DNA from: Bradyrhizobium sp. 200
GTDB lineage: Bacteria > Pseudomonadota > Alphaproteobacteria > Rhizobiales > Xanthobacteraceae
NCBI RefSeq assembly: GCF_023100945.1
Contig: NZ_CP064689.1
Span: 8,972,001 to 9,036,000, forward strand
Direction of reading: 5' to 3'
DNA: 64,000 nucleotides
In this document: one piece after another, positions 1 through 64,000 of the stretch
How positions within the stretch are numbered: position 1 is the first letter of the stretch
How the letters are laid out: each line of letters opens with the position of its first letter
The notes under the pieces: generated by a model
The model's database searches: none
Told to the model about the DNA's origin: nothing
Seen by the model: only the letters and a program-made list of their open reading frames with translations
Translations under genes and position numbers: made by a program

Positions 1-101
1 CCGGGGCAGCCATGCAGCGGTATTCATGGACAAATAACGACTGGACGATATTTTCGCGCCTGCCCAGCCGGGCCGTTATCTATGCGGGGTTTTGAGCTGA
101 C

Positions 102-1316
102 ATGGTCGATATTCTGGCCGCACCGCAACAAGCCAAAGCGGACACTTCGCTGCGCACGCTGGCGGCGATTTCGGTCGCGCATTGGGTCAGCCACTTCCAT
201 CTCTTCGTGCTGCCGATGCTGTTTCCGTTCCTCAAAGAGCGGCTCGGCGTCGGCTATATCGAGCTCGGTTTCGCGCTCACCGTGTTCGGCGTCGTCTCCG
301 GCCTGACGCAGGCCCCGATCGGCTATCTCGCCGACCATATCGGCGCACGAAAGGTCCTGTTGATCGGTCTCACCGTCGGCGGCCTGGCGCTGATCATGCT
401 CGGCCTGCACCTGAGTTACGTCTCGCTGATCATGAGCGCCGCGCTGCTCGGGCTCGCCAACAGCGTCTATCACCCGTGCGACTATGCGATCCTGTCGACG
501 CATATGGATGAAGCGCGGATGGGCCGCGCGTTTTCTGTTCACACGTTTGCAGGCTTCCTTGGCGGCGCGGTGGCGCCTGCGATCATTGCCGCGCTGGTGG
601 CAGCCGTCGGCGGGCTCGGCGCGCTGATCGTGGCCGGCGCCGTCGGTCCCATTGTGGCGCTGCTGTTGATCGCAGTCAGAATTCCCGATGCCAGTTCGGC
701 CGACCGCAAGACCGACGGCGCGCCGGTGCCGCAGCAAAGCATCCTCACGCCGGCCATCATCGTGCTGACGATCTTCTTCATGCTGCTCGGCCTGTCCAAT
801 GCCGGCATCAGCAATTTCGGCGTCGTCGCACTGATGAGCGGCTATGGCGTGACATTCTCGGCCGCCAATATCGCGCTTACCGCCTTTCTCGGCGCCAGCG
901 CGGCCGGCGTGCTGGCCGGCGGCTATCTCGCCGACCGCACGCAGCGCCACGGCAACGTCGCCGCCGCGTGCTTTGCGGTCAACGCCGTCATCATATCAAT
1001 CATTGCGACGATCAATCTGCCGCCCGCCGTGCTGACCGCCGCGATGGGGCTGGCTGGATTCCTCGGCGGCGTCATCGCGCCCTCGCGCGACATGCTGGTC
1101 CGCAACGCGGCCCCTCCGGGCGCAGCGGGCCGCGCGTTCGGCATCGTCTCCACCGGCTTCAATTTCAGCGGCATTCTCAGCCCGCTATTGTTCGGCTGGA
1201 TCATGGACCAGCACCTGCCGCATTGGGTATTCGGCGCGTCTGTTGCCTTCATGGTGCTGACGGTCCTGCTGGCGCTGGCGACCGACCGCAAGCCTGCGGA
1301 ACCCGTCAGGACCTAA
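102..1316 (+). CDS. MFS transporter, fosmidomycin-resistance-like
   Basis: This is a 404-residue integral inner-membrane protein of the major facilitator superfamily. It shows about twelve hydrophobic segments and the MFS loop motif [13 protein letters not shown] near residue 75, repeated in weaker form as [12 protein letters not shown] in the second half. The segment [16 protein letters not shown] near residue 120 resembles the fosmidomycin-resistance (Fsr) subgroup, where a His and an Asp sit in this helix. The ATG at 102 is used because the protein becomes membrane-like soon after it. It is followed by a 170-bp gap and an amidohydrolase gene on the same strand. Family assignment is firm; the substrate cannot be told from sequence. 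Confidence 0.85.
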
Positions 1317-1486
1317 CTCGGCTTCTGTTTTGCGCGTTTTCTTCACGCGAACCGGTACCCACCCCCGGATCAAGTCCGAGGGCATGCTTCGCTCGAAAAC
1401 GCTCTGATGCATTCCTGAGCCTCATCCCCGGCGGTTGACTGTACGGGGGGACGTCGGATGATGCGCCAACAAAAACCAGAACCGGG

Positions 1487-3238
1487 ATGGAAGCCATGAC
1501 CTCGACCCCCGACCTCGTGATCCGCGGCGGCACCGTTGCCGATGGCAAGGGTGGCGAATTGTTGGAAGCCGATGTCGCCATCACCGGCGGCCGCATCACC
1601 GAAGTCGGCAAGGTTGCCGCAAAGGGCAAGGAAGAGATCGACGCCAAGGGCAGACTGGTCGCGCCGGGCTTTGTCGACGTCCACACCCATTATGATGGCC
1701 AGGTCACCTGGAGCCAGGATATCACGCCCTCGTCGCAGAACGGCGTCACCACCGCGATCATGGGCAATTGCGGCGTCGGTTTTGCGCCGTGCCGTCCGGC
1801 CGACCATGTCAGGCTGATCCAGTTGATGGAGGGCGTCGAGGACATCCCCGAGCCGGTGCTGAGCGCCGGCATTCCCTGGGCCTGGGAAAGCTTTCCGGAC
1901 TACATGGAGTGGCTGTCGAAGCGAAATTTCGACATGGATATCGGCGCGCAACTGCCGCACGCGGCGCTGCGCGTCTACGTGATGGGCGAGCGCGGCGCAC
2001 GGCGCGATCCCGCAACGCCTGAGGACAACAAGGCGATGGCGGCACTCGCCGGAGACGCCGTGCGATCAGGCGCACTGGGTTTTTCGACCTCGCGCACCCT
2101 CAACCACCGCACCTCGACGGGCGATTACACGCCGACGCTGAAAGCCGGCGAAGATGAATTGACCGCGATTGCGGCTGCGATGCACGGCGTCGGCCGCAGC
2201 GTGCTGCAATTCGTGCTCGACCAAAGCACCGTTCATGAAGATTTGCCGATGATGCTGCGGGTCGCCGAAAATACCAAATGCCCGATCTCGTTTTCCGTCG
2301 CCCAGGCCGACAAGGCGCCGCGGCGCTGGCGCCAGACGATGGACACCATCAATGAAGCGGCCGCCCGCGGCCTGTCGATCACGACCCAGATCGCGGCGCG
2401 TCCCGTCGGCCTGCTGCTCGGGCTGGAATTGTCGCGCAACCCGTTTCAGACCCATCCGAGCTACCGCGCGATCGCCAAGCTGCCGCTGGCGGAGCGGCTC
2501 ACGCATTTGCGCCGGCCCGAAATACGCGCAGCCATCCTGAGCGAGACGGCGACGGCGACTGACGATCCGCTGTTCTTCCGGCCGAACTACGACAAGATGT
2601 ATCTGCTCGGCAATCCTCCGGACTACGAGCAGCCGCCGGAAAATGCGCTCGGCCCGCAGGCCCGCCGCCAGGGCCGGCAGCCGGAAGAGCTCGCCTACGA
2701 GGCGATGCTCACCGACGACGGCCGCGGCATGCTCTACGTGCCGTTCCTCAATTATGCCGACGGCAATCTCGATGCCGTGCATGAGATGCTGCGCGAACCC
2801 AGCGCCGTGCCGGGCCTCTCCGACGGCGGCGCGCATTGCGGCATCATCTGCGACGCCAGCTTTCCGACCTATCTGCTGACGCACTGGACGCGCGACCGCA
2901 GGCGCGGCGAAAAACTGTCGATCCCGTTCGTGGTGGCGGCGCAGTCGCGCAAGACCGCGCTCTCGGTCGGCCTCTACGACCGCGGCGTGATCGCCCCCGG
3001 CTTCAAGGCCGACGTCAACGTCATCGACTACGACAAGCTGCATCTGCATCCGCCGAAGGTGCATTACGATCTGCCGGTCGGCGGCCGCCGCCTGATGCAG
3101 CAGGTCGACGGCTATGAGGCCACCATCGTTTCAGGCGTGGTGACGCAGCGCGGCGGCAGGGCTACCGGCGCGCGCCCGGGCAAACTGGTGCGCGGCGCGC
3201 AGGGCTCCAAGCCGCAATTCGACGCGGCGGCGAGTTAG
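1487..3238 (+). CDS. N-acyl-D-amino-acid deacylase-like amidohydrolase
   Basis: The 583-residue product belongs to the amidohydrolase_3 / D-aminoacylase group, metal-dependent cytoplasmic enzymes that hydrolyse N-acyl-D-amino acids or related cyclic amides. The N-terminal small beta domain leads into [12 protein letters not shown], whose His66 and His68 form the HxH metal site. A late SDGGAHCG motif near residue 447 supplies the catalytic Asp region, and [15 protein letters not shown] near residue 503 is the usual C-terminal return to the beta domain. A second in-frame ATG nine bases downstream (1496) could be the true start. The long insert (residues about 340-400) is typical of family members from soil bacteria. 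The exact substrate is unknown. Confidence 0.85.
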
Positions 3239-3245
3239 GCGTGAA

Positions 3246-3333
3246 CGTAGCTCGGATGGAGCGCAGCGCAATCCGGGAATCTCACAGACGGACCGGCCGC
3301 CCCCGGCTTGTGCTTCGCTCCATCCGGGCTACG
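3246..3333. repeat. Palindromic intergenic repeat between convergent genes
   Basis: The arms at 3246-3263 and 3316-3333 are 18 bases long and complementary with one mismatch (right arm CGCTCCATCCGGGCTACG). It fills the gap between the deacylase and the convergent glutathione transferase, so it may also end transcription from both sides. No other copy was seen in this window. Confidence 0.7.
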
Positions 3334-3346
3334 AAACTCTGCAGGA

Positions 3347-4006
3347 TTATGCGGGTCGGAGCATCGAGAGCCGCAGATCCGATCCCACCGGCATCAGCTC
3401 GTAGGGCGGCTTCCAGCCCGGCAGCGCTGCGAGACGCTCGCGCCAGGAATGGAGCGCGGGAAAATCCGCCGCGATGTCGAAGCCGGTCTCCTCCTTGGGA
3501 TAATACACATATCCTGCCAGGGAAAAATCCACGATGGTCGGCTTGTCGCCGAGCATGAAGGCGCGATCCGCGAGATGCTTTTCGGCGATCGCGAAGCTCG
3601 CTTCGGTGCGCGCGCGCAGGAACGACAGGATGGCCGGATGCACCGGCTCCGGCATGAATGACCTCTGAAACCGATGCATCGCGTGGTTGTTCGTGAACTT
3701 GTGATTGTCGAACATGATCCAGCGCAAGGCCTCATATCGCTGGTCAGCGCCGGGAGCAAACTGGCCGGTGGTTTCCGCAAGCCAGATCAGGATTGCGCCC
3801 GACTGCGACATGAGCTGCCCGTCGACTTCCAGCACCGGAACTTCACCCATCGCATTTGTATTTGCCCGCCACGCGGCATCCCGAGTCACGCCACCGGCAA
3901 AATCCACCCCGACCGGCTCCCAATCGAGACCTGCACAATTCAGGTAGAGCGCAAGCTTGTAGGAGTTGCCGGAGGCGCCAATGCAATGAAGCCGGTAGCG
4001 TGCCAT
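3347..4006 (-). CDS. Glutathione S-transferase family protein
   Basis: This 219-residue cytosolic protein has the two-domain glutathione transferase build. The N-terminal thioredoxin-like half includes GEVPVLEVDGQ with the cis-Pro and the following SQSGAILIWLAE, where the first or second Ser/Gln pair binds the gamma-glutamyl part of glutathione. The rest is the alpha-helical substrate domain. It starts only four bases after the stop of the MFS gene at 4011-5285 on the same strand, so the two are very likely co-transcribed. This suggests conjugation or isomerisation of a compound handled by that transporter. The substrate is not predictable. Confidence 0.85.
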   Translation of the reverse strand: MARYRLHCIGASGNSYKLALYLNCAGLDWEPVGVDFAGGVTRDAAWRANTNAMGEVPVLEVDGQLMSQSGAILIWLAETTGQFAPGADQRYEALRWIMFDNHKFTNNHAMHRFQRSFMPEPVHPAILSFLRARTEASFAIAEKHLADRAFMLGDKPTIVDFSLAGYVYYPKEETGFDIAADFPALHSWRERLAALPGWKPPYELMPVGSDLRLSMLRPA

Positions 4007-4010
4007 TGCG

Positions 4011-5285
4011 TCACGCGAACTTCGGCTGCCCGGCCGCCTGGGCCATCAGCCGCTTGCGCTCGGTGTTCGGCCAGAGCAGCAGCAGTCCGAGCAAGCCCGA
4101 CGCCGCCATGATCACGGCGTTGATGGTGAAGCCGGTCATGTAGCCGTCGAGCGGCACCGCCGCATTCTGGATCACCGCGCCCATCACGAACGGCGCGATC
4201 ATTCCCGCCAGCGTGTAGATCGCGCCATAGATCGCGATCACCGCGCCGCGCTGCTGCACCGGCGTGAATTCGCCGAGCATCGGCGGGCAGACCACATAGA
4301 TCGAGCCGCAGAGCCCGGAGCCAACCACGAGGAATGCGATCTGCCATCCCGCGCCGCTGACATATGGCAGCACCGCGAGGATTAATCCGCCGACGATCAG
4401 CGGCACCGAGCCCAGCACGCCGCGCGCACCGCGCGTGGTGTAGCCGCGCGTCAGCATCACCTGTGAAATCCAGCCCGTCAGCAGCACGATGGCCGCCCCG
4501 AACACCCAGGGCAGAACCGAGATCCAGCCCGCATCCTTTTGCGAGAAGCCGAGCCCCTTGACGATGAACGGCGTGAACCAGGTCAATCCGAGCGACAGCG
4601 CCCAATAAGCGCCGAAGGTCGCGGCGCAGCAGCCGATGAAGGTTCGCGAGGTCAGAAGCTGCAAATAAGGAACCCGCGGATCGGTTGATGCCGTCGTAAC
4701 GCTGTGAACCAGCGGTCCTTCCTTTCCCATGACGAGCCACGCCGCAGCCCACATCAGACCGACGACGCCAAGCGCGCCGAAAGCATAGTGCCAGCTATGA
4801 TTGACGATGATCCAGTTCAGCGCCGGCACCGCGAGGATCACGCCGAAAGCCGAGCCTTGCGAGAGAATGGCGGTGGGCAGCGTCCGCTTCTCGTCGGGAA
4901 ACCATTTGTAGATCGCATGCGCCGCTACCGCGAACGCCGGCCCCTCGCCGGCGCCCAGGATGATGCGGCAGATCACGAGCGTGGTGAAGCCGACGGTACC
5001 GAGCATCGGAAACTGCGCCACCGACCAGATCACCGCCATTGCGAGCAGCACCCAGCGGGTGTCGACGCGGTTGACGATGAAGCCGACGACGATGGCCGAG
5101 ATCGAAAACAGGAAGAAGAACGAGGAGCCGAGGAATCCGAACTGCTCCGGCGACAGCTTCAGTTCGTCCATGATCGGCGCGCCGGCGAGGCCGACCACGA
5201 TCTTGTCGGCGAAGTTCACCAGCATGAACAGGAACAGCAGGAAGGTGATCTTCCAGGCGCCCTTGGGCGTCGGTTGCGCGGTCAT
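4011..5285 (-). CDS. MFS transporter, anion:cation symporter-like
   Basis: The product is a 424-residue MFS permease with about twelve hydrophobic segments. The start MTAQPTPKG is chosen at 5285 because a purine-rich GGACGGGGAAAG lies just upstream and hydrophobic segment one begins at residue 12; the reading frame stays open for 75 more codons upstream without membrane character. The charged motif DKIVVGLAGAPIMDEL in the first loop resembles the ACS family (phthalate, glucarate and hexuronate carriers). It is the first gene of a pair with the glutathione transferase at 3347-4006. An organic acid substrate is plausible but inferred only from family resemblance. Confidence 0.8.
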   Translation of the reverse strand: MTAQPTPKGAWKITFLLFLFMLVNFADKIVVGLAGAPIMDELKLSPEQFGFLGSSFFFLFSISAIVVGFIVNRVDTRWVLLAMAVIWSVAQFPMLGTVGFTTLVICRIILGAGEGPAFAVAAHAIYKWFPDEKRTLPTAILSQGSAFGVILAVPALNWIIVNHSWHYAFGALGVVGLMWAAAWLVMGKEGPLVHSVTTASTDPRVPYLQLLTSRTFIGCCAATFGAYWALSLGLTWFTPFIVKGLGFSQKDAGWISVLPWVFGAAIVLLTGWISQVMLTRGYTTRGARGVLGSVPLIVGGLILAVLPYVSGAGWQIAFLVVGSGLCGSIYVVCPPMLGEFTPVQQRGAVIAIYGAIYTLAGMIAPFVMGAVIQNAAVPLDGYMTGFTINAVIMAASGLLGLLLLWPNTERKRLMAQAAGQPKFA

Positions 5286-5524
5286 GGCTGCTTTCCCCGT
5301 CCAGCGTTCTTTTCTGGCTCTGTAAGATCGACCGGTTCCAATGGTACAAGGGGGCTTGCAGGCAAGGCAACCGGGATTTTGCCGAACGGCACGCGCCCGC
5401 AACTGCCGGCTGCTACGACGGGCGCACGCCACAACCAGATCACGATCACGTCGCGGCGCGATTGAGGCCGTGATCCTGGCGTCCCGCCCTGATATGTTGC
5501 ATGCCGTCACGTCAGGGGATTTTC

Positions 5525-5554
5525 ATGGTCAGATCGGTCCATCGTCGCGCATGA
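5525..5554 (+). other. Possible 9-codon leader ORF before the ABC ATPase
   Basis: An ATG at 5525 follows a good AGGGG ribosome site at 5514-5518. It reads MVRSVHRRA and stops at TGA 5552-5554, overlapping the ATG at 5551 of the ABC ATPase gene as ATGA. The ATPase ATG itself has no comparable ribosome site, so this mini-ORF could deliver ribosomes to it. Translation is not proven. Confidence 0.35.
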
Positions 5555-6237
5555 CCAACGGCAATCCCAGCGCGACCGGTCCCGTGCTTCAGGTGACCGG
5601 CCTGACCAAGAGCTACCGCGCAGCCGGCGAAGATATCGCGGTGCTGCGCGGGGTGAATCTCTCGGTCGCCGCCGGCGAGAGCGTCGCACTGACGGGCGAA
5701 TCCGGCAGCGGCAAGAGCACGCTCCTGCACCTGATCGCAGGCCTCGATGCGGCCGATGGCGGCGAGATCAGGCTGGCCGATGCCTCGGTCTGCGAACTCA
5801 GCGATGCCGGACGCGCGGAATTGCGCCGCGACCGGCTCGGCCTGGTGTTTCAGCAATTCAACCTGATCCCGAGTCTGACGGTGGAAGACAACCTCGCTTT
5901 CCAGTCGCGCATTGCCGGCCGTCACGACGCAGCCTGGCACCACGAGCTGGTGGAGCGGCTCGGGCTCGACCGTTTCCTGAAACGCTATCCCGAGCAATTG
6001 TCCGGCGGCCAGCAGCAACGCGTCGCGATCGGCCGGGCGCTGGCCGTAAAGCCGCTGCTGCTGCTGGCGGACGAGCCGACCGGCAATCTCGACGAGGACA
6101 CCGCGGACGAGGTGCTGGCGCTGGCGCGCGATCTGGTGACGCGCAGCGGCTGCGGTTTTCTGATGGTGACCCACAGCGAACGGCTCGCCGCCACGCTCGA
6201 CCGGAAAGTGAACCTCCATGCCGGGGTGATCGCGTGA
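5551..6237 (+). CDS. ABC transporter ATPase, AttE/LolD-like
   Basis: The 228-residue cytoplasmic ATPase belongs to the MacB/LolD/FtsE class of ABC proteins. It has Walker A GESGSGKST (residues 49-57), the Q-loop at VFQQFNLIPSLT, signature LSGGQQQRVAIGRAL near residue 150 and Walker B LLLLADEPTGNLDE near residue 170. The ATG at 5551 is preferred over an in-frame ATG at 5494 because homology-like sequence begins with VLQVTGLTKSY. Its stop overlaps the GTG of the permease gene (GTGA at 6234-6237). With the permease and an AttH-type secreted protein it forms a three-gene operon matching the att cluster described in Agrobacterium. It probably powers movement of a lipid-linked or envelope component rather than solute uptake. 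Confidence 0.88.
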   Translation: MTNGNPSATGPVLQVTGLTKSYRAAGEDIAVLRGVNLSVAAGESVALTGESGSGKSTLLHLIAGLDAADGGEIRLADASVCELSDAGRAELRRDRLGLVFQQFNLIPSLTVEDNLAFQSRIAGRHDAAWHHELVERLGLDRFLKRYPEQLSGGQQQRVAIGRALAVKPLLLLADEPTGNLDEDTADEVLALARDLVTRSGCGFLMVTHSERLAATLDRKVNLHAGVIA

Positions 6238-8696
6238 AACGCGCGCTGTGGACGCTAGCCGTATTGCTGAGCCATTGGCGGCGCCATCCGATGCAGCTTG
6301 CGACCCTGCTGATCGGATTGATCTCGGCGACCGCGCTGTGGAGCGGCGTGCAGGCGCTCAATCAGCAGGCGCGCACCTCCTACGACCGCGCCGCCGCCAC
6401 GTTTGGCGGGACGCGCACCGCCATGCTGGTCGCCCGCAGCGGCGCAAGCTTTCCGCAAAAACTCTTCGTCGATTTGCGCCGCGCCGGCTGGCCGGTCTCG
6501 CCGGTGATCGAAGGCCGGATCCAGATCGAGGGACGGTCGTTCCGCCTGTTGGGCATCGAACCGGTGACGCTGCCTGCGGAAGTCGGCAACGCGCCTGCGA
6601 TCGGCAGAGCCGATCTGCTATCCTTCATGACGCCGCCGGGCGCGATGCTGGTGGCGCCCGAAACGCTTTCCGATCTCAAGCTCGCGGAGGGTGCCCGTCC
6701 CGAGGCCCATGGCGGCGCATTGCTGCCGCCGCTTCGCGTGCAACCGAATCTCGTGCCCGGCGTATTGGTCGTCGACATCGGTATCGCGCAGAGCCTCTTG
6801 AAGATGCCGGATCAGCTCTCGCGCCTCCTGATCGGCAAGACGGCGGGCAAGGGTGCACCCCTTGAAAGCATTACAGGCGACACGCTTCGCCTGATCGAAC
6901 CCGATGCGGAGACCGACCTCGAACGCCTCACCGACAGCTTTCACCTCAACCTGACCGCGTTCGGGCTGCTGTCGTTCTTTGTCGGCCTCTTTATCGTCAA
7001 CTCGGCGATCGGGCTTGCCTTCGAACAGCGGCTGCCGGTGCTGCGGACCTTGCGCGCCTGCGGCGTCTCCGCGCGGATGCTCAACGGCGTGCTGGTGCTT
7101 GAGCTGGTGTCGCTGGCGCTGATCGCCGGGCTGATTGGTCTCGTGTGCGGTTACTTCATCGCTGGTGCGCTGCTGCCCGACGTCGCTGCATCGCTGCGCG
7201 GGCTCTATGGCGCGCAGATCCCGGGACACCTGACGCTCAAGCCGCAATGGTGGTTCGCGGGCATCGCCATCAGCACAACAGGCGCGCTCGCAGCAGCCGC
7301 CGCCAGCCTGACCAAGGCGCTGCGGCTGCCGCTGCTCGCCACCGCCCAGCCTTTCGCGTGGCAACAGGCGCAGCGGCGCTGGCTGACCTACCAGAGCGCG
7401 CTGGCGCTCGCAGCATTCGCCGCAGCGGCAGGCTTGCTCTGGTTCGGCGATTCCCTGATTTCGGGTTTTGCCGTGCTCGCGGCGCTGATGCTCGGCGCGG
7501 CGCTGATCCTGCCGATGTTTCTGGAATTCATGCTGTCGCTTGGCCAGCGCTTTGCGCGCGCCCCGGTCAGCGTCTGGTTCTGGGCGGACAGCCGCCAGCA
7601 ATTGTCCGGGCTGTCGCTCGCCCTGATGGCGCTGTTGCTCGCCCTTGCCGTCAATGTCGGCGTTTCCACCATGGTCGAGAGTTTCAGCCGCACGTTCCTG
7701 GTCTGGCTCGACGGGCGGCTGGCGGCGGATGTCTATGTCAGCGCCGCCAACGACAATCAGGCACATGAGATCAAGGCGTGGCTGCGCGAACGTCCCGAGG
7801 TCGAGGCGATCCTGCCCGGTGGCCGCGCCGATACGCAACTGGCGGGCGCTCCGCTCGAGGTGCTGGGCCTGCCCGATCACGCCATTTATCGCGACAACTG
7901 GCCGCTGCTGCAGTCGACTGAGGATGCCTGGATCAAGCTTCGTCCCGGCAATGCGGCCCTCGTCAGCGAACAACTCGCGCGGCGCCTGAATCTTTCCGTC
8001 GGCGACCGCATCGAGGTGCCCGCGCCGGGCGGAAACTGGACGCTCGACGTGGTCGGCATCTATGCCGATTACGGTAACCCCAAGGGCCAGATTGCGGTGA
8101 ACTTCGCCGCGCTGACGCGGCGCTTTCCGGAAATCCCGCTGACGCGCATGGGATTGCGGGTCGCCCCGCCCAAGATACCGGCGCTGATCTCGGCCCTGCA
8201 GGGAAAATTCGCGCTCGGCGACCGCAATGTCGCCGATCAGGCGACGATGAAGGCGGAATCGACCCGGATATTCAACCGCACCTTTGCGGTGACCGCTGCG
8301 CTGAACGCCTTCACGCTCGGCGTCGCCGGCGTCGCGCTGTTGACGAGCCTGCTGACGCTCGCCAATTCCCGCCTGCCGCAACTGGCGCCGCTATGGGCGA
8401 TCGGCATCACGCGGCGGCGGCTCGCGGCGATCGAGCTTCTCAAGACGATGTCGGTGGCGCTGATCACCACCATCTTCGCGCTTCCGCTGGGTTTGCTCGT
8501 CGCGTGGTGTCTGCTCGCAATCGTCAACGTCAAGGCGTTCGGCTGGCGGCTGCCGTTTCATGTCTTCCCGCTGCAACTGCTGTGGCTCACAGGCGTCGCG
8601 ATGGCGGCGGCGCTTGCCGCATCTGCGCTCCCTGTCATCAGGCTGGCGCGCATGCAGCCGGCGAGCCTGATCAGGATTTTTGCCAATGAAAGGTAG
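6234..8696 (+). CDS. FtsX-family ABC permease, Att-operon type
   Basis: This 820-residue inner-membrane protein has one N-terminal transmembrane helix (about residues 18-36), a large periplasmic region, and two sets of FtsX-type membrane helices (about residues 235-430 and 685-810). It thus looks like a tandem duplication of the MacB/LolC fold. It begins with GTG at 6234, overlapping the ATPase stop by four bases, and its 3' end overlaps the next gene by 11 bases, so translation is tightly coupled. MacB-type permeases work as mechanotransmitters that move periplasmic lipoproteins or lipids, not as channels. Its fixed partner AttH suggests export or maturation of a lipid-binding secreted protein. 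Confidence 0.85.
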   Translation: MKRALWTLAVLLSHWRRHPMQLATLLIGLISATALWSGVQALNQQARTSYDRAAATFGGTRTAMLVARSGASFPQKLFVDLRRAGWPVSPVIEGRIQIEGRSFRLLGIEPVTLPAEVGNAPAIGRADLLSFMTPPGAMLVAPETLSDLKLAEGARPEAHGGALLPPLRVQPNLVPGVLVVDIGIAQSLLKMPDQLSRLLIGKTAGKGAPLESITGDTLRLIEPDAETDLERLTDSFHLNLTAFGLLSFFVGLFIVNSAIGLAFEQRLPVLRTLRACGVSARMLNGVLVLELVSLALIAGLIGLVCGYFIAGALLPDVAASLRGLYGAQIPGHLTLKPQWWFAGIAISTTGALAAAAASLTKALRLPLLATAQPFAWQQAQRRWLTYQSALALAAFAAAAGLLWFGDSLISGFAVLAALMLGAALILPMFLEFMLSLGQRFARAPVSVWFWADSRQQLSGLSLALMALLLALAVNVGVSTMVESFSRTFLVWLDGRLAADVYVSAANDNQAHEIKAWLRERPEVEAILPGGRADTQLAGAPLEVLGLPDHAIYRDNWPLLQSTEDAWIKLRPGNAALVSEQLARRLNLSVGDRIEVPAPGGNWTLDVVGIYADYGNPKGQIAVNFAALTRRFPEIPLTRMGLRVAPPKIPALISALQGKFALGDRNVADQATMKAESTRIFNRTFAVTAALNAFTLGVAGVALLTSLLTLANSRLPQLAPLWAIGITRRRLAAIELLKTMSVALITTIFALPLGLLVAWCLLAIVNVKAFGWRLPFHVFPLQLLWLTGVAMAAALAASALPVIRLARMQPASLIRIFANER

Positions 8697-9771
8697 CAGC
8701 CCGATCGCCCGGCGCGGCTTCATCGGCGCTATGCTCCTCACGGGCCTCAGCGGCAAGGCGTTCGCGCAGGGCTTCGCCGGGCTTGGTGAAAGCGCCGATG
8801 GATTTGCGCGGGTCGTGCCCGGCAGAATATTCGCATTTCCCGCCGACCACGGGCCACATCCGGAATTTCGCATCGAGTGGTGGTATGTGACGGCCAATCT
8901 CGCCGACGCGAACGGAACGGCCTACGGCGCCCAATGGACGCTGTTTCGCCAGGCTATCGCGGCGGGCGGCGCGCAGGAGGGTTGGGCCAACCAGCAAATC
9001 TGGATGGGCCATGCGGCGGTCACACGCGCCGATACCCATCGCGTTGGTCAGACGTTCGCGCGCGGCGGGGTCGGCCAGGCCGGCGTCGACGCCAAGCCGT
9101 TTCAGGCCTGGATCGATGCCTGGGAGATGCGCGGGCTCGATCCTGTCAACGACGACAATATCGCGCCGCTTCAACTGAAAGCATCCGGCGCAGACTTCAG
9201 CTACACGCTGCGACTTGGCGCCGAGCGGCCGCTGGTGCTGCAGGGCGACGGCGGCTATAGCCGCAAATCGCTGCGCGAGCAGGCTTCTTACTATTACAGC
9301 CAGCCGCATTATTCGGCGAAGGGCATCCTGACCATCGACGACAAGCCTGTCGACGTCACCGGGTTGGCCTGGCTCGATCGCGAGTGGAGCAGCCAGCCGC
9401 TGGCCTCCGATCAAAGCGGATGGGACTGGCTCTCGCTGCACTTCAACGCCGGCAACAAATTAATGCTGTACCGCATGCGCCAGACCGACGGCCAGCATTA
9501 CGGCTCCGGCAAATGGATCGCGCCGGATGGCAAGACCGAACAACTCGCATCCGCGGATATCGCGATGACACCGCTGAGCTTTACCGAAATCGAGAAGCGC
9601 AAGATCCCGACGACATGGCGTATCGCCATTCCCAAGATAGGGCTGTCGATCGAGTGCACGCCGCTCAACGCCAGAAGCTGGATGGGCACAAGCTTTCCCT
9701 ACTGGGAAGGCCCGATCAGCTTTGCAGGCAGCCATACGGGGGTGGGCTATCTGGAAATGACGGGCTATTAA
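8686..9771 (+). CDS. AttH-like secreted lipocalin-family protein
   Basis: The 361-residue product matches the AttH / hydroxyneurosporene synthase-like (CrtC) fold, two tandem lipocalin-like barrels. The hallmark FRIEWWYVTANL lies near residue 66 and GLAWLDREWSSQPL near residue 230. The N-terminus has an RRGF pair followed by a hydrophobic stretch ending in KAFAQ, compatible with a Tat or Sec signal peptide, so the protein is likely periplasmic. The ATG at 8686 is preferred to a TTG six bases earlier. The gene overlaps the permease by 11 bases. Proteins of this group were called predicted secreted hydrolases, but enzymatic activity is not established; lipid binding is the more cautious reading. 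Confidence 0.85.
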   Translation: MKGSSPIARRGFIGAMLLTGLSGKAFAQGFAGLGESADGFARVVPGRIFAFPADHGPHPEFRIEWWYVTANLADANGTAYGAQWTLFRQAIAAGGAQEGWANQQIWMGHAAVTRADTHRVGQTFARGGVGQAGVDAKPFQAWIDAWEMRGLDPVNDDNIAPLQLKASGADFSYTLRLGAERPLVLQGDGGYSRKSLREQASYYYSQPHYSAKGILTIDDKPVDVTGLAWLDREWSSQPLASDQSGWDWLSLHFNAGNKLMLYRMRQTDGQHYGSGKWIAPDGKTEQLASADIAMTPLSFTEIEKRKIPTTWRIAIPKIGLSIECTPLNARSWMGTSFPYWEGPISFAGSHTGVGYLEMTGY

Positions 9772-9801
9772 ACCCGCGCACGAAACAGGGGAATTCCCGC
9801 A

Positions 9802-10194
9802 ATGTATCATTTCACCGCGCTCGTCACCTTGCTGGCGGTCCTGGTCTACTTCTACTCGTCCATTCTGGTATCGCGGGCCCGCGGCAAATTCGGCGTCAAG
9901 CTGCCGGCGATTTCGGGCAATCCGGATTTCGAGCGCGTGTTTCGCGCGCAGATGAATACGCTGGAATGGCTGCCGATCTTCCTGCCGTCGCTGTGGCTGT
10001 TCGCGATCTATATCGGCGATGGCATCGCAGCCACCATCGGGCTGGTCTGGGTGATCGGCCGGATTCTCTACGTGTTCGGCTATGCCAGGGCGGTCAAGGA
10101 CCGCAGCCCGGGCTTTGCGATCCAGGCGCTGGCGACGATCGCGCTGTGGGTGGGAGCGTTGGGCGCGATCGTGTGGCGGATCGTGCAGACGTGA
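9802..10194 (+). CDS. MAPEG family membrane protein
   Basis: This 130-residue protein has four hydrophobic segments and the MAPEG signature FERVFRAQMNTLEWLPIFLP (residues 50-69), where Arg, Gln, Asn and Glu line the glutathione-binding site. Members of this family conjugate or isomerise lipophilic substrates with glutathione in the membrane, although many bacterial ones remain uncharacterised. It starts 30 bases after attH on the same strand, with AGGGGAAT upstream of the ATG, so it may be the last gene of that operon. A palindromic repeat follows directly. Confidence 0.85.
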   Translation: MYHFTALVTLLAVLVYFYSSILVSRARGKFGVKLPAISGNPDFERVFRAQMNTLEWLPIFLPSLWLFAIYIGDGIAATIGLVWVIGRILYVFGYARAVKDRSPGFAIQALATIALWVGALGAIVWRIVQT

Positions 10195-10203
10195 TAAGCG
10201 GCC

Positions 10204-10312
10204 GTCATTGCGAGCGAAGCGAAGCAATCCATCTCACGGCATAAAGAAAGATGGATTGCTTCGTCGCTTCGCTCCCTTGCGCAAACGCTTCGCGTTTGTC
10301 GCAGGCAATGAC
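10204..10312. repeat. Dispersed palindromic repeat, family A (copy 1)
   Basis: The element starts GTCATTGCGAGCGAAGCGAA and ends in the inverse GCAATGAC, with an inner CAATCCAT / ATGGATTG inverted pair. Further copies lie at 25460-25541, 29159-29266 and 46566-46675. It sits between the convergent MAPEG and Liv-type receptor genes. Confidence 0.85.
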
Positions 10313-10323
10313 GGTGTCGCGCC

Positions 10324-11517
10324 TCACTTCACCAGCGGGCAGCCGGAATCCTTCGCCGCCGGAAACGCCTTGTCGCCGGGGACCACGGCAAGCTGCTTGT
10401 AGTAATCCCACGGCTTCTTCGATTCAGACGGCTTCTTGACCTCGAACAGATAGAGGTCGTGCACCATGCGGCCGTTTTCGAGCACCTTGCCGCCTTGCGC
10501 GAAGTCGTCGTCCACCGGAAGCTCCTTCAGCTTCTTGGCGACGGCATCGGTGTCCTTGGTGCCCGCGGCCTTCACCGCCTTCAGATATTGCAGCGTCGCC
10601 GAATAAGTGCCGGCCTGGATCATGTTCGGCATCCGGCCGGTGCGCTTGAAGAAGCGTTCGGCGAGGTTGCGGCTCTTGGCGTCGCGGTCCCAGTAGTAGC
10701 CTTCCGTCAGTACCAGGCCTTGCGCGGCCTCGAGCCCGAGGCCGTGGACTTCGGCCAGCGTCAGCAGCAGGCCGGCAAGCTTCTGGCCGCTCTTGACGAT
10801 GCCGAATTCCGCCGCCTGCTTGATCGAGTTTGTCGTGTCGAGGCCGGCATTGGCGAGACCGATGATCTTGGCTTTCGAGCTCTGCGCCTGCAGCAGGAAG
10901 GACGAGAAGTCCGACGAGTTCAGGGGAATGCGGACCGCGCCGAGCACCTTGCCGCCCTTGGCCTTGACGTAGTCGCCAGTGTCCTTTTCCAGCGCATGGC
11001 CGAAGGCATAATCCGCCGTCATGAAGAACCAGGTATCGCCGCCGGATTCCACCAGCGCGCCGCCGGTGCCGTAGGCGAGCGCATGGGTATCGTAGGCCCA
11101 GTGAAATCCGTAGGGCTGGCAGGCGTCGCCGGTGAGGCGCGAGGTTGCCGCGCCCACGACGATATCGATCTTCTTCATCTGCCTGGAGAGATCGTGGATC
11201 GCAAGCGCAACCGAGGAGGTCGTCAGTTCCGTGATCATGTCGACGCCTTCGACCTCATACCAGCGCCGCGCGATGGCGGTAGCGAGGTCCGGCTTGTTCT
11301 GGTGATCGGCAGAGACGATTTCGATCTTGTGGCCGAGCACCTCGCCGCCGAAATCCTCGATCGCCATCTTGGCCGCCTCGAAGGACCACTTGCCGCCGTA
11401 ATCGGCGTAGACGCCGGATTGATCGTTCAAAATGCCGATCTTGACGCCCTGCGCCGAGGCCGGCGCGGCGAGCAAGAGGCCACCCACCGCAACGGCGGCT
11501 AACAATCCCGACTTCAT
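10324..11517 (-). CDS. Branched-chain amino acid-type ABC substrate-binding protein
   Basis: This 397-residue periplasmic binding protein of the LivJ/LivK class (type 1 periplasmic fold) starts at MKSGLLAAVAVGG with GGGAGA just upstream. The signal peptide ends at ASAQG. The mature start VKIGILNDQSGVYADYGG is the standard first beta strand and ligand loop. It likely delivers an amino acid, amide or aromatic acid to a Liv-type permease, but no LivHMGF genes occur in the window, so it is an orphan receptor. It stands alone between two repeat elements. Specificity cannot be read from the sequence. Confidence 0.85.
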   Translation of the reverse strand: MKSGLLAAVAVGGLLLAAPASAQGVKIGILNDQSGVYADYGGKWSFEAAKMAIEDFGGEVLGHKIEIVSADHQNKPDLATAIARRWYEVEGVDMITELTTSSVALAIHDLSRQMKKIDIVVGAATSRLTGDACQPYGFHWAYDTHALAYGTGGALVESGGDTWFFMTADYAFGHALEKDTGDYVKAKGGKVLGAVRIPLNSSDFSSFLLQAQSSKAKIIGLANAGLDTTNSIKQAAEFGIVKSGQKLAGLLLTLAEVHGLGLEAAQGLVLTEGYYWDRDAKSRNLAERFFKRTGRMPNMIQAGTYSATLQYLKAVKAAGTKDTDAVAKKLKELPVDDDFAQGGKVLENGRMVHDLYLFEVKKPSESKKPWDYYKQLAVVPGDKAFPAAKDSGCPLVK

Positions 11518-11623
11518 CTTTTTCTCCCGGAATTTTTTGTCAGAGGAACCTGGCAACACTATTCAATAACCCCGCACCTGCCCATCCATTTCGGATCAGC
11601 CAAAAGTATGGGGAACTCCTTCT

Positions 11624-11747
11624 GTCATTCCGGGGCGCGACAACGTCGCGAACCCGGAATCCATTTCACTACAGGTTATGCGGCCCGATGGATTCTCTGA
11701 TGTGCAATTGCACATCAAAGCTCGCGCTTCGCGCGCCCCGGAATGAC
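11624..11747. repeat. Dispersed palindromic repeat, family B (copy 1)
   Basis: The ends are GTCATTCCGGGGCGC and GCGCCCCGGAATGAC. The core holds a perfect 18-base palindrome, GATGTGCAATTGCACATC, at 11699-11716. A second full copy with the same core is at 33027-33151. It separates the Liv-type receptor gene from the 3' end of the RND pump gene. Confidence 0.9.
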
Positions 11748-11774
11748 GACGGAGGCCAATCGCCGATCCGCCGC

Positions 11775-14700
11775 TCACGCCTCAGCCGTCTTCTTGCCCT
11801 TCCCGTCCGCAAGGTTGCGGACGATGACGTAGAAGATCGGCGTGAAGATCAGGCCGAACAGCGTCACCCCGAGCATGCCGAAGAACACGGCTACTCCCAC
11901 CGCTTGCCGCATCTCCGAGCCCGAGCCCGAGGAAATCACCAGCGGCAGCACGCCGAGGATGAAGGCAAACGACGTCATCAGGATCGGCCGCAACCGCAAC
12001 CGGCAGGCTTCGATCACGGCCTCCAGCCGCGACTTGCCTTCCAGCTCGATATCGCGCGCAAACTCGACGATGAGAATGGCGTTCTTGGCCGCGAGCCCCA
12101 CCAGCACCACGAAGCCGATCTGGGTCAGGATGTTGACGTCCTGCCCCATGATGCGCACGCCGATGGTGGCGGCGAGCAGACACATCGGCACGATCAGGAT
12201 CACCGCGAATGGCAGGCTCCACGAGCCATATTGCGCCGCCAGCACCAGGAACACGAACAGCACGCAGATCGGAAACACGTAGAGGCCGGCATTGCCGCCG
12301 GTGACCTGCTGGTACGAAAGATCGGTCCATTCGAACGAGAAGCCGCTCGGCAGCGTTTCCTCCGCAAGCTTCTTCATCGTGTTGATCGCGGTGGCCGAAC
12401 TCGTGCCCGGCAGCGCCTCGCCCTGCAGCTCCGCCGCCGGATAGAGATTGTATCGGGCGACGCGGTCGGGACCGGAAACGTCGCGGAATTCCACCACGCT
12501 GCCGAGCATCACCATGTCGCCGGTGGCGTTGCGGGTGCGCAGCCGCGCCAGATCGGACCGCTCTTTTCTGAACGGCAGGTCGGCTTGGGCAGTGACGTGA
12601 TAGGTGCGGCCGAACAGGTTGAAGTCGTTGACGTAGGTCGAGCCGAAATAGGTCTGGATGGTTTCGTTGACGTTGGCAATCGGCACGCCGAGTTTCTGCG
12701 CCTTGACCCGGTCGATATCGACGAAGAGCTGCGGCGTGTTGGCCGTGAAGGGCGAGAACACCTGCGTCAGCCCGGGCGCCATGCGCGCCGCGTTGACAAG
12801 CTCGTCGTTGGCGGCGGCCAGCAGTTCGGGGCCGCGGCCCTGGCGATCCTGGACGCGCATCGTGAACCCGCCGCCGGTGCCGATGCCCGGCACGGGCGGC
12901 GGCGGAATGACGATGATGAATGCCCCCTGAATCGCGGACAGGCGCTTGCGCAAATCGGCCGTGATGACGGCCGCGTTCAGGCCCTTCTTCAGGCGCACTT
13001 CCGGCTCCTCGAACACCGGGAAGAGAGCCGCCGCATTACCCGACTGTGTTCGGGTCGCGCCCGAGAAGCCCGCGAACGCCGCGACTTTAGTGATCCCCGG
13101 GGTATCCAGCGCCGTTTTCTCGATCTGACGAACGATGTCGGTGGTGCGCGCCAGCGACGCGGCGCCCGGCAACTGCACCGACACGATGACATAGCCGCGG
13201 TCCTGCGCGGGAATGAAGCCCTGCGGCGTGGTGGCAAGCAGCCATCCGGCGCTGCCGATCAGCGCCAGATACAACAGCAGCATCACGACCGAATGCCGGA
13301 TCACGAAATCGGCCGCCCTGGCGTAGCCGTGCGCCAGCCGGTCAAAACCGCGGTTGAAATAGCCGGTGAACGCGTCCCAACCGCGCGCGATGAAATTCCA
13401 GCGTGCCGGTGGCAGCTTCTCCCCCGGCGACACCAGGATCAGCGAGGCCAGCGCCGGCGACAAGGTCAGCGAGCAGAAACAGGAAATTGCGGTCGCGACC
13501 GCAATGGTGACGGCGAATTGCTGGAAAAACTGACCGGATATGCCGCCGAGAAACGCGGTAGGCACGAACACCGCGCACAGCACCAGCGCGATCGAGACCA
13601 GCGCGCTGCCGACCTCTTCCATGGTCTTGAGCGCCGCATCGCGCCGGCTCATGCCATGCTCGAGATGCCGTTCGACGTTTTCCACCACCACGATGGCGTC
13701 GTCGACGACGATGCCGACCGCGAGCACGAGCCCGAACAAAGTGAGATTGTTGATCGAAAATCCGAGCGCCGCCATCACGGCGAACGTGCCGACCAACGAT
13801 ACGGGGATGGCGATGATCGGGATGATCGCAGGCCGCCAGCCCTGCAAGAACACCAGCACGACGATGACGACCAGCAGCATCGCCTCGTAGATCGTCTTGA
13901 TCAGCTCGTGGACAGATTGCGCGATGAATTCGGTAGGGTTGTAGCCGATGTTGTAGTCGAGCCCCTTTGGAAAGCGGGCCTTCAACTTCTCCATGGTATC
14001 GGAAATGTTTTTCGCGGTCGCCAGCGCGTTCGATCCCGGCCGCTGCGTCACCAGCAGCGCCACCGCGGATTTGCGCAGCAGAAAACTGTTGGTCGAATAC
14101 GACAACGCACCGAGTTCGACCCGCGCCACGTCGCGCAGCCGCACCGTGCGGCCGTCGGCGCCGGCCCTGACCACGATATCCTCGAACTGCCGCTGATCCT
14201 TCAGCCGCCCGGTAAAGGTGAGATTGGGCTGGAACGCGCGGTCGGCGATCGGCGGCTCGCCGATCTGCCCGCCGGTGATCTGCAGGTTTTGCGCGCGGAT
14301 CGCGGCCACCACTTCGGCGGAAGTCAGACCGAGCGTTGCGATCCGGTCCGGATCGAGCCACAGCCGCATCGAGTAGTCGCGGGCGCCGAACATCTGGATG
14401 TCGCCGATGCCGTCGAGGCGGAGCAACTCGTCGCGCACCTGCAGCAGCGCGTAGTTGCTGATATAGAGCTGGTCGAAGCTGTCGTCAGGCGACAGCATGA
14501 AGACCACCATCAGGATGTCGGGACTGTTCTTGCGGGTGACGACGCCGTTGCGCTGCACCTCTTCCGGCAGCCGCGGCTGCGCGATCGCGACCCGGTTCTG
14601 CACCAGCACCTGCGCCTTGTCGAGGTCGGTGCCGAGCTTGAAGGTGACCGTGATGGTCAGATTGCCGTTCGAGGTCGCCTGGCTGTAGAGATACAGCATG

Positions 14701-14927
14701 TCCTCGACGCCGTTGATCTCCTGCTCGATCGGGGCTGCAACCGTGTCGGAAACGGTCTGCGCGGTGGCGCCCGGATATTGCGTGGTGACGACGACGGTCG
14801 GCGGTACCACCTGCGGATATTCCGAGACCGGCAGCGTGGTATAGGCGATCGCGCCGACGATCAGCAGCACGATCGACAGCACCATCGCCAGGATGGGCTG
14901 GTTGATGGAGAGCCGGCCGAGATTCAT
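11775..14927 (-). CDS. RND efflux pump inner-membrane transporter (HAE1, AcrB-like)
   Basis: The 1050-residue product has the full AcrB/MexB length and plan: TM1 at MVLSIVLLIVGAIAY, a periplasmic porter domain, a central TM block with GIVVDDAIVVVENVERH near residue 405 carrying the two proton-relay Asp residues, the second porter domain, and a C-terminal TM block with GLAAKNAILIVEFARD including the relay Lys. It pumps hydrophobic or amphiphilic compounds from the periplasm and inner membrane. Its ATG overlaps the adaptor stop (ATGA at 14924-14927), so the two are translated together. No outer-membrane TolC-like gene is adjacent, so a shared channel from elsewhere is likely. Confidence 0.95.
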   Translation of the reverse strand: MNLGRLSINQPILAMVLSIVLLIVGAIAYTTLPVSEYPQVVPPTVVVTTQYPGATAQTVSDTVAAPIEQEINGVEDMLYLYSQATSNGNLTITVTFKLGTDLDKAQVLVQNRVAIAQPRLPEEVQRNGVVTRKNSPDILMVVFMLSPDDSFDQLYISNYALLQVRDELLRLDGIGDIQMFGARDYSMRLWLDPDRIATLGLTSAEVVAAIRAQNLQITGGQIGEPPIADRAFQPNLTFTGRLKDQRQFEDIVVRAGADGRTVRLRDVARVELGALSYSTNSFLLRKSAVALLVTQRPGSNALATAKNISDTMEKLKARFPKGLDYNIGYNPTEFIAQSVHELIKTIYEAMLLVVIVVLVFLQGWRPAIIPIIAIPVSLVGTFAVMAALGFSINNLTLFGLVLAVGIVVDDAIVVVENVERHLEHGMSRRDAALKTMEEVGSALVSIALVLCAVFVPTAFLGGISGQFFQQFAVTIAVATAISCFCSLTLSPALASLILVSPGEKLPPARWNFIARGWDAFTGYFNRGFDRLAHGYARAADFVIRHSVVMLLLYLALIGSAGWLLATTPQGFIPAQDRGYVIVSVQLPGAASLARTTDIVRQIEKTALDTPGITKVAAFAGFSGATRTQSGNAAALFPVFEEPEVRLKKGLNAAVITADLRKRLSAIQGAFIIVIPPPPVPGIGTGGGFTMRVQDRQGRGPELLAAANDELVNAARMAPGLTQVFSPFTANTPQLFVDIDRVKAQKLGVPIANVNETIQTYFGSTYVNDFNLFGRTYHVTAQADLPFRKERSDLARLRTRNATGDMVMLGSVVEFRDVSGPDRVARYNLYPAAELQGEALPGTSSATAINTMKKLAEETLPSGFSFEWTDLSYQQVTGGNAGLYVFPICVLFVFLVLAAQYGSWSLPFAVILIVPMCLLAATIGVRIMGQDVNILTQIGFVVLVGLAAKNAILIVEFARDIELEGKSRLEAVIEACRLRLRPILMTSFAFILGVLPLVISSGSGSEMRQAVGVAVFFGMLGVTLFGLIFTPIFYVIVRNLADGKGKKTAEA

Positions 14928-16081
14928 GTCTTGTCACCGGCCGGCTTGACATCGGCCACATGCGGACTGACTTTTGCGCCCACCCGGGCCCGTTGCAGGC
15001 CGTCGACGATGACGCGGTCTTCGGGCTTCAGCCCCTCGCGGATCACGCGCAGGCCCTCGTCGAGCGGCCCGAGGGTCACCGGCTTCGCCTCGACCGTATT
15101 GTCGTCCTTGACGACGAACACGATCTTGCGTGACTGGTCGGTCGCGACAGCCGTGTCCGGCAGCAGCAGCGCCTCATAAGGCGCGCTGCCGATGATCCGC
15201 ACCCGGCCGAACTGGCCGGGAAGGATCGAGAGGTTCTTGTTCGGGATGACCGCGCGGGTGCGCAGAGTCCCGGTCGATACGTCGAGGCGGTTGTCGAGGA
15301 AATCCACCTTGCCCTCAAGCGAGGGCTTGGTCTCGCCGGTCAGCGTCACCTGTACCGGGTTCGGCGTGTCGCGCGAACTCGGCCGCTTGCCTTCAGACCA
15401 GAGCCGGCTGTTGCGTTGATAGGTCGCCTCGTCGACGTCGAAATAGATGTAGATCGGATCGAGCGAGACGATCGAGGTGAGCAGCGTCGCGCCGCCCTCG
15501 CTGCCCTGCACGAGATTGCCTGGCGTGACGAGGTGGCGGCTGACGCGGCCGGTAATCGGCGCCATCACATGGGTGAACTCGATGTTGAGCTTGGCGGCCT
15601 TGAGCAAGCCTTCGGCCTGCATTTCCGCGGCGCGCGCCGCCTGCAAGGTCTGGCGGCGCTGATCGACGATGGAATCGGACACGGCCTGGGTCTGGTTCAG
15701 CGTCAGGGCGCGGTCGAGTTCGCGCCTGGCGAGTTCAGCCCTCGCCCGTGCGTCCGACAACTGGCCATCGGCCTGCTCGGCGACCGCCTCGAATGGACGG
15801 GCGTCAATCACGTAAAGCAGATCGCCCGTGCGTACGATCGAGCCATCGCGGAATTCGACGCTGGTGACGAAACCGCCGACGCGGGCGCGAACCTGGACCT
15901 CCTGCACCGCCTCGAACCGCCCGGTGAATTCATCCCAGTCGGTGACGGTGCGCTTCACCGGCTGCGCGACCGTAACCGACGGCGCCGCGGCAGCCGCCTG
16001 TTGCGGCGCCTTGTCGCCACAGCCCGACAGCGCCAGGGCGAGCAGCGGGGCCAACCATTTGAGGCCGCGAGATGCGCGCAT
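14924..16081 (-). CDS. RND efflux periplasmic adaptor lipoprotein (AcrA-like)
   Basis: This 385-residue membrane fusion protein starts at MRASRGLKWLAPLL; its signal peptide ends in a lipobox, LALSGCGD, so Cys22 is probably lipidated and anchors it to the inner membrane. The lipoyl halves flank a coiled-coil hairpin (about residues 95-165), followed by beta-barrel and membrane-proximal domains ending in RVGAKVSPHV. It bridges the RND transporter at 11775-14927 and an outer-membrane channel. The gene is the first of a two-gene operon with an ATGA overlap. No TetR- or LysR-type regulator lies beside it, unlike many AcrAB loci. Confidence 0.93.
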   Translation of the reverse strand: MRASRGLKWLAPLLALALSGCGDKAPQQAAAAAPSVTVAQPVKRTVTDWDEFTGRFEAVQEVQVRARVGGFVTSVEFRDGSIVRTGDLLYVIDARPFEAVAEQADGQLSDARARAELARRELDRALTLNQTQAVSDSIVDQRRQTLQAARAAEMQAEGLLKAAKLNIEFTHVMAPITGRVSRHLVTPGNLVQGSEGGATLLTSIVSLDPIYIYFDVDEATYQRNSRLWSEGKRPSSRDTPNPVQVTLTGETKPSLEGKVDFLDNRLDVSTGTLRTRAVIPNKNLSILPGQFGRVRIIGSAPYEALLLPDTAVATDQSRKIVFVVKDDNTVEAKPVTLGPLDEGLRVIREGLKPEDRVIVDGLQRARVGAKVSPHVADVKPAGDKT

Positions 16082-16798
16082 GTCGGCCCCCGCCGGCAAG
16101 ACCAGACGATTCAATGGCTCAGTTGCAGTCAAACCCCATCTCCCCTCTCGACATCCCTGATGGATGAAAGCCGCCGTGGAACTCATGGCGGAGGCCACAG
16201 ATGTGATCGGTTCCCAGTCTCGTCAAGAAGCCGCAGGGATCAAGCACAATCGTTATGCATCCGCGTAGCCAACGCGCTGCACCACGCAGATCCCCCGTTT
16301 TCCGCACTGCGACAACAGCGGAACCGCTACACCGAACGCTCAGCTAATCGCCGACCGATGACGAAAACGTGACGCCAAGGCGCCTCGCCTGCCCCCGGAA
16401 TACAGCAAGGTGCGATAAAGCAACCTGGACGGGCAAATCAGCAAAACCTGCCCAGCCCCCTTTGCAAAAAATACTCCGCTTAACCCGTCGGGCAAACGAA
16501 GATGCAAATCTCGGGCGATCAGCGCCGTGAGAAGGCGGACGAGCATTCAGTGTCATCGTCCGCCTTGTGCGCGATTGCGCACTGGGGCGGACGATCCAGT
16601 ATTCCAGAGACGCCAGTGATTGAACCGATCGACCGCAGCGTACTGGATACCCCGCCTTCGCGGGGTATGACGGCTCGTATGGCTTATGCGGGCATTGCAA
16701 ACACCATCGCCATCTTCGAGCATGACGCGCCGAATTTCCTCGGCTAACCTGCCGCCAAGGCCCGCAACAAGGGCCAAGAATGTCCGGGGAGGACAAGC
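16082..16798. other. Divergent intergenic region with one repeat
   Basis: This gap of about 720 bases separates the efflux operon (minus) and the alcohol dehydrogenase gene (plus). It must hold promoters for both directions. I see no convincing coding frame; the short frames here lack ribosome sites and family features. The only structured part is the family C repeat at 16552-16672. Confidence 0.6.
16552..16672. repeat. Dispersed palindromic repeat, family C (copy 1)
   Basis: It begins GTCATCGTCCGCC and ends CCTTCGCGGGGTATGAC, with an inner pair CCAGTA / TACTGG. Related copies are at 41228-41340 and 43083-43182. It lies about 125 bases upstream of the alcohol dehydrogenase gene. Confidence 0.85.
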
Positions 16799-17953
16799 GT
16801 GCACAGAGGGCGTGTCGTATTCGGCGCCATGGATGAGGTCGTGTTCGGACGGCCGGCATCCGAGGCGCTCGTCGAACAATTGAACCGGCTCGGCACGAAA
16901 CGCGCCTTCCTGATGGTCAGCGGTACCCTCAACCGCGAAACCGACGCGATCGAGATCATCCGCCGTGCGCTGGGGCCGCGCTGCGCCGGCACCTTCGACG
17001 CGATGCCGCCGCACACGCCGCGCGCCGCCGTCATCGCCGCCAGCGAACAGGCCCGCGCCGCGAATGCCGATCTCATCGTCACGGTCGGCGGCGGTTCGAT
17101 TACCGACGGCGCCAAGGCGGTGCAGCTTTGCCTTGCCAATGATGTCAGCACCCCCGATGACATCGACAGGATCAGGGCCGGTCGCGGCGGCTCGCCCCAG
17201 CCCACCGCGCCGACGGTGCGCCAGATCAGCGTGCCGACGACGATTGCCGGCGGCGAATTCTCCGCCACGGCTGGCGTCACCAACGAGAAGACCAAGGTCA
17301 AGGAAGCGTTGCGCCACCCGCTGTTGATGCCGCGCGCGGTGATCCTCGATCCCTGGCTGAGCCAGCACACGCCGGAATGGCTGTGGCTCTCGACCGGCAT
17401 CCGCGCCGTCGATCATTGCGTCGAGGGGATCTGCTCGCGCGAGGCGCATCCTTATGGCGACGCCCAGGCGCTGAAGGGTCTGTCGATGCTGGCGCAGGCG
17501 CTGCCGCGGGTGAAGGCCGATTCCGGCGACCTCGGCGCGCGGATGGATTGCCAGATCGGGACCTGGCTTTCGACCGGGCCGCTGGCGTCCGGCGTGCCGA
17601 TGGGCGCCAGCCACGGCATCGGCTACGTGCTCGGCGCGGAGTTCGGCGTGCCGCACGGCTACACCTCCTGCGTGATGCTGCCCTCGGTGATGCGCTGGAA
17701 CAAATCGGCCAATGCCGAACGGCAGGTGCTGGTTGCGGCCGCCATGGGGCATCCGCACGAGGACGCAGGCGGCGTGCTCGACGCCTTCATTCGCGACCTC
17801 GGCATGCCGCGCAGCCTGCGCGAGGTCAACGTCGCAGCCGAACATTTCGACCACATCGCGCAAGCCGCGATGGCAACGCCCTGGGTACCGCGCAATCCGC
17901 GCAAGATCGAGGAGCCGGCGCAGGTTCGAGAAATTCTGGATATGGCCGCGTAG
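16799..17953 (+). CDS. Iron-type alcohol dehydrogenase / maleylacetate reductase-like
   Basis: The 384-residue product belongs to the group III (iron-containing) alcohol dehydrogenase superfamily, most like its maleylacetate reductase branch in length. Residues about 90-105 carry the NAD-binding VTVGGGSITDGAK. The region TGIRAVDHCVEGICS near residue 205 and GASHGIGYVLGAEFGVPHGYT near residue 265 hold the His and Asp residues that bind the metal in dehydrogenases; maleylacetate reductases often lack the iron. The GTG start at 16799 is set by GGGGAGGA six bases upstream. It is followed 16 bases later by an acyl-CoA ligase, so a linked oxidation and activation step is likely. No ring-cleavage gene is present to support a true maleylacetate role. 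Confidence 0.75.
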   Translation: MHRGRVVFGAMDEVVFGRPASEALVEQLNRLGTKRAFLMVSGTLNRETDAIEIIRRALGPRCAGTFDAMPPHTPRAAVIAASEQARAANADLIVTVGGGSITDGAKAVQLCLANDVSTPDDIDRIRAGRGGSPQPTAPTVRQISVPTTIAGGEFSATAGVTNEKTKVKEALRHPLLMPRAVILDPWLSQHTPEWLWLSTGIRAVDHCVEGICSREAHPYGDAQALKGLSMLAQALPRVKADSGDLGARMDCQIGTWLSTGPLASGVPMGASHGIGYVLGAEFGVPHGYTSCVMLPSVMRWNKSANAERQVLVAAAMGHPHEDAGGVLDAFIRDLGMPRSLREVNVAAEHFDHIAQAAMATPWVPRNPRKIEEPAQVREILDMAA

Positions 17954-17969
17954 GGAGACCGAAGCCAAC

Positions 17970-19520
17970 ATGTACACCGGCAAGCACGTTCATCTTCGTC
18001 CGCTACAGCCCGCCTTCATCATGGCCAGCTCCGGCGAGACCGTCACCTATCGCGAACTGGACGCCCGCTCCAACCGGCTGGCGCATCTGCTTCGCAGCCG
18101 CGGCCTGAAGCGGCTCGATCACTATTCGATCTTCATGGAGAACAACAGCCGCTATCTGGAATCCTGCGGCGCCGGCGAACGCTCGGGCCTCTATTACACC
18201 TGCGTGAACTGTTACCTCACCGCGAGCGAGCTCGCCTATATCCTGACCAACAGCCAGTCGCGCATCCTCATCACGTCAAGGGAAAAGCTCGATGTCGCGC
18301 GCGAGGCGTTGAAGGAATGCCCGCACGTTGAGCTTTGCATCGTCGCCGATGGTGACGGCGAAAGCGACCGCATCGTTGGCCTGCAGGACGTAACTGCCGA
18401 CTTGCCGCATGCCCCGATATCGGATGAATGCGTCGGCACTGCGATGCTCTATTCCTCCGGCACCACCGGCCGGCCGAAGGGGATTCTGCGCCCGCTGCCG
18501 GAACTGCCGGCCAATCAGCAGTTACCGCTGTTCGATTTCCTGGTGAAGATCTGGCAGTACCGCGAGGGCATGATCTATTTGTCGCCGGCGCCGCTCTACC
18601 ACTCTGCGCCGCAGGCCGCCGTCAATCTCACGATCAAGATGGGCGGCACCGCCATCATCATGGAGCGGTTCGATCCCGAACAATATCTCGCACTGATCCC
18701 GAAATGGGGCGTCACCCACACCCAGCTTGTGCCCACGATGTTCTCGCGCATGCTGAAACTGCCGCAGGACGTGCGCGCGCGTCACGATTTGTCATCCCTC
18801 GAGATCGCGATCCACGCCGCGGCGCCCTGCCCCGCGGCGGTGAAGGACGACATCATCAAATGGTGGGGGCCGATCATCCATGAATATTACGGCGCCACCG
18901 AAGGGCTCGGCTTCACCGCCTGCAACAGCGAGGAATGGCTCGCCCATCGCGGCACCGTCGGCCGCGTGTTGCTCGGCGATCTGCATGTTCTCGACGAGAG
19001 CATGCAGCCCTGCCCGGTCGGCACGCCGGGCACGGTGTGGTTCAAGACCGCGACGCCGTTCGAATATTTCAACGATCCGGGCAAGACGCAGGAGGCCCGG
19101 TCGGCCGACGGCAGCATGAGCACGGTCGGCGACGTCGGCTATGTCGACGATGACGGATTTCTCTATCTGACCGATCGCGCCACGTTCATGATCATCTCCG
19201 GCGGCGTCAACATCTATCCGCAGGAATGCGAGAACCTCTTGATCACCCACCCCAAGATCGCGGATGCGGCGGTGTTCGGCGTGCCTAATCCGGATCTCGG
19301 CGAAGAGGTCAAGGCCGTGGTGCAGCCGATGCCGGGCGTTTCGCCGGGGCAGGAATTGGCCGAGGAGTTGATCGCCTTCTGCAGCCAGTCGCTGTCGCGC
19401 CAGAAGGTGCCGCGCTCGATCGATTTCGAAGCGGAATTGCCGCGGCTGCCGACCGGCAAGCTCTATAAACGCCTGCTGCGCGATCGCTACTGGGGCAACA
19501 AGACCTCGCGGATCGTGTGA
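17970..19520 (+). CDS. AMP-dependent acyl-CoA ligase
   Basis: This 516-residue enzyme of the adenylate-forming superfamily activates a carboxylic acid to its CoA thioester through an acyl-AMP. It shows the A3 loop AMLYSSGTTGRPKGI near residue 160, the A5 motif YYGATEGLGFT near residue 307, the A7/A8 hinge GDVGYVDDDGFLYLTDR and the A10 lysine region RLPTGKLYKRLLRDRY near residue 498. The ATG at 17970 follows AGGGAGA; the frame is open further upstream only because it runs antisense-free through the previous gene. It is co-transcribed with the alcohol dehydrogenase (16-base gap). The acid substrate is unknown, perhaps a product of that enzyme. Confidence 0.88.
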   Translation: MYTGKHVHLRPLQPAFIMASSGETVTYRELDARSNRLAHLLRSRGLKRLDHYSIFMENNSRYLESCGAGERSGLYYTCVNCYLTASELAYILTNSQSRILITSREKLDVAREALKECPHVELCIVADGDGESDRIVGLQDVTADLPHAPISDECVGTAMLYSSGTTGRPKGILRPLPELPANQQLPLFDFLVKIWQYREGMIYLSPAPLYHSAPQAAVNLTIKMGGTAIIMERFDPEQYLALIPKWGVTHTQLVPTMFSRMLKLPQDVRARHDLSSLEIAIHAAAPCPAAVKDDIIKWWGPIIHEYYGATEGLGFTACNSEEWLAHRGTVGRVLLGDLHVLDESMQPCPVGTPGTVWFKTATPFEYFNDPGKTQEARSADGSMSTVGDVGYVDDDGFLYLTDRATFMIISGGVNIYPQECENLLITHPKIADAAVFGVPNPDLGEEVKAVVQPMPGVSPGQELAEELIAFCSQSLSRQKVPRSIDFEAELPRLPTGKLYKRLLRDRYWGNKTSRIV

Positions 19521-19762
19521 TCTCGATGCGTGGTGGTGCAGTGCATCATCTTCGGGTGAGGCATTATGGCGCGAGCGGTACCGTGACGAGCCCGCGGAAT
19601 TTCGGGCAAATGGCTGAAAAGCAGCCCGCAAGTTCCGCGACACGGATTTTTATTAGTCCGAATTGCCAATCCTTGCATCGGCTTGCCCGGTTGCCCGGAC
19701 GCGCGGTCATGCTATCGTCCCGCGCAATCGGCCAGTTGAGACCGAAAAATGTGGAGGGGATC

Positions 19763-21358
19763 ATGCGGAGCGTTCATGCGCTTGCCGCCGCGGCGTTGTT
19801 ATTGCTGCCGGCTTACGACCTTGCATCGGCGGGAGAGCCGAAACAGGGCGGCATTCTCAGGATGTATCACCGCGACAGCCCGGGCAGCGCCTCGATTCAT
19901 GAAGGCGCGACCTATTCCATCAACATTCCCTTCATGCCGGTGTTCAACAACCTCGTCATGTTCAAGCAGGACGTGGCGCAGAACAGCGTCGAGTCGATCG
20001 TCCCCGATCTCGCGGAGAGCTGGGCCTGGAGTGCCGACAACAGGAAGCTGACCTTCAAGCTGCGGCGGGGCGTCAAATGGCATGACGGCAAGCCGTTCAC
20101 GTCCGCCGACGTCAAATGCACCTTCGACATGGTGATGGGCAAATCGCAGCAGAAGTTTCGCCAGAACCCGCGAAAGTCCTGGTACGACCAGGTCAGCGAC
20201 GTGACCGTGAACGGCGACTATGAGGCTTCGTTCGAACTGAAGCGGCCGCAGCCGGCTCTGCTGTCGTTGCTCGCTTCCGGCTATACGCCGGTCTATCCGT
20301 GCCACGTCTCTCCGGCCGAGATGCGCACCAAGCCGATCGGCACCGGGCCGTTCAAATTCGTCGAGTTCAAGGCCAACGAATCGATCAAGCTGACCAGGAA
20401 TCCCGATTACTGGAAGAAAGGCCTGCCGCACCTCGACGGCATCGAATTCACCATCATCACCAACCGCTCGACGGCTATTCTTGGATTTGTCTCCGACAAA
20501 TTCGACATGACCTTCCCGACCGAGGTGTCGATCCCGCTGCTCAAGGAGGTCAAGTCGCAGGCGCCGAAGGCTGTGTGCGTGGTCGAGCCGATCAACGTTT
20601 CGACCAACATCATCGTCAACTCGTCCGCCCCGCCTTTCGATAATCTCGATATCAGACGCGCCCTGGCGCTGGCGCTGGATCGCAAGGCGTTCATCCAGAT
20701 CATGTTCGAGGGACAGGCCGATATCGGCGGCACCATGCTGCCGGCGCCGGGCGGCTTGTGGGCGATGCCGAAGGAAATGCTGGAATCGATCCCCGGCTAC
20801 GGCCCCGACATCAATGCCAGCCGGGAAGAGGCGCGTAAGCTGATGCAGAAGGCCGGCTACGGCCCGGACAAGCGCCTCGCCGTCAAGGTCGCCACGCGCA
20901 ACATTCCGATTTACCGCGATCCCGCCGTCATCCTGATCGACCAGTTGAAGAGCATCTACATCGATGGCGAACTCGACGTCGTCGATACCGCGCAATGGTT
21001 CCCGAAAGTCGCGCGCAAGGATTACGCGCTCGGCCTCAACCTCACCGGCAACGCCGTCGACGATCCCGACCAATCATTCTACGAGAACTATTCCTGCGGA
21101 TCGGAGCGCAACTACACCAACTACTGCAACAGGGAGATCGAGAAGCTGTTCGACCAGCAGTCGACGGAAAAGGATGTTGCCAAGCGCAAGAAACTGGTCT
21201 GGGAAATCGACAAGAAGCTTCAGGAAGACGTGGCGCGGCCGATCATCTTCCACAGCCGAGCAGGGACCTGCTGGCAACCATACGTCAAGGGCGTCACCGT
21301 CATGGTGAACAGCTCCTACAACGGCTATCGTTACGAAGACGTCTGGATGGACAAGTAA
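19763..21358 (+). CDS. Peptide/opine-type ABC substrate-binding protein (SBP5)
   Basis: This 531-residue periplasmic receptor of the DppA/OppA/NikA class has a signal peptide ending at DLASAGEP and begins its mature part with KQGGILRMYHRDSP. The class motif APDLAESWAWSADNRKLTFKLR-like region sits near residue 85, followed by GVKWHDGKPFTSADVKCTFD. The ATG at 19763 follows GGAGGGGA. It heads a five-gene ABC importer (receptor, two permeases, two ATPases; 19763-25352), so it is the specificity subunit. Such systems carry peptides, opines, nickel or glutathione; the ligand is not clear here. Confidence 0.9.
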   Translation: MRSVHALAAAALLLLPAYDLASAGEPKQGGILRMYHRDSPGSASIHEGATYSINIPFMPVFNNLVMFKQDVAQNSVESIVPDLAESWAWSADNRKLTFKLRRGVKWHDGKPFTSADVKCTFDMVMGKSQQKFRQNPRKSWYDQVSDVTVNGDYEASFELKRPQPALLSLLASGYTPVYPCHVSPAEMRTKPIGTGPFKFVEFKANESIKLTRNPDYWKKGLPHLDGIEFTIITNRSTAILGFVSDKFDMTFPTEVSIPLLKEVKSQAPKAVCVVEPINVSTNIIVNSSAPPFDNLDIRRALALALDRKAFIQIMFEGQADIGGTMLPAPGGLWAMPKEMLESIPGYGPDINASREEARKLMQKAGYGPDKRLAVKVATRNIPIYRDPAVILIDQLKSIYIDGELDVVDTAQWFPKVARKDYALGLNLTGNAVDDPDQSFYENYSCGSERNYTNYCNREIEKLFDQQSTEKDVAKRKKLVWEIDKKLQEDVARPIIFHSRAGTCWQPYVKGVTVMVNSSYNGYRYEDVWMDK

Positions 21359-21378
21359 CCGTTCGGCCGCAAAACAAT

Positions 21379-21474
21379 CGCGTTTTCGCGCGAAGCGGGA
21401 TTCCGATTCGCGTGAATAAAACGCGCCAAAAACAAAAAACTGTAGTTCGGTTCTGATTTAATCGGAATCGAACT
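21379..21474 (+). repeat. Hairpin repeat between receptor and permease genes, family E
   Basis: An outer pair CGCGTTTT (21379-21386) / AAAACGCG (21418-21425) is followed by a hairpin with arms 21444-21457 and 21461-21474. A related, more perfect copy is at 36838-36906. Its place right after the receptor gene suggests partial termination or mRNA protection that keeps receptor above permease levels. Confidence 0.6.
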
Positions 21475-21504
21475 GAAGCCAGCGTGCCAGGGAGAACCGC
21501 CAGG

Positions 21505-22452
21505 GTGTTTGCTTATATCGTGCGACGCCTCGCCTTGATGCTCGTGACCCTGATCGGGATCTCGATCATCATCTTCGTGCTGCTGCGCGTCGTCCCCGGC
21601 AACATCGTCGACATCCTGTTCGACGCCGCCGGCTTCGTCGATCCCACCGACAAGGCCAATCTGGAAAAGGAACTTGGCCTCAATCTGCCGGTCTACCAGC
21701 AGTATCTGAACTGGATCGGCGGCCTCTTGCACGGCGATCTCGGCTATTCCTACGTGTCGGAAAAGCCGGCGCTGCAGGAGATCCTGCCGCGTATTCCGAT
21801 CACCGCGCGGCTGGCAGCGCTGGCGCTGCTGTTCTCCGCTTCCATCGGCATTCCCTTGGGGGTGCTGAGCGCGGTCCATCAGGGCTCGCGGCTCGACTAT
21901 ACCTTGCGCGTCGTCAGCCTGAGCGGCCTGTCACTGCCTTCGTTCTGGCTCGGGTTGTTGATCCTGATGGCGTCGGTCTCGCTGTTCGGCAGCATGCCGA
22001 TCTACAACCCGAACCCGAAAACCTGGACCGAGGCCTTCGCGATCTACGCCGTCCCGGCCATGGCCGTCGGCTTCCGCAGCGCCGCGCTGACCATGCGTAT
22101 CACGCGGTCCTCGATGCTGGAAATCCTGCGGCAGGATTACATCCGCACCGCGCGCGCCAAGGGGGCCTCCGAGGCGTCCGTCAATTATCGCCACGCGCTG
22201 AAGAACGCCATTCTGCCGGTCATTACCGTGATCGGCATCGAGGCGGCCTTCCTGATCGGCGGGCTGATCGTCACCGAGACCGTGTTCAATATTCCCGGCG
22301 TCGCCCGCTTCCTGGTCGAGGCGCTGCGCTGGCGCGATTACCCGATCGTCCAGAATCTCGTGATGCTGATCGCCGTGGTCGTGGTGGTCGCGAACTTCAC
22401 CGTCGACATGCTTTACGCCGCGATCGATCCGCGCATCCGGTATGGGGATTAG
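21505..22452 (+). CDS. ABC permease, DppB-type
   Basis: The 315-residue inner-membrane permease has six hydrophobic segments, the N-terminal MFAYIVRRLALMLVTLIG helix typical of DppB/OppB, and the EAA loop LRQDYIRTARAKGASEASVNYRHALKN seen in two parts near residue 215. A GTG at 21505 with AGGGAG ten bases upstream is preferred; another GTG at 21484 would place the ribosome site inside the gene. It pairs with the DppC-type permease that begins inside its last codons (overlap 11 bases), and together they form the channel of the importer. Confidence 0.88.
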   Translation: MFAYIVRRLALMLVTLIGISIIIFVLLRVVPGNIVDILFDAAGFVDPTDKANLEKELGLNLPVYQQYLNWIGGLLHGDLGYSYVSEKPALQEILPRIPITARLAALALLFSASIGIPLGVLSAVHQGSRLDYTLRVVSLSGLSLPSFWLGLLILMASVSLFGSMPIYNPNPKTWTEAFAIYAVPAMAVGFRSAALTMRITRSSMLEILRQDYIRTARAKGASEASVNYRHALKNAILPVITVIGIEAAFLIGGLIVTETVFNIPGVARFLVEALRWRDYPIVQNLVMLIAVVVVVANFTVDMLYAAIDPRIRYGD

Positions 22453-23350
22453 CCGCTTGACCACGATCAACTTCGATAGCGAGTTAAGACGGGCCGGCGC
22501 CCACTCGACGCATGGCTGGCGCCGCCTGCTGTTTCTCGCGCAGCGCTACCTGCTCGGCACATTCGGCCTCATCATCATGGTGCTGTTCGTCTGGATGGCG
22601 ATCTCGGCCGACCTGATCTGCCGCTACGATCCGCTCAGCGTCGATTCCGCGCAGCGGCTGGCGGCGCCCAGCGCGGCGCACTGGATGGGAACCGATTCAT
22701 TCGGCCGCGACGTCTGGAGCCGGATCGTCCATGGCGCGCGGATCTCGCTGGCCGTCGGGATCGGCGCCACCGCGCTGGGATCGTCGATCGGCGTCATCGT
22801 CGGCCTTGCATCGGGTTATCTCTCGGGCTGGGTCGACCTCCTGTTCCAGCGCATCACCGATATTCTGCAGGCGCTGCCCTTGCTGGTGCTGGCGCTGGTG
22901 ATGACGGCGGCGCTCGGGCCGTCGTTGCCGAACGTGATCATCGCGATTGCGATCCCGCTGATCCCGACGGTCGCCCGCGTGATCCGCGCCAACACGCTGG
23001 CGCTGCGCGAGCTGCCGTTCGTCGAGGCCGCCAAATCGATCGGTATGAGCGAAACCCGCATCGCGCTGCGCCACGTGCTGCCCAACACGCTGGCGCCCCT
23101 GATCGTGCTGGCGACCGCGCAGCTCGGCTCCACCATCCTCACCGAGGCCTCGCTGTCGTTTCTCGGCCTCGGCATTCCCGAGCCCTATCCGTCCTGGGGA
23201 CGCATGCTGTCGGAATCGGCGGCGGAATATGTCCGCACCGCGCCGTGGCTGGTGATCTTCCCCGGCGTCGCCATCAGCCTTGCGGTGTTCGGTACCAATC
23301 TGTTCGGCGATGCGCTGCGCGACATCCTCGACCCGAGGCAGCGCGGCTGA
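22442..23350 (+). CDS. ABC permease, DppC-type
   Basis: This 302-residue permease has an N-terminal cytoplasmic tail, a first helix at [18 protein letters not shown], a periplasmic loop with the family motif [21 protein letters not shown] near residue 80, and the EAA loop [20 protein letters not shown] near residue 200. It starts within the 3' end of the DppB-type gene and ends overlapping the next ATG (TGATG at 23348-23352), showing translational coupling. It is the second channel subunit of the importer at 19763-25352. Confidence 0.9.
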
Positions 23351-24363
23351 TGACGGAGACAAAGAAGGAAGACACGGTTCTCGATGTGAAGAACCTGCAG
23401 ACGGTGTTCTTCACCAATTCCGGATTGTTCCGGGCGGTCGACGACGTCTCGTTTACCGTGCGCCGCGGCGAGACGCTGGCGATCGTCGGCGAGTCCGGCT
23501 GCGGCAAGAGCGTGACCGCGCTGTCGGTGATGCGGCTGGTCCCGGACCCGCCGGGCCGGGTGGTCGGCGGCTCGGTGACGCTGGAAGGGACCGACCTGCT
23601 CGGCCTCGACGAGGCCGAGATGCGCAAGATCCGCGGCAACCGGATCTCGATGATCTTTCAGGAGCCGATGACCTCGCTCAATCCCGTGATGCGGATCGGC
23701 GACCAGATCACCGAGGTGCTGCGCCTGCACCGGGAAATGACGTCCAGGGAGACGTGGGCCAAGGCGGTCGAGATGCTGCGCCTGGTCCGCATTCCCGAGC
23801 CGGAACGCCGCGCGCAGGAATATCCGCATCAGCTTTCCGGCGGCATGCGGCAGCGCGCCATGATCGCGATGGCGCTGGCATGCCGGCCGGCGCTGTTGAT
23901 CGCGGACGAGCCGACCACGGCGCTCGACGTGACGATCCAGGCGCAGATTCTGGCGCTGATCGTCGATCTGCAGAAGACGCTCGGCACCGGACTGATCCTG
24001 ATCACGCACGACCTCGGCGTCGTGGCGCAGACCGCCCAGCGCGTCATCGTGATGTATGCCGGCAAGAAGGTCGAGGAAGCGACCGTGGAAGACCTGTTCG
24101 CGAATCCGAAGCATCCTTATACGCGCGGGCTGATGGCCTCGATGCCGGCGGTGATTTCGTTTGGCGCCAAGACCGATGCACGGTTGAACGAAATTCCGGG
24201 CATGGTGCCGTCGTTGACCAACTTGCCGCCGGGCTGCGCCTTTGCGCCGCGCTGCAGCCTCGCCATCGATCGCTGCCGCGCCGAATATCCGCCGCTGCAG
24301 GAAACGGGCGGCGATCATTTCGCGGCGTGCTGGCGCGCGGCAGAATTGGTGGGCGCGCCATGA
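23350..24363 (+). CDS. ABC ATPase, DppD-type
   Basis: The 337-residue ATPase has Walker [10 protein letters not shown] near residue 49, the Q-loop [12 protein letters not shown], signature [15 protein letters not shown] near residue 160 and Walker [15 protein letters not shown]. The C-terminal oligopeptide-ABC extension carries the cysteine-containing block [17 protein letters not shown], typical of DppD/OppD. The ATG at 23350 overlaps the upstream stop. Its own stop overlaps the next gene as ATGA. It forms a heterodimer with the DppF-type subunit. Confidence 0.92.
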
Positions 24364-25352
24364 CCGATCAACGCCCGTTGCTGGAGGTTACCGACCTCGT
24401 CAAGCATTACGCGGTGCGCGGCGGCGTGCTGCGACGTCGCGTCGGCACCGTACATGCGGTCGACGGCGTCAGCTTTTCCGTCGGCAAGGGCGAGACGCTC
24501 GGGCTGGTCGGCGAATCCGGCTGCGGCAAATCAACGGTCGCCCGCAGCGTGCTGCGGCTGGTGGAGCCGTCCAGCGGCGCCATCAAGCTCAACGGCACCG
24601 ACATCACAGGCTTGAGTAAAGCCGAGATGCGGCCGCATCGGCGCTCGATGCAGATCGTGTTCCAGGACCCGTTCGCATCGCTCAATCCACGAATGACCGC
24701 CGGCGATATCGTCGGCGAACCGCTCGGCGTGCACGGGCTTGCCACCGGCCGGACGCAACAGGAACGGGTCGCCGAACTGTTCGCGCAAGTGGGCTTGCGG
24801 TCCGATCAGATGAAGAATTATCCGCATCAGTTTTCTGGCGGACAGCGGCAGCGCATCTGTATCGCGCGGGCGCTATCGCTCGGGCCAAGCCTCATCGTGT
24901 GCGACGAGCCGGTGTCGGCGCTCGATGTCTCGATCCAGGCGCAGGTGATCAACCTGTTGATCGACCTGCAGCGCAAGAACGATTTTTCGTACCTGTTCAT
25001 CGCCCACGATCTCGCCGTCGTCGCCCATATCAGCCACCGCGTGGCGGTGATGTATCTCGGGCGCATTGTCGAGATCGCCGACAAGAGCGAACTGTTCGCC
25101 AACCCGCGCCATCCCTACACGCAGGCGCTGCTGGCCTCGGTCCCGATCGCCGATCCCAAGGCAAAGCGCCTTGCGCCCATGGTCGACGGCGACGTCCCGA
25201 GCCCCATCAATCCGCCCTCGGGATGCGCCTTCCACACCCGCTGCCGCTACGCCATGGACCGCTGCAAGGTAGAGCGGCCGGCGCTGGTGGAAGCCGGCGA
25301 AGGACATCAGGTGGCGTGCTGGCTGAACGAGGGGACGGGGCGGCCGGAGTAG
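24360..25352 (+). CDS. ABC ATPase, DppF-type
   Basis: The 330-residue ATPase has Walker [18 protein letters not shown] near residue 50, [13 protein letters not shown], signature [15 protein letters not shown] near residue 158 and Walker [15 protein letters not shown], then the family C-terminal block with [17 protein letters not shown]. The run [14 protein letters not shown] is characteristic of the OppF/DppF half. It is the last gene of the five-gene importer, overlapping the previous gene by four bases. Two repeat elements follow before the convergent carboxylase gene. Confidence 0.92.
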
Positions 25353-25360
25353 ATCCGGTC

Positions 25361-25433
25361 AAAGCGCAGCGTGCCCACCATCTTCAGCACGGCAAGAAAT
25401 GGTGGGCACGTCGCTACGCTCCTTTGCCCACCC
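25361..25433. repeat. Dispersed palindromic repeat, family D (copy 1)
   Basis: This contains AAAGCGCAGCGTGCCCACCA on the left and TTTGCCCACCC on the right, with an internal GTGCCCACCAT / ATGGTGGGCAC pair. A more symmetric copy is at 49680-49771. It lies between convergent genes. Confidence 0.8.
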
Positions 25434-25459
25434 GCAGCTACGCCCACAAATCTTGAACC

Positions 25460-25541
25460 GTCATTGCGAGCGAAGCGAAGCAATCCAGGCCTCTGCACGG
25501 GGAAAGATGGATTGCTTCGTCGCTTCGCTCCTCGCAATGAC
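25460..25541. repeat. Dispersed palindromic repeat, family A (copy 2)
   Basis: The ends are GTCATTGCGAGCGAAGCGAA and CTCGCAATGAC, with an internal CAATCCA / TGGATTG pair. It directly follows a family D repeat and abuts the 3' end of the biotin carboxylase gene. Confidence 0.85.
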
Positions 25542-25551
25542 GTTGAGGCAG

Positions 25552-27531
25552 CTACGCCACCGCCGCGATCTCCACCACGATCCTGCCCGTCGTCACCTGC
25601 TCGCCTTCGACCACATCGACCGCCGACACCGTACCAGCAACGCCCGCCGTATGGACGTGCTCCATCTTCATCGCTTCCAGCGTCATCACGGGCTGTCCGA
25701 GCGAAACCTGCTCGCCCGGCTTGACCAGCAGCGCCACCACGCGACCGTTCATCGCCGCGCGCACCTTGCCGTCGCCGCCGGCGGCAGACGCGGATTCCGG
25801 TGCTGCCAGCGTCAGGTCGCGGACGGCGATCGTGGCTCCGCGGTGCAGGAAATACAGACGGTCGCCATCGCGCAGAAACCTTGCCGATTCCATCACGCCG
25901 TTGGTACGGAAGCGGATCGTGTCGCGGCCGATTTCGTCGATCTCGAAACGAAGCTCGCTGCCATCGACGACGGCGATATACATGCCATCACGGGCCCGCA
26001 CGATGTCCACCTCCTGAGCACCATGTCCGAGGTCGATCCGCATCGTCAGCGGAAACGTCGCTGCCAGACTGCGCCCACTGCGCCACGGCGGCGCGTGGGG
26101 ATTGGTGACGTAGAGTAAGAGCGCCGCCAACGCGGCTTCCGCGCTGTCATTGACGCAGGACGCCGTCAGTTCGTCGCGATGGTTGCCGATAAAGGCCGTG
26201 GTCGCTTCGCCCTTGGCAAAGCCGGGATGACGCAGGCAGGAAATCAAAAATCCCTGATTGGTGGTGACGCCGAACGCCGCCACCTGCTCCAGCCCGCAGA
26301 TCAGCCGGCCTCGCGCCTCGCTGCGGTCGGCGCCATGGCTGATGACCTTGGCGATCATGGAATCATAGAATGGCGGGATCTCGGAGCCGGATTGCAGCGC
26401 GTGTTCGACCCGGACGCCGTCCGGCATCTGCCACAGCGCCATGTTGCCGGACTGCGGCATGAAATCATGGCCGGCGTCCTCCGAGCACAGCCGAACCTCG
26501 ATGGCGTGGCCGGAGAATTTGACGTCGTCCTGTCTTAATCCAAGCGGCTCACCCGCCGCGATGCGCAACTGCAGTTCGACCAGGTCGAGCCCGGTGATCG
26601 CCTCGGTGACGGGATGCTCGACCTGCAGCCGCGTATTCATTTCCATGAAATAGAACTCGCCGCCCTCATCGAGTAAAAATTCCAGCGTGCCGGCGCCCTC
26701 GTAGTTAATCGACTTGACCGCGGCGACCGCGACCGAGCCCATGCGCGCGCGCAGTTCCTGCGTTACCTTCGGCGACGGCGCTTCCTCGATCAGCTTCTGG
26801 TGCCGGCGCTGCACAGAGCAATCGCGCTCGCCGAGATGAATCGCGTTGCCGTAGCGATCGCCGAACACCTGGATCTCGATGTGGCAGGGGTCGACGATGG
26901 CACGTTCCAGGATCACGGTCGGATCGCCGAACGCACCCTGCGCCTCGGACCTTGCGCTGCGCAGCGCATCGGGAAATGCCGCGGCATCTGCGACCAGCCG
27001 CATGCCGCGCCCGCCACCGCCGGCGACTGCCTTGATCATCACGGGGAAGCCGATCTTCCTGGCCTCCGCCAGCATTACCGCGTCGCTCTGGTCCGCGCCC
27101 TGATAGCCGGGCACGATGGGCACGCCAGCCTTTGCCATGATGTCCTTGGCGCCGGCCTTGTTGCCCATCGCCCGAATCGCCTCGGGCGACGGCCCGATGA
27201 AGACCAGTCCGGCCTCGCGGCAGGCCTGCGCAAAATCCTCGTTCTCGGCGAGGAAGCCATAGCCGGGATGCACCGCGGTTGCGCCGCTGGCCTTGGCGGC
27301 GGCGATGATCGCATCGATCTTAAGATAGGATTGCGCCGGCAGCGCCTCGCCGATGCGCACCGCCTGATCCGCCTCACGCACGTGCATCGCATCACGATCG
27401 GCATCGGAATAAACGGCGACCACGCCATAGCCGAGCCGGCGTGCGGTGCGCATGATCCGCAGCGCGATCTCGCCACGGTTGGCGATCAGGACCTTGAAGA
27501 ACGGCGTTCGCTTCAATGCTGCACCACTCAT
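25552..27531 (-). CDS. Acyl-CoA carboxylase alpha subunit (biotin carboxylase + BCCP)
   Basis: The 659-residue product carries biotin carboxylase followed by the biotin carrier domain, as in methylcrotonyl-, geranyl- and propionyl-CoA carboxylase alpha subunits. The start FKVLIANRGEIALRIMRTARRLG is diagnostic; the glycine-rich ATP loop KAVAGGGGRGMRLV lies near residue 172 and MEMNTRLQVEHPVTE near residue 300. The C-terminal LEAMKMEH places the biotinylated Lys at residue 622. It starts four bases inside the end of the carboxyltransferase gene (27528-27531), so the two make one complex. The paired beta subunit looks most like the geranyl/methylcrotonyl type, so leucine or terpenoid degradation is the favoured role. 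Confidence 0.92.
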   Translation of the reverse strand: MSGAALKRTPFFKVLIANRGEIALRIMRTARRLGYGVVAVYSDADRDAMHVREADQAVRIGEALPAQSYLKIDAIIAAAKASGATAVHPGYGFLAENEDFAQACREAGLVFIGPSPEAIRAMGNKAGAKDIMAKAGVPIVPGYQGADQSDAVMLAEARKIGFPVMIKAVAGGGGRGMRLVADAAAFPDALRSARSEAQGAFGDPTVILERAIVDPCHIEIQVFGDRYGNAIHLGERDCSVQRRHQKLIEEAPSPKVTQELRARMGSVAVAAVKSINYEGAGTLEFLLDEGGEFYFMEMNTRLQVEHPVTEAITGLDLVELQLRIAAGEPLGLRQDDVKFSGHAIEVRLCSEDAGHDFMPQSGNMALWQMPDGVRVEHALQSGSEIPPFYDSMIAKVISHGADRSEARGRLICGLEQVAAFGVTTNQGFLISCLRHPGFAKGEATTAFIGNHRDELTASCVNDSAEAALAALLLYVTNPHAPPWRSGRSLAATFPLTMRIDLGHGAQEVDIVRARDGMYIAVVDGSELRFEIDEIGRDTIRFRTNGVMESARFLRDGDRLYFLHRGATIAVRDLTLAAPESASAAGGDGKVRAAMNGRVVALLVKPGEQVSLGQPVMTLEAMKMEHVHTAGVAGTVSAVDVVEGEQVTTGRIVVEIAAVA

Positions 27532-29144
27532 GGCCGCGCGACCGAGAACTGCATGCGCTGAGGCGTGCGGGCCTCGGCCTCACGGCAGATCGCCAGCACT
27601 TCGGAAAGCACGCTGCGGGTATCGCGCGGATCGATCACTCCATCATCAAGGACGCGCGCGCTGGTCGAGAACACATCCATCTGGCTATCGAACACGCCCG
27701 TGATCTGGGCCTTCATCGCATCCAGCTTTTCCTTTTCGATCGGCTTGCCACGCCTGATAGCCGCGGTCTCGGTCACGATCGCCATGGTTTCGGCCGCCTG
27801 CTCGCCGCCCATCACGGCGGTCTTGGCGTTGGGCCAGGAGAAACAGAAGCGCGGATGGAAGCCGCGCCCGCACATGCCGTAATTACCGGCCCCGAACGAC
27901 GCCCCGCAATAGATCGTGATCTGCGGCACGGTCGCCGACGTCACCGCCTGGATCATCTTGGAGCCGTGCTTGATCATGCCGGCCTCCTCGTAGGCCTTCC
28001 CGACCATGTAGCCGGTGGTATTGTTCATATACAGGATCGGCGTGCGCGACTGGCAGCAGGCCTGGATGAAATGCGTCGCCTTGTTTGCGCCCGGCACGTC
28101 AAGCGGGCCGTTATTGGTGATGATGCCGATCGCCTGCCCTTCGATGCGGGCGTGGCCGCATATTGTCGCCGGGCCATAGTTCGCGCCGAACTCGGTAAAA
28201 TCGGAATCGTCAATGAATCGCGCAATGGCCTGGCGCATGTCGACGGGACGCTTGTGGTCCATCGGCATGATGCCGAGCAACTCTTCCGCATCGTAGCGCG
28301 GCGGTTTGAACGATGCTTCCACAGGCTTTGGCCGATCCCATTCCAGATTGGCCATGATGTCGCGCGCGATGCGGAGCGCGTCGCGGTCGTCTTCGGCGAG
28401 ATAATCCCCAAGTCCGGAGATCGAAGTATGCATCTCGGCGCCGCCCAGCTCTTCCTCGGTTGCAATCTCGCCCGTTGCGGCTTTCAACAGCGGCGGTCCG
28501 GCGAGGAATGCCCGGGTGCGGCCGCGCACCATCACGATGTAGTCGGAGAGCCCGGTTTGATACGCGCCGCCCGCAGTCGACGAGCCGTGCGTCACCGTGA
28601 CGACTGGCAGACCGGCCGCAGACAGCCGCGCCAGATTGCGGAAGATGTTGCCGCCACGAATAAAGTCCTCGACGCGGTAGCGAAGCAGGTTGGCCCCGGC
28701 GCTTTCGACGAGCTGCACGTAAGGCAGCTTGTTTTCCAGCGCCAGTTCCTGCACCCGCAGCGTCTTGTCGAGGCCGAACGGTTGCAGCGCGCCGGCGTCG
28801 ATGCCGGAATCATTGGCGCTTACCATGCAGCGGATGCCGGCAACGAAGCCGATGCCCGCGATCACGCCGCCGCCAGGCACGCTCTTGTCGGCATCGGGTA
28901 CGTCGAACATGTAGCCGGCCAGCGTCGACAGCTCGATGAAGGGCGAGCCGGGATCGAGCACCAGCGCCACGCGCTCGCGCGGCAGCAACTGCCCGCGCTT
29001 GTGGAAGCGGTCCCTGGCCGCGGCCGAAGCCGCGCGCGTGCGATCTTCCAGCGAACGCATCCGCGCGATCAGCGCCAGCATGCCGTCGCGGTTGGCTTTG
29101 TAGCTGGCGCTACCCGTCGCGATGGTGGATTCGATCGTTGTCAT
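27528..29144 (-). CDS. Acyl-CoA carboxylase beta subunit, methylcrotonyl/geranyl-CoA type
   Basis: This 538-residue carboxyltransferase matches the length and motif order of LiuB/AtuC proteins. Notable segments are GQLLPRERVALVLDPGSPF near residue 52, HGSSTAGGAYQTGLSDYIV near residue 195, AGPPLLKAATGEIATEEELG near residue 225 and GAGNYGMCGRGFHPRFCFSW near residue 415; the last holds the acyl-CoA-binding glycine region. From memory, the run LLKAATGE plus LGGAEMH is shared with Pseudomonas AtuC (geranyl-CoA carboxylase). However, no enoyl-CoA hydratase or HMG-CoA lyase gene is adjacent, which departs from liu and atu operons. It transfers CO2 from biotin to the acyl-CoA gamma carbon. Confidence 0.88.
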   Translation of the reverse strand: MTTIESTIATGSASYKANRDGMLALIARMRSLEDRTRAASAAARDRFHKRGQLLPRERVALVLDPGSPFIELSTLAGYMFDVPDADKSVPGGGVIAGIGFVAGIRCMVSANDSGIDAGALQPFGLDKTLRVQELALENKLPYVQLVESAGANLLRYRVEDFIRGGNIFRNLARLSAAGLPVVTVTHGSSTAGGAYQTGLSDYIVMVRGRTRAFLAGPPLLKAATGEIATEEELGGAEMHTSISGLGDYLAEDDRDALRIARDIMANLEWDRPKPVEASFKPPRYDAEELLGIMPMDHKRPVDMRQAIARFIDDSDFTEFGANYGPATICGHARIEGQAIGIITNNGPLDVPGANKATHFIQACCQSRTPILYMNNTTGYMVGKAYEEAGMIKHGSKMIQAVTSATVPQITIYCGASFGAGNYGMCGRGFHPRFCFSWPNAKTAVMGGEQAAETMAIVTETAAIRRGKPIEKEKLDAMKAQITGVFDSQMDVFSTSARVLDDGVIDPRDTRSVLSEVLAICREAEARTPQRMQFSVARP

Positions 29145-29158
29145 GAACTCTCCTGCGC

Positions 29159-29266
29159 GTCATTGCCTGCGACAAACGCGAAGCGTTTGTGCAAGGGAGC
29201 GAAGCGACGAAGCAATCCATTCCTTCTTTGCCGCGAGATGGATTGCTTCGCTTCGCTCGCAATGAC
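29159..29266. repeat. Dispersed palindromic repeat, family A (copy 3)
   Basis: This copy is inverted relative to the first: it starts GTCATTGCCTGCGACAAACG and ends GCTTCGCTCGCAATGAC. It fills nearly the whole gap between the carboxyltransferase and the keto-acid cleavage enzyme genes, so co-transcription across it is uncertain. Confidence 0.85.
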
Positions 29267-29280
29267 GGTAGACACGATCG

Positions 29281-30147
29281 TCAATGCCTGGTCCCGAAAA
29301 TCTGTCGTGCTTCCGCGGGGCTTGCGATCTCGCGGCCCGCGCGCCGTGCGCAGGCGGCGATCGCCTCAATCAATTGCCCGTTCGAGGTCACCTTGGTGCC
29401 GTCGCCCAGATAGAACGTATCCTCCAGCCCGGTGCGCAGGTGCCCGCCGAGATCGGCGCAGCGCTGGTGCAGCGGCCAGATTTCGGCGCGGCCAATCGCC
29501 GTCACCTGCCAATGCGCTTCCGGCAATTTCAGCTTCAACAGGATCGGCAGCAGATCCGGATCTGCCGGCATGCCGGACGCTACGCCCATCACAAAATTAT
29601 ATTCGAGCGGGCCGGAATACATGCCGGTTTGGCGATACATGCCGACGCAGCGCACGATGCCGACGTCAAAGCATTCGAACTCGGGAATGGTGCCGGCTTC
29701 CTTCATCACGTCGAGATAGTCCTGCACCTTCTCGACCGCGTTATCGAACATCATCGGCGGCCAGGCCCAGGTGTTGTCGGACTTTACCTTGAGATAGTTC
29801 AGCGAGCCGGCGTTGCAGGCCGCAATCTCGGGCCGCGTCTCGCGCACGCAATCCAGCGCACCCTGATACTTCGGACCCGACATGCCCGTGGTGTGGTTGA
29901 TGATGACGCCGGGACAGGCCTCGCGGACCGCCTGCTGGATTTCCTTGCTGACGTTGACGTCCCAGGACGGCAGATGCCTCTTGTTCGGCTCCTGCTGGCG
30001 CAGATGCACATGCATGATGCTGGCGCCGGCGTTGAACGCGGCCCTGGCCTCGCGCGCCATCTGCTCCGGCGTAACGGGTACGTTGTGCTGCTTCGGATCG
30101 GTCAGCACGCCGTTCAGCGCGCAGGTAATGACGGCCTTGTCGCCCAT
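29281..30147 (-). CDS. Beta-keto acid cleavage enzyme (BKACE, DUF849)
   Basis: The 288-residue protein belongs to the BKACE family (founding member 3-keto-5-aminohexanoate cleavage enzyme, Kce). These cytosolic zinc enzymes condense a beta-keto acid with acetyl-CoA and split the product to acetoacetate and a new acyl-CoA. It shows AGASIMHVHLR with the metal ligands His46 and His48, INHTTGMSG near residue 100, and the C-terminal GLEDTFYLGDGTKVTSN containing the third ligand Glu. It lies among acyl-CoA dehydrogenase and carboxylase genes, suggesting that it handles a keto acid from the same catabolic route. The specific keto acid is not known. Confidence 0.9.
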   Translation of the reverse strand: MGDKAVITCALNGVLTDPKQHNVPVTPEQMAREARAAFNAGASIMHVHLRQQEPNKRHLPSWDVNVSKEIQQAVREACPGVIINHTTGMSGPKYQGALDCVRETRPEIAACNAGSLNYLKVKSDNTWAWPPMMFDNAVEKVQDYLDVMKEAGTIPEFECFDVGIVRCVGMYRQTGMYSGPLEYNFVMGVASGMPADPDLLPILLKLKLPEAHWQVTAIGRAEIWPLHQRCADLGGHLRTGLEDTFYLGDGTKVTSNGQLIEAIAACARRAGREIASPAEARQIFGTRH

Positions 30148-30213
30148 GGATCAGCCTTCGATTGCGAGACGCGAGGAATAGCGAAAATATCCAGCGCGAT
30201 CATGCGTTCCGCA

Positions 30214-31035
30214 TCAGCCGGCTTCTTGCGTCCACCCGCTATTGTCGGCGGCGGCATGGCGGTGGCTGTAGATCGCCAGATCGCGCGAACCGGAAAAAAT
30301 CGCGCGCGGCTTCAATCCATAGAAGCGGCGGATCGAGTGGCTGAAATGCGTGGAGTCGGGATAGCCGATATCCTGCGCGAGATGCGCAAGGTTGATGTCC
30401 TGGTTGGCGAAATGAAGCAGATGCCGCGCCCGCTTCCAGGCGCGGAACGAACGGAAGGAAATGCCGGTCTCTTCCTTGAACAAATGCAGGAAGCGCGACG
30501 GGGACAATCCTGCCTCGGTGGCGCAGCTTGCCGCCGTCACCGGCTCGCCGGAGAATTTTCCGATCTGCAGCATCGCGCGCGCCACGCGGGGATCGAGTTC
30601 GCGCTGCGGCAGGGCCTCGCCAAGGCACAGGCGATCAAATTCGGCACTGGAAAATTCATTGCCGGCGTGATGCTCGCGCAGTTCGCGATAGGCGGCGCGG
30701 ATGCGGCCGGTGAAAGCTTCGCCTTCAGGCCCCGCAAGGCGTTTGGCAAGCTCTTCGAGCGCCCCGGGACGAACACTCTCCGGCTCGATCACGATGCTGA
30801 GCACCGAGCGATGGTCGCTGGCGATGGTGTGCCTGATGTTCGGCAGGACGGCGACCATTTCGCCATAGCTCTCGCAGCCATCGGCGGTCGTGAGCCAAAG
30901 TCCACTCTCGATCGAGACATAGATGTTGAACGCGCCCGAGCAGCGTTGCCGGGGCCGGCCGAGCAGGCCGGCGTAGAACACGCGTTCCGGGGTGATCAGC
31001 ATCAGATGGCCGGATTTGTGGCCCACATCGTCCAT
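30214..31035 (-). CDS. AraC-family transcriptional regulator
   Basis: This 273-residue regulator has an N-terminal cupin-like sensor half and a C-terminal double helix-turn-helix (about residues 165-265). The second motif, DIGYPDSTHFSHSIRRFYGLKPRAI, matches the AraC signature in order and spacing, with the shorter one at ATEAGLSPSRFLHLFKEETG. It is probably the pathway regulator of the surrounding catabolic cluster, lying between the keto-acid cleavage enzyme and the glutathione transferase on the same strand. Its ligand may be a pathway intermediate. The gene has 66- and about 130-base gaps on either side. Confidence 0.9.
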   Translation of the reverse strand: MDDVGHKSGHLMLITPERVFYAGLLGRPRQRCSGAFNIYVSIESGLWLTTADGCESYGEMVAVLPNIRHTIASDHRSVLSIVIEPESVRPGALEELAKRLAGPEGEAFTGRIRAAYRELREHHAGNEFSSAEFDRLCLGEALPQRELDPRVARAMLQIGKFSGEPVTAASCATEAGLSPSRFLHLFKEETGISFRSFRAWKRARHLLHFANQDINLAHLAQDIGYPDSTHFSHSIRRFYGLKPRAIFSGSRDLAIYSHRHAAADNSGWTQEAG

Positions 31036-31121
31036 GGTGCGTCCTCCTCGCGCGGCTCTTTGGCCGCTGCGACGGGGTCAACCATAGCCGAAATTCGGTG
31101 TCTGTCACCGATAGAAGGGCC

Positions 31122-31155
31122 GTCATTCCGGGTTCGCTTCGCGCCCCGGAATGAC
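31122..31155. repeat. Short inverted repeat, family B-like ends
   Basis: GTCATTCCGGG and the inverse CCCCGGAATGAC enclose TTCGCTTCGCG, giving a compact 34-base hairpin. The ends are those of the family B repeats, but the 18-base palindromic core is missing. It lies between the AraC gene and the glutathione transferase gene. Confidence 0.75.
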
Positions 31156-31165
31156 GGGGCTCTTT

Positions 31166-31822
31166 TCAAGCCCGGATCCGTGGCGCCACGTTCTGCTCGA
31201 CGCCGGCCTTGCGCTCCGCCGCAACGGCACGCTGGTATCCGTCACGTTCCTGCAACCGGGCCCAATAGGCGGCGACATTGGGGCCGAAATCCTTGGCGAG
31301 CCCGATATTGCCGGCCAGCCGCAGCGCGTAGCCGTTGACGATATCGGCCGCGGTGAACCGGCCGGCGCACAAGGTTTCGGCATTCGCCGTGGCTGCCTCG
31401 ACAGCGCGCAGCCGCCCCAGGAACCATTTCGCGTAATCGCCGGCAACTTGCGGGTTCCGCCGTTCTTCCGGTTCGAGCTGGCTGTATCTCAGCACCAGCG
31501 TTTGCGGAAAGGTCAGCGTGGCGTCGCTGAAATACATCCAGTTCAGGAAGGCGCCATAGGCCGGGTCGTCCTGCCCGACCACCAGCGGCGTCGGGCCGTA
31601 TTTGGTGCCGAGATAATAACAGATGCCGGAGGACTCCGTCATTTTGGTCTCGCCATCGATCATGAACGGAATGGTGCCGAGCGGATTGATCGCGAGATAT
31701 TCCTTGGCGAACACCCGCGGCGGAAACGGCAGCATTTTCAGCTCATAGGGCAGCCCCATCTCTTCCAGCATCCAGAGCGGACGGAACGAGCGCGCGCCGT
31801 CGCAGTGATAGAGCGTGATCAT
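31166..31822 (-). CDS. Glutathione S-transferase family protein
   Basis: The 218-residue product has a thioredoxin-like N-terminus (MITLYHCDGARSFRPLWMLEEMG) and the glutathione-site segment LGTIPFMIDGETKMTESSGICYYLG, where the ESSGI Ser binds glutathione. The helical C-terminal domain follows. The start at 31822 is supported by AGGGGAA upstream; a longer frame of 23 more codons has no family features. It is located between acyl-CoA dehydrogenase genes and the AraC gene, so it may isomerise or deconjugate a pathway intermediate, as maleylpyruvate isomerase-type proteins do. That role is inference. Confidence 0.85.
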   Translation of the reverse strand: MITLYHCDGARSFRPLWMLEEMGLPYELKMLPFPPRVFAKEYLAINPLGTIPFMIDGETKMTESSGICYYLGTKYGPTPLVVGQDDPAYGAFLNWMYFSDATLTFPQTLVLRYSQLEPEERRNPQVAGDYAKWFLGRLRAVEAATANAETLCAGRFTAADIVNGYALRLAGNIGLAKDFGPNVAAYWARLQERDGYQRAVAAERKAGVEQNVAPRIRA

Positions 31823-31857
31823 CAGGCATTCCCCTGTCGTTACCCTGGTTGTTCTTA

Positions 31858-33009
31858 TTAGCTTTTCGGCAGCGTGCCCATCATCTTGCACAAGACCGTC
31901 AGCATCACCTCGTCGGCGCCGCCGCCGATCGAGGTCAGGCGGCTGTCGCGATAGGCCCGGCTCACCGGCGTCTCGTTCATGAAACCCATGCCGCCCCAGA
32001 ACTGCAGGCAGGCGTCGGTGAGTTCGCGCCCCAGACGCCCCGCCTTGAGCTTGGCCATGGTGGCAAGCCGCGTCACATCCTCGCCCGCGACCAGCGCCTC
32101 GGCGGCGCGGTAGATCAGCGCGCGCAGCAGTTCGACCTCGGTCTGCATCTCCGCCAGCTTGAAATGAACGGTCTGGTTGTCGAGGATCGACTTGCCGAAC
32201 GCTTTTCGGTTGCGGGCATATTCGATCGTCTCTGATATGATGAATTCATGCGCCTTGAGGCAGGCCGCCGCGCCCCACAGCCGCTCCTCCTGGAACTGCA
32301 CCATCTGGTAGGTAAAGCCCTTGCCCTCCTCGCCGATCCGGTTGCGCTTCGGCACCCGGACATTGTCGAAGAAGATCTGCGCGGTGTCGGAGGATCGCAT
32401 GCCCATCTTGTCGAGCTTGCGCGCGACCTGCACGCCCTTGGTCTTCATGGGCACGCAGATCAGCGACTTGTTGCGATGGACCTGGTCGTCGCTGGTATTG
32501 GCGAGCAGGCAGATCCAATCGGCTTGTACACCGTTGGTAATCCACATCTTGCCGCCATTGATGACGTAATCGTCGCCATCGGAGCGCGCATTGGTCTTGA
32601 TCGAGGCGACGTCGGAACCGGCGCCGGGCTCGGAGACGCCGATGCAGGCCACCGCATCACCCGCGATGGCCGGCGCCAGGAACTCGCGGCGCACTTCGTC
32701 CGAACCAAACCGCGCCAGCGCGGGAGTAGCCATATCGGTCTGCACCCCAATCGCCATCGGCACGCCGCCGCAGGTGATGGCGCCAAGTTCTTCGGCCATC
32801 ATCAGCGCGTAGGAGTAATCGAGTCCCTGGCCGCCGAATTCGACCGGCTTGTTGAGGCCGAGAAAGCCGAGATCGCCGAGCTTCTTGAACAGCTCATGCG
32901 CGGGAAAGATGTCGTTGTTCTCCCATTCGTCGACGAAAGGGTTGATCTCGGCGGCGATGAACTTTTGCAGGATGCGGCGGGGTTCGTCGTGGTCGGCAGT
33001 GAACAGCAT
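31858..33009 (-). CDS. Acyl-CoA dehydrogenase
   Basis: This 383-residue FAD enzyme removes two hydrogens from the alpha and beta carbons of an acyl-CoA and passes electrons to ETF. The signature CIGVSEPGAGSDVASIKTNAR near residue 125 and the C-terminal dimer-FAD motif QFWGGMGFMNETPVSRAYRDSR near residue 342 are intact, with RLTSIGGGADEVMLTVL at the end. The glycine-rich loop spelled GGGADE replaces the more usual GGTxE. It starts 36 bases upstream of the glutathione transferase start, so the two are probably co-transcribed. A family B repeat separates it from the second dehydrogenase. Confidence 0.92.
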   Translation of the reverse strand: MLFTADHDEPRRILQKFIAAEINPFVDEWENNDIFPAHELFKKLGDLGFLGLNKPVEFGGQGLDYSYALMMAEELGAITCGGVPMAIGVQTDMATPALARFGSDEVRREFLAPAIAGDAVACIGVSEPGAGSDVASIKTNARSDGDDYVINGGKMWITNGVQADWICLLANTSDDQVHRNKSLICVPMKTKGVQVARKLDKMGMRSSDTAQIFFDNVRVPKRNRIGEEGKGFTYQMVQFQEERLWGAAACLKAHEFIISETIEYARNRKAFGKSILDNQTVHFKLAEMQTEVELLRALIYRAAEALVAGEDVTRLATMAKLKAGRLGRELTDACLQFWGGMGFMNETPVSRAYRDSRLTSIGGGADEVMLTVLCKMMGTLPKS

Positions 33010-33026
33010 CGTTTCATTTATCCTTC

Positions 33027-33151
33027 GTCATTCCGGGGCGCTCGGAGCGCGAGCCTGGAATCCATTTCGCCACGATGTTGCAGCCCGATGGATTCTCTGA
33101 TGTGCAATTGCACATCATAGTTCGCTCGTTTCACTCGCGCACCGGAATGAC
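33027..33151. repeat. Dispersed palindromic repeat, family B (copy 2)
   Basis: The ends GTCATTCCGGGGCGC and ACCGGAATGAC enclose the same palindromic core as the copy at 11624-11747, GATGTGCAATTGCACATC (33099-33116). The 30 or so bases before the core are also nearly identical between the copies. It occupies most of the gap between two acyl-CoA dehydrogenase genes. Confidence 0.9.
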
Positions 33152-33170
33152 GCGCATGCGAACAGCATCA

Positions 33171-34325
33171 TCACAGCCCCATCTGCCGCGAAGCGAGGTC
33201 CTTCATGATCTCCTCGGTGCCGCCGCCGATGGCGTTGACCTTGACCTCGCGGTAGATCCGTTCGACCTTGATGCCGCGCATAAAACCGGCGCCGCCGAAA
33301 ATCTGCACGGCCTCGGAGGCGCAGAACGCCATGGTCTGCGTCGCCTGGTTCTTCATCATGCAGATCTCGGCGACCGGGCTTTCGCCCTGCCCGAGCCGCC
33401 ATGCCAGCATTTCCAGCATCGCCTGCGACGCCGCGACCTTCTGCGCCATGTCGACCAGCTTGTGACGGATCACCTGGTGCTGCGCGATCGGCTTGCCAAA
33501 GGTCTTGCGCTCCCTGGCGTAGGCAATGGCTTCCTCAACGCAAACGCGGGCATAGGCCGTGCAGCTCGCCGCCATGCCCATGCGCTCGCTGTTGAAATTA
33601 TGCATGATGATCTTGAAACCCTGGCCCTCCTCGCCGATCAGGTTTTCGCACCTTACACGGCACTCGTCGAAATGCAGCGTCGCGGTGTCGGACGCCCACC
33701 AGCCCATCTTCTTCAGCTTCGTGCGCGACAGGCCCGGCGTGTCACCCTCGATCAAGAGCAGGCTGACCCCACCCGGCCCCTCGCCGCCGGTGCGCACCGC
33801 GACCGTCAGATAATCGGCCCGCATGCCCGACGTGATGAAAGTCTTCTCGCCGCTGACGACATAATGGTCGCCGTCGCGCAGCGCCCTGGTGCGGAGATTG
33901 GCGACGTCGGAGCCACCGCTCGGCTCGGTGATCGCGAGCGCCGAGATCCTCTCTCCCGACAGCACCTGCGGCAGCACCCTCGCCTTGACCTCCGGCCTTG
34001 CGGCGCGCGCGATCGGCGGCGAGCCGATGGTGTGGCTCATCAGGCTCGAGCTGACCCCGCCGGCGCCGGCGCGCGCCAGCTCCTGCGACGCCACGATCTT
34101 CATGAACTGATCGGCGGGCACGCCGCCATATTCCTCGGGGAAGCCGAGCCCGAGCAGCCCGATCTCGGACGCTTTCCGATAAAGCTCGCGCGGAAACTCG
34201 CCAGCCTCATCCCATTCATGGGCATAGGGCTCGATTTCGCGCACCACGAAGCGGCGCATCACGTCGCGGAAGGCCTCGTGTTCGGCCGTATAGAACGGGC
34301 TTTGCACCCTTGTGCGCTCCTGCAT
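33171..34325 (-). CDS. Acyl-CoA dehydrogenase
   Basis: The 384-residue product is a second, distinct acyl-CoA dehydrogenase. It carries ALAITEPSGGSDVANLRTRA near residue 125, the Thr/Ser-rich FITSGMRADYLTVAVRTG, the cofactor motif QIFGGAGFMRGIKVERIYREV near residue 340 and the terminal INAIGGGTEEIMKDL. The active-site Glu is expected in the last third, as in the isovaleryl and long-chain groups; I did not assign it. It is the first gene of the minus-strand catabolic cluster, transcribed away from the Liv-type receptor gene at 34639. It may act on a branched-chain or terpenoid acyl-CoA given the carboxylase downstream. Confidence 0.92.
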   Translation of the reverse strand: MQERTRVQSPFYTAEHEAFRDVMRRFVVREIEPYAHEWDEAGEFPRELYRKASEIGLLGLGFPEEYGGVPADQFMKIVASQELARAGAGGVSSSLMSHTIGSPPIARAARPEVKARVLPQVLSGERISALAITEPSGGSDVANLRTRALRDGDHYVVSGEKTFITSGMRADYLTVAVRTGGEGPGGVSLLLIEGDTPGLSRTKLKKMGWWASDTATLHFDECRVRCENLIGEEGQGFKIIMHNFNSERMGMAASCTAYARVCVEEAIAYARERKTFGKPIAQHQVIRHKLVDMAQKVAASQAMLEMLAWRLGQGESPVAEICMMKNQATQTMAFCASEAVQIFGGAGFMRGIKVERIYREVKVNAIGGGTEEIMKDLASRQMGL

Positions 34326-34638
34326 GCTCTCCTCCCGGGAGCATGATCCGGAAAAGTGGGCACCGGTTTTCCGATAGGATCATGCTCGAACAAAAGATAG
34401 CTCAGGAGCATGATTCAACCATGTTGAATCAGGCTCCTGAGATCACGATGCCCCGATTTGCCTCTCGCAAACTTGCGTTGAGCGGCTGGCATTATCGTGC
34501 AGACGCGGCCTGCCGCACCAGCGAAGCCAGCGCGCTTATGTCCAGCAACTGAACGCAAGACCGGTTGCCCGAGCATGCCCTAGCCTTGGTTCAAAACCAA
34601 TAACAACATTATCGGCCATTCGCCGGGGAGGATGAAGC
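34326..34638. other. Divergent intergenic region, promoters for both sides
   Basis: These 313 bases contain the two palindromes listed at 34339-34440. The remaining 200 bases have no credible gene; they should hold the promoter of the Liv-type receptor and the ribosome site GGGGAGGA just before 34639. Confidence 0.55.
34339..34440. repeat. Two tandem palindromes in a divergent promoter region
   Basis: Palindrome one has outer arms 34339-34349 GAGCATGATCC and 34377-34387 GGATCATGCTC with an inner GGAAAA / TTTTCC pair. Palindrome two has 18-base arms, 34402-34419 and 34423-34440, with one mismatch and a 3-base loop. Both contain GAGCATGAT. They lie just upstream of the acyl-CoA dehydrogenase start and between divergent genes, so they may be repeats or operator-like sites. 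Confidence 0.75.
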
Positions 34639-35853
34639 ATGATCCGATCGAGCAGGTTCGTCCCGGCCGCCTTCCTTTCAGCATTACTCTCCCTCGCTGC
34701 TGCGACAACGGCGGAAGCCCAGCAACCCGGCATATCAGACACCGAGATCAAGTTCGGCAACATCATGCCGTATAGCGGCCCGGCGTCGGCGCTCAGCGTC
34801 ACCGGCAAGGCTTTTGCGGCCTATTTCGACCTGATCAACGAGAAAGGCGGCGTCAACGGCCGCAAGCTCAACATGATCTCGCTCGACGACGGTTTTTCGC
34901 CGCCGAAGACGGTCGAGGCGACGCGCCGCCTGGTCGAGAATGACGGCGTCGCCTTCATGTTCGGAACCATGGGCACCGCGCCGAGTTCGGCGACCGCGAA
35001 ATATCTCAACGGCGCCAAGGTGCCGCACCTCTTCCTGATCAGCTCCGCATCGAAATGGAACGATCCGGCCAACCAGCCCTGGCTGATGGCGCTGCCCTGG
35101 GCGCCCAACTATGTCGAGGAAGCCGGCATCGATGTGCGTTTCGCCCGCTCCAGGAATCCCAATGCGCGCTTTGCGATTCTTTATCAGAACGACGACGCCG
35201 GAAAGGATTATCTGCGCGGCGTCAAGGAAGCGCTCGGAGCTGATGCCGACAAGGCGATCGCGATGGCCGCGAGTTTCGAAGTCGCCGACCCCACGGTGGA
35301 TTCGCAGATTCTCACGCTCGCCAATACCAAAGCCGACGTCTTCCTGATCTACAGCGTGACGCCGCGCGCGTGCGCGCAAGCGATCCGAAAGGCCTACGAA
35401 ACCGGCTGGCGTCCGATGCGTTTCATCTCCTCGGGCTGCGCCAACAAGGAAACCGTGATGGTGCCGGCCGGGCTCGAAGCCGCGACCGGCATCATGTCGG
35501 TCGGGGCGCTAAAACCCTATTCGGCGGATACCACCGACGCTGGCCTGGTCACCTACCGGGACTTCATGAAGGCGCGGCTGCCCAATATCGACCCGGCCAA
35601 CATGGCGGCGGGATATGGCTACATGGTTGCCCAGGCACTGGTCGTGGTGCTCACCCAGTGCAAGAACGACCTCAGCCGCGAAAACATCATGGCCCAGGCG
35701 GCCAACCTCAAGGGGGTAGCGCTGCCGATGCTGATGCCCGGGGTCAAACTCAACACCTCGCCGACGGACTACCGTCCGATCAAGGACGGCTATATGGTCG
35801 AGTTTCGCGACAACCAGTTCAACGTGATCAGCGAATTGCTGCGCGGCTCCTGA
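34639..35853 (+). CDS. Branched-chain amino acid-type ABC substrate-binding protein
   Basis: The 404-residue periplasmic receptor is of the LivK class with a signal peptide ending at TAEAQQ and a mature start GISDTEIKFGNIMPYSGPAS. The ligand-site segments MPYSGPASA and LFLISSASKWNDP, and the hinge near FAILYQNDDAGKDYL, are in family order. It has its own promoter region and GGGGAGGA ribosome site. There is no Liv permease nearby; it is divergent from the acyl-CoA catabolic cluster, so it may import that pathway's substrate. It is clearly different from the other Liv-type receptor at 10324-11517. Confidence 0.88.
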   Translation: MIRSSRFVPAAFLSALLSLAAATTAEAQQPGISDTEIKFGNIMPYSGPASALSVTGKAFAAYFDLINEKGGVNGRKLNMISLDDGFSPPKTVEATRRLVENDGVAFMFGTMGTAPSSATAKYLNGAKVPHLFLISSASKWNDPANQPWLMALPWAPNYVEEAGIDVRFARSRNPNARFAILYQNDDAGKDYLRGVKEALGADADKAIAMAASFEVADPTVDSQILTLANTKADVFLIYSVTPRACAQAIRKAYETGWRPMRFISSGCANKETVMVPAGLEAATGIMSVGALKPYSADTTDAGLVTYRDFMKARLPNIDPANMAAGYGYMVAQALVVVLTQCKNDLSRENIMAQAANLKGVALPMLMPGVKLNTSPTDYRPIKDGYMVEFRDNQFNVISELLRGS

Positions 35854-35881
35854 ACTGGCGACCAGTCCCGCCCGCGCGAAT

Positions 35882-36784
35882 CTACGGAGTAAGCGCGTCG
35901 CTGGGAGCTGCGACGCGTGCCTTCATCGCATCGCTCATGGGCAGCATCAGGCTCTGTCCTTTTGGGGGAATGGGCGACTCGAACCATTTTGAATAGAGCC
36001 TGTTGAATTCGCCCGATGCCATCTTCTGCCTGATCACGGCGTCGACCAGCGCTTTGAACTCGGGGTCCTCTCTCCGGGTCATCAGCCCGTAATAGGTCGG
36101 CGCGTAGGTCGCAGGCAGCATCCGGAAGACCTTGGGATCGGGCGAATTGGCGACCATTCCGGCAACCAGGATGTCGTCCTCGAACCATGCGGCGGCGCGG
36201 CTCGTGCTCAACATCAGAAGGGATTCGGCGTGGTCCCTGGCTTGAACGATCTTCGCATTCAGCTTCTGGTCGGCGATGATCTTGTGGACTCCCGCGAGAT
36301 TCAAGGAGCCCTGCGTAACAACGATCGTCTGCCCGTCGAGTCCATTCAGCTCGGTGACCGGAGAAGCCGCGGCAACGAGCCAGCGAGGCGATGCCACGTA
36401 TGTCGCGATGGAAAAGGAAACCTGCTTTTGCCGTTCGGCGGTGTTGGTCGTACTGCCACACTCGATGTCGATAGTGCCGTTCTGAATAAGTGGGATGCGG
36501 TTGGATGCATTCACCGGGATGTACTCGATCTCCAGCGCCGGCCGTTTCAATTCGGATTTGATCCTGTCGGCGACCGCTGCACATAGTTCGAGCGAGAGGC
36601 CCGTCGGCTTGTTATCAGCCCCAATGTAGGCGAATGGAATAGACGCCTCCCGGTAGCCGAACGCGATCTTGCCGACCTCCTTGATCTTTTCGAGGGTTTG
36701 GCTCGCCGCCTGACCCTGATGAATATCGAGCATCGCAACCGACAGGGCGGCAATTGCCAGCCTCGGCAACAATTTGCGGATCAT
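35882..36784 (-). CDS. Polar amino acid-type ABC substrate-binding protein (SBP_bac_3)
   Basis: This 300-residue protein of the GltI/glutamate-aspartate receptor type has a signal peptide (MIRKLLPRLAIAALSVAMLD) and a mature region beginning with TLEKIKEVGKIAFGYREASIP. The ligand-binding motifs IDIECGSTTNTAERQKQVSF and TQGSLNLAGVHKIIADQ are those of amino-acid receptors, with the Arg in the first group. It is downstream of the dialkylglycine decarboxylase-like gene on the same strand, 118 bases away, with a hairpin between them. It may import a substrate for that enzyme, but no permease is adjacent. Base use is less GC-rich than in surrounding catabolic genes. Confidence 0.85.
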   Translation of the reverse strand: MIRKLLPRLAIAALSVAMLDIHQGQAASQTLEKIKEVGKIAFGYREASIPFAYIGADNKPTGLSLELCAAVADRIKSELKRPALEIEYIPVNASNRIPLIQNGTIDIECGSTTNTAERQKQVSFSIATYVASPRWLVAAASPVTELNGLDGQTIVVTQGSLNLAGVHKIIADQKLNAKIVQARDHAESLLMLSTSRAAAWFEDDILVAGMVANSPDPKVFRMLPATYAPTYYGLMTRREDPEFKALVDAVIRQKMASGEFNRLYSKWFESPIPPKGQSLMLPMSDAMKARVAAPSDALTP

Positions 36785-36837
36785 TTCAGCCTCCAGATTT
36801 GCTCCATAGCGCTTTCGAGCGAAGTGGCTAACGGTTC

Positions 36838-36906
36838 GCGCGAAGAAACGCGTCAAAACAAGAATCTAGAGCTTCGGTTCTGACTTAATCAGAACCGAAG
36901 CTCTAG
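36838..36906 (-). terminator. Perfect 18-bp hairpin at the end of the aminotransferase gene (family E)
   Basis: Arms 36866-36883 and 36889-36906 are fully complementary with a 5-base loop CTTAA; the right arm overlaps the aminotransferase stop codon. Upstream bases AAACGCG and CAAAACAA match the repeat at 21379-21474. It lacks a clear T-run, so it may act as a repeat, mRNA stabiliser or weak terminator. Confidence 0.6.
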
Positions 36907-38225
36907 GCAGCTTTATTTCGCGCCAGTTCGTCGAGGCTTTCCTTCAAGGCCCGATCCAGGATTTCAACGGCCCTGTCGATTTCGTCGGTCGAGACGGTCA
37001 ACGGCGGTGCGATACGCCATACGGATCCGCGCTCGGGACGGCGACGGATGTTCATGCTCAACCCGTGCTCAAAGCATTTCTTCGTTGTCAGTCCGCCCAG
37101 TTGATGGGCCGCGCGCCTGCTGTTGCGATCCGTGACCAGTTCGACGCCGAGCAAGAGGCCTGCCCCTCTGATATCGCCGATCTGTTCATACTTTTGCTGC
37201 AACCCATCGAACCTGCTACGCAGATAGCCGCCCATGACGTTGGCCTGTTCGACGAGTTTTTCTGCGGCGATCACGCGGAGCACCGCCAGTCCCACCTCTG
37301 CCAACAGGGGATCGGATACGTGGCTGGTGTAGTAGGTGAAATGATCGTCGTGGAGCTTGTTCTCGATCTTCTCGGTAGTCGACACCGCGGCGAGCGGAAG
37401 CCCACCGCCAAGGGTCTTCGACATTGTCATGATGTCCGGAACAACTCCGAAATACTCTGACCCCGTCTTCCTCCCGATGCGTCCAAAGGCGGTTTGCGCT
37501 TCGTCGAAAATCAGGAGCATTCCACGATCGTCGGCAGCCTGGCGAAGCGCCTCCATGAACACCTTGGGAGGGACCAGCACGCCGCCAGCGCTGATGATGG
37601 GCTCGGCGATGATCGCGGCTCCACGCCCGGTCGACTGCATGTCGAACATCTTCAATGCGAGATCGAGATTGGCGAGAGCCGAGTCTTCAGCGTTACCCTT
37701 TTCGATATACGGCCTGTAGGCATTGGGCTCCGGAATGACAAAGACGCCGGGCGGCGGCACGCCATAGCCTTTTCGGTCGCTCGCCATGGAGACCGAGGCG
37801 GCCCCTCCGGTGATGCCATGCCATGAGCCACCAAGGACGAGCACTTCGTAACCGCCGGTGTACATCTTGGCCATCCGGATCGCGACTTCCGTCGCCTCTG
37901 AGCCGGTATTGATGAAGATTGACCTTTTGAGATCGCCCGGAAGCCAATCCTTCGCCAGAACTTGCGCGAGCTCGGCGACAACTTCAGGGATCATTCCGCT
38001 GAACAGGTGAAACGCTTTCTTCCCCGCACGCTCCACCGCCTCGACGATGGCGGGGTGATTGTGGCCGATCGTGGCGCACATCTGGCCTGACGTAAAATCG
38101 AGGTATTCGCGCCCATCGCTATCCGTGACGACAGTCCCCTTCGCGGAGGTAAAGAGATTCGGAAAGACGTCCCCGCCGTATCTGACAAGGAATTCGTCTG
38201 CGGCCTTTTTCAACGCTGACGTCAT
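36903..38225 (-). CDS. dgdA: Class III aminotransferase, 2,2-dialkylglycine decarboxylase-like
   Basis: The 440-residue PLP enzyme aligns from memory along its length with Burkholderia 2,2-dialkylglycine decarboxylase, which decarboxylates dialkylglycines such as 2-aminoisobutyrate and transfers the amino group to pyruvate. Active-site features are present: Gln48 in DFTSGQM, Ser76 in LFSGM, Trp135 in SWHG, Asp241 and Gln244 in DEAQT, PLP Lys270 in SKTLG and the Arg of WRIAPPLTVS. The Gln and Trp distinguish this enzyme from ordinary omega-aminotransferases. The LysR gene at 38399 is divergent, as dgdR is from dgdA in Burkholderia. The substrate assignment is inference, although a strong one. 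Confidence 0.75.
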   Translation of the reverse strand: MTSALKKAADEFLVRYGGDVFPNLFTSAKGTVVTDSDGREYLDFTSGQMCATIGHNHPAIVEAVERAGKKAFHLFSGMIPEVVAELAQVLAKDWLPGDLKRSIFINTGSEATEVAIRMAKMYTGGYEVLVLGGSWHGITGGAASVSMASDRKGYGVPPPGVFVIPEPNAYRPYIEKGNAEDSALANLDLALKMFDMQSTGRGAAIIAEPIISAGGVLVPPKVFMEALRQAADDRGMLLIFDEAQTAFGRIGRKTGSEYFGVVPDIMTMSKTLGGGLPLAAVSTTEKIENKLHDDHFTYYTSHVSDPLLAEVGLAVLRVIAAEKLVEQANVMGGYLRSRFDGLQQKYEQIGDIRGAGLLLGVELVTDRNSRRAAHQLGGLTTKKCFEHGLSMNIRRRPERGSVWRIAPPLTVSTDEIDRAVEILDRALKESLDELARNKAA

Positions 38226-38398
38226 ATGCTTTCCTCCGGCAAGCGGCGTCGATCGCCGCGAATGTAGGCGCGGCGCCGCCGAATCCGTTATTGGTTCGCG
38301 GGTTTATTCGAGCGGGAACCTGTTGCCTTGGGGCGTTCGTGGTATGACAATTGCGTTAGTGCACAACAAGTCCACGGCGACATTCGTACCGGGCGGCC

Positions 38399-39367
38399 AT
38401 GATGAGCGCCAATTCAAAAAATTCAGCAGCCGATGAAATTGAGTCAACGCATCGGCCCAGAATGCCACCGCTGAAGGCGCTGTTGGCATTTGAAGCAGCC
38501 TCGCGGCACGGCAGCTTTAGCCGCGCCGCCGAGGAACTGGGGGTCACGCCTTCCGCAATCAGCCACCACATCCAGAAGCTCGAGGACTTCCTTGGCGTTC
38601 AGGTCTTTTCTCGGCACGCCGGCCGCGCTGCCCTCACGAATGCCGGCCGCATCTACGCAGGCGAGATAGAGCGTGCTTTCGGAACGATCATGGGAGCGAC
38701 CAGACTGGTGGCTCCCCAATCTCAACGCGACCATCTGTTTATCGCGAGCGGTCCCAGTTTTGCAGCCAAGTGGCTGCAGCCACGGATCGGGAATTTTATA
38801 GAGCAATACCCGGGAATCGGGATCAGATTGTCGACGATCTCTGACCTGCGCGATCTCGAAACCATACGCTTCGACCTCGCTATTGCCTATGGGCGCCCTC
38901 CCGTCGTCAATGGCAGACAGGTCGAGCCGCTTTTGGCGGAACGCTTGCGCCCGTTATGCAGCCCGCGATTGGTCGAACAGATTCACCTTCGGGAGCTAAG
39001 CGATCTTGGCCGTGCCACCTTGATCCATTCCTCCAACGCGCTGACCTGGACTGACTATCTTCGAAATGTCGCTGGCTCGAATATCAGGGCACGTCACGAG
39101 CTCTGGTTCGATCGATCCACCATGGCCATAGACGCGGCCGTCGAAGGCTTGGGAGTGGTCCTGGAGAGCGAGCTTCTGGCTGCCGACGAACTGGAAAAGG
39201 GCACACTGGTCGCGCCGTTCGATCATCCCAAGTTCGAGGTTGAGACGGTCTCCTACTATCTTGTGCGGTCCGCCGAAGCAAAAAGCCGCAGCCATGTCGG
39301 CGCGTTCGAATCCTGGTTGCGCATGAAGCTCACGGCCGCGAACTTGCATACGGCAACGCTGGCGTGA
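38399..39367 (+). CDS. LysR-type regulator, DgdR-like position
   Basis: This 322-residue LysR-family regulator has an N-terminal winged helix-turn-helix (about residues 22-80) with MPPLKALLAFEAASRHGSFSR then AAEELGVTPSAISHHIQKLED, and an effector-binding domain after a linker helix. The motif resembles the GcvA subgroup. It is divergent from the dialkylglycine decarboxylase-like gene with a 173-bp shared promoter region, the usual arrangement for control of the neighbour. By analogy with Burkholderia DgdR it may respond to the enzyme's substrate. ATG 38399 is followed by another ATG at 38402, so the start is uncertain by one codon. Confidence 0.85.
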   Translation: MMSANSKNSAADEIESTHRPRMPPLKALLAFEAASRHGSFSRAAEELGVTPSAISHHIQKLEDFLGVQVFSRHAGRAALTNAGRIYAGEIERAFGTIMGATRLVAPQSQRDHLFIASGPSFAAKWLQPRIGNFIEQYPGIGIRLSTISDLRDLETIRFDLAIAYGRPPVVNGRQVEPLLAERLRPLCSPRLVEQIHLRELSDLGRATLIHSSNALTWTDYLRNVAGSNIRARHELWFDRSTMAIDAAVEGLGVVLESELLAADELEKGTLVAPFDHPKFEVETVSYYLVRSAEAKSRSHVGAFESWLRMKLTAANLHTATLA

Positions 39368-39421
39368 CGTGTGCCGCCCGATGCTGCCGGGCCGGTGGCG
39401 CAAAGCGGACGATACAATCAA

Positions 39422-40639
39422 TTATCGACGAGTTGCTGGTGGCGGCTTCTGCACCGTCGGTGCGGCGGCGGCCAAAATGTCCGCGCGTACACCGTTCCTC
39501 GGCGGATAGATCCGCTGCTGGTTGATCACTTGCTTGGTCACCTTGGCGGGGGCTCCGGATGTGTAGAGCTGGCGATCCCATCCGACGGTATGAAGTGCTC
39601 CCCAGGTTCCGAGATCGAGCACGGTTACATACCAATCGATGTGGAGTGGAAGCATCGGCTGTCCAAGCAAATCAGCCACAACGTTATTCCCGGCAAAGCG
39701 GCCCATCGGTCTTGCGAACTGGCAGGACATCACGGTGGAATGTTCACCGTCCACGACGCAGGAAGCCACATCGCCGGCGGCAAAGATGTTTGTCGCACCG
39801 GCAACGCGCATGAAATGATCCACATGGAGGCGGCCAAGCCGATCCCGCTCAACCGCCATCGTCTGGACCACGGGGCTTGCCCGCATGCCCGCGCACCACA
39901 CGACCGTCCGTGTCGGGATCATTTCACCGGAGCTCAGCGTGACGCTGCTTGCGTCGACAGAAGTGACCGTTACGTTGAGCCGCGTTTCCACACCCAGCGC
40001 CGCCAACGCTTCGCTGACGATCGGGCGTGCTTGTTCTCCGATCGTCTCGCCCACAACAGGGTTTGGATCGACGAGAATGACGCGCCGGCTGCCTGAGAGG
40101 CCCGCCTTTTCGAGCTTGCCTGGCATCTCCGTTGCGACTTCGATGCCCGTAAAGCCGGCGCCCACGATGACCACCGTGGCAAGGCCTTCCGAAACCGCTT
40201 GCTTGCCCAATGCGGCGAGGTGCGTGTCGAGCCGAACGGCCGCCGCGTAAGTATCCACGTCAAAGCCGTTGGACGTCAGCCCGGGTATTGCAGGGCGCAC
40301 CAATTGGCTGCCGAGCGCCAGCACCAGCCGATCGTATCCTATGACCTCGCTGCCGCCATTCGTTGTGACGCTCACATGTTGCTTGACGGGATCTATTCCC
40401 TGGACCTCGGCAACCCTGTGATCGACCCCAGCCGGGTCAAGCAGCTCGACGAGCGGTATGGCCGCATCGCTGATGTCGACCTCATAGTTGCGTACCCTGA
40501 TGTTGTGGTAGGCGTTGCGATCGACGACGAGTATTTCGACATACACTGCCGCTGCGCCGATTTCGTCGCGCTTGCGCGCAGCACCAAGGGCGGCCCAGAG
40601 CCCTGCGAATCCCGCACCAAGGACAACAATGCGCGCCAT
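39422..40639 (-). CDS. Type II NADH dehydrogenase-like FAD oxidoreductase
   Basis: This 405-residue flavoprotein has two dinucleotide-binding loops: VVLGAGFAGLWAALGAAR at the N-terminus for FAD and VVIVGAGFTGIEVATEM near residue 165 for NAD(P)H. TNIFAAGDVA near residue 300 is the second FAD contact, typical of NDH-2 and related disulfide-type oxidoreductases. It lacks the CxxxxC of thiol reductases. NDH-2 enzymes pass electrons from NADH to quinone without pumping protons. A membrane-anchoring tail is not evident, so a soluble ferredoxin- or quinone-type reductase is also possible. It is convergent with the LysR gene. Confidence 0.82.
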   Translation of the reverse strand: MARIVVLGAGFAGLWAALGAARKRDEIGAAAVYVEILVVDRNAYHNIRVRNYEVDISDAAIPLVELLDPAGVDHRVAEVQGIDPVKQHVSVTTNGGSEVIGYDRLVLALGSQLVRPAIPGLTSNGFDVDTYAAAVRLDTHLAALGKQAVSEGLATVVIVGAGFTGIEVATEMPGKLEKAGLSGSRRVILVDPNPVVGETIGEQARPIVSEALAALGVETRLNVTVTSVDASSVTLSSGEMIPTRTVVWCAGMRASPVVQTMAVERDRLGRLHVDHFMRVAGATNIFAAGDVASCVVDGEHSTVMSCQFARPMGRFAGNNVVADLLGQPMLPLHIDWYVTVLDLGTWGALHTVGWDRQLYTSGAPAKVTKQVINQQRIYPPRNGVRADILAAAAPTVQKPPPATRR

Positions 40640-40938
40640 ATGATTTTCCCGAACGCTCGGCTGGAGCTAATCTCGCGGGAGGAACGGAATCAAGCTTGTT
40701 GGGCCAGCCCCGTTGAGCCAGCCTTGGCGGACGCCAAGCGACCGCGCCAGCGCCCCGACAGTATTTCTGATTTTCCGAAATTAACTTGACGGCAAACCCA
40801 AATCAGCAATACATCGATTTCGTCCCGTCCCGATACGAGGGGCGTTTCGCGATCGTCACAAGCGCGGGGCGGGATGCGGTGGACGCGGATGTGCCTTTGA
40901 CGAATGGTGCGGATGCGTACGGTGAAGTCGTGTGGTCC

Positions 40939-41170
40939 TGACGCCCCGATGCTGGCGTCAAGTTCGTGAGAAGCAAGCTTCTCACGGGCGACGGTGACAA
41001 CGAGCCCGGCCCGCCGGGGAGAGCACGATATAAGCCGTAAAACCATTGCGCAGGGAATGTCGGATGCCTCCGCTGCCCTGTATGCTCGTGTGCGCCTCTA
41101 TCCACCTATTGCACACGAGACCGCGGGTGCAGCGTGCACCCGGCATTCCCTGCGCCCTCTCTTTGGAGGG
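40939..41170. ncRNA. Candidate structured RNA or complex repeat
   Basis: The segment holds six inverted pairs: TGACGCC/GGCGTCA (40939/40954), CGTGAGAAG/CTTCTCACG (40965/40978), a long-range 12-base pair GCGCAGGGAATG/CATTCCCTGCGC (41048/41144) enclosing CGTGTGC/GCACACG (41087/41111) and CGGGTGCA/TGCACCCG (41124/41135), and CCCTC/GAGGG (41155/41166). The two hairpins inside a closing stem form a branched fold. A weak frame on the minus strand (41105-40803) has no signal or motif and is probably a by-product. Strand, expression and function are unknown. Confidence 0.45.
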
Positions 41171-41227
41171 TTGAGGAAATTCGATAGCAAGCCTCGGGCG
41201 AATCGAGCCGCGAGATCGTGAAGGTGT

Positions 41228-41340
41228 GTCATCCCCCCGCTGTCGTCACCCGCGCAGGCGGGTGATCCAGTATTCCAGAGGCGCCAGCGATCAGATCGAT
41301 AGGCTGCGGCGTACTGGATACCCGCCTTCGCGGGTATGAC
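41228..41340. repeat. Dispersed palindromic repeat, family C (copy 2)
   Basis: Starts GTCATCCC and ends CCCGCCTTCGCGGGTATGAC. It has an inner CCAGTA / TACTGG pair and matches much of the copy at 16552-16672, including CCAGTATTCCAGAG. It follows the hairpin-rich segment and precedes the acyl-CoA ligase gene. Confidence 0.85.
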
Positions 41341-41507
41341 AGATGTGTCTGGGCGGGCACCAGAGAACAACTAACGCCGTGGAGGCCCAACCAGCTCCCA
41401 CCCCAGCCACTCCACGCAAGACAGCGTCCCTATATGCCCGCTCATCTGCCAGACAGAGTGCCATCGAGCAAAACAGGCGGCACGAGACCGCTGGACGTGG
41501 AGGAAGC

Positions 41508-43055
41508 ATGTCGTCGGTTCGCTATTACGACTGGATCGCGCATTTCGGCCGCCGCACGCCGGACAAGATCGCGGCCATCGATCTCGCGAGCGACCGCCGG
41601 CTGACCTACGCGCAGTTCGATGCGCGTATCTCGCGCCTCGCCACGCATCTGCGCGACAAACTCGGCGTCACGCGCGGCGACCGGGTCGCGGTGCTGGCGC
41701 TGAACACGACGGATACGCTGGAGGTGCAGTTCGCCTGTTTCCGGATCGGCGCGGTGTTCCTGCCGCTCAACACCCGCCTCACCGTTCCCGAGCTGCAATT
41801 CATCGTCAGCGATGCTTCGCCGAAGGTGATGATCCACGACACCGATCTCGCCGAGGTCGCGCTCACGGTCGCAAAGCTCTGCAACGTTTCATCCGCGCTG
41901 CTGCTCGGCGCTGATGGTTCCTACGAGGCGGCGATCGCGGCTTCGACGCCGCTCGATCATGCCGAGATGGTCACGCTCGATGACATCTCGACCATCATGT
42001 ATACCTCAGGCACGACGGGGCAGCCCAAGGGTGCGATCATCACCCATGGCATGACATTCTGGAACTGCGTCAACCTCGGCGGCCCCGCCTATGTCTCGCC
42101 GTCGACGGTATTGCTCACCGTGCTGCCGCTGTTTCACACCGGCGGGCTCAATTGCTACACCAACCCCGTGCTGCATGCCGGCGGCACCGTGTTGATCATG
42201 CGCACTTTCGATCCCGGCGCGGCGCTGCAACTGATCAGCGACCCATCCTACGGCATTACCCAGTTCTTCGGCGTGCCCGCGATCTACCAGTTCATGGCGC
42301 AGCATCCGTCGTTCGCGACGTCGGATTTCGGCCGCCTCGTGATCGGCGGCGTCGGCGGCGCGCCGATGCCGGTACCGCTGCTGAAAGTGTGGGAAGCGCG
42401 GGGCGTCGCCCTGCAGCAGGGCTATGGAATGACCGAGACGTCTCCGGCCGTGCTGGCACTCGACCGCGAGGATGCCGCGCGCAAGGTCGGCTCGTCCGGC
42501 AAGCCCGTGCTGCATACGGAAGTGCGGATCGTTCGCCCTGACGGAACCGACGCGGATGTCGGCGAACTCGGCGAGCTCTGGGTCAAGGGACCGAACGTCA
42601 CGCCCGGCTACTGGAACAGGCCGGACGCCAACCTGTCATCCTTCACCGACGGCTGGCTGCACACCGGCGATGCCACGCGCGTCGACGAAGAGGGCTTCTA
42701 CTACATCGTCGACCGCTGGAAGGACATGTACATTTCCGGCGGCGAGAACGTCTATCCGGCCGAGGTCGAGAGCGTGCTGCATCAGCTCACGGCAATCGCC
42801 GAGGCCGCCGTCATCGGCATTCCCAATGAGCAATGGGGCGAGGTCGGCATGGCGATCGTCGCGGTGAAGCCCGGACATACGCTGACACCAGCCGAAATTC
42901 ATGCGCATTGCGCGGCCAATCTGGCGCGGTTCAAATGCCCCAAGCTGATCGAGTTCGTCGATGCCCTGCCGCGCAATGCGACAGGGAAGATTCACAAGCC
43001 GACGCTGCGACAGAAATTCAACGCGCTGACGGCTACAGACAAGCTAGCGTCGTGA
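41508..43055 (+). CDS. AMP-dependent acyl-CoA ligase (long-chain type)
   Basis: The 515-residue enzyme activates a carboxylic acid to an acyl-CoA through acyl-AMP. It has the A3 loop IMYTSGTTGQPKGAI near residue 163, A5 YGMTETSPAV near residue 305, the hinge GWLHTGDATRVDEEGFYYIV near residue 382, the sugar-binding YISGGENVYPAEVE and the A10 Lys in NATGKIHK near residue 494. ATG 41508 follows GGAGGA four bases upstream. It is larger in family similarity to FadD/medium-chain ligases than to the ligase at 17970. The XRE gene lies convergently downstream. Substrate unknown. Confidence 0.9.
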   Translation: MSSVRYYDWIAHFGRRTPDKIAAIDLASDRRLTYAQFDARISRLATHLRDKLGVTRGDRVAVLALNTTDTLEVQFACFRIGAVFLPLNTRLTVPELQFIVSDASPKVMIHDTDLAEVALTVAKLCNVSSALLLGADGSYEAAIAASTPLDHAEMVTLDDISTIMYTSGTTGQPKGAIITHGMTFWNCVNLGGPAYVSPSTVLLTVLPLFHTGGLNCYTNPVLHAGGTVLIMRTFDPGAALQLISDPSYGITQFFGVPAIYQFMAQHPSFATSDFGRLVIGGVGGAPMPVPLLKVWEARGVALQQGYGMTETSPAVLALDREDAARKVGSSGKPVLHTEVRIVRPDGTDADVGELGELWVKGPNVTPGYWNRPDANLSSFTDGWLHTGDATRVDEEGFYYIVDRWKDMYISGGENVYPAEVESVLHQLTAIAEAAVIGIPNEQWGEVGMAIVAVKPGHTLTPAEIHAHCAANLARFKCPKLIEFVDALPRNATGKIHKPTLRQKFNALTATDKLAS

Positions 43056-43082
43056 TGGGAACTGCCCACAACACCCTGCGCT

Positions 43083-43182
43083 GTCATCGTCCGCGAAGGC
43101 GGACGATCCAGTACGCCGTGGCGTCGCGGCTTGATCACTACAGCCGGTGGCTACTGGATGCCCCGCCTTCGCGGGGCATGAC
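43083..43182. repeat. Dispersed palindromic repeat, family C (copy 3)
   Basis: The ends GTCATCGTCCGC and CCTTCGCGGGGCATGAC frame inner CCAGTA and TACTGG blocks. It lies between the convergent ligase and XRE genes and could end transcription from either. Confidence 0.85.
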
Positions 43183-43200
43183 GGAGAGAATCGGCGACGG

Positions 43201-43974
43201 CTATCCCGGCAGGAACAGCGCGAACGAATCATCTGTCGTCCGCCGCAAATGCTGGCGGTACAGCGCATGGTTGGGATCGTCGGACGAAATCCTGCCAAAG
43301 GTCGGGCTTTCGACCATCCTGATCGGCAAATAGGCGATCGGTGCCGCGATTGGCGTCAGCAACGAGCCGCGGCCCGCGAGCAGCGTCGTGATGATCCCGT
43401 ACATCTCACCCGAAATCGCAAGGTGCGCCACCGTGATCAGACGATGCTGGCCGTGCCGGTTGGTGACGAGATAGATGTGTCTCGACTGGTTCGGCACCGC
43501 GACTTCGCCAAACTGGGTATAGGCCGCGTCCTGCCGTTCGCTCTCGTGAAACACCAGCGACGAAGCCGCCGCGTCCCAGGCGATCTCGGTGCGGTAGGCG
43601 AAGATCGCTTCCTTGTCACCGAACGAGGGACGCACCGTGACATAGGTCCCTTCGATCCAGGCCACCGCACGGCGCGAATAGGCGCCCAGTCCGTCCGGCG
43701 CGACCTCGCCGTTGATAGCGGCCGCCGGGGGCGCCGGCCCCTCCGGCGTCTTGCGCAAGGAGACGCCGAGCGCCTGCTCCAGCCGCACCGTGGTGGCGAG
43801 CGTGAACGGGCGGCGGCCGCCCAGCACCTTCTCCAGCGTCGATAGGCTGAGCTTTGCGAGTTCGGCCAGGGATTGCCGAGAGATGCGGCGACGGGCGATC
43901 TCTTCACGAATGGTATCCGCGATCTGCCGGCTCTGCTCGGCGGAAAGCTGCTTGTCCGGCGTCGGCATCGTCAC
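43201..43974 (-). CDS. XRE-family helix-turn-helix regulator with C-terminal sensor domain
   Basis: This 257-residue regulator has an N-terminal Cro/C1-type helix-turn-helix (about residues 18-72; RRRISRQSLAELAKLSLSTL then EKVLGGRRPFTLATTVRLEQ), then a proline-rich linker and a 160-residue C-terminal domain with a beta-rich pattern (FVTVRPSFGDKEAIFAYRTE-like) that I do not recognise. It is divergent from the sortase-substrate gene at 44156 with about 180 bp between starts, so it could control the sortase pair. That link is inference. M3 is an alternative start. Confidence 0.82.
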   Translation of the reverse strand: MTMPTPDKQLSAEQSRQIADTIREEIARRRISRQSLAELAKLSLSTLEKVLGGRRPFTLATTVRLEQALGVSLRKTPEGPAPPAAAINGEVAPDGLGAYSRRAVAWIEGTYVTVRPSFGDKEAIFAYRTEIAWDAAASSLVFHESERQDAAYTQFGEVAVPNQSRHIYLVTNRHGQHRLITVAHLAISGEMYGIITTLLAGRGSLLTPIAAPIAYLPIRMVESPTFGRISSDDPNHALYRQHLRRTTDDSFALFLPG

Positions 43975-44155
43975 CTCTGGCTTATCCGCGCCAGTCTAGC
44001 AGACGCACAATCCATCACAAACCCGCACAAAACCGTCCCGGCCGTGGCGGAGCATGGTGGCGGGCGACCGAACAAGGCCGATCATTCCGCTCGCGCCAAA
44101 TCGCGCAATTCCGCAACGCTTCCAAGCGGCGAAAACGCCATTCGGAGTGAGCGAC

Positions 44156-46444
44156 ATGACGACATGCGACGAAATTGAGGCCGACAAACCGAGCGCACAG
44201 CCCGGCCTGATCAGGCTGATGCTGTTCTTTGTGATGCAGGGCGTTGCCGTAATCCTGGTCGGGTTTGCGGCATTATTCTTGAGCTTTGAGCCGGTGTGGT
44301 CGGCCGAACGTCTATCGGCGGCCTTTCTGAAACCTGGCGACGCGCGTTCCGGCTCGCTGCTCCTGAAGACCGAAGAAGGCTATGCCGATGCATCACGGCT
44401 CGGCGTCGATGTCGATCTCACCGTATCGGGTCCGACGGTCCGCGCCCGAATCACCCAGATTTTCCGCAACCCGACCAAAGACTGGGTCGAGGCCGTCTAT
44501 GTCTATCCGCTGCCGTCGGGCGGCGCGGTCGATACGCTGAAGATGGTGATCGGCGATCGCGTCGTGGTCGGCGACATCAAGGAACGACAGCAGGCAAAGG
44601 CCATCTACGAACAGGCGAAGCAGAACGGACAGAAGGCGGCGCTGACCGAACAGGAGCGGCCGAACATCTTCACCAACTCGGTCGCCAACATCGGCCCCGG
44701 TGAAACCGTGCTGGTGCAGATCGAATATCAGGAGCCTGTCCAGCAATCCGGCAACGAGTTCTCGCTGCGGGTGCCGATGGTGGTCGCGCCCCGCTACAAT
44801 CCGGTGCCGATCATCCAAAGCGTCGACTTCCGGCCCGATGGCGGCGGCTGGGGTTCGGTGAAATCCGATTCCGTTCCGGATCGCAGTCGCATCTCGCCCG
44901 AAGTGCTCGACCCCGCGACGAACGCGCCGGTCAATCCGACCCGCATCACGGTGCGGCTGCAGGCGGGCTTCCCCCTCGGCGAGGTCAAGAGCCACCATCA
45001 TGCGATCAAGACCGAAAAGGCCGATGCCAGCACGAGCATCATTCGCCTTGCCGAAGGCCCGGTGCCGGCCGACCGCGATTTCGAACTGACCTGGAAGCCG
45101 GCCGCAGAGAAAGCGCCGTCGGTTGGGCTGTTTCGCGAACACGTCGGTGGCAGCGATTACCTGCTCGCCTTCGTCACGCCGCCTTCGGTCGAGCAGGCGC
45201 AGCAGAAGCCGATGCCGCGCGAAGTCATCTTCGTGATCGACAATTCCGGCTCGATGGGCGGCGTCTCGATCATACAGGCCAAGGCCAGTCTCACTTATGC
45301 GCTTGGCCGCCTGCAACCGAACGACCGCTTCAACGTGATTCGCTTCGATCACACCATGGATGTCTTGTTCCCGGCGGCCGTGCCGGCCGACAGCGAGCAT
45401 ATCGGCCGGGCCACCTCCTTTGTCGGTGCGCTACAGGCCAATGGCGGCACCGAAATGGTGCCGGCGATGCGCGCCGCATTGTCCGACAACGCCGGCGATG
45501 CCAACTACGTCCGGCAGGTCGTGTTCCTGACCGACGGCGCCATCGGCAACGAGCAGCAATTGTTCGAAACCATCAACGCGCTGCGCGGGCGCTCGCGCAT
45601 CTTCATGGTCGGCATCGGCTCGGCCCCGAATACCCACCTGATGACGCGCGCCGCCGAACTCGGCCGCGGCACCTTCACCCATATCGGCTCGGTCGAGCAA
45701 GTCGAGGAACGCATGCGCGGGCTGTTCTCCAAACTGGAGAATCCCGCGGTGACGAATCTGACGGCTAAATTCTCCGACGCCGCGGCCGATATCACGCCGG
45801 TCGCGATCCCCGACGTCTATCGCGATGAGCCGCTGGTGCTGGCGGCCAAGCTCGACAAGCTCGCGGGCTCGGTCGAGATCAAGGGCCGTATCGGTGACCG
45901 TCCCTGGGTCGTCACCCTTCCGCTGGCGAACGCCGCTGAAGGCAAGGGCCTGTCCAAACTCTGGGCGCGGCGCAAGATCGCGGATGCCGAGGTTGCGCGC
46001 ACCACGCGGCAGGCGAGCCCGGAAGATGCCGACAAGACCATTCTGGCGCTGGCGCTCGAGCATCAGCTCGTCACGCGGCTGACCAGCTTGGTCGCGGTCG
46101 ACAAGACTCCGAGCCGTCCGGAAGGCGAGCCGCTCAAGGTCTCGGAACTGCCGATCAACCTGCCGGCCGGTTGGGATTTTGAAAAGGTGTTCGGCGAACG
46201 CTCACGGGTTCCAGCAACGCCGACGGAACGGCGCGCGGATACGGACGAGGCGCGGGTTCAGGTCGCCGCGCTGAAACGGGTGCAGCCCGTCGTCACCCAG
46301 TCACCCAACACGGTCACGCTGCCGAGGACGGCGACGGACGCCGAACTGAAGATGATCGCAGGTGTGATCCTGCTCACTTTCAGCCTGATCCTGTTGGTAT
46401 TCAATCGACGCCAGTTCAATCGACGTCATATGTCACTGCGTTGA
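44156..46444 (+). CDS. Sortase substrate with VIT and vWA domains
   Basis: This 762-residue protein matches the proteobacterial sortase-target family. After an N-terminal hydrophobic helix (about residues 17-43) comes a VIT domain (about residues 55-180; VTQIFRNPTKDWVEAVYVYPLP-like core), then a von Willebrand A domain near residue 355 with the metal-site motif VIDNSGSMGG. The C-terminus is a cell-wall-sorting-type tail: LPRTA at residues 722-726, an acidic TDAE, a hydrophobic helix and a basic end. The next gene is a matching sortase. ATG 44156 (CGGAGTGAG upstream) is preferred to an ATG 34 codons earlier. It is likely envelope-anchored; the vWA may bind a protein ligand through Mg2+. Confidence 0.9.
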   Translation: MTTCDEIEADKPSAQPGLIRLMLFFVMQGVAVILVGFAALFLSFEPVWSAERLSAAFLKPGDARSGSLLLKTEEGYADASRLGVDVDLTVSGPTVRARITQIFRNPTKDWVEAVYVYPLPSGGAVDTLKMVIGDRVVVGDIKERQQAKAIYEQAKQNGQKAALTEQERPNIFTNSVANIGPGETVLVQIEYQEPVQQSGNEFSLRVPMVVAPRYNPVPIIQSVDFRPDGGGWGSVKSDSVPDRSRISPEVLDPATNAPVNPTRITVRLQAGFPLGEVKSHHHAIKTEKADASTSIIRLAEGPVPADRDFELTWKPAAEKAPSVGLFREHVGGSDYLLAFVTPPSVEQAQQKPMPREVIFVIDNSGSMGGVSIIQAKASLTYALGRLQPNDRFNVIRFDHTMDVLFPAAVPADSEHIGRATSFVGALQANGGTEMVPAMRAALSDNAGDANYVRQVVFLTDGAIGNEQQLFETINALRGRSRIFMVGIGSAPNTHLMTRAAELGRGTFTHIGSVEQVEERMRGLFSKLENPAVTNLTAKFSDAAADITPVAIPDVYRDEPLVLAAKLDKLAGSVEIKGRIGDRPWVVTLPLANAAEGKGLSKLWARRKIADAEVARTTRQASPEDADKTILALALEHQLVTRLTSLVAVDKTPSRPEGEPLKVSELPINLPAGWDFEKVFGERSRVPATPTERRADTDEARVQVAALKRVQPVVTQSPNTVTLPRTATDAELKMIAGVILLTFSLILLVFNRRQFNRRHMSLR

Positions 46445-46489
46445 CGTCGACTGAGAGGAGGAGGCCTCCCCAACCTCCTTCTTTTCAGA

Positions 46490-46538
46490 GCGCGCGCGGC
46501 TCCACCCGTCCCCCCAAGGCCGCGCGCGCCGCTTTTTT
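46490..46538 (+). terminator. Intrinsic terminator after the sortase-substrate gene
   Basis: The arms GCGCGCGCGGC (46490-46500) and GCCGCGCGCGC (46519-46529) are perfectly complementary over 11 bases, and a run of six T (46533-46538) follows. This is a textbook Rho-independent terminator and falls between the sortase substrate and sortase genes, so the two may not share one transcript. Confidence 0.8.
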
Positions 46539-46565
46539 CTCAACCACCGTCAATCGAGCCGGAGC

Positions 46566-46675
46566 GTCATTGCGAGCGAAGCGACTTGTCCGCCGAAGCT
46601 CAACAAGCGAAGGCGGAAGCAATTCATCCCACCGCGAAAAGAAAGAATGGATTGATTCGCTTCGCTCGCAATGAC
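46566..46675. repeat. Dispersed palindromic repeat, family A (copy 4)
   Basis: Starts GTCATTGCGAGCGAAGCGA and ends TTCGCTCGCAATGAC. The middle differs from the other copies (CTTGTCCGCCGAAGC block). It ends only 15 bases before the sortase ATG, leaving little room for a promoter unless it lies within the repeat. Confidence 0.85.
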
Positions 46676-46690
46676 GGGAGAGCCAACACA

Positions 46691-47269
46691 ATGCCTCGCT
46701 TCGTCCTTCCCCTTCTTCTCGCCCTCGCCGGCCTGATTCTGTTCGGCCAGGGAGCCTACATGCACGTCAAGGCGCTGCTGGCGCAAGTCCTGCTGGAGCG
46801 GGCCTTTGAAAAAACCATCGCCACCGGACGCGAGACAAAGCCGTGGTCATGGGCGGATACATGGCCGGTCGCCCGCATCGAGGTGAAGCGGATCCATGCC
46901 AGCGCCATCGTGCTCGCCGGTAGCAGCGGCCAGGCACTCGCGTTCGGTCCGGGGCATGTCGAGGGCACGCCCGATGCCGGCGAACGCGGCGTGACCGTCT
47001 ATTCGGCGCACCGCGATACGCATTTCGCCTTCCTGAAGAATGTCGTCATCGGCGACGAGATCGACGTCACAAGACACGACGGCCGGACGTTTCGCTATCG
47101 CGTGGACACGACCTCGGTCGTGCACTTCGATGCCTCTGGCATCGATCCGCTAGCCAGCGGACATGAACTGGTGCTGTCGACCTGCTGGCCATTCGACGCA
47201 CTGACGCCGGGGCCCGAACGTTATCTTGTGCACGCCACGATGCTCGGGGACGCGCCGGGCTCACGCTGA
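46691..47269 (+). CDS. Class GN (Gram-negative) sortase
   Basis: The 192-residue protein has an N-terminal membrane helix (MPRFVLPLLLALAGLILFG) and the sortase beta-barrel in the periplasm. The catalytic residues are visible: His107 in YSAHRD, Cys165 in LSTCWPF and Arg177 in PGPERYLVHA. Sortases cleave a sorting signal between Thr and the next residue in LPxT-like motifs and join the product to an amine. Its substrate is almost certainly the VIT/vWA protein upstream, whose C-terminus ends in LPRTA plus a helix. What the acceptor is in a Gram-negative envelope is not known to me. ATG 46691 is used; upstream frame is repeat. Confidence 0.92.
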   Translation: MPRFVLPLLLALAGLILFGQGAYMHVKALLAQVLLERAFEKTIATGRETKPWSWADTWPVARIEVKRIHASAIVLAGSSGQALAFGPGHVEGTPDAGERGVTVYSAHRDTHFAFLKNVVIGDEIDVTRHDGRTFRYRVDTTSVVHFDASGIDPLASGHELVLSTCWPFDALTPGPERYLVHATMLGDAPGSR

Positions 47270-47440
47270 ATTCTCCGCGAGCCGGGATATCGTGCGCGGC
47301 GCGAATGGCGCTGCGCGCGCAACGCGTGTTGCCACCCCCGCCAAGTCTCAATAGAAAGGCCTCAATCATAAGAAAACCATGGCGCGGCGTTCGTCCTCGA
47401 TCGCCACGGCCAAAGAAAACAACAGAGTTAAGGGATGCCC

Positions 47441-49663
47441 ATGGACGCTCAGGCAAGCACCGCATCGCACACGATCGAAAAATGGTCGCCTTCGCCTGAC
47501 GCCAGCGACATCGTCAAAAGCATCCATGCGATGCTGCATCCGCGCAATATCGTGCTGGTCGGCGCCACCGACAAGCCCGGCAACTATGCCGAGCGCATCT
47601 GGAACAATCTGGTCAAATACAAGTACGAAGGCGGGCTGTTCCCGGTCAACGCCAAGCGCGAAACGATCTGGGGCGTGCCTTGCTACAAGGATTTCGCCAG
47701 CCTGCCCGAAAAGCCCGATCACGTGCTGGTGCTGGTGCCGGCGCGTTTCGCGGTGCAGGTGATCCGCGACGCCGCAGCGGCCGGCGCGCGCTCCGCCACC
47801 ATCGTCACATCGGGCTTCAGCGAGTTGCAGGACGAGGATAGCCAGCGGCTGGCGCTCGAATTGAAGGAGGCGGTGCGCGAAACCGGCCTTGCTGTCACCG
47901 GCCCGAACTGCCTCGGCAACTTGAGCGCGGGCGAAAAGCTGTTCACCAATATCGACGACCGCATCGTCACCATGGAAGCCGGCCCGGTGGCGATTGCCGG
48001 ACAATCCGGCGCGATCGTAATGGCGATCCGCCAGACGCTGGAAGATCGCGGCGTCGGCGTCGGCTACATGGTTACGACCGGTAACGAGACCGGCCTCGAG
48101 ACGCCTGACCTGATGGCCTACTTCGCCGCCGATCCCTCGATCCGCGTCATCGTGGTCTATCTCGAAGGCGTCCGGAACACCAAAGTGTTCCGTGAGGCCT
48201 GCAAGGCCGCGCGTGCCGCCGGCAAGCCGGTGATCGCACTGAAGCTCGGGGCCTCCGAAGGAGGCCGCGCCGCCGCCATGGCGCATACCGGCGCGCTCGC
48301 CGGCTCGATCGAAACGTTCGATGCGATCTCGACCCGCGAAGGCGTGATCCGGGTGCGCGGACTCGACGAGTTGATCGAGACCACCGAATGCTTCGTGCAT
48401 GCCGATCCGCCGAAAGGCAACCGTATCGCCGCGGTATCACTGTCGGGCGGCAAGCGTGGCCTTCTGATCGACGCGTTCTATTCGGCCGGCATGAACTTCG
48501 CCCCGCTCAGCGCCAATGCAACAGAGCAACTGGCGCAAATGCTCGGGCCCGGCAGCATTGTCGGCAATCCGCTCGACGCGGGCTTTGCCGCTGTGGTCGA
48601 TCCCTCCGTCTACATCAAGTCGATCAAGATCATGATCGACGACCCCGACACCGATATCGTCATCATCGACGCCGAACTGCCAAAGGCGCCGCACGAATTG
48701 CGCGAACGCAATCTGCGTATCGTCAACGAGATGGCCGGCGCCGCAAGCAAGCCCGTGGTCTATATCAGCGCGATGTCGATCGGGTTCACCGAGTTCACCA
48801 AGGCCTTGCGCAAATCGCTGCCGAATATTGCGGTCATGCAGGGCCTCGACCGCGCTGTCGGCGCGATCAAGTCGCTGATCGAATACGCGTCCTTGCGCAA
48901 GGAAGTGCCCGATATCGTGTCGAGTTCGAAAGCCTCCGCGCGCGCGGTATTGGAGAAGACGCTCAAGGCGGCCAACGGCGCTGCTGCGCTCGATGAGGTC
49001 GCATCGAAGAAGCTGCTCAAGGCCTATGGCATCCCGGTTTCAAAGGAAGAGATCGCGCAGACCGCCGCAGAGGCGGTGAAGATCGCCAAGACGATCGGTT
49101 TCCCCGTCGTGGCAAAAGTGGTTAGCGCCGATATCCTGCACAAGTCCGACATCGGCGGCGTGGTGCTGAACCTCAACAGCACGGCCGAAGTGAAAAAGGC
49201 GTTCAACGACATCACGGCGCGGGTGAAGAAGATCAAGAGCAAGCCGAAGCTCGAAGGCATTCTGATCGCACAGCAGGTTAAGGCCGACCTCGAACTCGTG
49301 GTCGGCGCCTCGCTCGACGCCGAGATGGGACCGGTGGTGCTGTTCGGCACCGGCGGCGTCGACATCGAACTGATGAAGGACGTCGCGCTCGCCGGCGCAC
49401 CTCTGGACGAGGCCGAAGCGAAGCAGCTTATCGCCAAGACCAAGGCCGGCGTAAAGATGAAGGGCTATCGCGGCAAGCCGGCGCTGCACGAGCCTTCCGC
49501 CGTGAAGGCGCTGGTCGGCTTGTCCAATCTGATGGCCGACGCCGGCAGCCGCATCGCCTCGATCGACGTGAACCCATTCTTGATCAACAACAAGGTCGGC
49601 GTCGCCGTCGACGGCCTGATCGTGCTCAACAACGCCGCCACGAACAAGGCGGCGAAGCATTAG
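47441..49663 (+). CDS. NDP-forming acyl-CoA synthetase (CoA-binding / ATP-grasp fusion)
   Basis: This 740-residue protein has the single-chain plan of ADP-forming acetyl-CoA synthetase-like enzymes: a CoA-binding domain (about residues 20-150; start LHPRNIVLVGATDKPGNYAERI), a succinyl-CoA ligase-like middle with the phospho-His loop region (SGQSGAIVMAIRQ near residue 190), and a C-terminal ATP-grasp domain beginning at SKKLLKAYGIPVSKE near residue 523. The ATG at 47441 is seven bases after AAGGG; an ATG at 47435 is too close to it. It likely makes or uses an acyl-CoA with ATP or ADP. A role with the acyl-CoA genes of the window is plausible but not shown. Confidence 0.85.
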   Translation: MDAQASTASHTIEKWSPSPDASDIVKSIHAMLHPRNIVLVGATDKPGNYAERIWNNLVKYKYEGGLFPVNAKRETIWGVPCYKDFASLPEKPDHVLVLVPARFAVQVIRDAAAAGARSATIVTSGFSELQDEDSQRLALELKEAVRETGLAVTGPNCLGNLSAGEKLFTNIDDRIVTMEAGPVAIAGQSGAIVMAIRQTLEDRGVGVGYMVTTGNETGLETPDLMAYFAADPSIRVIVVYLEGVRNTKVFREACKAARAAGKPVIALKLGASEGGRAAAMAHTGALAGSIETFDAISTREGVIRVRGLDELIETTECFVHADPPKGNRIAAVSLSGGKRGLLIDAFYSAGMNFAPLSANATEQLAQMLGPGSIVGNPLDAGFAAVVDPSVYIKSIKIMIDDPDTDIVIIDAELPKAPHELRERNLRIVNEMAGAASKPVVYISAMSIGFTEFTKALRKSLPNIAVMQGLDRAVGAIKSLIEYASLRKEVPDIVSSSKASARAVLEKTLKAANGAAALDEVASKKLLKAYGIPVSKEEIAQTAAEAVKIAKTIGFPVVAKVVSADILHKSDIGGVVLNLNSTAEVKKAFNDITARVKKIKSKPKLEGILIAQQVKADLELVVGASLDAEMGPVVLFGTGGVDIELMKDVALAGAPLDEAEAKQLIAKTKAGVKMKGYRGKPALHEPSAVKALVGLSNLMADAGSRIASIDVNPFLINNKVGVAVDGLIVLNNAATNKAAKH

Positions 49664-49679
49664 TTCGCCGGCGCAGAAG

Positions 49680-49771
49680 CCGTAGGGTGGGCAAAGCGTA
49701 GCGTGCCCACCATCTAGAGCGTGGTACTGGATGGTGGGCACGGCGCTAACGCGCCTTTGCCCACCCTACGG
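49680..49771. repeat. Dispersed palindromic repeat, family D (copy 2)
   Basis: The ends CCGTAGGGTGGGC and GCCCACCCTACGG pair exactly, and the inner GTGCCCACCAT / ATGGTGGGCAC pair is shared with the copy at 25361-25433. It separates the convergent synthetase and serine protease genes. Confidence 0.9.
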
Positions 49772-49782
49772 CACCGAGCAAG

Positions 49783-50556
49783 CTACAACCCCGCGCCCCA
49801 CTTCTGCGCGGTCTGCACAACCCAGTCCCGATAAAGCGTCAGCGGCGTGACACCGGTCATGCCGCCGCAGCCCGCCGAGCCGTTCGGCCCGGTCGACCAG
49901 CTCACCACGCCGACGATCACGGGACCGCCCTGCTTGTCCTCAAACACCGGCGCACCGGAATCTCCCGTGCAGGCGCCGAGGCCCTCGCGCGCGCCCTGCC
50001 CGACGGGATCGACAAGCCTGATCTGCAGCGTCCCCGGCCTGCCCGTCGCGACCAGGGCGGCGACGCGGACGGTGCCGCCGCTCTTGCCGTCGCCGCGCAC
50101 GGTCACGCCGATGCCAGCGATGGTAAAACGGTTGCCGACGTTGATCGGGATGTTGGGCAATCCGAGCACGGCCGGCGTCTTTCCCTTAGGTACCGCAGCC
50201 AACTGCAGCAAAGCGACATCCGCCGTCGCGCGATGTCCCGACATCGCCTGCATATTAAAGCCGGGATGAATGGCGACCGCCTTGATGTCCTGCAGCGACG
50301 GCTGCCGGTCTGCACCATATTCGACGATCCTGTAATCCGCGCCGGGCTGCACGCAGTGCGCCGCGGTCAGCACCAGTTTCGGCGCGATCAACGTGCCGGT
50401 ACAGAAATTACCGCGCGAGCCGACGATGGTGACGACCGAGCGGGCCACGCCCTCCGTTGACGGCGCACCGCCGCCGACGATGGCGTGCGCGGGAACGGAT
50501 AGCAGCAGGGCAAGGCTGGCAATAAGGCCGGCAATCAAGCGAGGCAGGATTTTCAT
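49783..50556 (-). CDS. Secreted trypsin-like serine protease (S1)
   Basis: The 257-residue product has a signal peptide ending at VPAHA and an S1 protease domain with the triad in order: His in LTAAHC near residue 63, Asp in TADVALLQL near residue 110 and Ser in CTGDSGAPVF near residue 200. The new N-terminus IVGGGAPSTEGVARS resembles chymotrypsin-type activation, so the protein may be made as a zymogen. ATG 50556 starts a clear signal peptide; a longer upstream frame has no support. The cysteines NFCTG, AHC, LGACTGD and GSAGCGGMTG may form disulfides. Its targets are unknown; the product acts outside the cytoplasm. Confidence 0.88.
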   Translation of the reverse strand: MKILPRLIAGLIASLALLLSVPAHAIVGGGAPSTEGVARSVVTIVGSRGNFCTGTLIAPKLVLTAAHCVQPGADYRIVEYGADRQPSLQDIKAVAIHPGFNMQAMSGHRATADVALLQLAAVPKGKTPAVLGLPNIPINVGNRFTIAGIGVTVRGDGKSGGTVRVAALVATGRPGTLQIRLVDPVGQGAREGLGACTGDSGAPVFEDKQGGPVIVGVVSWSTGPNGSAGCGGMTGVTPLTLYRDWVVQTAQKWGAGL

Positions 50557-50664
50557 CGGCGCAGCAATAACCTGCGCGGCGCATGTCGCCAAGCGTCCGA
50601 TCGGGCTGGTTCCGACAGGCATTCCGTGTTAGCCGCTGCCCAACGTATTTCTTTCAGGCAGGGC

Positions 50665-51300
50665 ATGATGATCGAGGCAGTGATCTGGGATTTCGGCGGC
50701 GTGCTGACCACCTCGCCGTTCGAGGCTTTCACGCGGTTCGAGACCGAGCGCGGACTGCCCGCCGACATCATCCGGCGCACCAACGCCGCCAATCATCTGG
50801 AAAACGCCTGGGCCAAGTTCGAGCGCGCGGAGGTCGACATCGAAGCCTTCGACGAATTGTTCGCGGCCGAATCGCTGGCCTTGGGCGCGGCGGTTCGCGG
50901 CAGGGACGTGCTGCCGCTGCTGTCGGGCGACCTGCGGCCCGAAATGGTCGAGGCGCTCAAGCGCGTGAAGGCAAGGTTCAAGACCGGCTGCATCACCAAC
51001 AACCTGCCCGCCAACGCCATCGGCAGCCACAGCGGCCGCACGCTCTATGTCGCCGAGGTGATGGTGCTGTTCGATCATGTCATCGAGTCCGCGAAGATCG
51101 GCCTGCGAAAACCCGATCCGCGGATCTACCGAATGATGGTCGAGACGCTGAAGGTCGACCCCAAGAACTGCGTCTATCTCGACGACCTCGGCGTCAACCT
51201 GAAGCCGGCGCGCGAGATGGGCATGACCACGATCAAGGTGGCCAGCGCAGCGCAGGCGATTAGGGAATTGGAGGCGGCGACCGGACTGGCATTGCGCTAG
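50665..51300 (+). CDS. HAD-superfamily hydrolase
   Basis: The 211-residue phosphatase-like protein has a modified motif I IWDFGGVLTTS (Asp nucleophile but Gly-Gly in the place of Asp-Gly-Thr), motif II CITNN, motif III KIGLRKPDPRIYRM and motif IV VYLDDLGVNLKPAREMG. The missing second Asp in motif I is seen in the acyl-phosphatase/epoxide hydrolase N-terminal domain and HAD haloacid-dehalogenase-like groups, where a phosphatase or dehalogenase role is uncertain. The ATG at 50665 follows AGGCAGGG; a second ATG follows at 50668. It is divergent from the serine protease. Confidence 0.82.
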   Translation: MMIEAVIWDFGGVLTTSPFEAFTRFETERGLPADIIRRTNAANHLENAWAKFERAEVDIEAFDELFAAESLALGAAVRGRDVLPLLSGDLRPEMVEALKRVKARFKTGCITNNLPANAIGSHSGRTLYVAEVMVLFDHVIESAKIGLRKPDPRIYRMMVETLKVDPKNCVYLDDLGVNLKPAREMGMTTIKVASAAQAIRELEAATGLALR

Positions 51301-51408
51301 GCCGAAATAGCGGATTTTACCGCCGTCTTATGCCGAAACGGCGCTTGTTCTTTGCCGGGAACGCAGGCAGAACATTCTGAAATCTATCGAATTCGGAGTT
51401 GAAACCCC

Positions 51409-52356
51409 GTGGCTGAAAACCGGCCGTCGGCCTCGATCGAGGCAGTGGAAAGCGGTCTTGCGGCGCAAGGCTATATTGCGAGCCGCCAGATCGCGACCGC
51501 GGTCTATCTGGCGCAGCAGATCGAAAAACCCATCCTGGTCGAAGGCCCCGCCGGCGTCGGCAAGACCGAGCTGGCGAAGGCGATCGCCGCATGGCGCGGG
51601 ATGAAGATGATCCGCCTGCAATGCTATGAAGGGCTCGACGAGGCCAAGGCGCTCTACGAGTGGAAATACGCAAAACAGCTTTTGTACACGCAGATCCTGA
51701 AGGACAAGCTCGGCGAAGTCCTCGGCGGCGCCCCGACGCTGGAAGCAGCGCTGAACCAGCTTCACGATTTCGGCGATGTGTTCTTCTCCAAGGAATTCGT
51801 CGAACCGCGGCCGCTATTGCAGGCGCTGGAGCAGCCGGCCGGCTGCGTGCTGTTGATCGACGAAATCGACAAATCAGACGCGGAGTTCGAGTCGCTGCTG
51901 CTGGAAATCCTCAGCGATTTCCAGGTGACAATTCCTGAACTCGGCACGGTTGTCGCCGTCGCGCCGCCGACCGTGATCCTGACCTCGAACAGCGAACGCG
52001 ATCTTGGCGACGCGCTGAAGCGGCGCTGCCTGCATCTGCATATCGGCTTCCCCGAGCAGAAGCTGGAAGAGCGGATCGTCGAAAGCCGGGTGCCCGGCAT
52101 TTCGCAGACGCTGCGCAAGCAGATGGTGGGCTTCATCCACGAGGTCCGCACACTCGATCTGAAGAAACTGCCGTCCGTGAGCGAAACCATCGACTGGGCG
52201 CGCGTGCTCGTCTTGCTGCAGGCCCCCGAGCTTGGTCATGAGTTGGTCAAGGATACGCTCAACGTTCTCCTGAAATACGAGGCGGATATCGAGGCCACCA
52301 TGCCTCAGGTCTCCACCTTCATCGCCAAGGCCTCGCGTCAAAACGTCTTCGGGTGA
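51409..52356 (+). CDS. MoxR-family AAA+ ATPase
   Basis: This 315-residue AAA+ ATPase carries Walker A GPAGVGKTEL (residues 46-55), Walker B VLLIDEIDKSDAEFE near residue 147, and the arginine-finger/sensor segment SNSERDLGDALKRRCLHLHI near residue 195. MoxR ATPases work with a vWA protein encoded next door as a chaperone that inserts metals or matures enzymes. The vWA gene begins eight bases after its stop, so the pair fits this rule. GTG 51409 is the start. No target enzyme (CO dehydrogenase, methanol dehydrogenase) is adjacent. Confidence 0.93.
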   Translation: MAENRPSASIEAVESGLAAQGYIASRQIATAVYLAQQIEKPILVEGPAGVGKTELAKAIAAWRGMKMIRLQCYEGLDEAKALYEWKYAKQLLYTQILKDKLGEVLGGAPTLEAALNQLHDFGDVFFSKEFVEPRPLLQALEQPAGCVLLIDEIDKSDAEFESLLLEILSDFQVTIPELGTVVAVAPPTVILTSNSERDLGDALKRRCLHLHIGFPEQKLEERIVESRVPGISQTLRKQMVGFIHEVRTLDLKKLPSVSETIDWARVLVLLQAPELGHELVKDTLNVLLKYEADIEATMPQVSTFIAKASRQNVFG

Positions 52357-52363
52357 CGGGCGG

Positions 52364-53737
52364 ATGAGGGAGAACCTGCATCGCTTCTTTCGTGCGGCGC
52401 GGGGCGCAGGCGTCAGGCTCTCGCCGGCCGAAAGCATCGATGCGATGCGGGCGGTCTCCAAGGTCGGCTTTACCGACCGCACCGTCCTGCGCGATACCTT
52501 TCTGCTGACGCTGGCCAAGACGCAGGACGAGAAGAAGGCCCTCGGCGATTGTTTCGACCTGTTCTTCGATCAGCCCGAGCCGCAATCGCCGCCTGAAGAG
52601 GGCAAGACCAACGAAGAGGATCAATCGGGATCCAGTCCCGCATCCGATTCGTCTGATGACGCCAGCGGCGGCGACCAAGCCGAGGGGCTTGGCCAGCTTG
52701 CCCAGATGCTGCTGGCGCAGGACCGCAACCAGATTTCGGCGGCAATAGCCAACGCGGCAAGCGCGGCCTCACTGTCCGACATCCGCTATTTCACCCAGCG
52801 CGGCATCTTCTCCGGCCGCATCCTCGACCGGATGGGCATCGAGCGTCTGCGCGACGATCTCGACAATCTCGCCGCCACCAATCCGGCGCTGGCGGAGCGG
52901 CTGACCAGCGCGCTGGACGGGCTGCGCGGCACGGTCCGCGAAACGGTTTCCCAGGCGCTGATGCTGTACGGGCGCGAGGAAGCGGAAAACCTACGCAACG
53001 ACATTTTGCGCAACGCGCCGCTGTCGCGGATCGAGCCGCGGCAGGTCGAGCAGATGCGCCATCTCATCCGCCAGATCGCACGCCGGCTGCGCGAGCGCTA
53101 CTCCAAGCCGCGCAAGCGCCAGCGCCGCGGCCATCTCGACGTTCGCCGCACCATCAGGCGCAACGCCGCCTGGGGCGGCGTACCGTTCCTCACCGCCTGG
53201 AAACGCCGCCACCGCGACAGGCCGAAGATCGTCGCGCTATGCGATGTCTCGGGCTCGGTGGCGCGGGTGTCGGATTTCTTCCTGCTGTTGATCCACAGCC
53301 TGCATGAGGTCGTCGACGACGTCCGCTCGTTTGCGTTTTCAGGACATCTGATCGAGGTCAGCGACATCCTGGAATCCAAATCGCCGGAAGAGGCGATGGC
53401 CGAGATCATGTCCAAGGTCGGCTTCGGCTCGTCCGATTACGGCAGCTCGCTTGACGATTTCGAGCACGGCTGGATGAACGCGATCACGCCGCAAACCACC
53501 GTGATCGTGCTCGGCGACGCCCGCAGCAACAACCTCGATCCCCGCGCCGACATCCTTCGCCGCATCGCCGAGCGGTCGAAGCGGCTGGTGTGGCTCAATC
53601 CGGAAGGCCGCATGGTCTGGGGCTGGGGCGATTCGGAAATGCCGCGCTATTCGACCTTCTGCACCGTCGTCCGCCAATGCGCCACCGCAAAGCAGCTCGA
53701 ACGCGCCGTGTCGGATATCGTGGCGAGCTATCAGTAA
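52364..53737 (+). CDS. CoxE-like vWA-domain protein
   Basis: This 457-residue protein has an N-terminal helical region with acidic, Asp/Ser-rich linker (about residues 70-110) and a C-terminal vWA domain. The metal-site motif [13 protein letters not shown] lies near residue 291 and a second acidic loop at [13 protein letters not shown] [11 protein letters not shown] near residue 384. It matches the CoxE/YehP-type partner of MoxR ATPases. The overlap of its stop with the next ATG (TAATG) couples it with the RecQ gene. The cargo of the MoxR-vWA chaperone here is unknown. Confidence 0.88.
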
Positions 53738-55593
53738 TGTCTTCTCCTGTAACCCTTCACCGCGACGATGTTCCAGGTGCGCTATCGGTGCTGAATTCCG
53801 TGTTCGGCTTGCCGGGTTTTCGCGGCGCGCAGGAGGAAATCGTTCGCCACGTGACCGACGGCGGCAACTGTCTGGTGCTGATGCCGACCGGCGGCGGCAA
53901 GTCACTGTGCTATCAACTTCCTTCACTGCTGCGTGAAGGCTGCGGCATCGTGGTGTCGCCGCTGATCGCGCTGATGCGCGACCAGGTCGCTGGCCTTCTG
54001 GAGGCCGGCGTCAACGCGGCGGTGTTGAACTCGACGCTGTCATTTGATGAAGCCTCGGAAGTCGAGCGGCGGCTGCTCGCCGGCGACCTCGACCTGCTCT
54101 ATGTCGCGCCCGAGCGGCTGCTGACGCCGCGCTGTCTGTCCTTGCTGGGCCAAGCCAATATCGCGCTGTTTGCGATCGACGAGGCGCATTGCGTATCGCA
54201 ATGGGGGCATGATTTCCGTCCCGAATATATCGGCCTGTCCGTGCTCGCCGAACGCTTTCCGGGCGTGCCCCGCATCGCGCTGACTGCCACCGCCGACGAC
54301 ATGACGCGCAAGGAGATCGTGACCCGGCTCGGGCTTGCCGGCGCGCCGAGCTTCATCTCGAGTTTCGACCGACCGAACATCCGCTACGAAATCGTCGAAA
54401 AGCAAAATGCGCCGGCCCAGCTCAAGGCCTTCATCAGCGAGCGCCATGCGGGCGATGCCGGCATCGTCTATTGCCTGTCGCGCGCCAAGGTCGAGGATAC
54501 CGCCCAAGCGCTGACCAGCGCCGGCATCCCGGCCCTGCCCTATCACGCCGGACTTGATGCAGGCTTGCGCGCCCGCAACCAGGATCGCTTCATCAACGAG
54601 GATGGCGTCGTGATTGTCGCCACCATTGCGTTCGGCATGGGCATCGACAAACCGGACGTGCGCTTCGTGGCGCATCTCGACCTGCCGAAAAGCATTGAGG
54701 CCTATTACCAGGAAACCGGGCGTGCGGGGCGCGACGGCAAGCCCTCCAGCGCCTGGATGGCCTATGGCCTGTCCGACATCGTGCAGCAACGCCGCATGAT
54801 CGACGAATCCACCGGCTCTGATGCCTTCAAACGAGTATCGATCGGCAAGCTCGACGCGCTGGTGGCGCTGGCCGAGACTGCCGGCTGCCGGCGCAGCCGC
54901 CTGCTCGGCTATTTCGGGGAGGAGGTCTCCGGCAGCAATTGCGGCAATTGCGACAACTGCCTGTCGCCGCCGCAGCTTCGCGACGGCAAGGTCGCCGCGC
55001 AAAAACTTTTGTCCTGCGCCTATCGCACCGGGCAGCGTTTTGGCGCCATGCACCTGATCGACGTGCTGGTCGGCCGCATGACCGAGCGCGTCACGCAATT
55101 CGGGCACGACAAGCTGTCCGTGTTCGGCATCGGCAATGATCTCAACGAGAAGCAATGGCGCGCCGTGATCCGCCAACTGGTCGCCATGGGCCATCTGCGG
55201 GCCGACAGCGAAGCCTTTGGCGCGCTGAAATTGACGGAGAGCGCCCGCGGCGTCCTGAAGGGCGAGACGGAAGTCATGTTGCGCGAGGCGGCACCCGGAA
55301 CGCGCATTCGCGCCAGTCGCGCCAAATCAAGGCGCGGTGATCTGGCGCCGCGGGCTGAGACCAAGCCCGCCGATGCCGGCCTGCAGGCGGCGCTCCGGGC
55401 ATGGCGCTCCGACATCGCGCGGCAGCGCAGCGTGCCGGCCTATGTCGTGCTGCACGATTCCACCCTCGACGGCATCGCCGCAGCACGGCCTTCGACGCTC
55501 AACGAACTCCGCAACATCCCCGGCATCGGCGACAAGAAGCTCGAACATTACGGCGACGAACTGCTCACGCTGGTGCGCTCGGCCGACGCGTAA
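53737..55593 (+). CDS. recQ: RecQ-family ATP-dependent DNA helicase
   Basis: The 618-residue superfamily-2 helicase has Walker [15 protein letters not shown] near residue 50, the DEAH box [19 protein letters not shown] (residues about 147-165), motif [14 protein letters not shown] near residue 327, a zinc site with NCGNCDNC after GEEVSGS near residue 402, a winged helix RQC region and a C-terminal HRDC domain near residue 540 ending in [16 protein letters not shown]. It unwinds DNA 3' to 5' in recombination and repair. Full family length. The ATG overlaps the stop of the vWA gene (TAATG), an uncommon neighbour for recQ. Confidence 0.95.
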
Positions 55594-55601
55594 ACGCCAT
55601 C

Positions 55602-56615
55602 TCATCCATTACGGAACGTGTAAGCATATCCGTTGATCGCGGGTGCGCCGCCGAGATGGGCGTAGAGCACCTTCGAGCCCTTCGGAAAGTATCCCTTGTT
55701 CACAAGGTCGATCATGCCCTGCATGGATTTTCCCTCGTAGACCGGATCGGTGATCATGCCTTCGAGGCGCGCGCAGAGCCGGATCGCCTCCTTGGTCTCC
55801 TCGGAGGGAACGCCATAGGCCGGATAGGCGTAATCCTCGATCAGCACACAATCGTCCTCGACGATCTCGTGGCCGAGTTCGACAAGACCTGCGGTGTTGC
55901 GGGCGATGTCGAGCACCTGCGCCTTGGTCTGGGCCGGGGTAAAGGACGCGTCGATGCCGATCACCTTGCGGGCGCGGCCGTCCTTGGCAAATCCCACCAG
56001 CATGCCGGCATGGGTCGAGCCGGTGACGGTGCAGACCACGATGTAATCGAAGGCGAAGCCGAGTTCCTTCTCCTGCGCCCTGACCTCTTCGGCAAAGCCG
56101 ACATAGCCGAGACCGCCATATTTATGCACGGAGGCGCCCGCCGGGATCGCATAGGGCTTGCCACCCTTGGCCTTCACATCCGCAATCGCCTCTTCCCAGC
56201 TTTGGCGTATGCCGATGTCGAAACCTTCATCGACCAGCCGCACATCCGCGCCCATCACACGGCTGAGCAGGATGTTACCGACGCGGTCGTAGACGGCGTC
56301 CTCGTGCGGCACCCAGCTTTCCTGCACCAGGCGGCACTTCATGCCGATCTTGGCCGCAACGGCTGCGACCATGCGGGTGTGGTTGGACTGCACGCCGCCG
56401 ATCGAGACCAGCGTGTCCGCATTGGAGGCGATCGCATCGGGGATGATGTATTCGAGCTTGCGCAGCTTGTTGCCGCCGAAGGCAAGGCCCGAATTGCAGT
56501 CCTCGCGCTTGGCGTAGAGCTCGACCTTGCCGCCGAGATGCTGCGAGAGCCGCTCCAGCTTTTCGATATGGGTGGGCCCGAAGGTGAGCGGATAGCGTTC
56601 GAATTTCTCCAGCAT
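55602..56615 (-). CDS. acdS: 1-aminocyclopropane-1-carboxylate (ACC) deaminase
   Basis: The 337-residue PLP enzyme converts ACC, the plant ethylene precursor, to 2-oxobutyrate and ammonia in the cytoplasm. It aligns residue for residue with Pseudomonas AcdS (338 aa), one residue shorter at the N-terminus. Key residues are present: PLP Lys50 in GGNKLRK, Ser77 in VQSNHTR, Tyr293-Glu294 in VYEGKSM and Leu321 in YAHLGG. The Glu and Leu at these positions separate true ACC deaminase from D-cysteine desulfhydrase. The Lrp-type gene at 56776 is divergent, like acdR. ATG 56615 gives the standard N-terminus [14 protein letters not shown]. Confidence 0.95.
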
Positions 56616-56723
56616 CGTCGTCCCCGTTGATGGTCTGATGTCCGGGCAACGCCCTATCACCGGACGTCGGAAAGGTGCTCTCAAAGTTAGCAGTTAATCT
56701 ACAGAAATATTGCGCCCTTCTTG

Positions 56724-56735
56724 GATAGTATTATC
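56724..56735. promoter_or_regulatory. GATA-N4-TATC inverted repeat in the acdS-acdR gap
   Basis: GATAGTATTATC lies in an AT-rich stretch (about 56690-56745) of the otherwise GC-rich 160-bp shared promoter region of acdS and acdR. Lrp-type regulators often bind AT-rich inverted repeats, so this is a candidate operator. Binding is not shown. Confidence 0.35.
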
Positions 56736-56775
56736 TTTTCATCCTCCATCATGCCACTAATCGGAAGATTCTTTC

Positions 56776-57240
56776 ATGAGCGGACGGCTCGATCGCATCG
56801 ACCTTAAGATATTGCGTTTGCTGCAAAATAACGGCCGGTTGACCAATGCCGAGCTGGCCGAAACGGCCGGCGTTAGCGCCGCAACCTGTCACCGCCGCAC
56901 CCAGCGACTGTTCGATGAAGGCTATATCGCCCAAGTCAGGGCGATGGCGGCGCCGCGCAAGGTCGGCAAGGGGGCGCTGGTCATGGTCGGCGTCGTGCTC
57001 GACCGCTCCACGCCGGAAAGCTTTGCCGCCTTCGAGCGGGCGGTCGCGCAACTGAAATTCGTGCTCGATTGCCACCTGGTGGCCGGCGATTTCGACTATT
57101 TCCTCAAGATCCGCGTCGGCGACATGGAGGATTTCAACCGCATCCATGGCGAACAGTTGATCGCGCTGCCGGGTGTCCGCCAGACCCGGACTTTCTTCGT
57201 CATGAAGGAAGTGGTCGACAACGCGCCGCTCGATTTCTGA
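56776..57240 (+). CDS. acdR: Lrp/AsnC-family regulator of ACC deaminase
   Basis: The 154-residue regulator has an N-terminal helix-turn-helix (residues about 4-60; LDRIDLKILRLLQNNGRLTN then AELAETAGVSAATCHRRTQR) and a C-terminal RAM/ligand-binding ferredoxin-like domain ending in QTRTFFVMKEVVDN. Lrp-type proteins form octamers and bind small amino-acid-like molecules. It starts about 160 bases from acdS in the opposite direction, exactly the acdR-acdS arrangement known from Pseudomonas, Azospirillum and Bradyrhizobium relatives, where AcdR activates acdS in the presence of ACC. The ribosome site is weak (GAAGA upstream). Confidence 0.88.
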   Translation: MSGRLDRIDLKILRLLQNNGRLTNAELAETAGVSAATCHRRTQRLFDEGYIAQVRAMAAPRKVGKGALVMVGVVLDRSTPESFAAFERAVAQLKFVLDCHLVAGDFDYFLKIRVGDMEDFNRIHGEQLIALPGVRQTRTFFVMKEVVDNAPLDF

Positions 57241-57304
57241 TGGCTGCGCGAGAGACAACCGGCCTCGCCGAAACCCTGCCGAAACTCTGGTCACACAACG
57301 CCGG

Positions 57305-57898
57305 ATGTCCTATCAACGGCGCATGATCATAAGACTTTTCCGGTGGGTGTTCGCTTTGACCGCAATGTTGATTGCGTTGCCGGTGGACGCCTCGGATGAA
57401 CTTCAGCGACAGGAACCCGATACCATTATCTTCGCGATGATGTCGGGCAAGTGCAGGACGCTTAAGGTCACCGGGCGGGATCTTCCCTGCCGGGCTGTGG
57501 CCTTCTTCCAGACCGAGGAAGGCAGGGCAAATTTCACGGTCGCGATCGACGACCCCAAGGACGACAGCCACATCATTACGTTTTCCGGCGACAACGGGCG
57601 AAGGCCGGATCCCAATGTGTACGAGCTGCCGATCGACCGGATGCTGTTCAAATCCAAGGACCGGCCGAAGGCTGATGGCCTGCCGGTGCCGTCGATCGAA
57701 TCGGCCGCCGGCCTCTGCAAACAGGTCGGGAATTTCGTGACGCTGGAGCTTTCCAGCATCTCCTGCACCGCCGTCGACAGGAACGGCAAGAGCTATGAAC
57801 TGCAGTACGTATCGGACGGCACGCCGATGGCAGTGCGCCGCATCAAGCGGATGCGCGTCGGCAATCCCGCAGTGTCGCCGTTCGACGATGTGAAATAA
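57305..57898 (+). CDS. Hypothetical secreted protein
   Basis: The 197-residue product starts MSYQRRMIIRLFRWVFALTA and has a signal peptide ending near LPVDASDE, so it is likely periplasmic. The body holds a pair of Cys (KCRTLK, DLPCRA) and two later Cys (GLCKQ and SISCTAV) that could form disulfides. I do not recognise the family. ATG 57305 or 57323 may be the start; the signal peptide is the same. It is 64 bases after acdR on the same strand and ends just before a GC-rich hairpin (57919-57946). Confidence 0.7.
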   Translation: MSYQRRMIIRLFRWVFALTAMLIALPVDASDELQRQEPDTIIFAMMSGKCRTLKVTGRDLPCRAVAFFQTEEGRANFTVAIDDPKDDSHIITFSGDNGRRPDPNVYELPIDRMLFKSKDRPKADGLPVPSIESAAGLCKQVGNFVTLELSSISCTAVDRNGKSYELQYVSDGTPMAVRRIKRMRVGNPAVSPFDDVK

Positions 57899-57918
57899 AA
57901 CACGGACGCAAAATGAAA

Positions 57919-57946
57919 GGCCGCCGGCGGAAAACCGGCGGCGGCC
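57919..57946. terminator. GC-rich hairpin after a hypothetical gene
   Basis: GCCGCCGG (57920-57927) and CCGGCGGC (57935-57942) form an 8-base stem with loop CGGAAAA. It is 20 bases after the stop at 57898. There is no T-run, so it is a possible rather than certain terminator. Confidence 0.5.
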
Positions 57947-58060
57947 AGTGTCGATCCACGCATGGCTCGCGATTGCGCAGACAAGTTCACGCCAGTACGA
58001 AAGTCCTGCCAGGCAGTGGCGGCTATCGGTCAAAGTCGAGCGATTGCCTTCACGCCGGCT

Positions 58061-58330
58061 TTACCGTGAGCCGCTGCGCTCGCGCCCGCCCCTCGTCGGC
58101 AGGATGGCGCTCGCGATGTCAAACGCGATGGCCCATCTCGGCTTTTCTTCCTCCGCGCCTGGCACGTTGATCTGAACGCCGACACCGTCGCTGACGGTAT
58201 AGGACGCAGCCAGTGCGGCGGCTTCGAGGGCGGCGCCCCGCGAATCGTAGACGCCGCCGATCTTGACGTTGTCGGCAAACACCGACCAGCCCAGCGGCGC
58301 CTTCACGATTTCGAACACCGATCGTTCCAT
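58061..58330 (-). CDS. Small hypothetical protein (89 aa)
   Basis: The product begins MERSVFEIVKAPLGWSVFAD and includes a repeated Ala/Glu region (AALEAAALAASY). It has no signal or membrane segment. The ATG at 58330 follows AAAGGTGAT, a good ribosome site, and codon use fits the neighbours. The pattern of two short beta strands and a helix resembles small DUF2188-type proteins, but I cannot confirm this. It is 18 bases downstream of another small gene (58349-58546) on the same strand, so they may be one operon. Confidence 0.6.
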   Translation of the reverse strand: MERSVFEIVKAPLGWSVFADNVKIGGVYDSRGAALEAAALAASYTVSDGVGVQINVPGAEEEKPRWAIAFDIASAILPTRGGRERSGSR

Positions 58331-58348
58331 CAGATCACCTTTGTCGCT

Positions 58349-58546
58349 TCACCTGTATCGCTTCCGTCCCTCGCCCACACGGCGAATCCTGGCGAAGGGA
58401 GCGTGGCGTCGGGACGTTGGTTTGTCGTCGGCGGCCTTCGCTCGCCCGTCGAAAGCCCGCAAGCCACTGAACGAATGCACCGCCGGTGCAAGCGCGATTT
58501 CCTTTCGCACGGCATCGACAATTCGATCGAACTCAACTTCGCTCAT
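58349..58546 (-). CDS. Small hypothetical protein (65 aa)
   Basis: This small product begins MSEVEFDRIVDAVRKEIALA, a helical opening, and ends in a basic tail FARIRRVGEGRKRYR. The start is set at 58546 after GGAGCG; a longer frame to 58669 is possible but less gene-like. It has no recognised family. It is followed 18 bases on by the 89-residue gene at 58061-58330. Confidence 0.45.
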   Translation of the reverse strand: MSEVEFDRIVDAVRKEIALAPAVHSFSGLRAFDGRAKAADDKPTSRRHAPFARIRRVGEGRKRYR

Positions 58547-58799
58547 CGCACGCTCCACTGCGCCGGGCCGGCATTCTGCCGCCAGGATGGTAAGAGGGAC
58601 CGCGCTGAGGCCTAGCTCGCCATGCAAGTTTGTTGTTTGAAGGCTCGCCTGCGGTCGCTTCGATGGCAAAAAAGGGTCGAAATCGGGAACAGCCGAATCG
58701 CACCTGCGAAATCAGTGGGCCCCGGGAGTCCGCTGGCACCCCCCTTGGCCCAACTTGCCCCTTGCGTGCTAGATTCGGCCACGAATCAGGAGGGTTTGC

Positions 58800-59102
58800 A
58801 TGCCGGTAGACAGTGACAGCGCCATTGCGTGGCACCGCGCCCAGCTCAAGAAGCTTCGCGAGACCTTGAAGAATATCGAGACCGCGAGGTTCACGGTGGG
58901 CGAGCCCGCCCTAGCGAGCAGGACTGGCAGGACACAGAAGACGATTGCCGAACTCGAGCAGAAAATCCGCCAGTCGCAGCACATCATCGCCGCCTATGAA
59001 AGGCAGACCCGGCGGCCGCTTGCAACGGACCAGCGAAGCCTCGCCAGCGTGAGCTGGAGTATCTGGAATGCCCAAACGGCGCATAGCCGTAATTCGCGGT
59101 AA
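58800..59102 (+). CDS. Small hypothetical protein with coiled-coil character (100 aa)
   Basis: The product is mostly helical with heptad-like charge pattern (AWHRAQLKKLRETLKNIETA and QKTIAELEQKIRQSQHII), which suggests a coiled coil. It has no signal peptide or membrane helix. The ATG at 58800 is preceded by AGGAGGG at an ideal distance, the strongest ribosome site in this part of the window. I do not recognise the family. A basic C-terminal tail may bind nucleic acid, but that is speculation. Confidence 0.6.
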   Translation: MPVDSDSAIAWHRAQLKKLRETLKNIETARFTVGEPALASRTGRTQKTIAELEQKIRQSQHIIAAYERQTRRPLATDQRSLASVSWSIWNAQTAHSRNSR

Positions 59103-59219
59103 GCGTTGAATGGCCTGAAGGCTCGCCCGGCGGATCCCGTAGTAGCTGCGAGATCGTCGCGGTCGTGCGCCGTCAGACGCTGGATCGCGTGATCCGGCGG
59201 CCGGTAGGCGGCGCAGCCT

Positions 59220-60479
59220 CTAGTTCTTTGCGGTCTCTTTTTCTTTCGCCTTGGCCTTGCAGGAAATCAGAAACGTAAACGCCCGCGCGTTCCGCGCGAT
59301 GTCGGCCGTCTTCAACTCGGCCTTGGCATCGGAAATCTGGTACGGCACCACGCTGTTATCGAGAAAATCCCTTAAGGCCCCGGTCTTGATGGCGAAATTG
59401 ATGTTCTCGGGGATGTTGCCCGTGGCCCGCGCGAACTTGATGGCATTCAGCTTTGCCGCGACCACGCCGACCACGTCGCCGCTCGAGGCCAATAGCGGCC
59501 CGCCGCTGTTGCCGGGTTGAACGGCCGCACTGATCTGCAGAAAGCGCGTGTCGTTCAGGATGCCGCTGAGCGAGCTCACGATTCCCGTGGTAACCGTGAA
59601 ATCGGATGTCAGCAGTCCATGAAAGGGATAGCCGATCGCCACCACGCTGTCGCCGGACTGGATCGCCTTGTCCCTGATCCTGGCGACGTCCTTGAACGTG
59701 CCGGTCACCTGCAGCAGCGCAAGATCGTTGGTCTCGTCGCTCGACACCAGCCGCAATTTGGCGGGCGCCTCGCCGGACAGATTGCCCTGGATGTCGCCGA
59801 CGCAGCCCTGCACGACATGCGCATTGGTCACGAGGTGCCCGTTCGTGCTCACCAGAAAGCCGGTGCCGGTCTGGTCGAACAGTCTATCGGGCTTGGCCGG
59901 TGCAGAATCCGGCGTCGCCGCCGCGGCGACCGGCTTGGCCGCGGGAAGAACCGAGAAATCGCCGGCACCGGTCAATCCCGATTGCCTGACCTTGGCGACG
60001 CAATTCGCCAAAATGGGCAATAGCTGTCCAGTCTGATCGAGGTTGAACTGGAAGAGCTGCCCTTGCGTATAGGCAGTCATCCCCTTCGCTTTTCGGAATT
60101 GAGCGATGAGCGCGGAATTGGCCGGCATCGGCACGCGAACCACCTTGGCGCCGATCGGGACACCATGGACATTGAACGGTTGCTGTCCGTCGAATGTCAG
60201 GGTCAGCGGAAAGGCCTGTCCTGGCGTGAGCGTCCATTGCTCATGCATGAACCCCAGACCCCACCCGCCCTTGCCGTCGATCGTCACCATGAAATAGACG
60301 CCGCTGGCGTACCGGGCGCCTGCTGCACAATGCGAGAAGGATCCGGTCTGGTCGTTGGTGTAGGCCCCGCCCTGCCAGTTGCCGACGCTGATCGTGCCGT
60401 AGGGTCCGCGCGCATCCGCATTCGAATTGGCAAAAATCGTACACAACAAAACTGCGACCGCAGCAGCCCGGCATTTCAT
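59220..60479 (-). CDS. Secreted HtrA-like serine protease with extra N-terminal domain
   Basis: The 419-residue product starts MKCRAAAVAVLLCTIFANSN, a signal peptide ending at ADARG. Residues about 30-165 form an unfamiliar domain (VGNWQGGAYTNDQTGSFSHC, GWGLGFMHEQWTLTPGQ), and the C-terminal half is a trypsin-2 (HtrA-type) protease with His in VTNAHVVQGCVG near residue 220, Asp in TNDLALLQV near residue 250 and Ser in QPGNSGGPLL near residue 325. No PDZ domain follows, unlike DegP. ATG 60479 has GGGGAAA at nine bases; 60485 would be too close. It is likely periplasmic or secreted. Confidence 0.85.
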   Translation of the reverse strand: MKCRAAAVAVLLCTIFANSNADARGPYGTISVGNWQGGAYTNDQTGSFSHCAAGARYASGVYFMVTIDGKGGWGLGFMHEQWTLTPGQAFPLTLTFDGQQPFNVHGVPIGAKVVRVPMPANSALIAQFRKAKGMTAYTQGQLFQFNLDQTGQLLPILANCVAKVRQSGLTGAGDFSVLPAAKPVAAAATPDSAPAKPDRLFDQTGTGFLVSTNGHLVTNAHVVQGCVGDIQGNLSGEAPAKLRLVSSDETNDLALLQVTGTFKDVARIRDKAIQSGDSVVAIGYPFHGLLTSDFTVTTGIVSSLSGILNDTRFLQISAAVQPGNSGGPLLASSGDVVGVVAAKLNAIKFARATGNIPENINFAIKTGALRDFLDNSVVPYQISDAKAELKTADIARNARAFTFLISCKAKAKEKETAKN

Positions 60480-60720
60480 CAGCATTTTCCCCACACACCC
60501 AAGGTGAGCATATTTGCTTTTGCAACCGGAGTCCATTTGGACCGCGCCAGAGGAGGCTGAAATTTCCCCTGCGGCAGCGGAAAAATCGACTCACCATCGG
60601 TTTGATGCCCGCGGGCGGCTCAGTTTCCGAGGCGGTTTCGTTAAGGTCTTTGCCGGATCATTCGGCACATCGTCTCGATCGTCGTAGGATCGATACCGAT
60701 TCGCATCCGCAGGACTACGC

Positions 60721-61971
60721 ATGGACTTGGCACAAGGCGACTTGGCTCACGGCGGAAGCAGTTTCGAGCAGAGGGACCTGCTGCGTCCACCCGCGGCCGT
60801 GCTGGTCCCCGGCCTTTTGATGTCGTTTTACGTCTGGCTGATTCTGCTCACGACCATTCCATATCCGGGCAAGATCGGGCTCGACTACAATACGCTCGGC
60901 ACCGACTGGATGGTCTTCTACGGCGCGATCCGCTCGGTCCTCGACGGCAATGCGCCGTTGATCTTCGACGGCGATCGTTTCACCGACTTCCTCAACACGG
61001 CGTTTGCAGGCTGGCTCTCCAAGCCGCTGGAATTTCGGCCATGGGCCTATCCGCCGAGCTTTCTCCTGATGCTGCTGCCGTTTGGGCCCTTGGGCTTCTT
61101 CGGCTCCTACGTGGCGTTTCAGGTCGTGACCGGCGCCCTGCTGGCGCTGGCGCTGCGAGCGAGTGCGGCAGCCGCCCTGCCATCGAGCGCGCTGGTCGTG
61201 GCCGCGCTCGTTTGCCCGGCGTCGGCCATCAATGCGATCAACGGTCAGGCCGTCTTCCTGGTCGCGGCCCTGATCGTCGGCGGGTTTGGCCTGCTCGAAC
61301 GGCGTCCTTATCTCGGCGGATTGGTGCTGGGACTGCTGACGTTCAAACCGCAGTTCTGCATCCTGGTGCCGATCGCCTTGATCGCGGCCGGGCAGTGGCG
61401 CGCGCTCCTGGCGTCAGGCTCGTCCGCGCTGGCCATGATGATCGCGAGCGGATTGATTTTCGGATGGGACCTGTGGGTGCGCTGGTTTCCGCTCATCCTC
61501 GAAAATCTCGTCAGCCCGAGCGAGAAGTGGATCGAGTTCGGCCGCATGTGGGGCCACAGCGTCTACACCTGTGCGGTTCTGCTCGGCGCGCCGGAGCGGC
61601 TGGCGTCGTGGATTCAATTGCTCGCCACGCTCGGCGCCGCGGTGTCCGTCGTCATCGCGTTCCGATCGCGGTTGGGGACGAGGGAAAAGACGGCAGTCTT
61701 TCTGGCAGCCACGGTCCTCGCCGCGCCGCATTCCGGGCCCTATGATGTGACGCTGCTGGTGATCGCAGCGGCATTCTGGTTGATGGCGCGCGCCGCTCCG
61801 CTGCCGCTGTGGTGCTGGACCCTGGCGTTCATGATCTGGCTGCTGCCGATGCTGAGCCCGCCCCTGCTGTTTCCCGTGGCCAGGATCGCCCCGCTCCTTC
61901 CCGTACTGCTGATCGTGCTTCTGCTTCGTCCCGGCGTTTTCAACCTCGATACGCGCGCGATAGAGGCCTAA
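60721..61971 (+). CDS. GT87/DUF2029-type membrane protein
   Basis: The 416-residue protein has about ten hydrophobic segments and a periplasmic loop with DYNTLGTDWMVFYGAIRSVLDG near residue 56, where an Asp pair is typical of the C-type (GT87) polyprenol-phosphate glycosyltransferases such as alpha-mannosyltransferase relatives. FRPWAYPPSFLLMLLPFGPLG near residue 102 and TFKPQFCILVPIALIAAGQW near residue 205 are also family-like. It probably transfers a sugar to a lipid or glycan at the inner membrane. The start ATG 60721 follows GCAGGA weakly. It is divergent from the HtrA-like protease. Confidence 0.8.
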   Translation: MDLAQGDLAHGGSSFEQRDLLRPPAAVLVPGLLMSFYVWLILLTTIPYPGKIGLDYNTLGTDWMVFYGAIRSVLDGNAPLIFDGDRFTDFLNTAFAGWLSKPLEFRPWAYPPSFLLMLLPFGPLGFFGSYVAFQVVTGALLALALRASAAAALPSSALVVAALVCPASAINAINGQAVFLVAALIVGGFGLLERRPYLGGLVLGLLTFKPQFCILVPIALIAAGQWRALLASGSSALAMMIASGLIFGWDLWVRWFPLILENLVSPSEKWIEFGRMWGHSVYTCAVLLGAPERLASWIQLLATLGAAVSVVIAFRSRLGTREKTAVFLAATVLAAPHSGPYDVTLLVIAAAFWLMARAAPLPLWCWTLAFMIWLLPMLSPPLLFPVARIAPLLPVLLIVLLLRPGVFNLDTRAIEA

Positions 61972-62201
61972 CGCCCGCCCTTCCTGGATAGCTTTTGGCG
62001 CAATTGTGGCGGAACGAGCGGCGCGACTAAACGCCCCGGTGCCTGCCCGCGTCCGCTCATTTTAATGGATCACACGTGGCATCTTGCATACGGTGGGGCC
62101 GTTGCCCTGCCGGTTCTGCGTCAACGCCGGAACCAGGGAGGCAAAACACAATCGCGCCGCCGATGGCGGGCGCCAACTGCAATAGCCGAAGGAAAAATAC
62201 T

Positions 62202-63182
62202 GTGAAACCAAGAGTTGTCCGGTACGCGCTGCTTACATTTATAGCCGTCGTTTCCGCCGTGGCTGGCCCGGCCCAAGCCCAAACATGGCCGGACAAGCCG
62301 ATCACCTTCATCGTGCCGTTCGCGGCCGGCGGCGGCACCGATGCCTTTGCCCGTCCGCTGGCGGCCCAGCTCGATGCACAGTTGGGCAAGCGCGTGCTGA
62401 TCGAAAACCGCGCGGGCGCCGGCGGCACTGTCGGCGCATCGGCGGCGTCGAAGGCCGCTCCCGATGGCTACACCTTCTTCATGGGCGCGGCGCATCACGC
62501 CATTGCCCCCTCGCTCTATCCCAACCTCGACTACAACATCGAGAAGGACTTTATCGCCGTGGCGCTGATCGCGCGGCCGCCGCAGGTGGTGGTGGTCAAT
62601 CCGGACAAGGTCGCCGCCAAGACGCTCGCCGAGTTCATCGCCTACGCCAAAGCCAATCCGGGCAAATTGAACTACGGCTCCGCCGGCGCCGGCACCACGC
62701 ATCATCTCGCGGGCGAACTGTTCAAGATTCTGACCAAGACCACCATCCAGCACGTCCCCTATCGCGGGGCCGGCCCCGCGATGCAGGATCTGATCGCCGG
62801 CCACGTACCGGTCGTGTTCGACGGGCTCGGTTCGTCGGCAGCGCCCGTCAGGGCCGGACAGTTGCGCGCGCTTGCCGTCGCCGCGCCGAAACGCGTGCCG
62901 GCATTCCCCGATCTTCCGACCGCGGCGGAAGCAGGTCTGGCCGGATATGAAGTGTCGACCTGGTACGGCCTGTTCGCGCCGAAGAATACACCGCCGGCGA
63001 TCGTCGATCAGATGATCAAGGAATTGCAGAAGGCCATGCAGACGCCCTCCATCAAGGAAGCCTGGGAACGCAACGGCTCCGATGTCCCCAACGTCGCGGG
63101 TCCGGAGTTCGCGAAAATGGTGACCGCGGAAGTCGAGCGCTGGCGCAAGGTCGTGACCGAAGCGAACGTGAAGCTGGATTAG
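62202..63182 (+). CDS. Tripartite tricarboxylate transporter receptor (TctC/Bug family)
   Basis: This 326-residue periplasmic binding protein of the Bug/TctC family has a signal peptide (about 25 residues, ending at PAQAQT) and the characteristic start WPDKPITFIVPFAAGGGTDAFAR, which contains the ligand-binding loop. GANYGSAG-like LNYGSAGAGTTHHLAGELF near residue 160 is the second ligand segment. The GTG at 62202 follows AAGGAA and precedes the signal peptide. It should bind a dicarboxylate or similar organic acid for a TctAB permease, but no tctA or tctB gene is present, so it is an orphan receptor. Confidence 0.88.
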   Translation: MKPRVVRYALLTFIAVVSAVAGPAQAQTWPDKPITFIVPFAAGGGTDAFARPLAAQLDAQLGKRVLIENRAGAGGTVGASAASKAAPDGYTFFMGAAHHAIAPSLYPNLDYNIEKDFIAVALIARPPQVVVVNPDKVAAKTLAEFIAYAKANPGKLNYGSAGAGTTHHLAGELFKILTKTTIQHVPYRGAGPAMQDLIAGHVPVVFDGLGSSAAPVRAGQLRALAVAAPKRVPAFPDLPTAAEAGLAGYEVSTWYGLFAPKNTPPAIVDQMIKELQKAMQTPSIKEAWERNGSDVPNVAGPEFAKMVTAEVERWRKVVTEANVKLD

Positions 63183-63241
63183 CGGGGCAGCTCAGGCGCG
63201 GCATTGTTTCATGACGAGTTCGCCGCGCCAAACCCGGCTGA

Positions 63242-64000
63242 TCAGTTACTCACGCGTACGCCATAACGCGCAAAGTCGTCATCGATTCCAGCCTGGATCG
63301 TCTTTGCCGCGGAAATATCGGCCTCGCCGCCAGCCTTGTCGCCGATCTTGACCCTGGCAAGCCCACGCCCATAGAGCGCACTCGCCAGCTTCGGATCGAC
63401 CCGCAGCGCGGAACTGAAATCAGTGATCGCCGCGTCGGCCTGTCCCATCTTCAGATGGGCCAGCCCACGCGAGTCATACGTGGCGGCGTCGTCCGGCCAT
63501 GACTGAAGCACCTTGTTGCAGTCCTCAAGCGCCGCCTGCAACGAGCCGAGGATGGTCCGGGTCCAGCAGCGTCCGCTCCAGGCAGCCTCCAGATTGGGCT
63601 CAAGGCGAATCGCCTCGTCGTAGTCCCGCACGGCGCGATCGTACTCGTTCTTTTTCAGGTAAACCCCGGCGCGGTTGACAAAAGCTCTGCCGTAATTCGG
63701 ATTGAGCCTGATCGCCTCATCGAGAGCTTTGAGCGCGAGGTCGTATTCGCCCTTCCTCAGATGAGCCGCGCCGCGGTTGTTGAACGGCTTGGCGTTAGTT
63801 GCATCGAGCTTGATCGATTGATTGAAATCAAGGATGGCGCGGTCAAAATTTCCCTTTGCCGCATGGGCATTGCCACGATTGTTATGGGCAATGGCAAGCG
63901 CCGTCGTGGTACCTTGACCGGATTCGATGAGCGCCGTGCAACCATCGATCCGGGCCGCAAACGACGTGCGATCCGCGCCGTTGCACAGCGCGATGTTCCC
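63242..64000 (-). CDS. TPR-repeat protein, N-terminus beyond the window
   Basis: The frame stays open from the stop at 63242 to the window edge at 64000 (about 252 codons), so the gene is truncated by the window and its start is not visible. Tetratricopeptide motifs recur about every 34 residues, with repeats such as DYDEAIRLEPN and ALDEAIRLNPN. The region near the edge contains CTALIESG, a common opening of bradyrhizobial TPR proteins with stacked helical repeats. Such proteins scaffold protein complexes. A shorter frame starting at 63631 (129 residues) is only the C-terminal part. Confidence 0.82.
   Translation of the reverse strand, partial: GNIALCNGADRTSFAARIDGCTALIESGQGTTTALAIAHNNRGNAHAAKGNFDRAILDFNQSIKLDATNAKPFNNRGAAHLRKGEYDLALKALDEAIRLNPNYGRAFVNRAGVYLKKNEYDRAVRDYDEAIRLEPNLEAAWSGRCWTRTILGSLQAALEDCNKVLQSWPDDAATYDSRGLAHLKMGQADAAITDFSSALRVDPKLASALYGRGLARVKIGDKAGGEADISAAKTIQAGIDDDFARYGVRVSN

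Follow-up and report, generated by a model that had tools for sequence, protein, structure and literature searches.

What kind of element fills the gene-free, hairpin-dense segment at positions 40939-41170 of the window, the 64,000-nucleotide stretch of the Bradyrhizobium sp. 200 genome analysed here? The initial annotation, made from the letters alone, had offered a structured RNA or a complex repeat, and both descriptions turned out to be apt. The segment covers the middle and the 3′ portion of a single copy (approximately 40786-41214, + strand) of a dispersed structured RNA family whose members often adjoin REP-like palindromes. The interval 40939-41170 is thus too narrow for the element, whose start, marked by a promoter-like site, lies some 150 nt upstream. 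In our judgement it is probable, rather than assured, that the window element is a copy of a new, large (~380-600 nt) family of stand-alone structured RNA genes that act in trans and have spread within genomes.

Extent and parts of the element

All parts of the RNA gene are assigned to the + strand. The promoter-like site (40786-40815) consists of a -35-like TTGACG (40786-40791), 18 nt of spacer and a -10-like TACATC (40810-40815), and it occupies the position of the RpoD-type promoter 5′ of the element in other genera. The 5′ domain (40822-40882) has a closing stem formed by GTCCCGTCCC (40822-40831) and GGGGCGGGA (40866-40874), with GAGGGGCG and GCGATCGTCAC within the stem and GCGGTGG after it. 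The middle domain (40930-40989) contains the conserved GTGTGGTCCTG and two hairpins, one at 40939-40960 with TGACGCC/GGCGTCA arms and one at 40962-40989, where 40965-40974 pairs with 40977-40986 (10 nt, exact). A block recognized from alignments, GGGGAGAGCACGA..AAGCCGT (41016-41038), lies 5′ of the 3′ core domain (41043-41159), which is defined by a covariance model match (E=1.7e-22, G000:C1:9013043-9013159) and by covariation. In the core, an outer stem (41048-41063/41140-41155) surrounds the hairpins 41085-41093/41111-41119 (9 nt, exact) and 41124-41131/41135-41142 (8 nt, exact). Within the outer stem, GCGCAGGGAATG (41048-41059) and CATTCCCTGCGC (41144-41155) form an exact inverted pair with an arm extendable to 20 nt at 90%. 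The inverted pairs named by the initial annotation, including this one closing two hairpins, are present. Beyond the core lie a CCCTC/GAGGG hairpin (41155-41170), assigned by sequence and fold and similar to the CCCTC blocks after the core in other copies, and a 3′ motif, CTCGGGCG..CGCGAG (41193-41214), found in 46 of 56 sequences. An ungapped test for a terminal hairpin at this motif in the 56 sequences did no better than shuffles (at least 7 of 8 pairs in 38/56, shuffled 0.68; all 8 pairs in 4/56, shuffled 0.11). A REP-like palindrome dimer, of the CGTC type by look and without an assigned strand (41231-41342), adjoins the 3′ end as a separate repeat outside the RNA gene.

The relatives in other genera display the following order of parts: a promoter-like TTGACA-N16-18-TATAnT in many; within about 10 bases, the 5′ stem, TCCCGCCCC..GGGGCGGGA, enclosing the same two internal motifs and followed by GCGGTGG; a middle block with GTGGTCC; variable segments; CACCGGGGAGAGC..AAGCCGT; the 3′ core; and, 3′ of it, the CCCTC hairpin, the 3′ motif and, in some, a boxA-like GCTGTTTGACAATTGAATC. 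Full-length extracts span 380-604 nt (56 sequences, with L241, L243 and L250 left out for want of an anchor), the element differing in length among loci because of the variable segments. Two loci (L039 and L040) represent a minor subfamily with another apical hairpin in the core, closing on the same outer stem.

Covariation and the RNA strand

The originally noted segment folds on the + strand at -123.6 kcal/mol, compared to a shuffled mean of -86.2 (z -7.67, with 0 of 200 shuffles as good), and on the - strand with a z of -4.78. For the element as a whole (40818-41216), the corresponding z values are -6.18 (0/100 shuffles) and -2.09 (4/100 shuffles).

We measured covariation in an alignment of 46 diverse cores (A2), comprising 18 rows from the own genome, same-genus genomes and named genomes, one more from the same-genus genome G122, and 27 from other genera, which were found through a model built on an earlier alignment (A1). 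Changes on both sides were seen at 16 of the 34 base pairs, in 119 cells, a level reached by 0 of 500 shuffles, which overstate the significance since the sequences are related; 96.6% of the cells pair. Slid controls gave 1-6 pairs with changes on both sides, and the count of further pair types, 41, was matched by 1 of 500 shuffles. The pair at columns 11/137 is GC in 25 rows and AU in 21, a split that may be one old change. Columns 12/136 hold CG 25, GC 20 and GU 1, and columns 17/131 hold CG 25, GC 9, UA 9, AU 2 and GU 1. Despite the caveat of kinship, three to five kinds of pair occur in several columns. In A1, the constancy of the inner hairpin says little, as 63 of the 65 rows were collected with a search pattern in which this hairpin is almost invariant. 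For the 5′ stem, the sequences' own arms formed all nine pairs in 39/55 cases (swapped arms 33%, shuffled 5%) and at least eight in 51/55 (swapped 77%, shuffled 43%); its covariation is modest, because swapped arms so often reach eight pairs, and the test left out L328 and used some best-scoring arms that lie off the expected place.

The core pairs contain 93 GU cells and 21 AC cells, and a single doubtful pair accounts for 17 of the AC cells. GU thus lies far above AC, which indicates that the + strand is the RNA strand. Taken together, the family possesses a covarying secondary structure, as a stand-alone non-coding RNA gene should, and the compensatory changes in the core, with the advantage of own over swapped arms in the 5′ stem, bear out the branched RNA fold first proposed from the inverted pairs of the window copy.

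Distribution and flanking signals

With R1, a covariance model built for the 3′ domain from 65 sequences, we found 40 core-bearing places on the proper strand of the own genome (E≤1.1e-11, best 150 of 5568 candidates scored) and one weak place (5.5e-4), together with 37 mirrored matches on the other strand that are due to the palindromes. A DNA search of the same genome returned 63 matches, which merge into about 40 places (best 40 of 58 candidates scored). L036 is a further place lacking the core, and the aligned set of 38 copies is the 40 minus L036 and L038. Two copies (L005 and L013, G000:C1:3709952 and 3711377) lie 1.4 kb apart in the same orientation. The approximately 40 copies of the RNA gene compare with one 16S match in the genome.

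A multicopy family in Bradyrhizobium, which the initial annotation had suggested, was confirmed beyond the 40 places here: in the order sample, every one of the 15 genomes of the genus, the own one among them, contains matches, at least nine in 14 cases and one in G122, and the close relative G031 has 42 on the proper strand. Within the family, 67 of the 198 genomes sampled gave matches, and these belong to 16 of the 47 genera represented, counting the own genus. Most of the listed genomes of other genera had 1 to 8 matches; genus g50 reached at least 18, and scoring additional candidates raised the number to 28 in G124. G090, G097, G104 and G164 each had a single detected match. Matches were also obtained in 22 of the 397 genomes of the order sample, including five that belong to two further families (G357 and G384; G506, G557 and G569), and in the class sample of 289 the own genome alone matched. 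As 5-18 candidates were scored per genome in these wide searches, absences are weak evidence, and the counts include mirrored other-strand matches in some genomes. Among named genomes searched with an exact pattern, 76 of the 80 matches listed are titled Bradyrhizobium, the other four being metagenome bins under other titles. Viral contigs gave one match, plasmids one match of 54 nt and phage records none. In three drafts (G084, G144 and G225), many copies lie close to contig ends, at a distance of no more than a few hundred bases; the repeat thus probably interrupts assembly, and copy numbers for these genomes are unreliable.

Promoter-like sites were scored as the best -35/-10 match at a fixed place 5′ of the element, with L254 left out as having too little upstream DNA. 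At least 9 of 12 consensus bases were present at 18 of 27 other-genus loci and 1 of 7 same-genus loci, hence at 19 of 34 loci outside the own genome (control windows 0/136), and at 1 of 21 copies in the own genome (controls 0/84); the window copy scores 8. Judged by sequence, the promoter of the family is clear in other genera, degenerate in the own genome and weak for the window copy. Some of the copies with degenerate promoters may consequently be silent. The copy in the closest relative has TTGACG-N18-TATATC, and PMC4842269 gives the RpoD motif of B. japonicum as TTG-N16-18-TATA. At L252 and L258, the promoter spacer contains a near-palindrome, TTCCTATAGGA, that could be an operator, and several other loci keep ATTCCTA at the spacer. 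Six loci (L239, L247, L250, L259, L262 and L263) have ATCCCCG or ATCCCTG, then CTTATnnT, in place of TTGACA-TATAAT, a second 5′ motif that is perhaps read by another sigma factor.

At the other end, a motif resembling the boxA of rRNA biology follows 15 of 149 copies in the sense orientation (controls 0/149, 0/126, 0/126, 0/139 and 0/139) and 8 of 39 in a more distant set (four controls, 0/39 each). The boxA-like 19-mer GCTGTTTGACAGTTGAATC, allowing up to 2 mismatches, occurs at three places in the own genome, all directly 3′ of copies, and its reversed control at none. The own rRNA leader carries GGCTGTTTGACAAGTGAA, and GCTGTTTGACA is common to this leader and the boxA-like motif. This suggests possible contact with Nus factors. 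Antitermination of the element's own RNA is unsupported, since a minority of the copies have the boxA-like site, and in these it lies 3′ of the fold. For the window copy, no boxA-like site was recognized beyond the REP-like dimer at 41231-41342, and no terminator was found for the element.

Competing readings and relation to known elements

Among possible functions, we favor that of a structural RNA working in trans. We infer the following about its transcription and ends, its action in trans, its protein partners, the role of boxA and the movement of copies. RNA polymerase with the housekeeping sigma factor would start just 5′ of the 5′ stem, and the RNA would fold into the 5′ closing stem, a variable middle and the strongly conserved branched 3′ domain. 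Its action would be in trans, the likeliest role being to scaffold an RNA-protein particle, and NusB-S10 factors may be recruited at the boxA-like site that some copies carry near their 3′ end. Copies would have spread in Bradyrhizobium, with recombination keeping them alike within a genome, as for rRNA genes. In 15 of 18 pairs joined by their 3′ flank (L013 and L036 left out) a paralogue within one genome is closer than the positional counterpart, some margins being small (0.750 versus 0.744 for the window copy). The copies are thus homogenized within genomes, which fits gene conversion or replacement.

Several observations count against the RNA-gene reading, namely the degenerate promoters in the own genome, the boxA-like site that is confined to a minority of copies and 3′ of the fold, the want of a terminator and the dispersal of the copies. 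They bring in the strongest competitor, which we regard as a serious although distinctly less probable explanation: a selfish SINE- or MITE-like repeat, once a useful RNA or a hairpin element, that spreads via REP recombination or borrowed enzymes and whose copies are mostly functionless. The approximately 40 copies, in both orientations to genes, and their weak promoters would be expected of such a repeat, as would the absence of copy L018 from relatives. Between the flanks of L018 there is no element match in the six relatives compared, and in three of them (G019, G001 and G020) the flanks stand ~65-110 nt apart with REP-like sequence between; the simplest reading is that L018 was gained in the own lineage. 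Remnants with the 3′ part alone are found at the window position in G033, G012 and G001, and at the L020 locus G019 keeps the 3′ end alone; at these places the 5′ side was lost. The REP junctions also favor a selfish repeat: REP-like motifs were present in the 250 nt adjoining the 3′ side of 30/38 copies and the 5′ side of 8/38, and in distant windows (600-850 nt away) at 2/38 and 1/38. The left-right contrast is biased, as the 15 motifs had been chosen by eye among 3′ flanks of copies.

Other features speak against a selfish repeat. No coding partner was seen. MITEs and SINE-like repeats are non-coding, dispersed and present in many copies, and the element resembles them in these respects. 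It differs in its promoter-like site and covarying fold; no clear terminal inverted repeats (by eye) and, at the one locus inspected (L018), no target duplication were seen, the site there being a REP-like region with ends that are not clean. Loci in low-copy genera retain the promoter-like site, the structure and sometimes the boxA-like motif, the core pairs show the bias of GU over AC, and 19 of 31 loci share at least 500 nt of 3′ flank between G031 and the own genome (31 of the 42 G031 matches compared). In SINE families, few masters are active; many Bradyrhizobium copies may likewise be silent, which is compatible with a true RNA gene family.

The 5′ flank is shared over the same length at 3/31 loci. 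As 5′ flanks differ between these two genomes far more often than 3′ flanks, we considered the element as an island integration site. The left gene of the window copy is 15 kb away in G031, and among 12 further left flanks four lie 2.8-8.4 kb, rather than roughly 1 kb, away from the element, one is at a near-normal distance, two are elsewhere (80-84% identity) and five were not convincingly found. Thirteen loci were followed in this way (5′ flanks L275-L304, L305), and at five of them G031 carries some 2-15 kb of additional DNA on the 5′ side of the element. Neither an integrase in the five proteins scanned nor direct repeats at the one junction examined were found, and the idea of an integration site was dropped.

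A related reading, which we consider unlikely, retains a stand-alone RNA and gives it a specific task: a multicopy, rRNA-like RNA that carries boxA and would tune rRNA synthesis or ribosome assembly in slow-growing bacteria by binding, in trans, NusB-S10 or another part of the ribosomal or transcription machinery. The element resembles rRNA operons in sharing GCTGTTTGACA with the own rRNA leader and in copies that are more alike within than between genomes. It differs in that its boxA-like site comes after, not before, the structured RNA, and no rRNA family matched over the element in the Rfam scans.

A role at the DNA level without an RNA, as a cruciform or as protein-binding palindromes like REP/BIME, is suggested by the perfect palindromes and the REP-like neighbors. 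It is rendered very improbable by the ratio of GU to AC (93 to 21), by the stronger folding of one strand and by the promoter-like site directly upstream in other genera. CGTC-type REPs of Bradyrhizobium, described in PMC3733652, and Br-REP1/Br-REP2 (PMC3733652, PMC5082802) are, like the element, dispersed palindromic intergenic repeats of this genus. REPs are 20-40 bp long. The element, at about 400 nt and with several domains, was rejected as a tagged CGTC/GTAG palindrome of that size; it is the neighboring 41231-41342 that looks like a REP dimer. The published Br-REP1/2 consensus pieces (up to 3 mismatches, both strands) occur in 0/56 full-length sequences, 0/38 flanked copies and nowhere in the window.

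Equally hard to sustain is a cis-acting leader for the next gene, either a riboswitch or a boxA antitermination leader. The boxA-like motif at the 3′ end and the more frequent conservation of the 3′ flank would suit it. We rejected it as the next downstream gene, called with a home-made gene finder, has no constant orientation (same strand 16, opposite 20 and 2 unresolved, of 38 copies). The neighbors are also unrelated in low-copy genomes, where 20 neighboring proteins scanned at eight loci have no Pfam family in common. Finally, a repeat that encodes short hypothetical proteins is hardly credible: mechanical ORFs of 75-118 amino acids do cross the element, contrary to the literal claim of the initial annotation that no protein frame fits, but the 38 aligned cores of the own genome (108-123 nt) differ in length by single bases, so no reading frame is kept, and the stems covary.

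Searches for a known counterpart, among them the Rfam check that the initial annotation had proposed, left the stand-alone RNA gene that we prefer without a described family. At the gathering threshold, Rfam 15 gave 0 matches in the whole 64,000-nt window; at E≤1 it gave nothing over the element in 40000-42200, and no family lay over the element at 26 related loci. Three weak hits were judged to be chance: a fluoride riboswitch hit (E=0.0037) that falls inside a reading frame, a CRISPR-DR28 hit at the REP-like dimer and MIR839 beside L324. In the literature searched (main texts, with few subscription papers) no description of the element was recognized, and an exact 17-mer of it was absent from the paper texts searched.

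OLE, GOLLD, ROOL and HEARO are large structured non-coding RNAs with no known function. The element is similar to them in being several hundred nucleotides long, with a complex conserved fold, and stand-alone. It differs in its lack of an Rfam match, in its roughly 40 homogenized copies in the own genome, in the RpoD-type promoter-like site of its relatives and in the boxA-like 3′ site of some copies. The sRNAs BjsR1-10 of B. japonicum are also intergenic RNAs of the same genus; in contrast to the element, they are reported to reach at most four imperfect copies, for BjsR5, 6, 7 and 10 (PMC5082802).

The family thus presents a covarying RNA of several hundred nucleotides, without an Rfam match, that has about 40 gene copies in the genome studied here and occurs in every same-genus genome of the order sample. 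It may also lie behind short mechanical ORFs and broken contigs in draft genomes of this group. If expressed, it would be a rare example of a large bacterial RNA, other than those of the ribosome, that is encoded many times over, and it would allow the multiplication and homogeneity of RNA genes to be studied.
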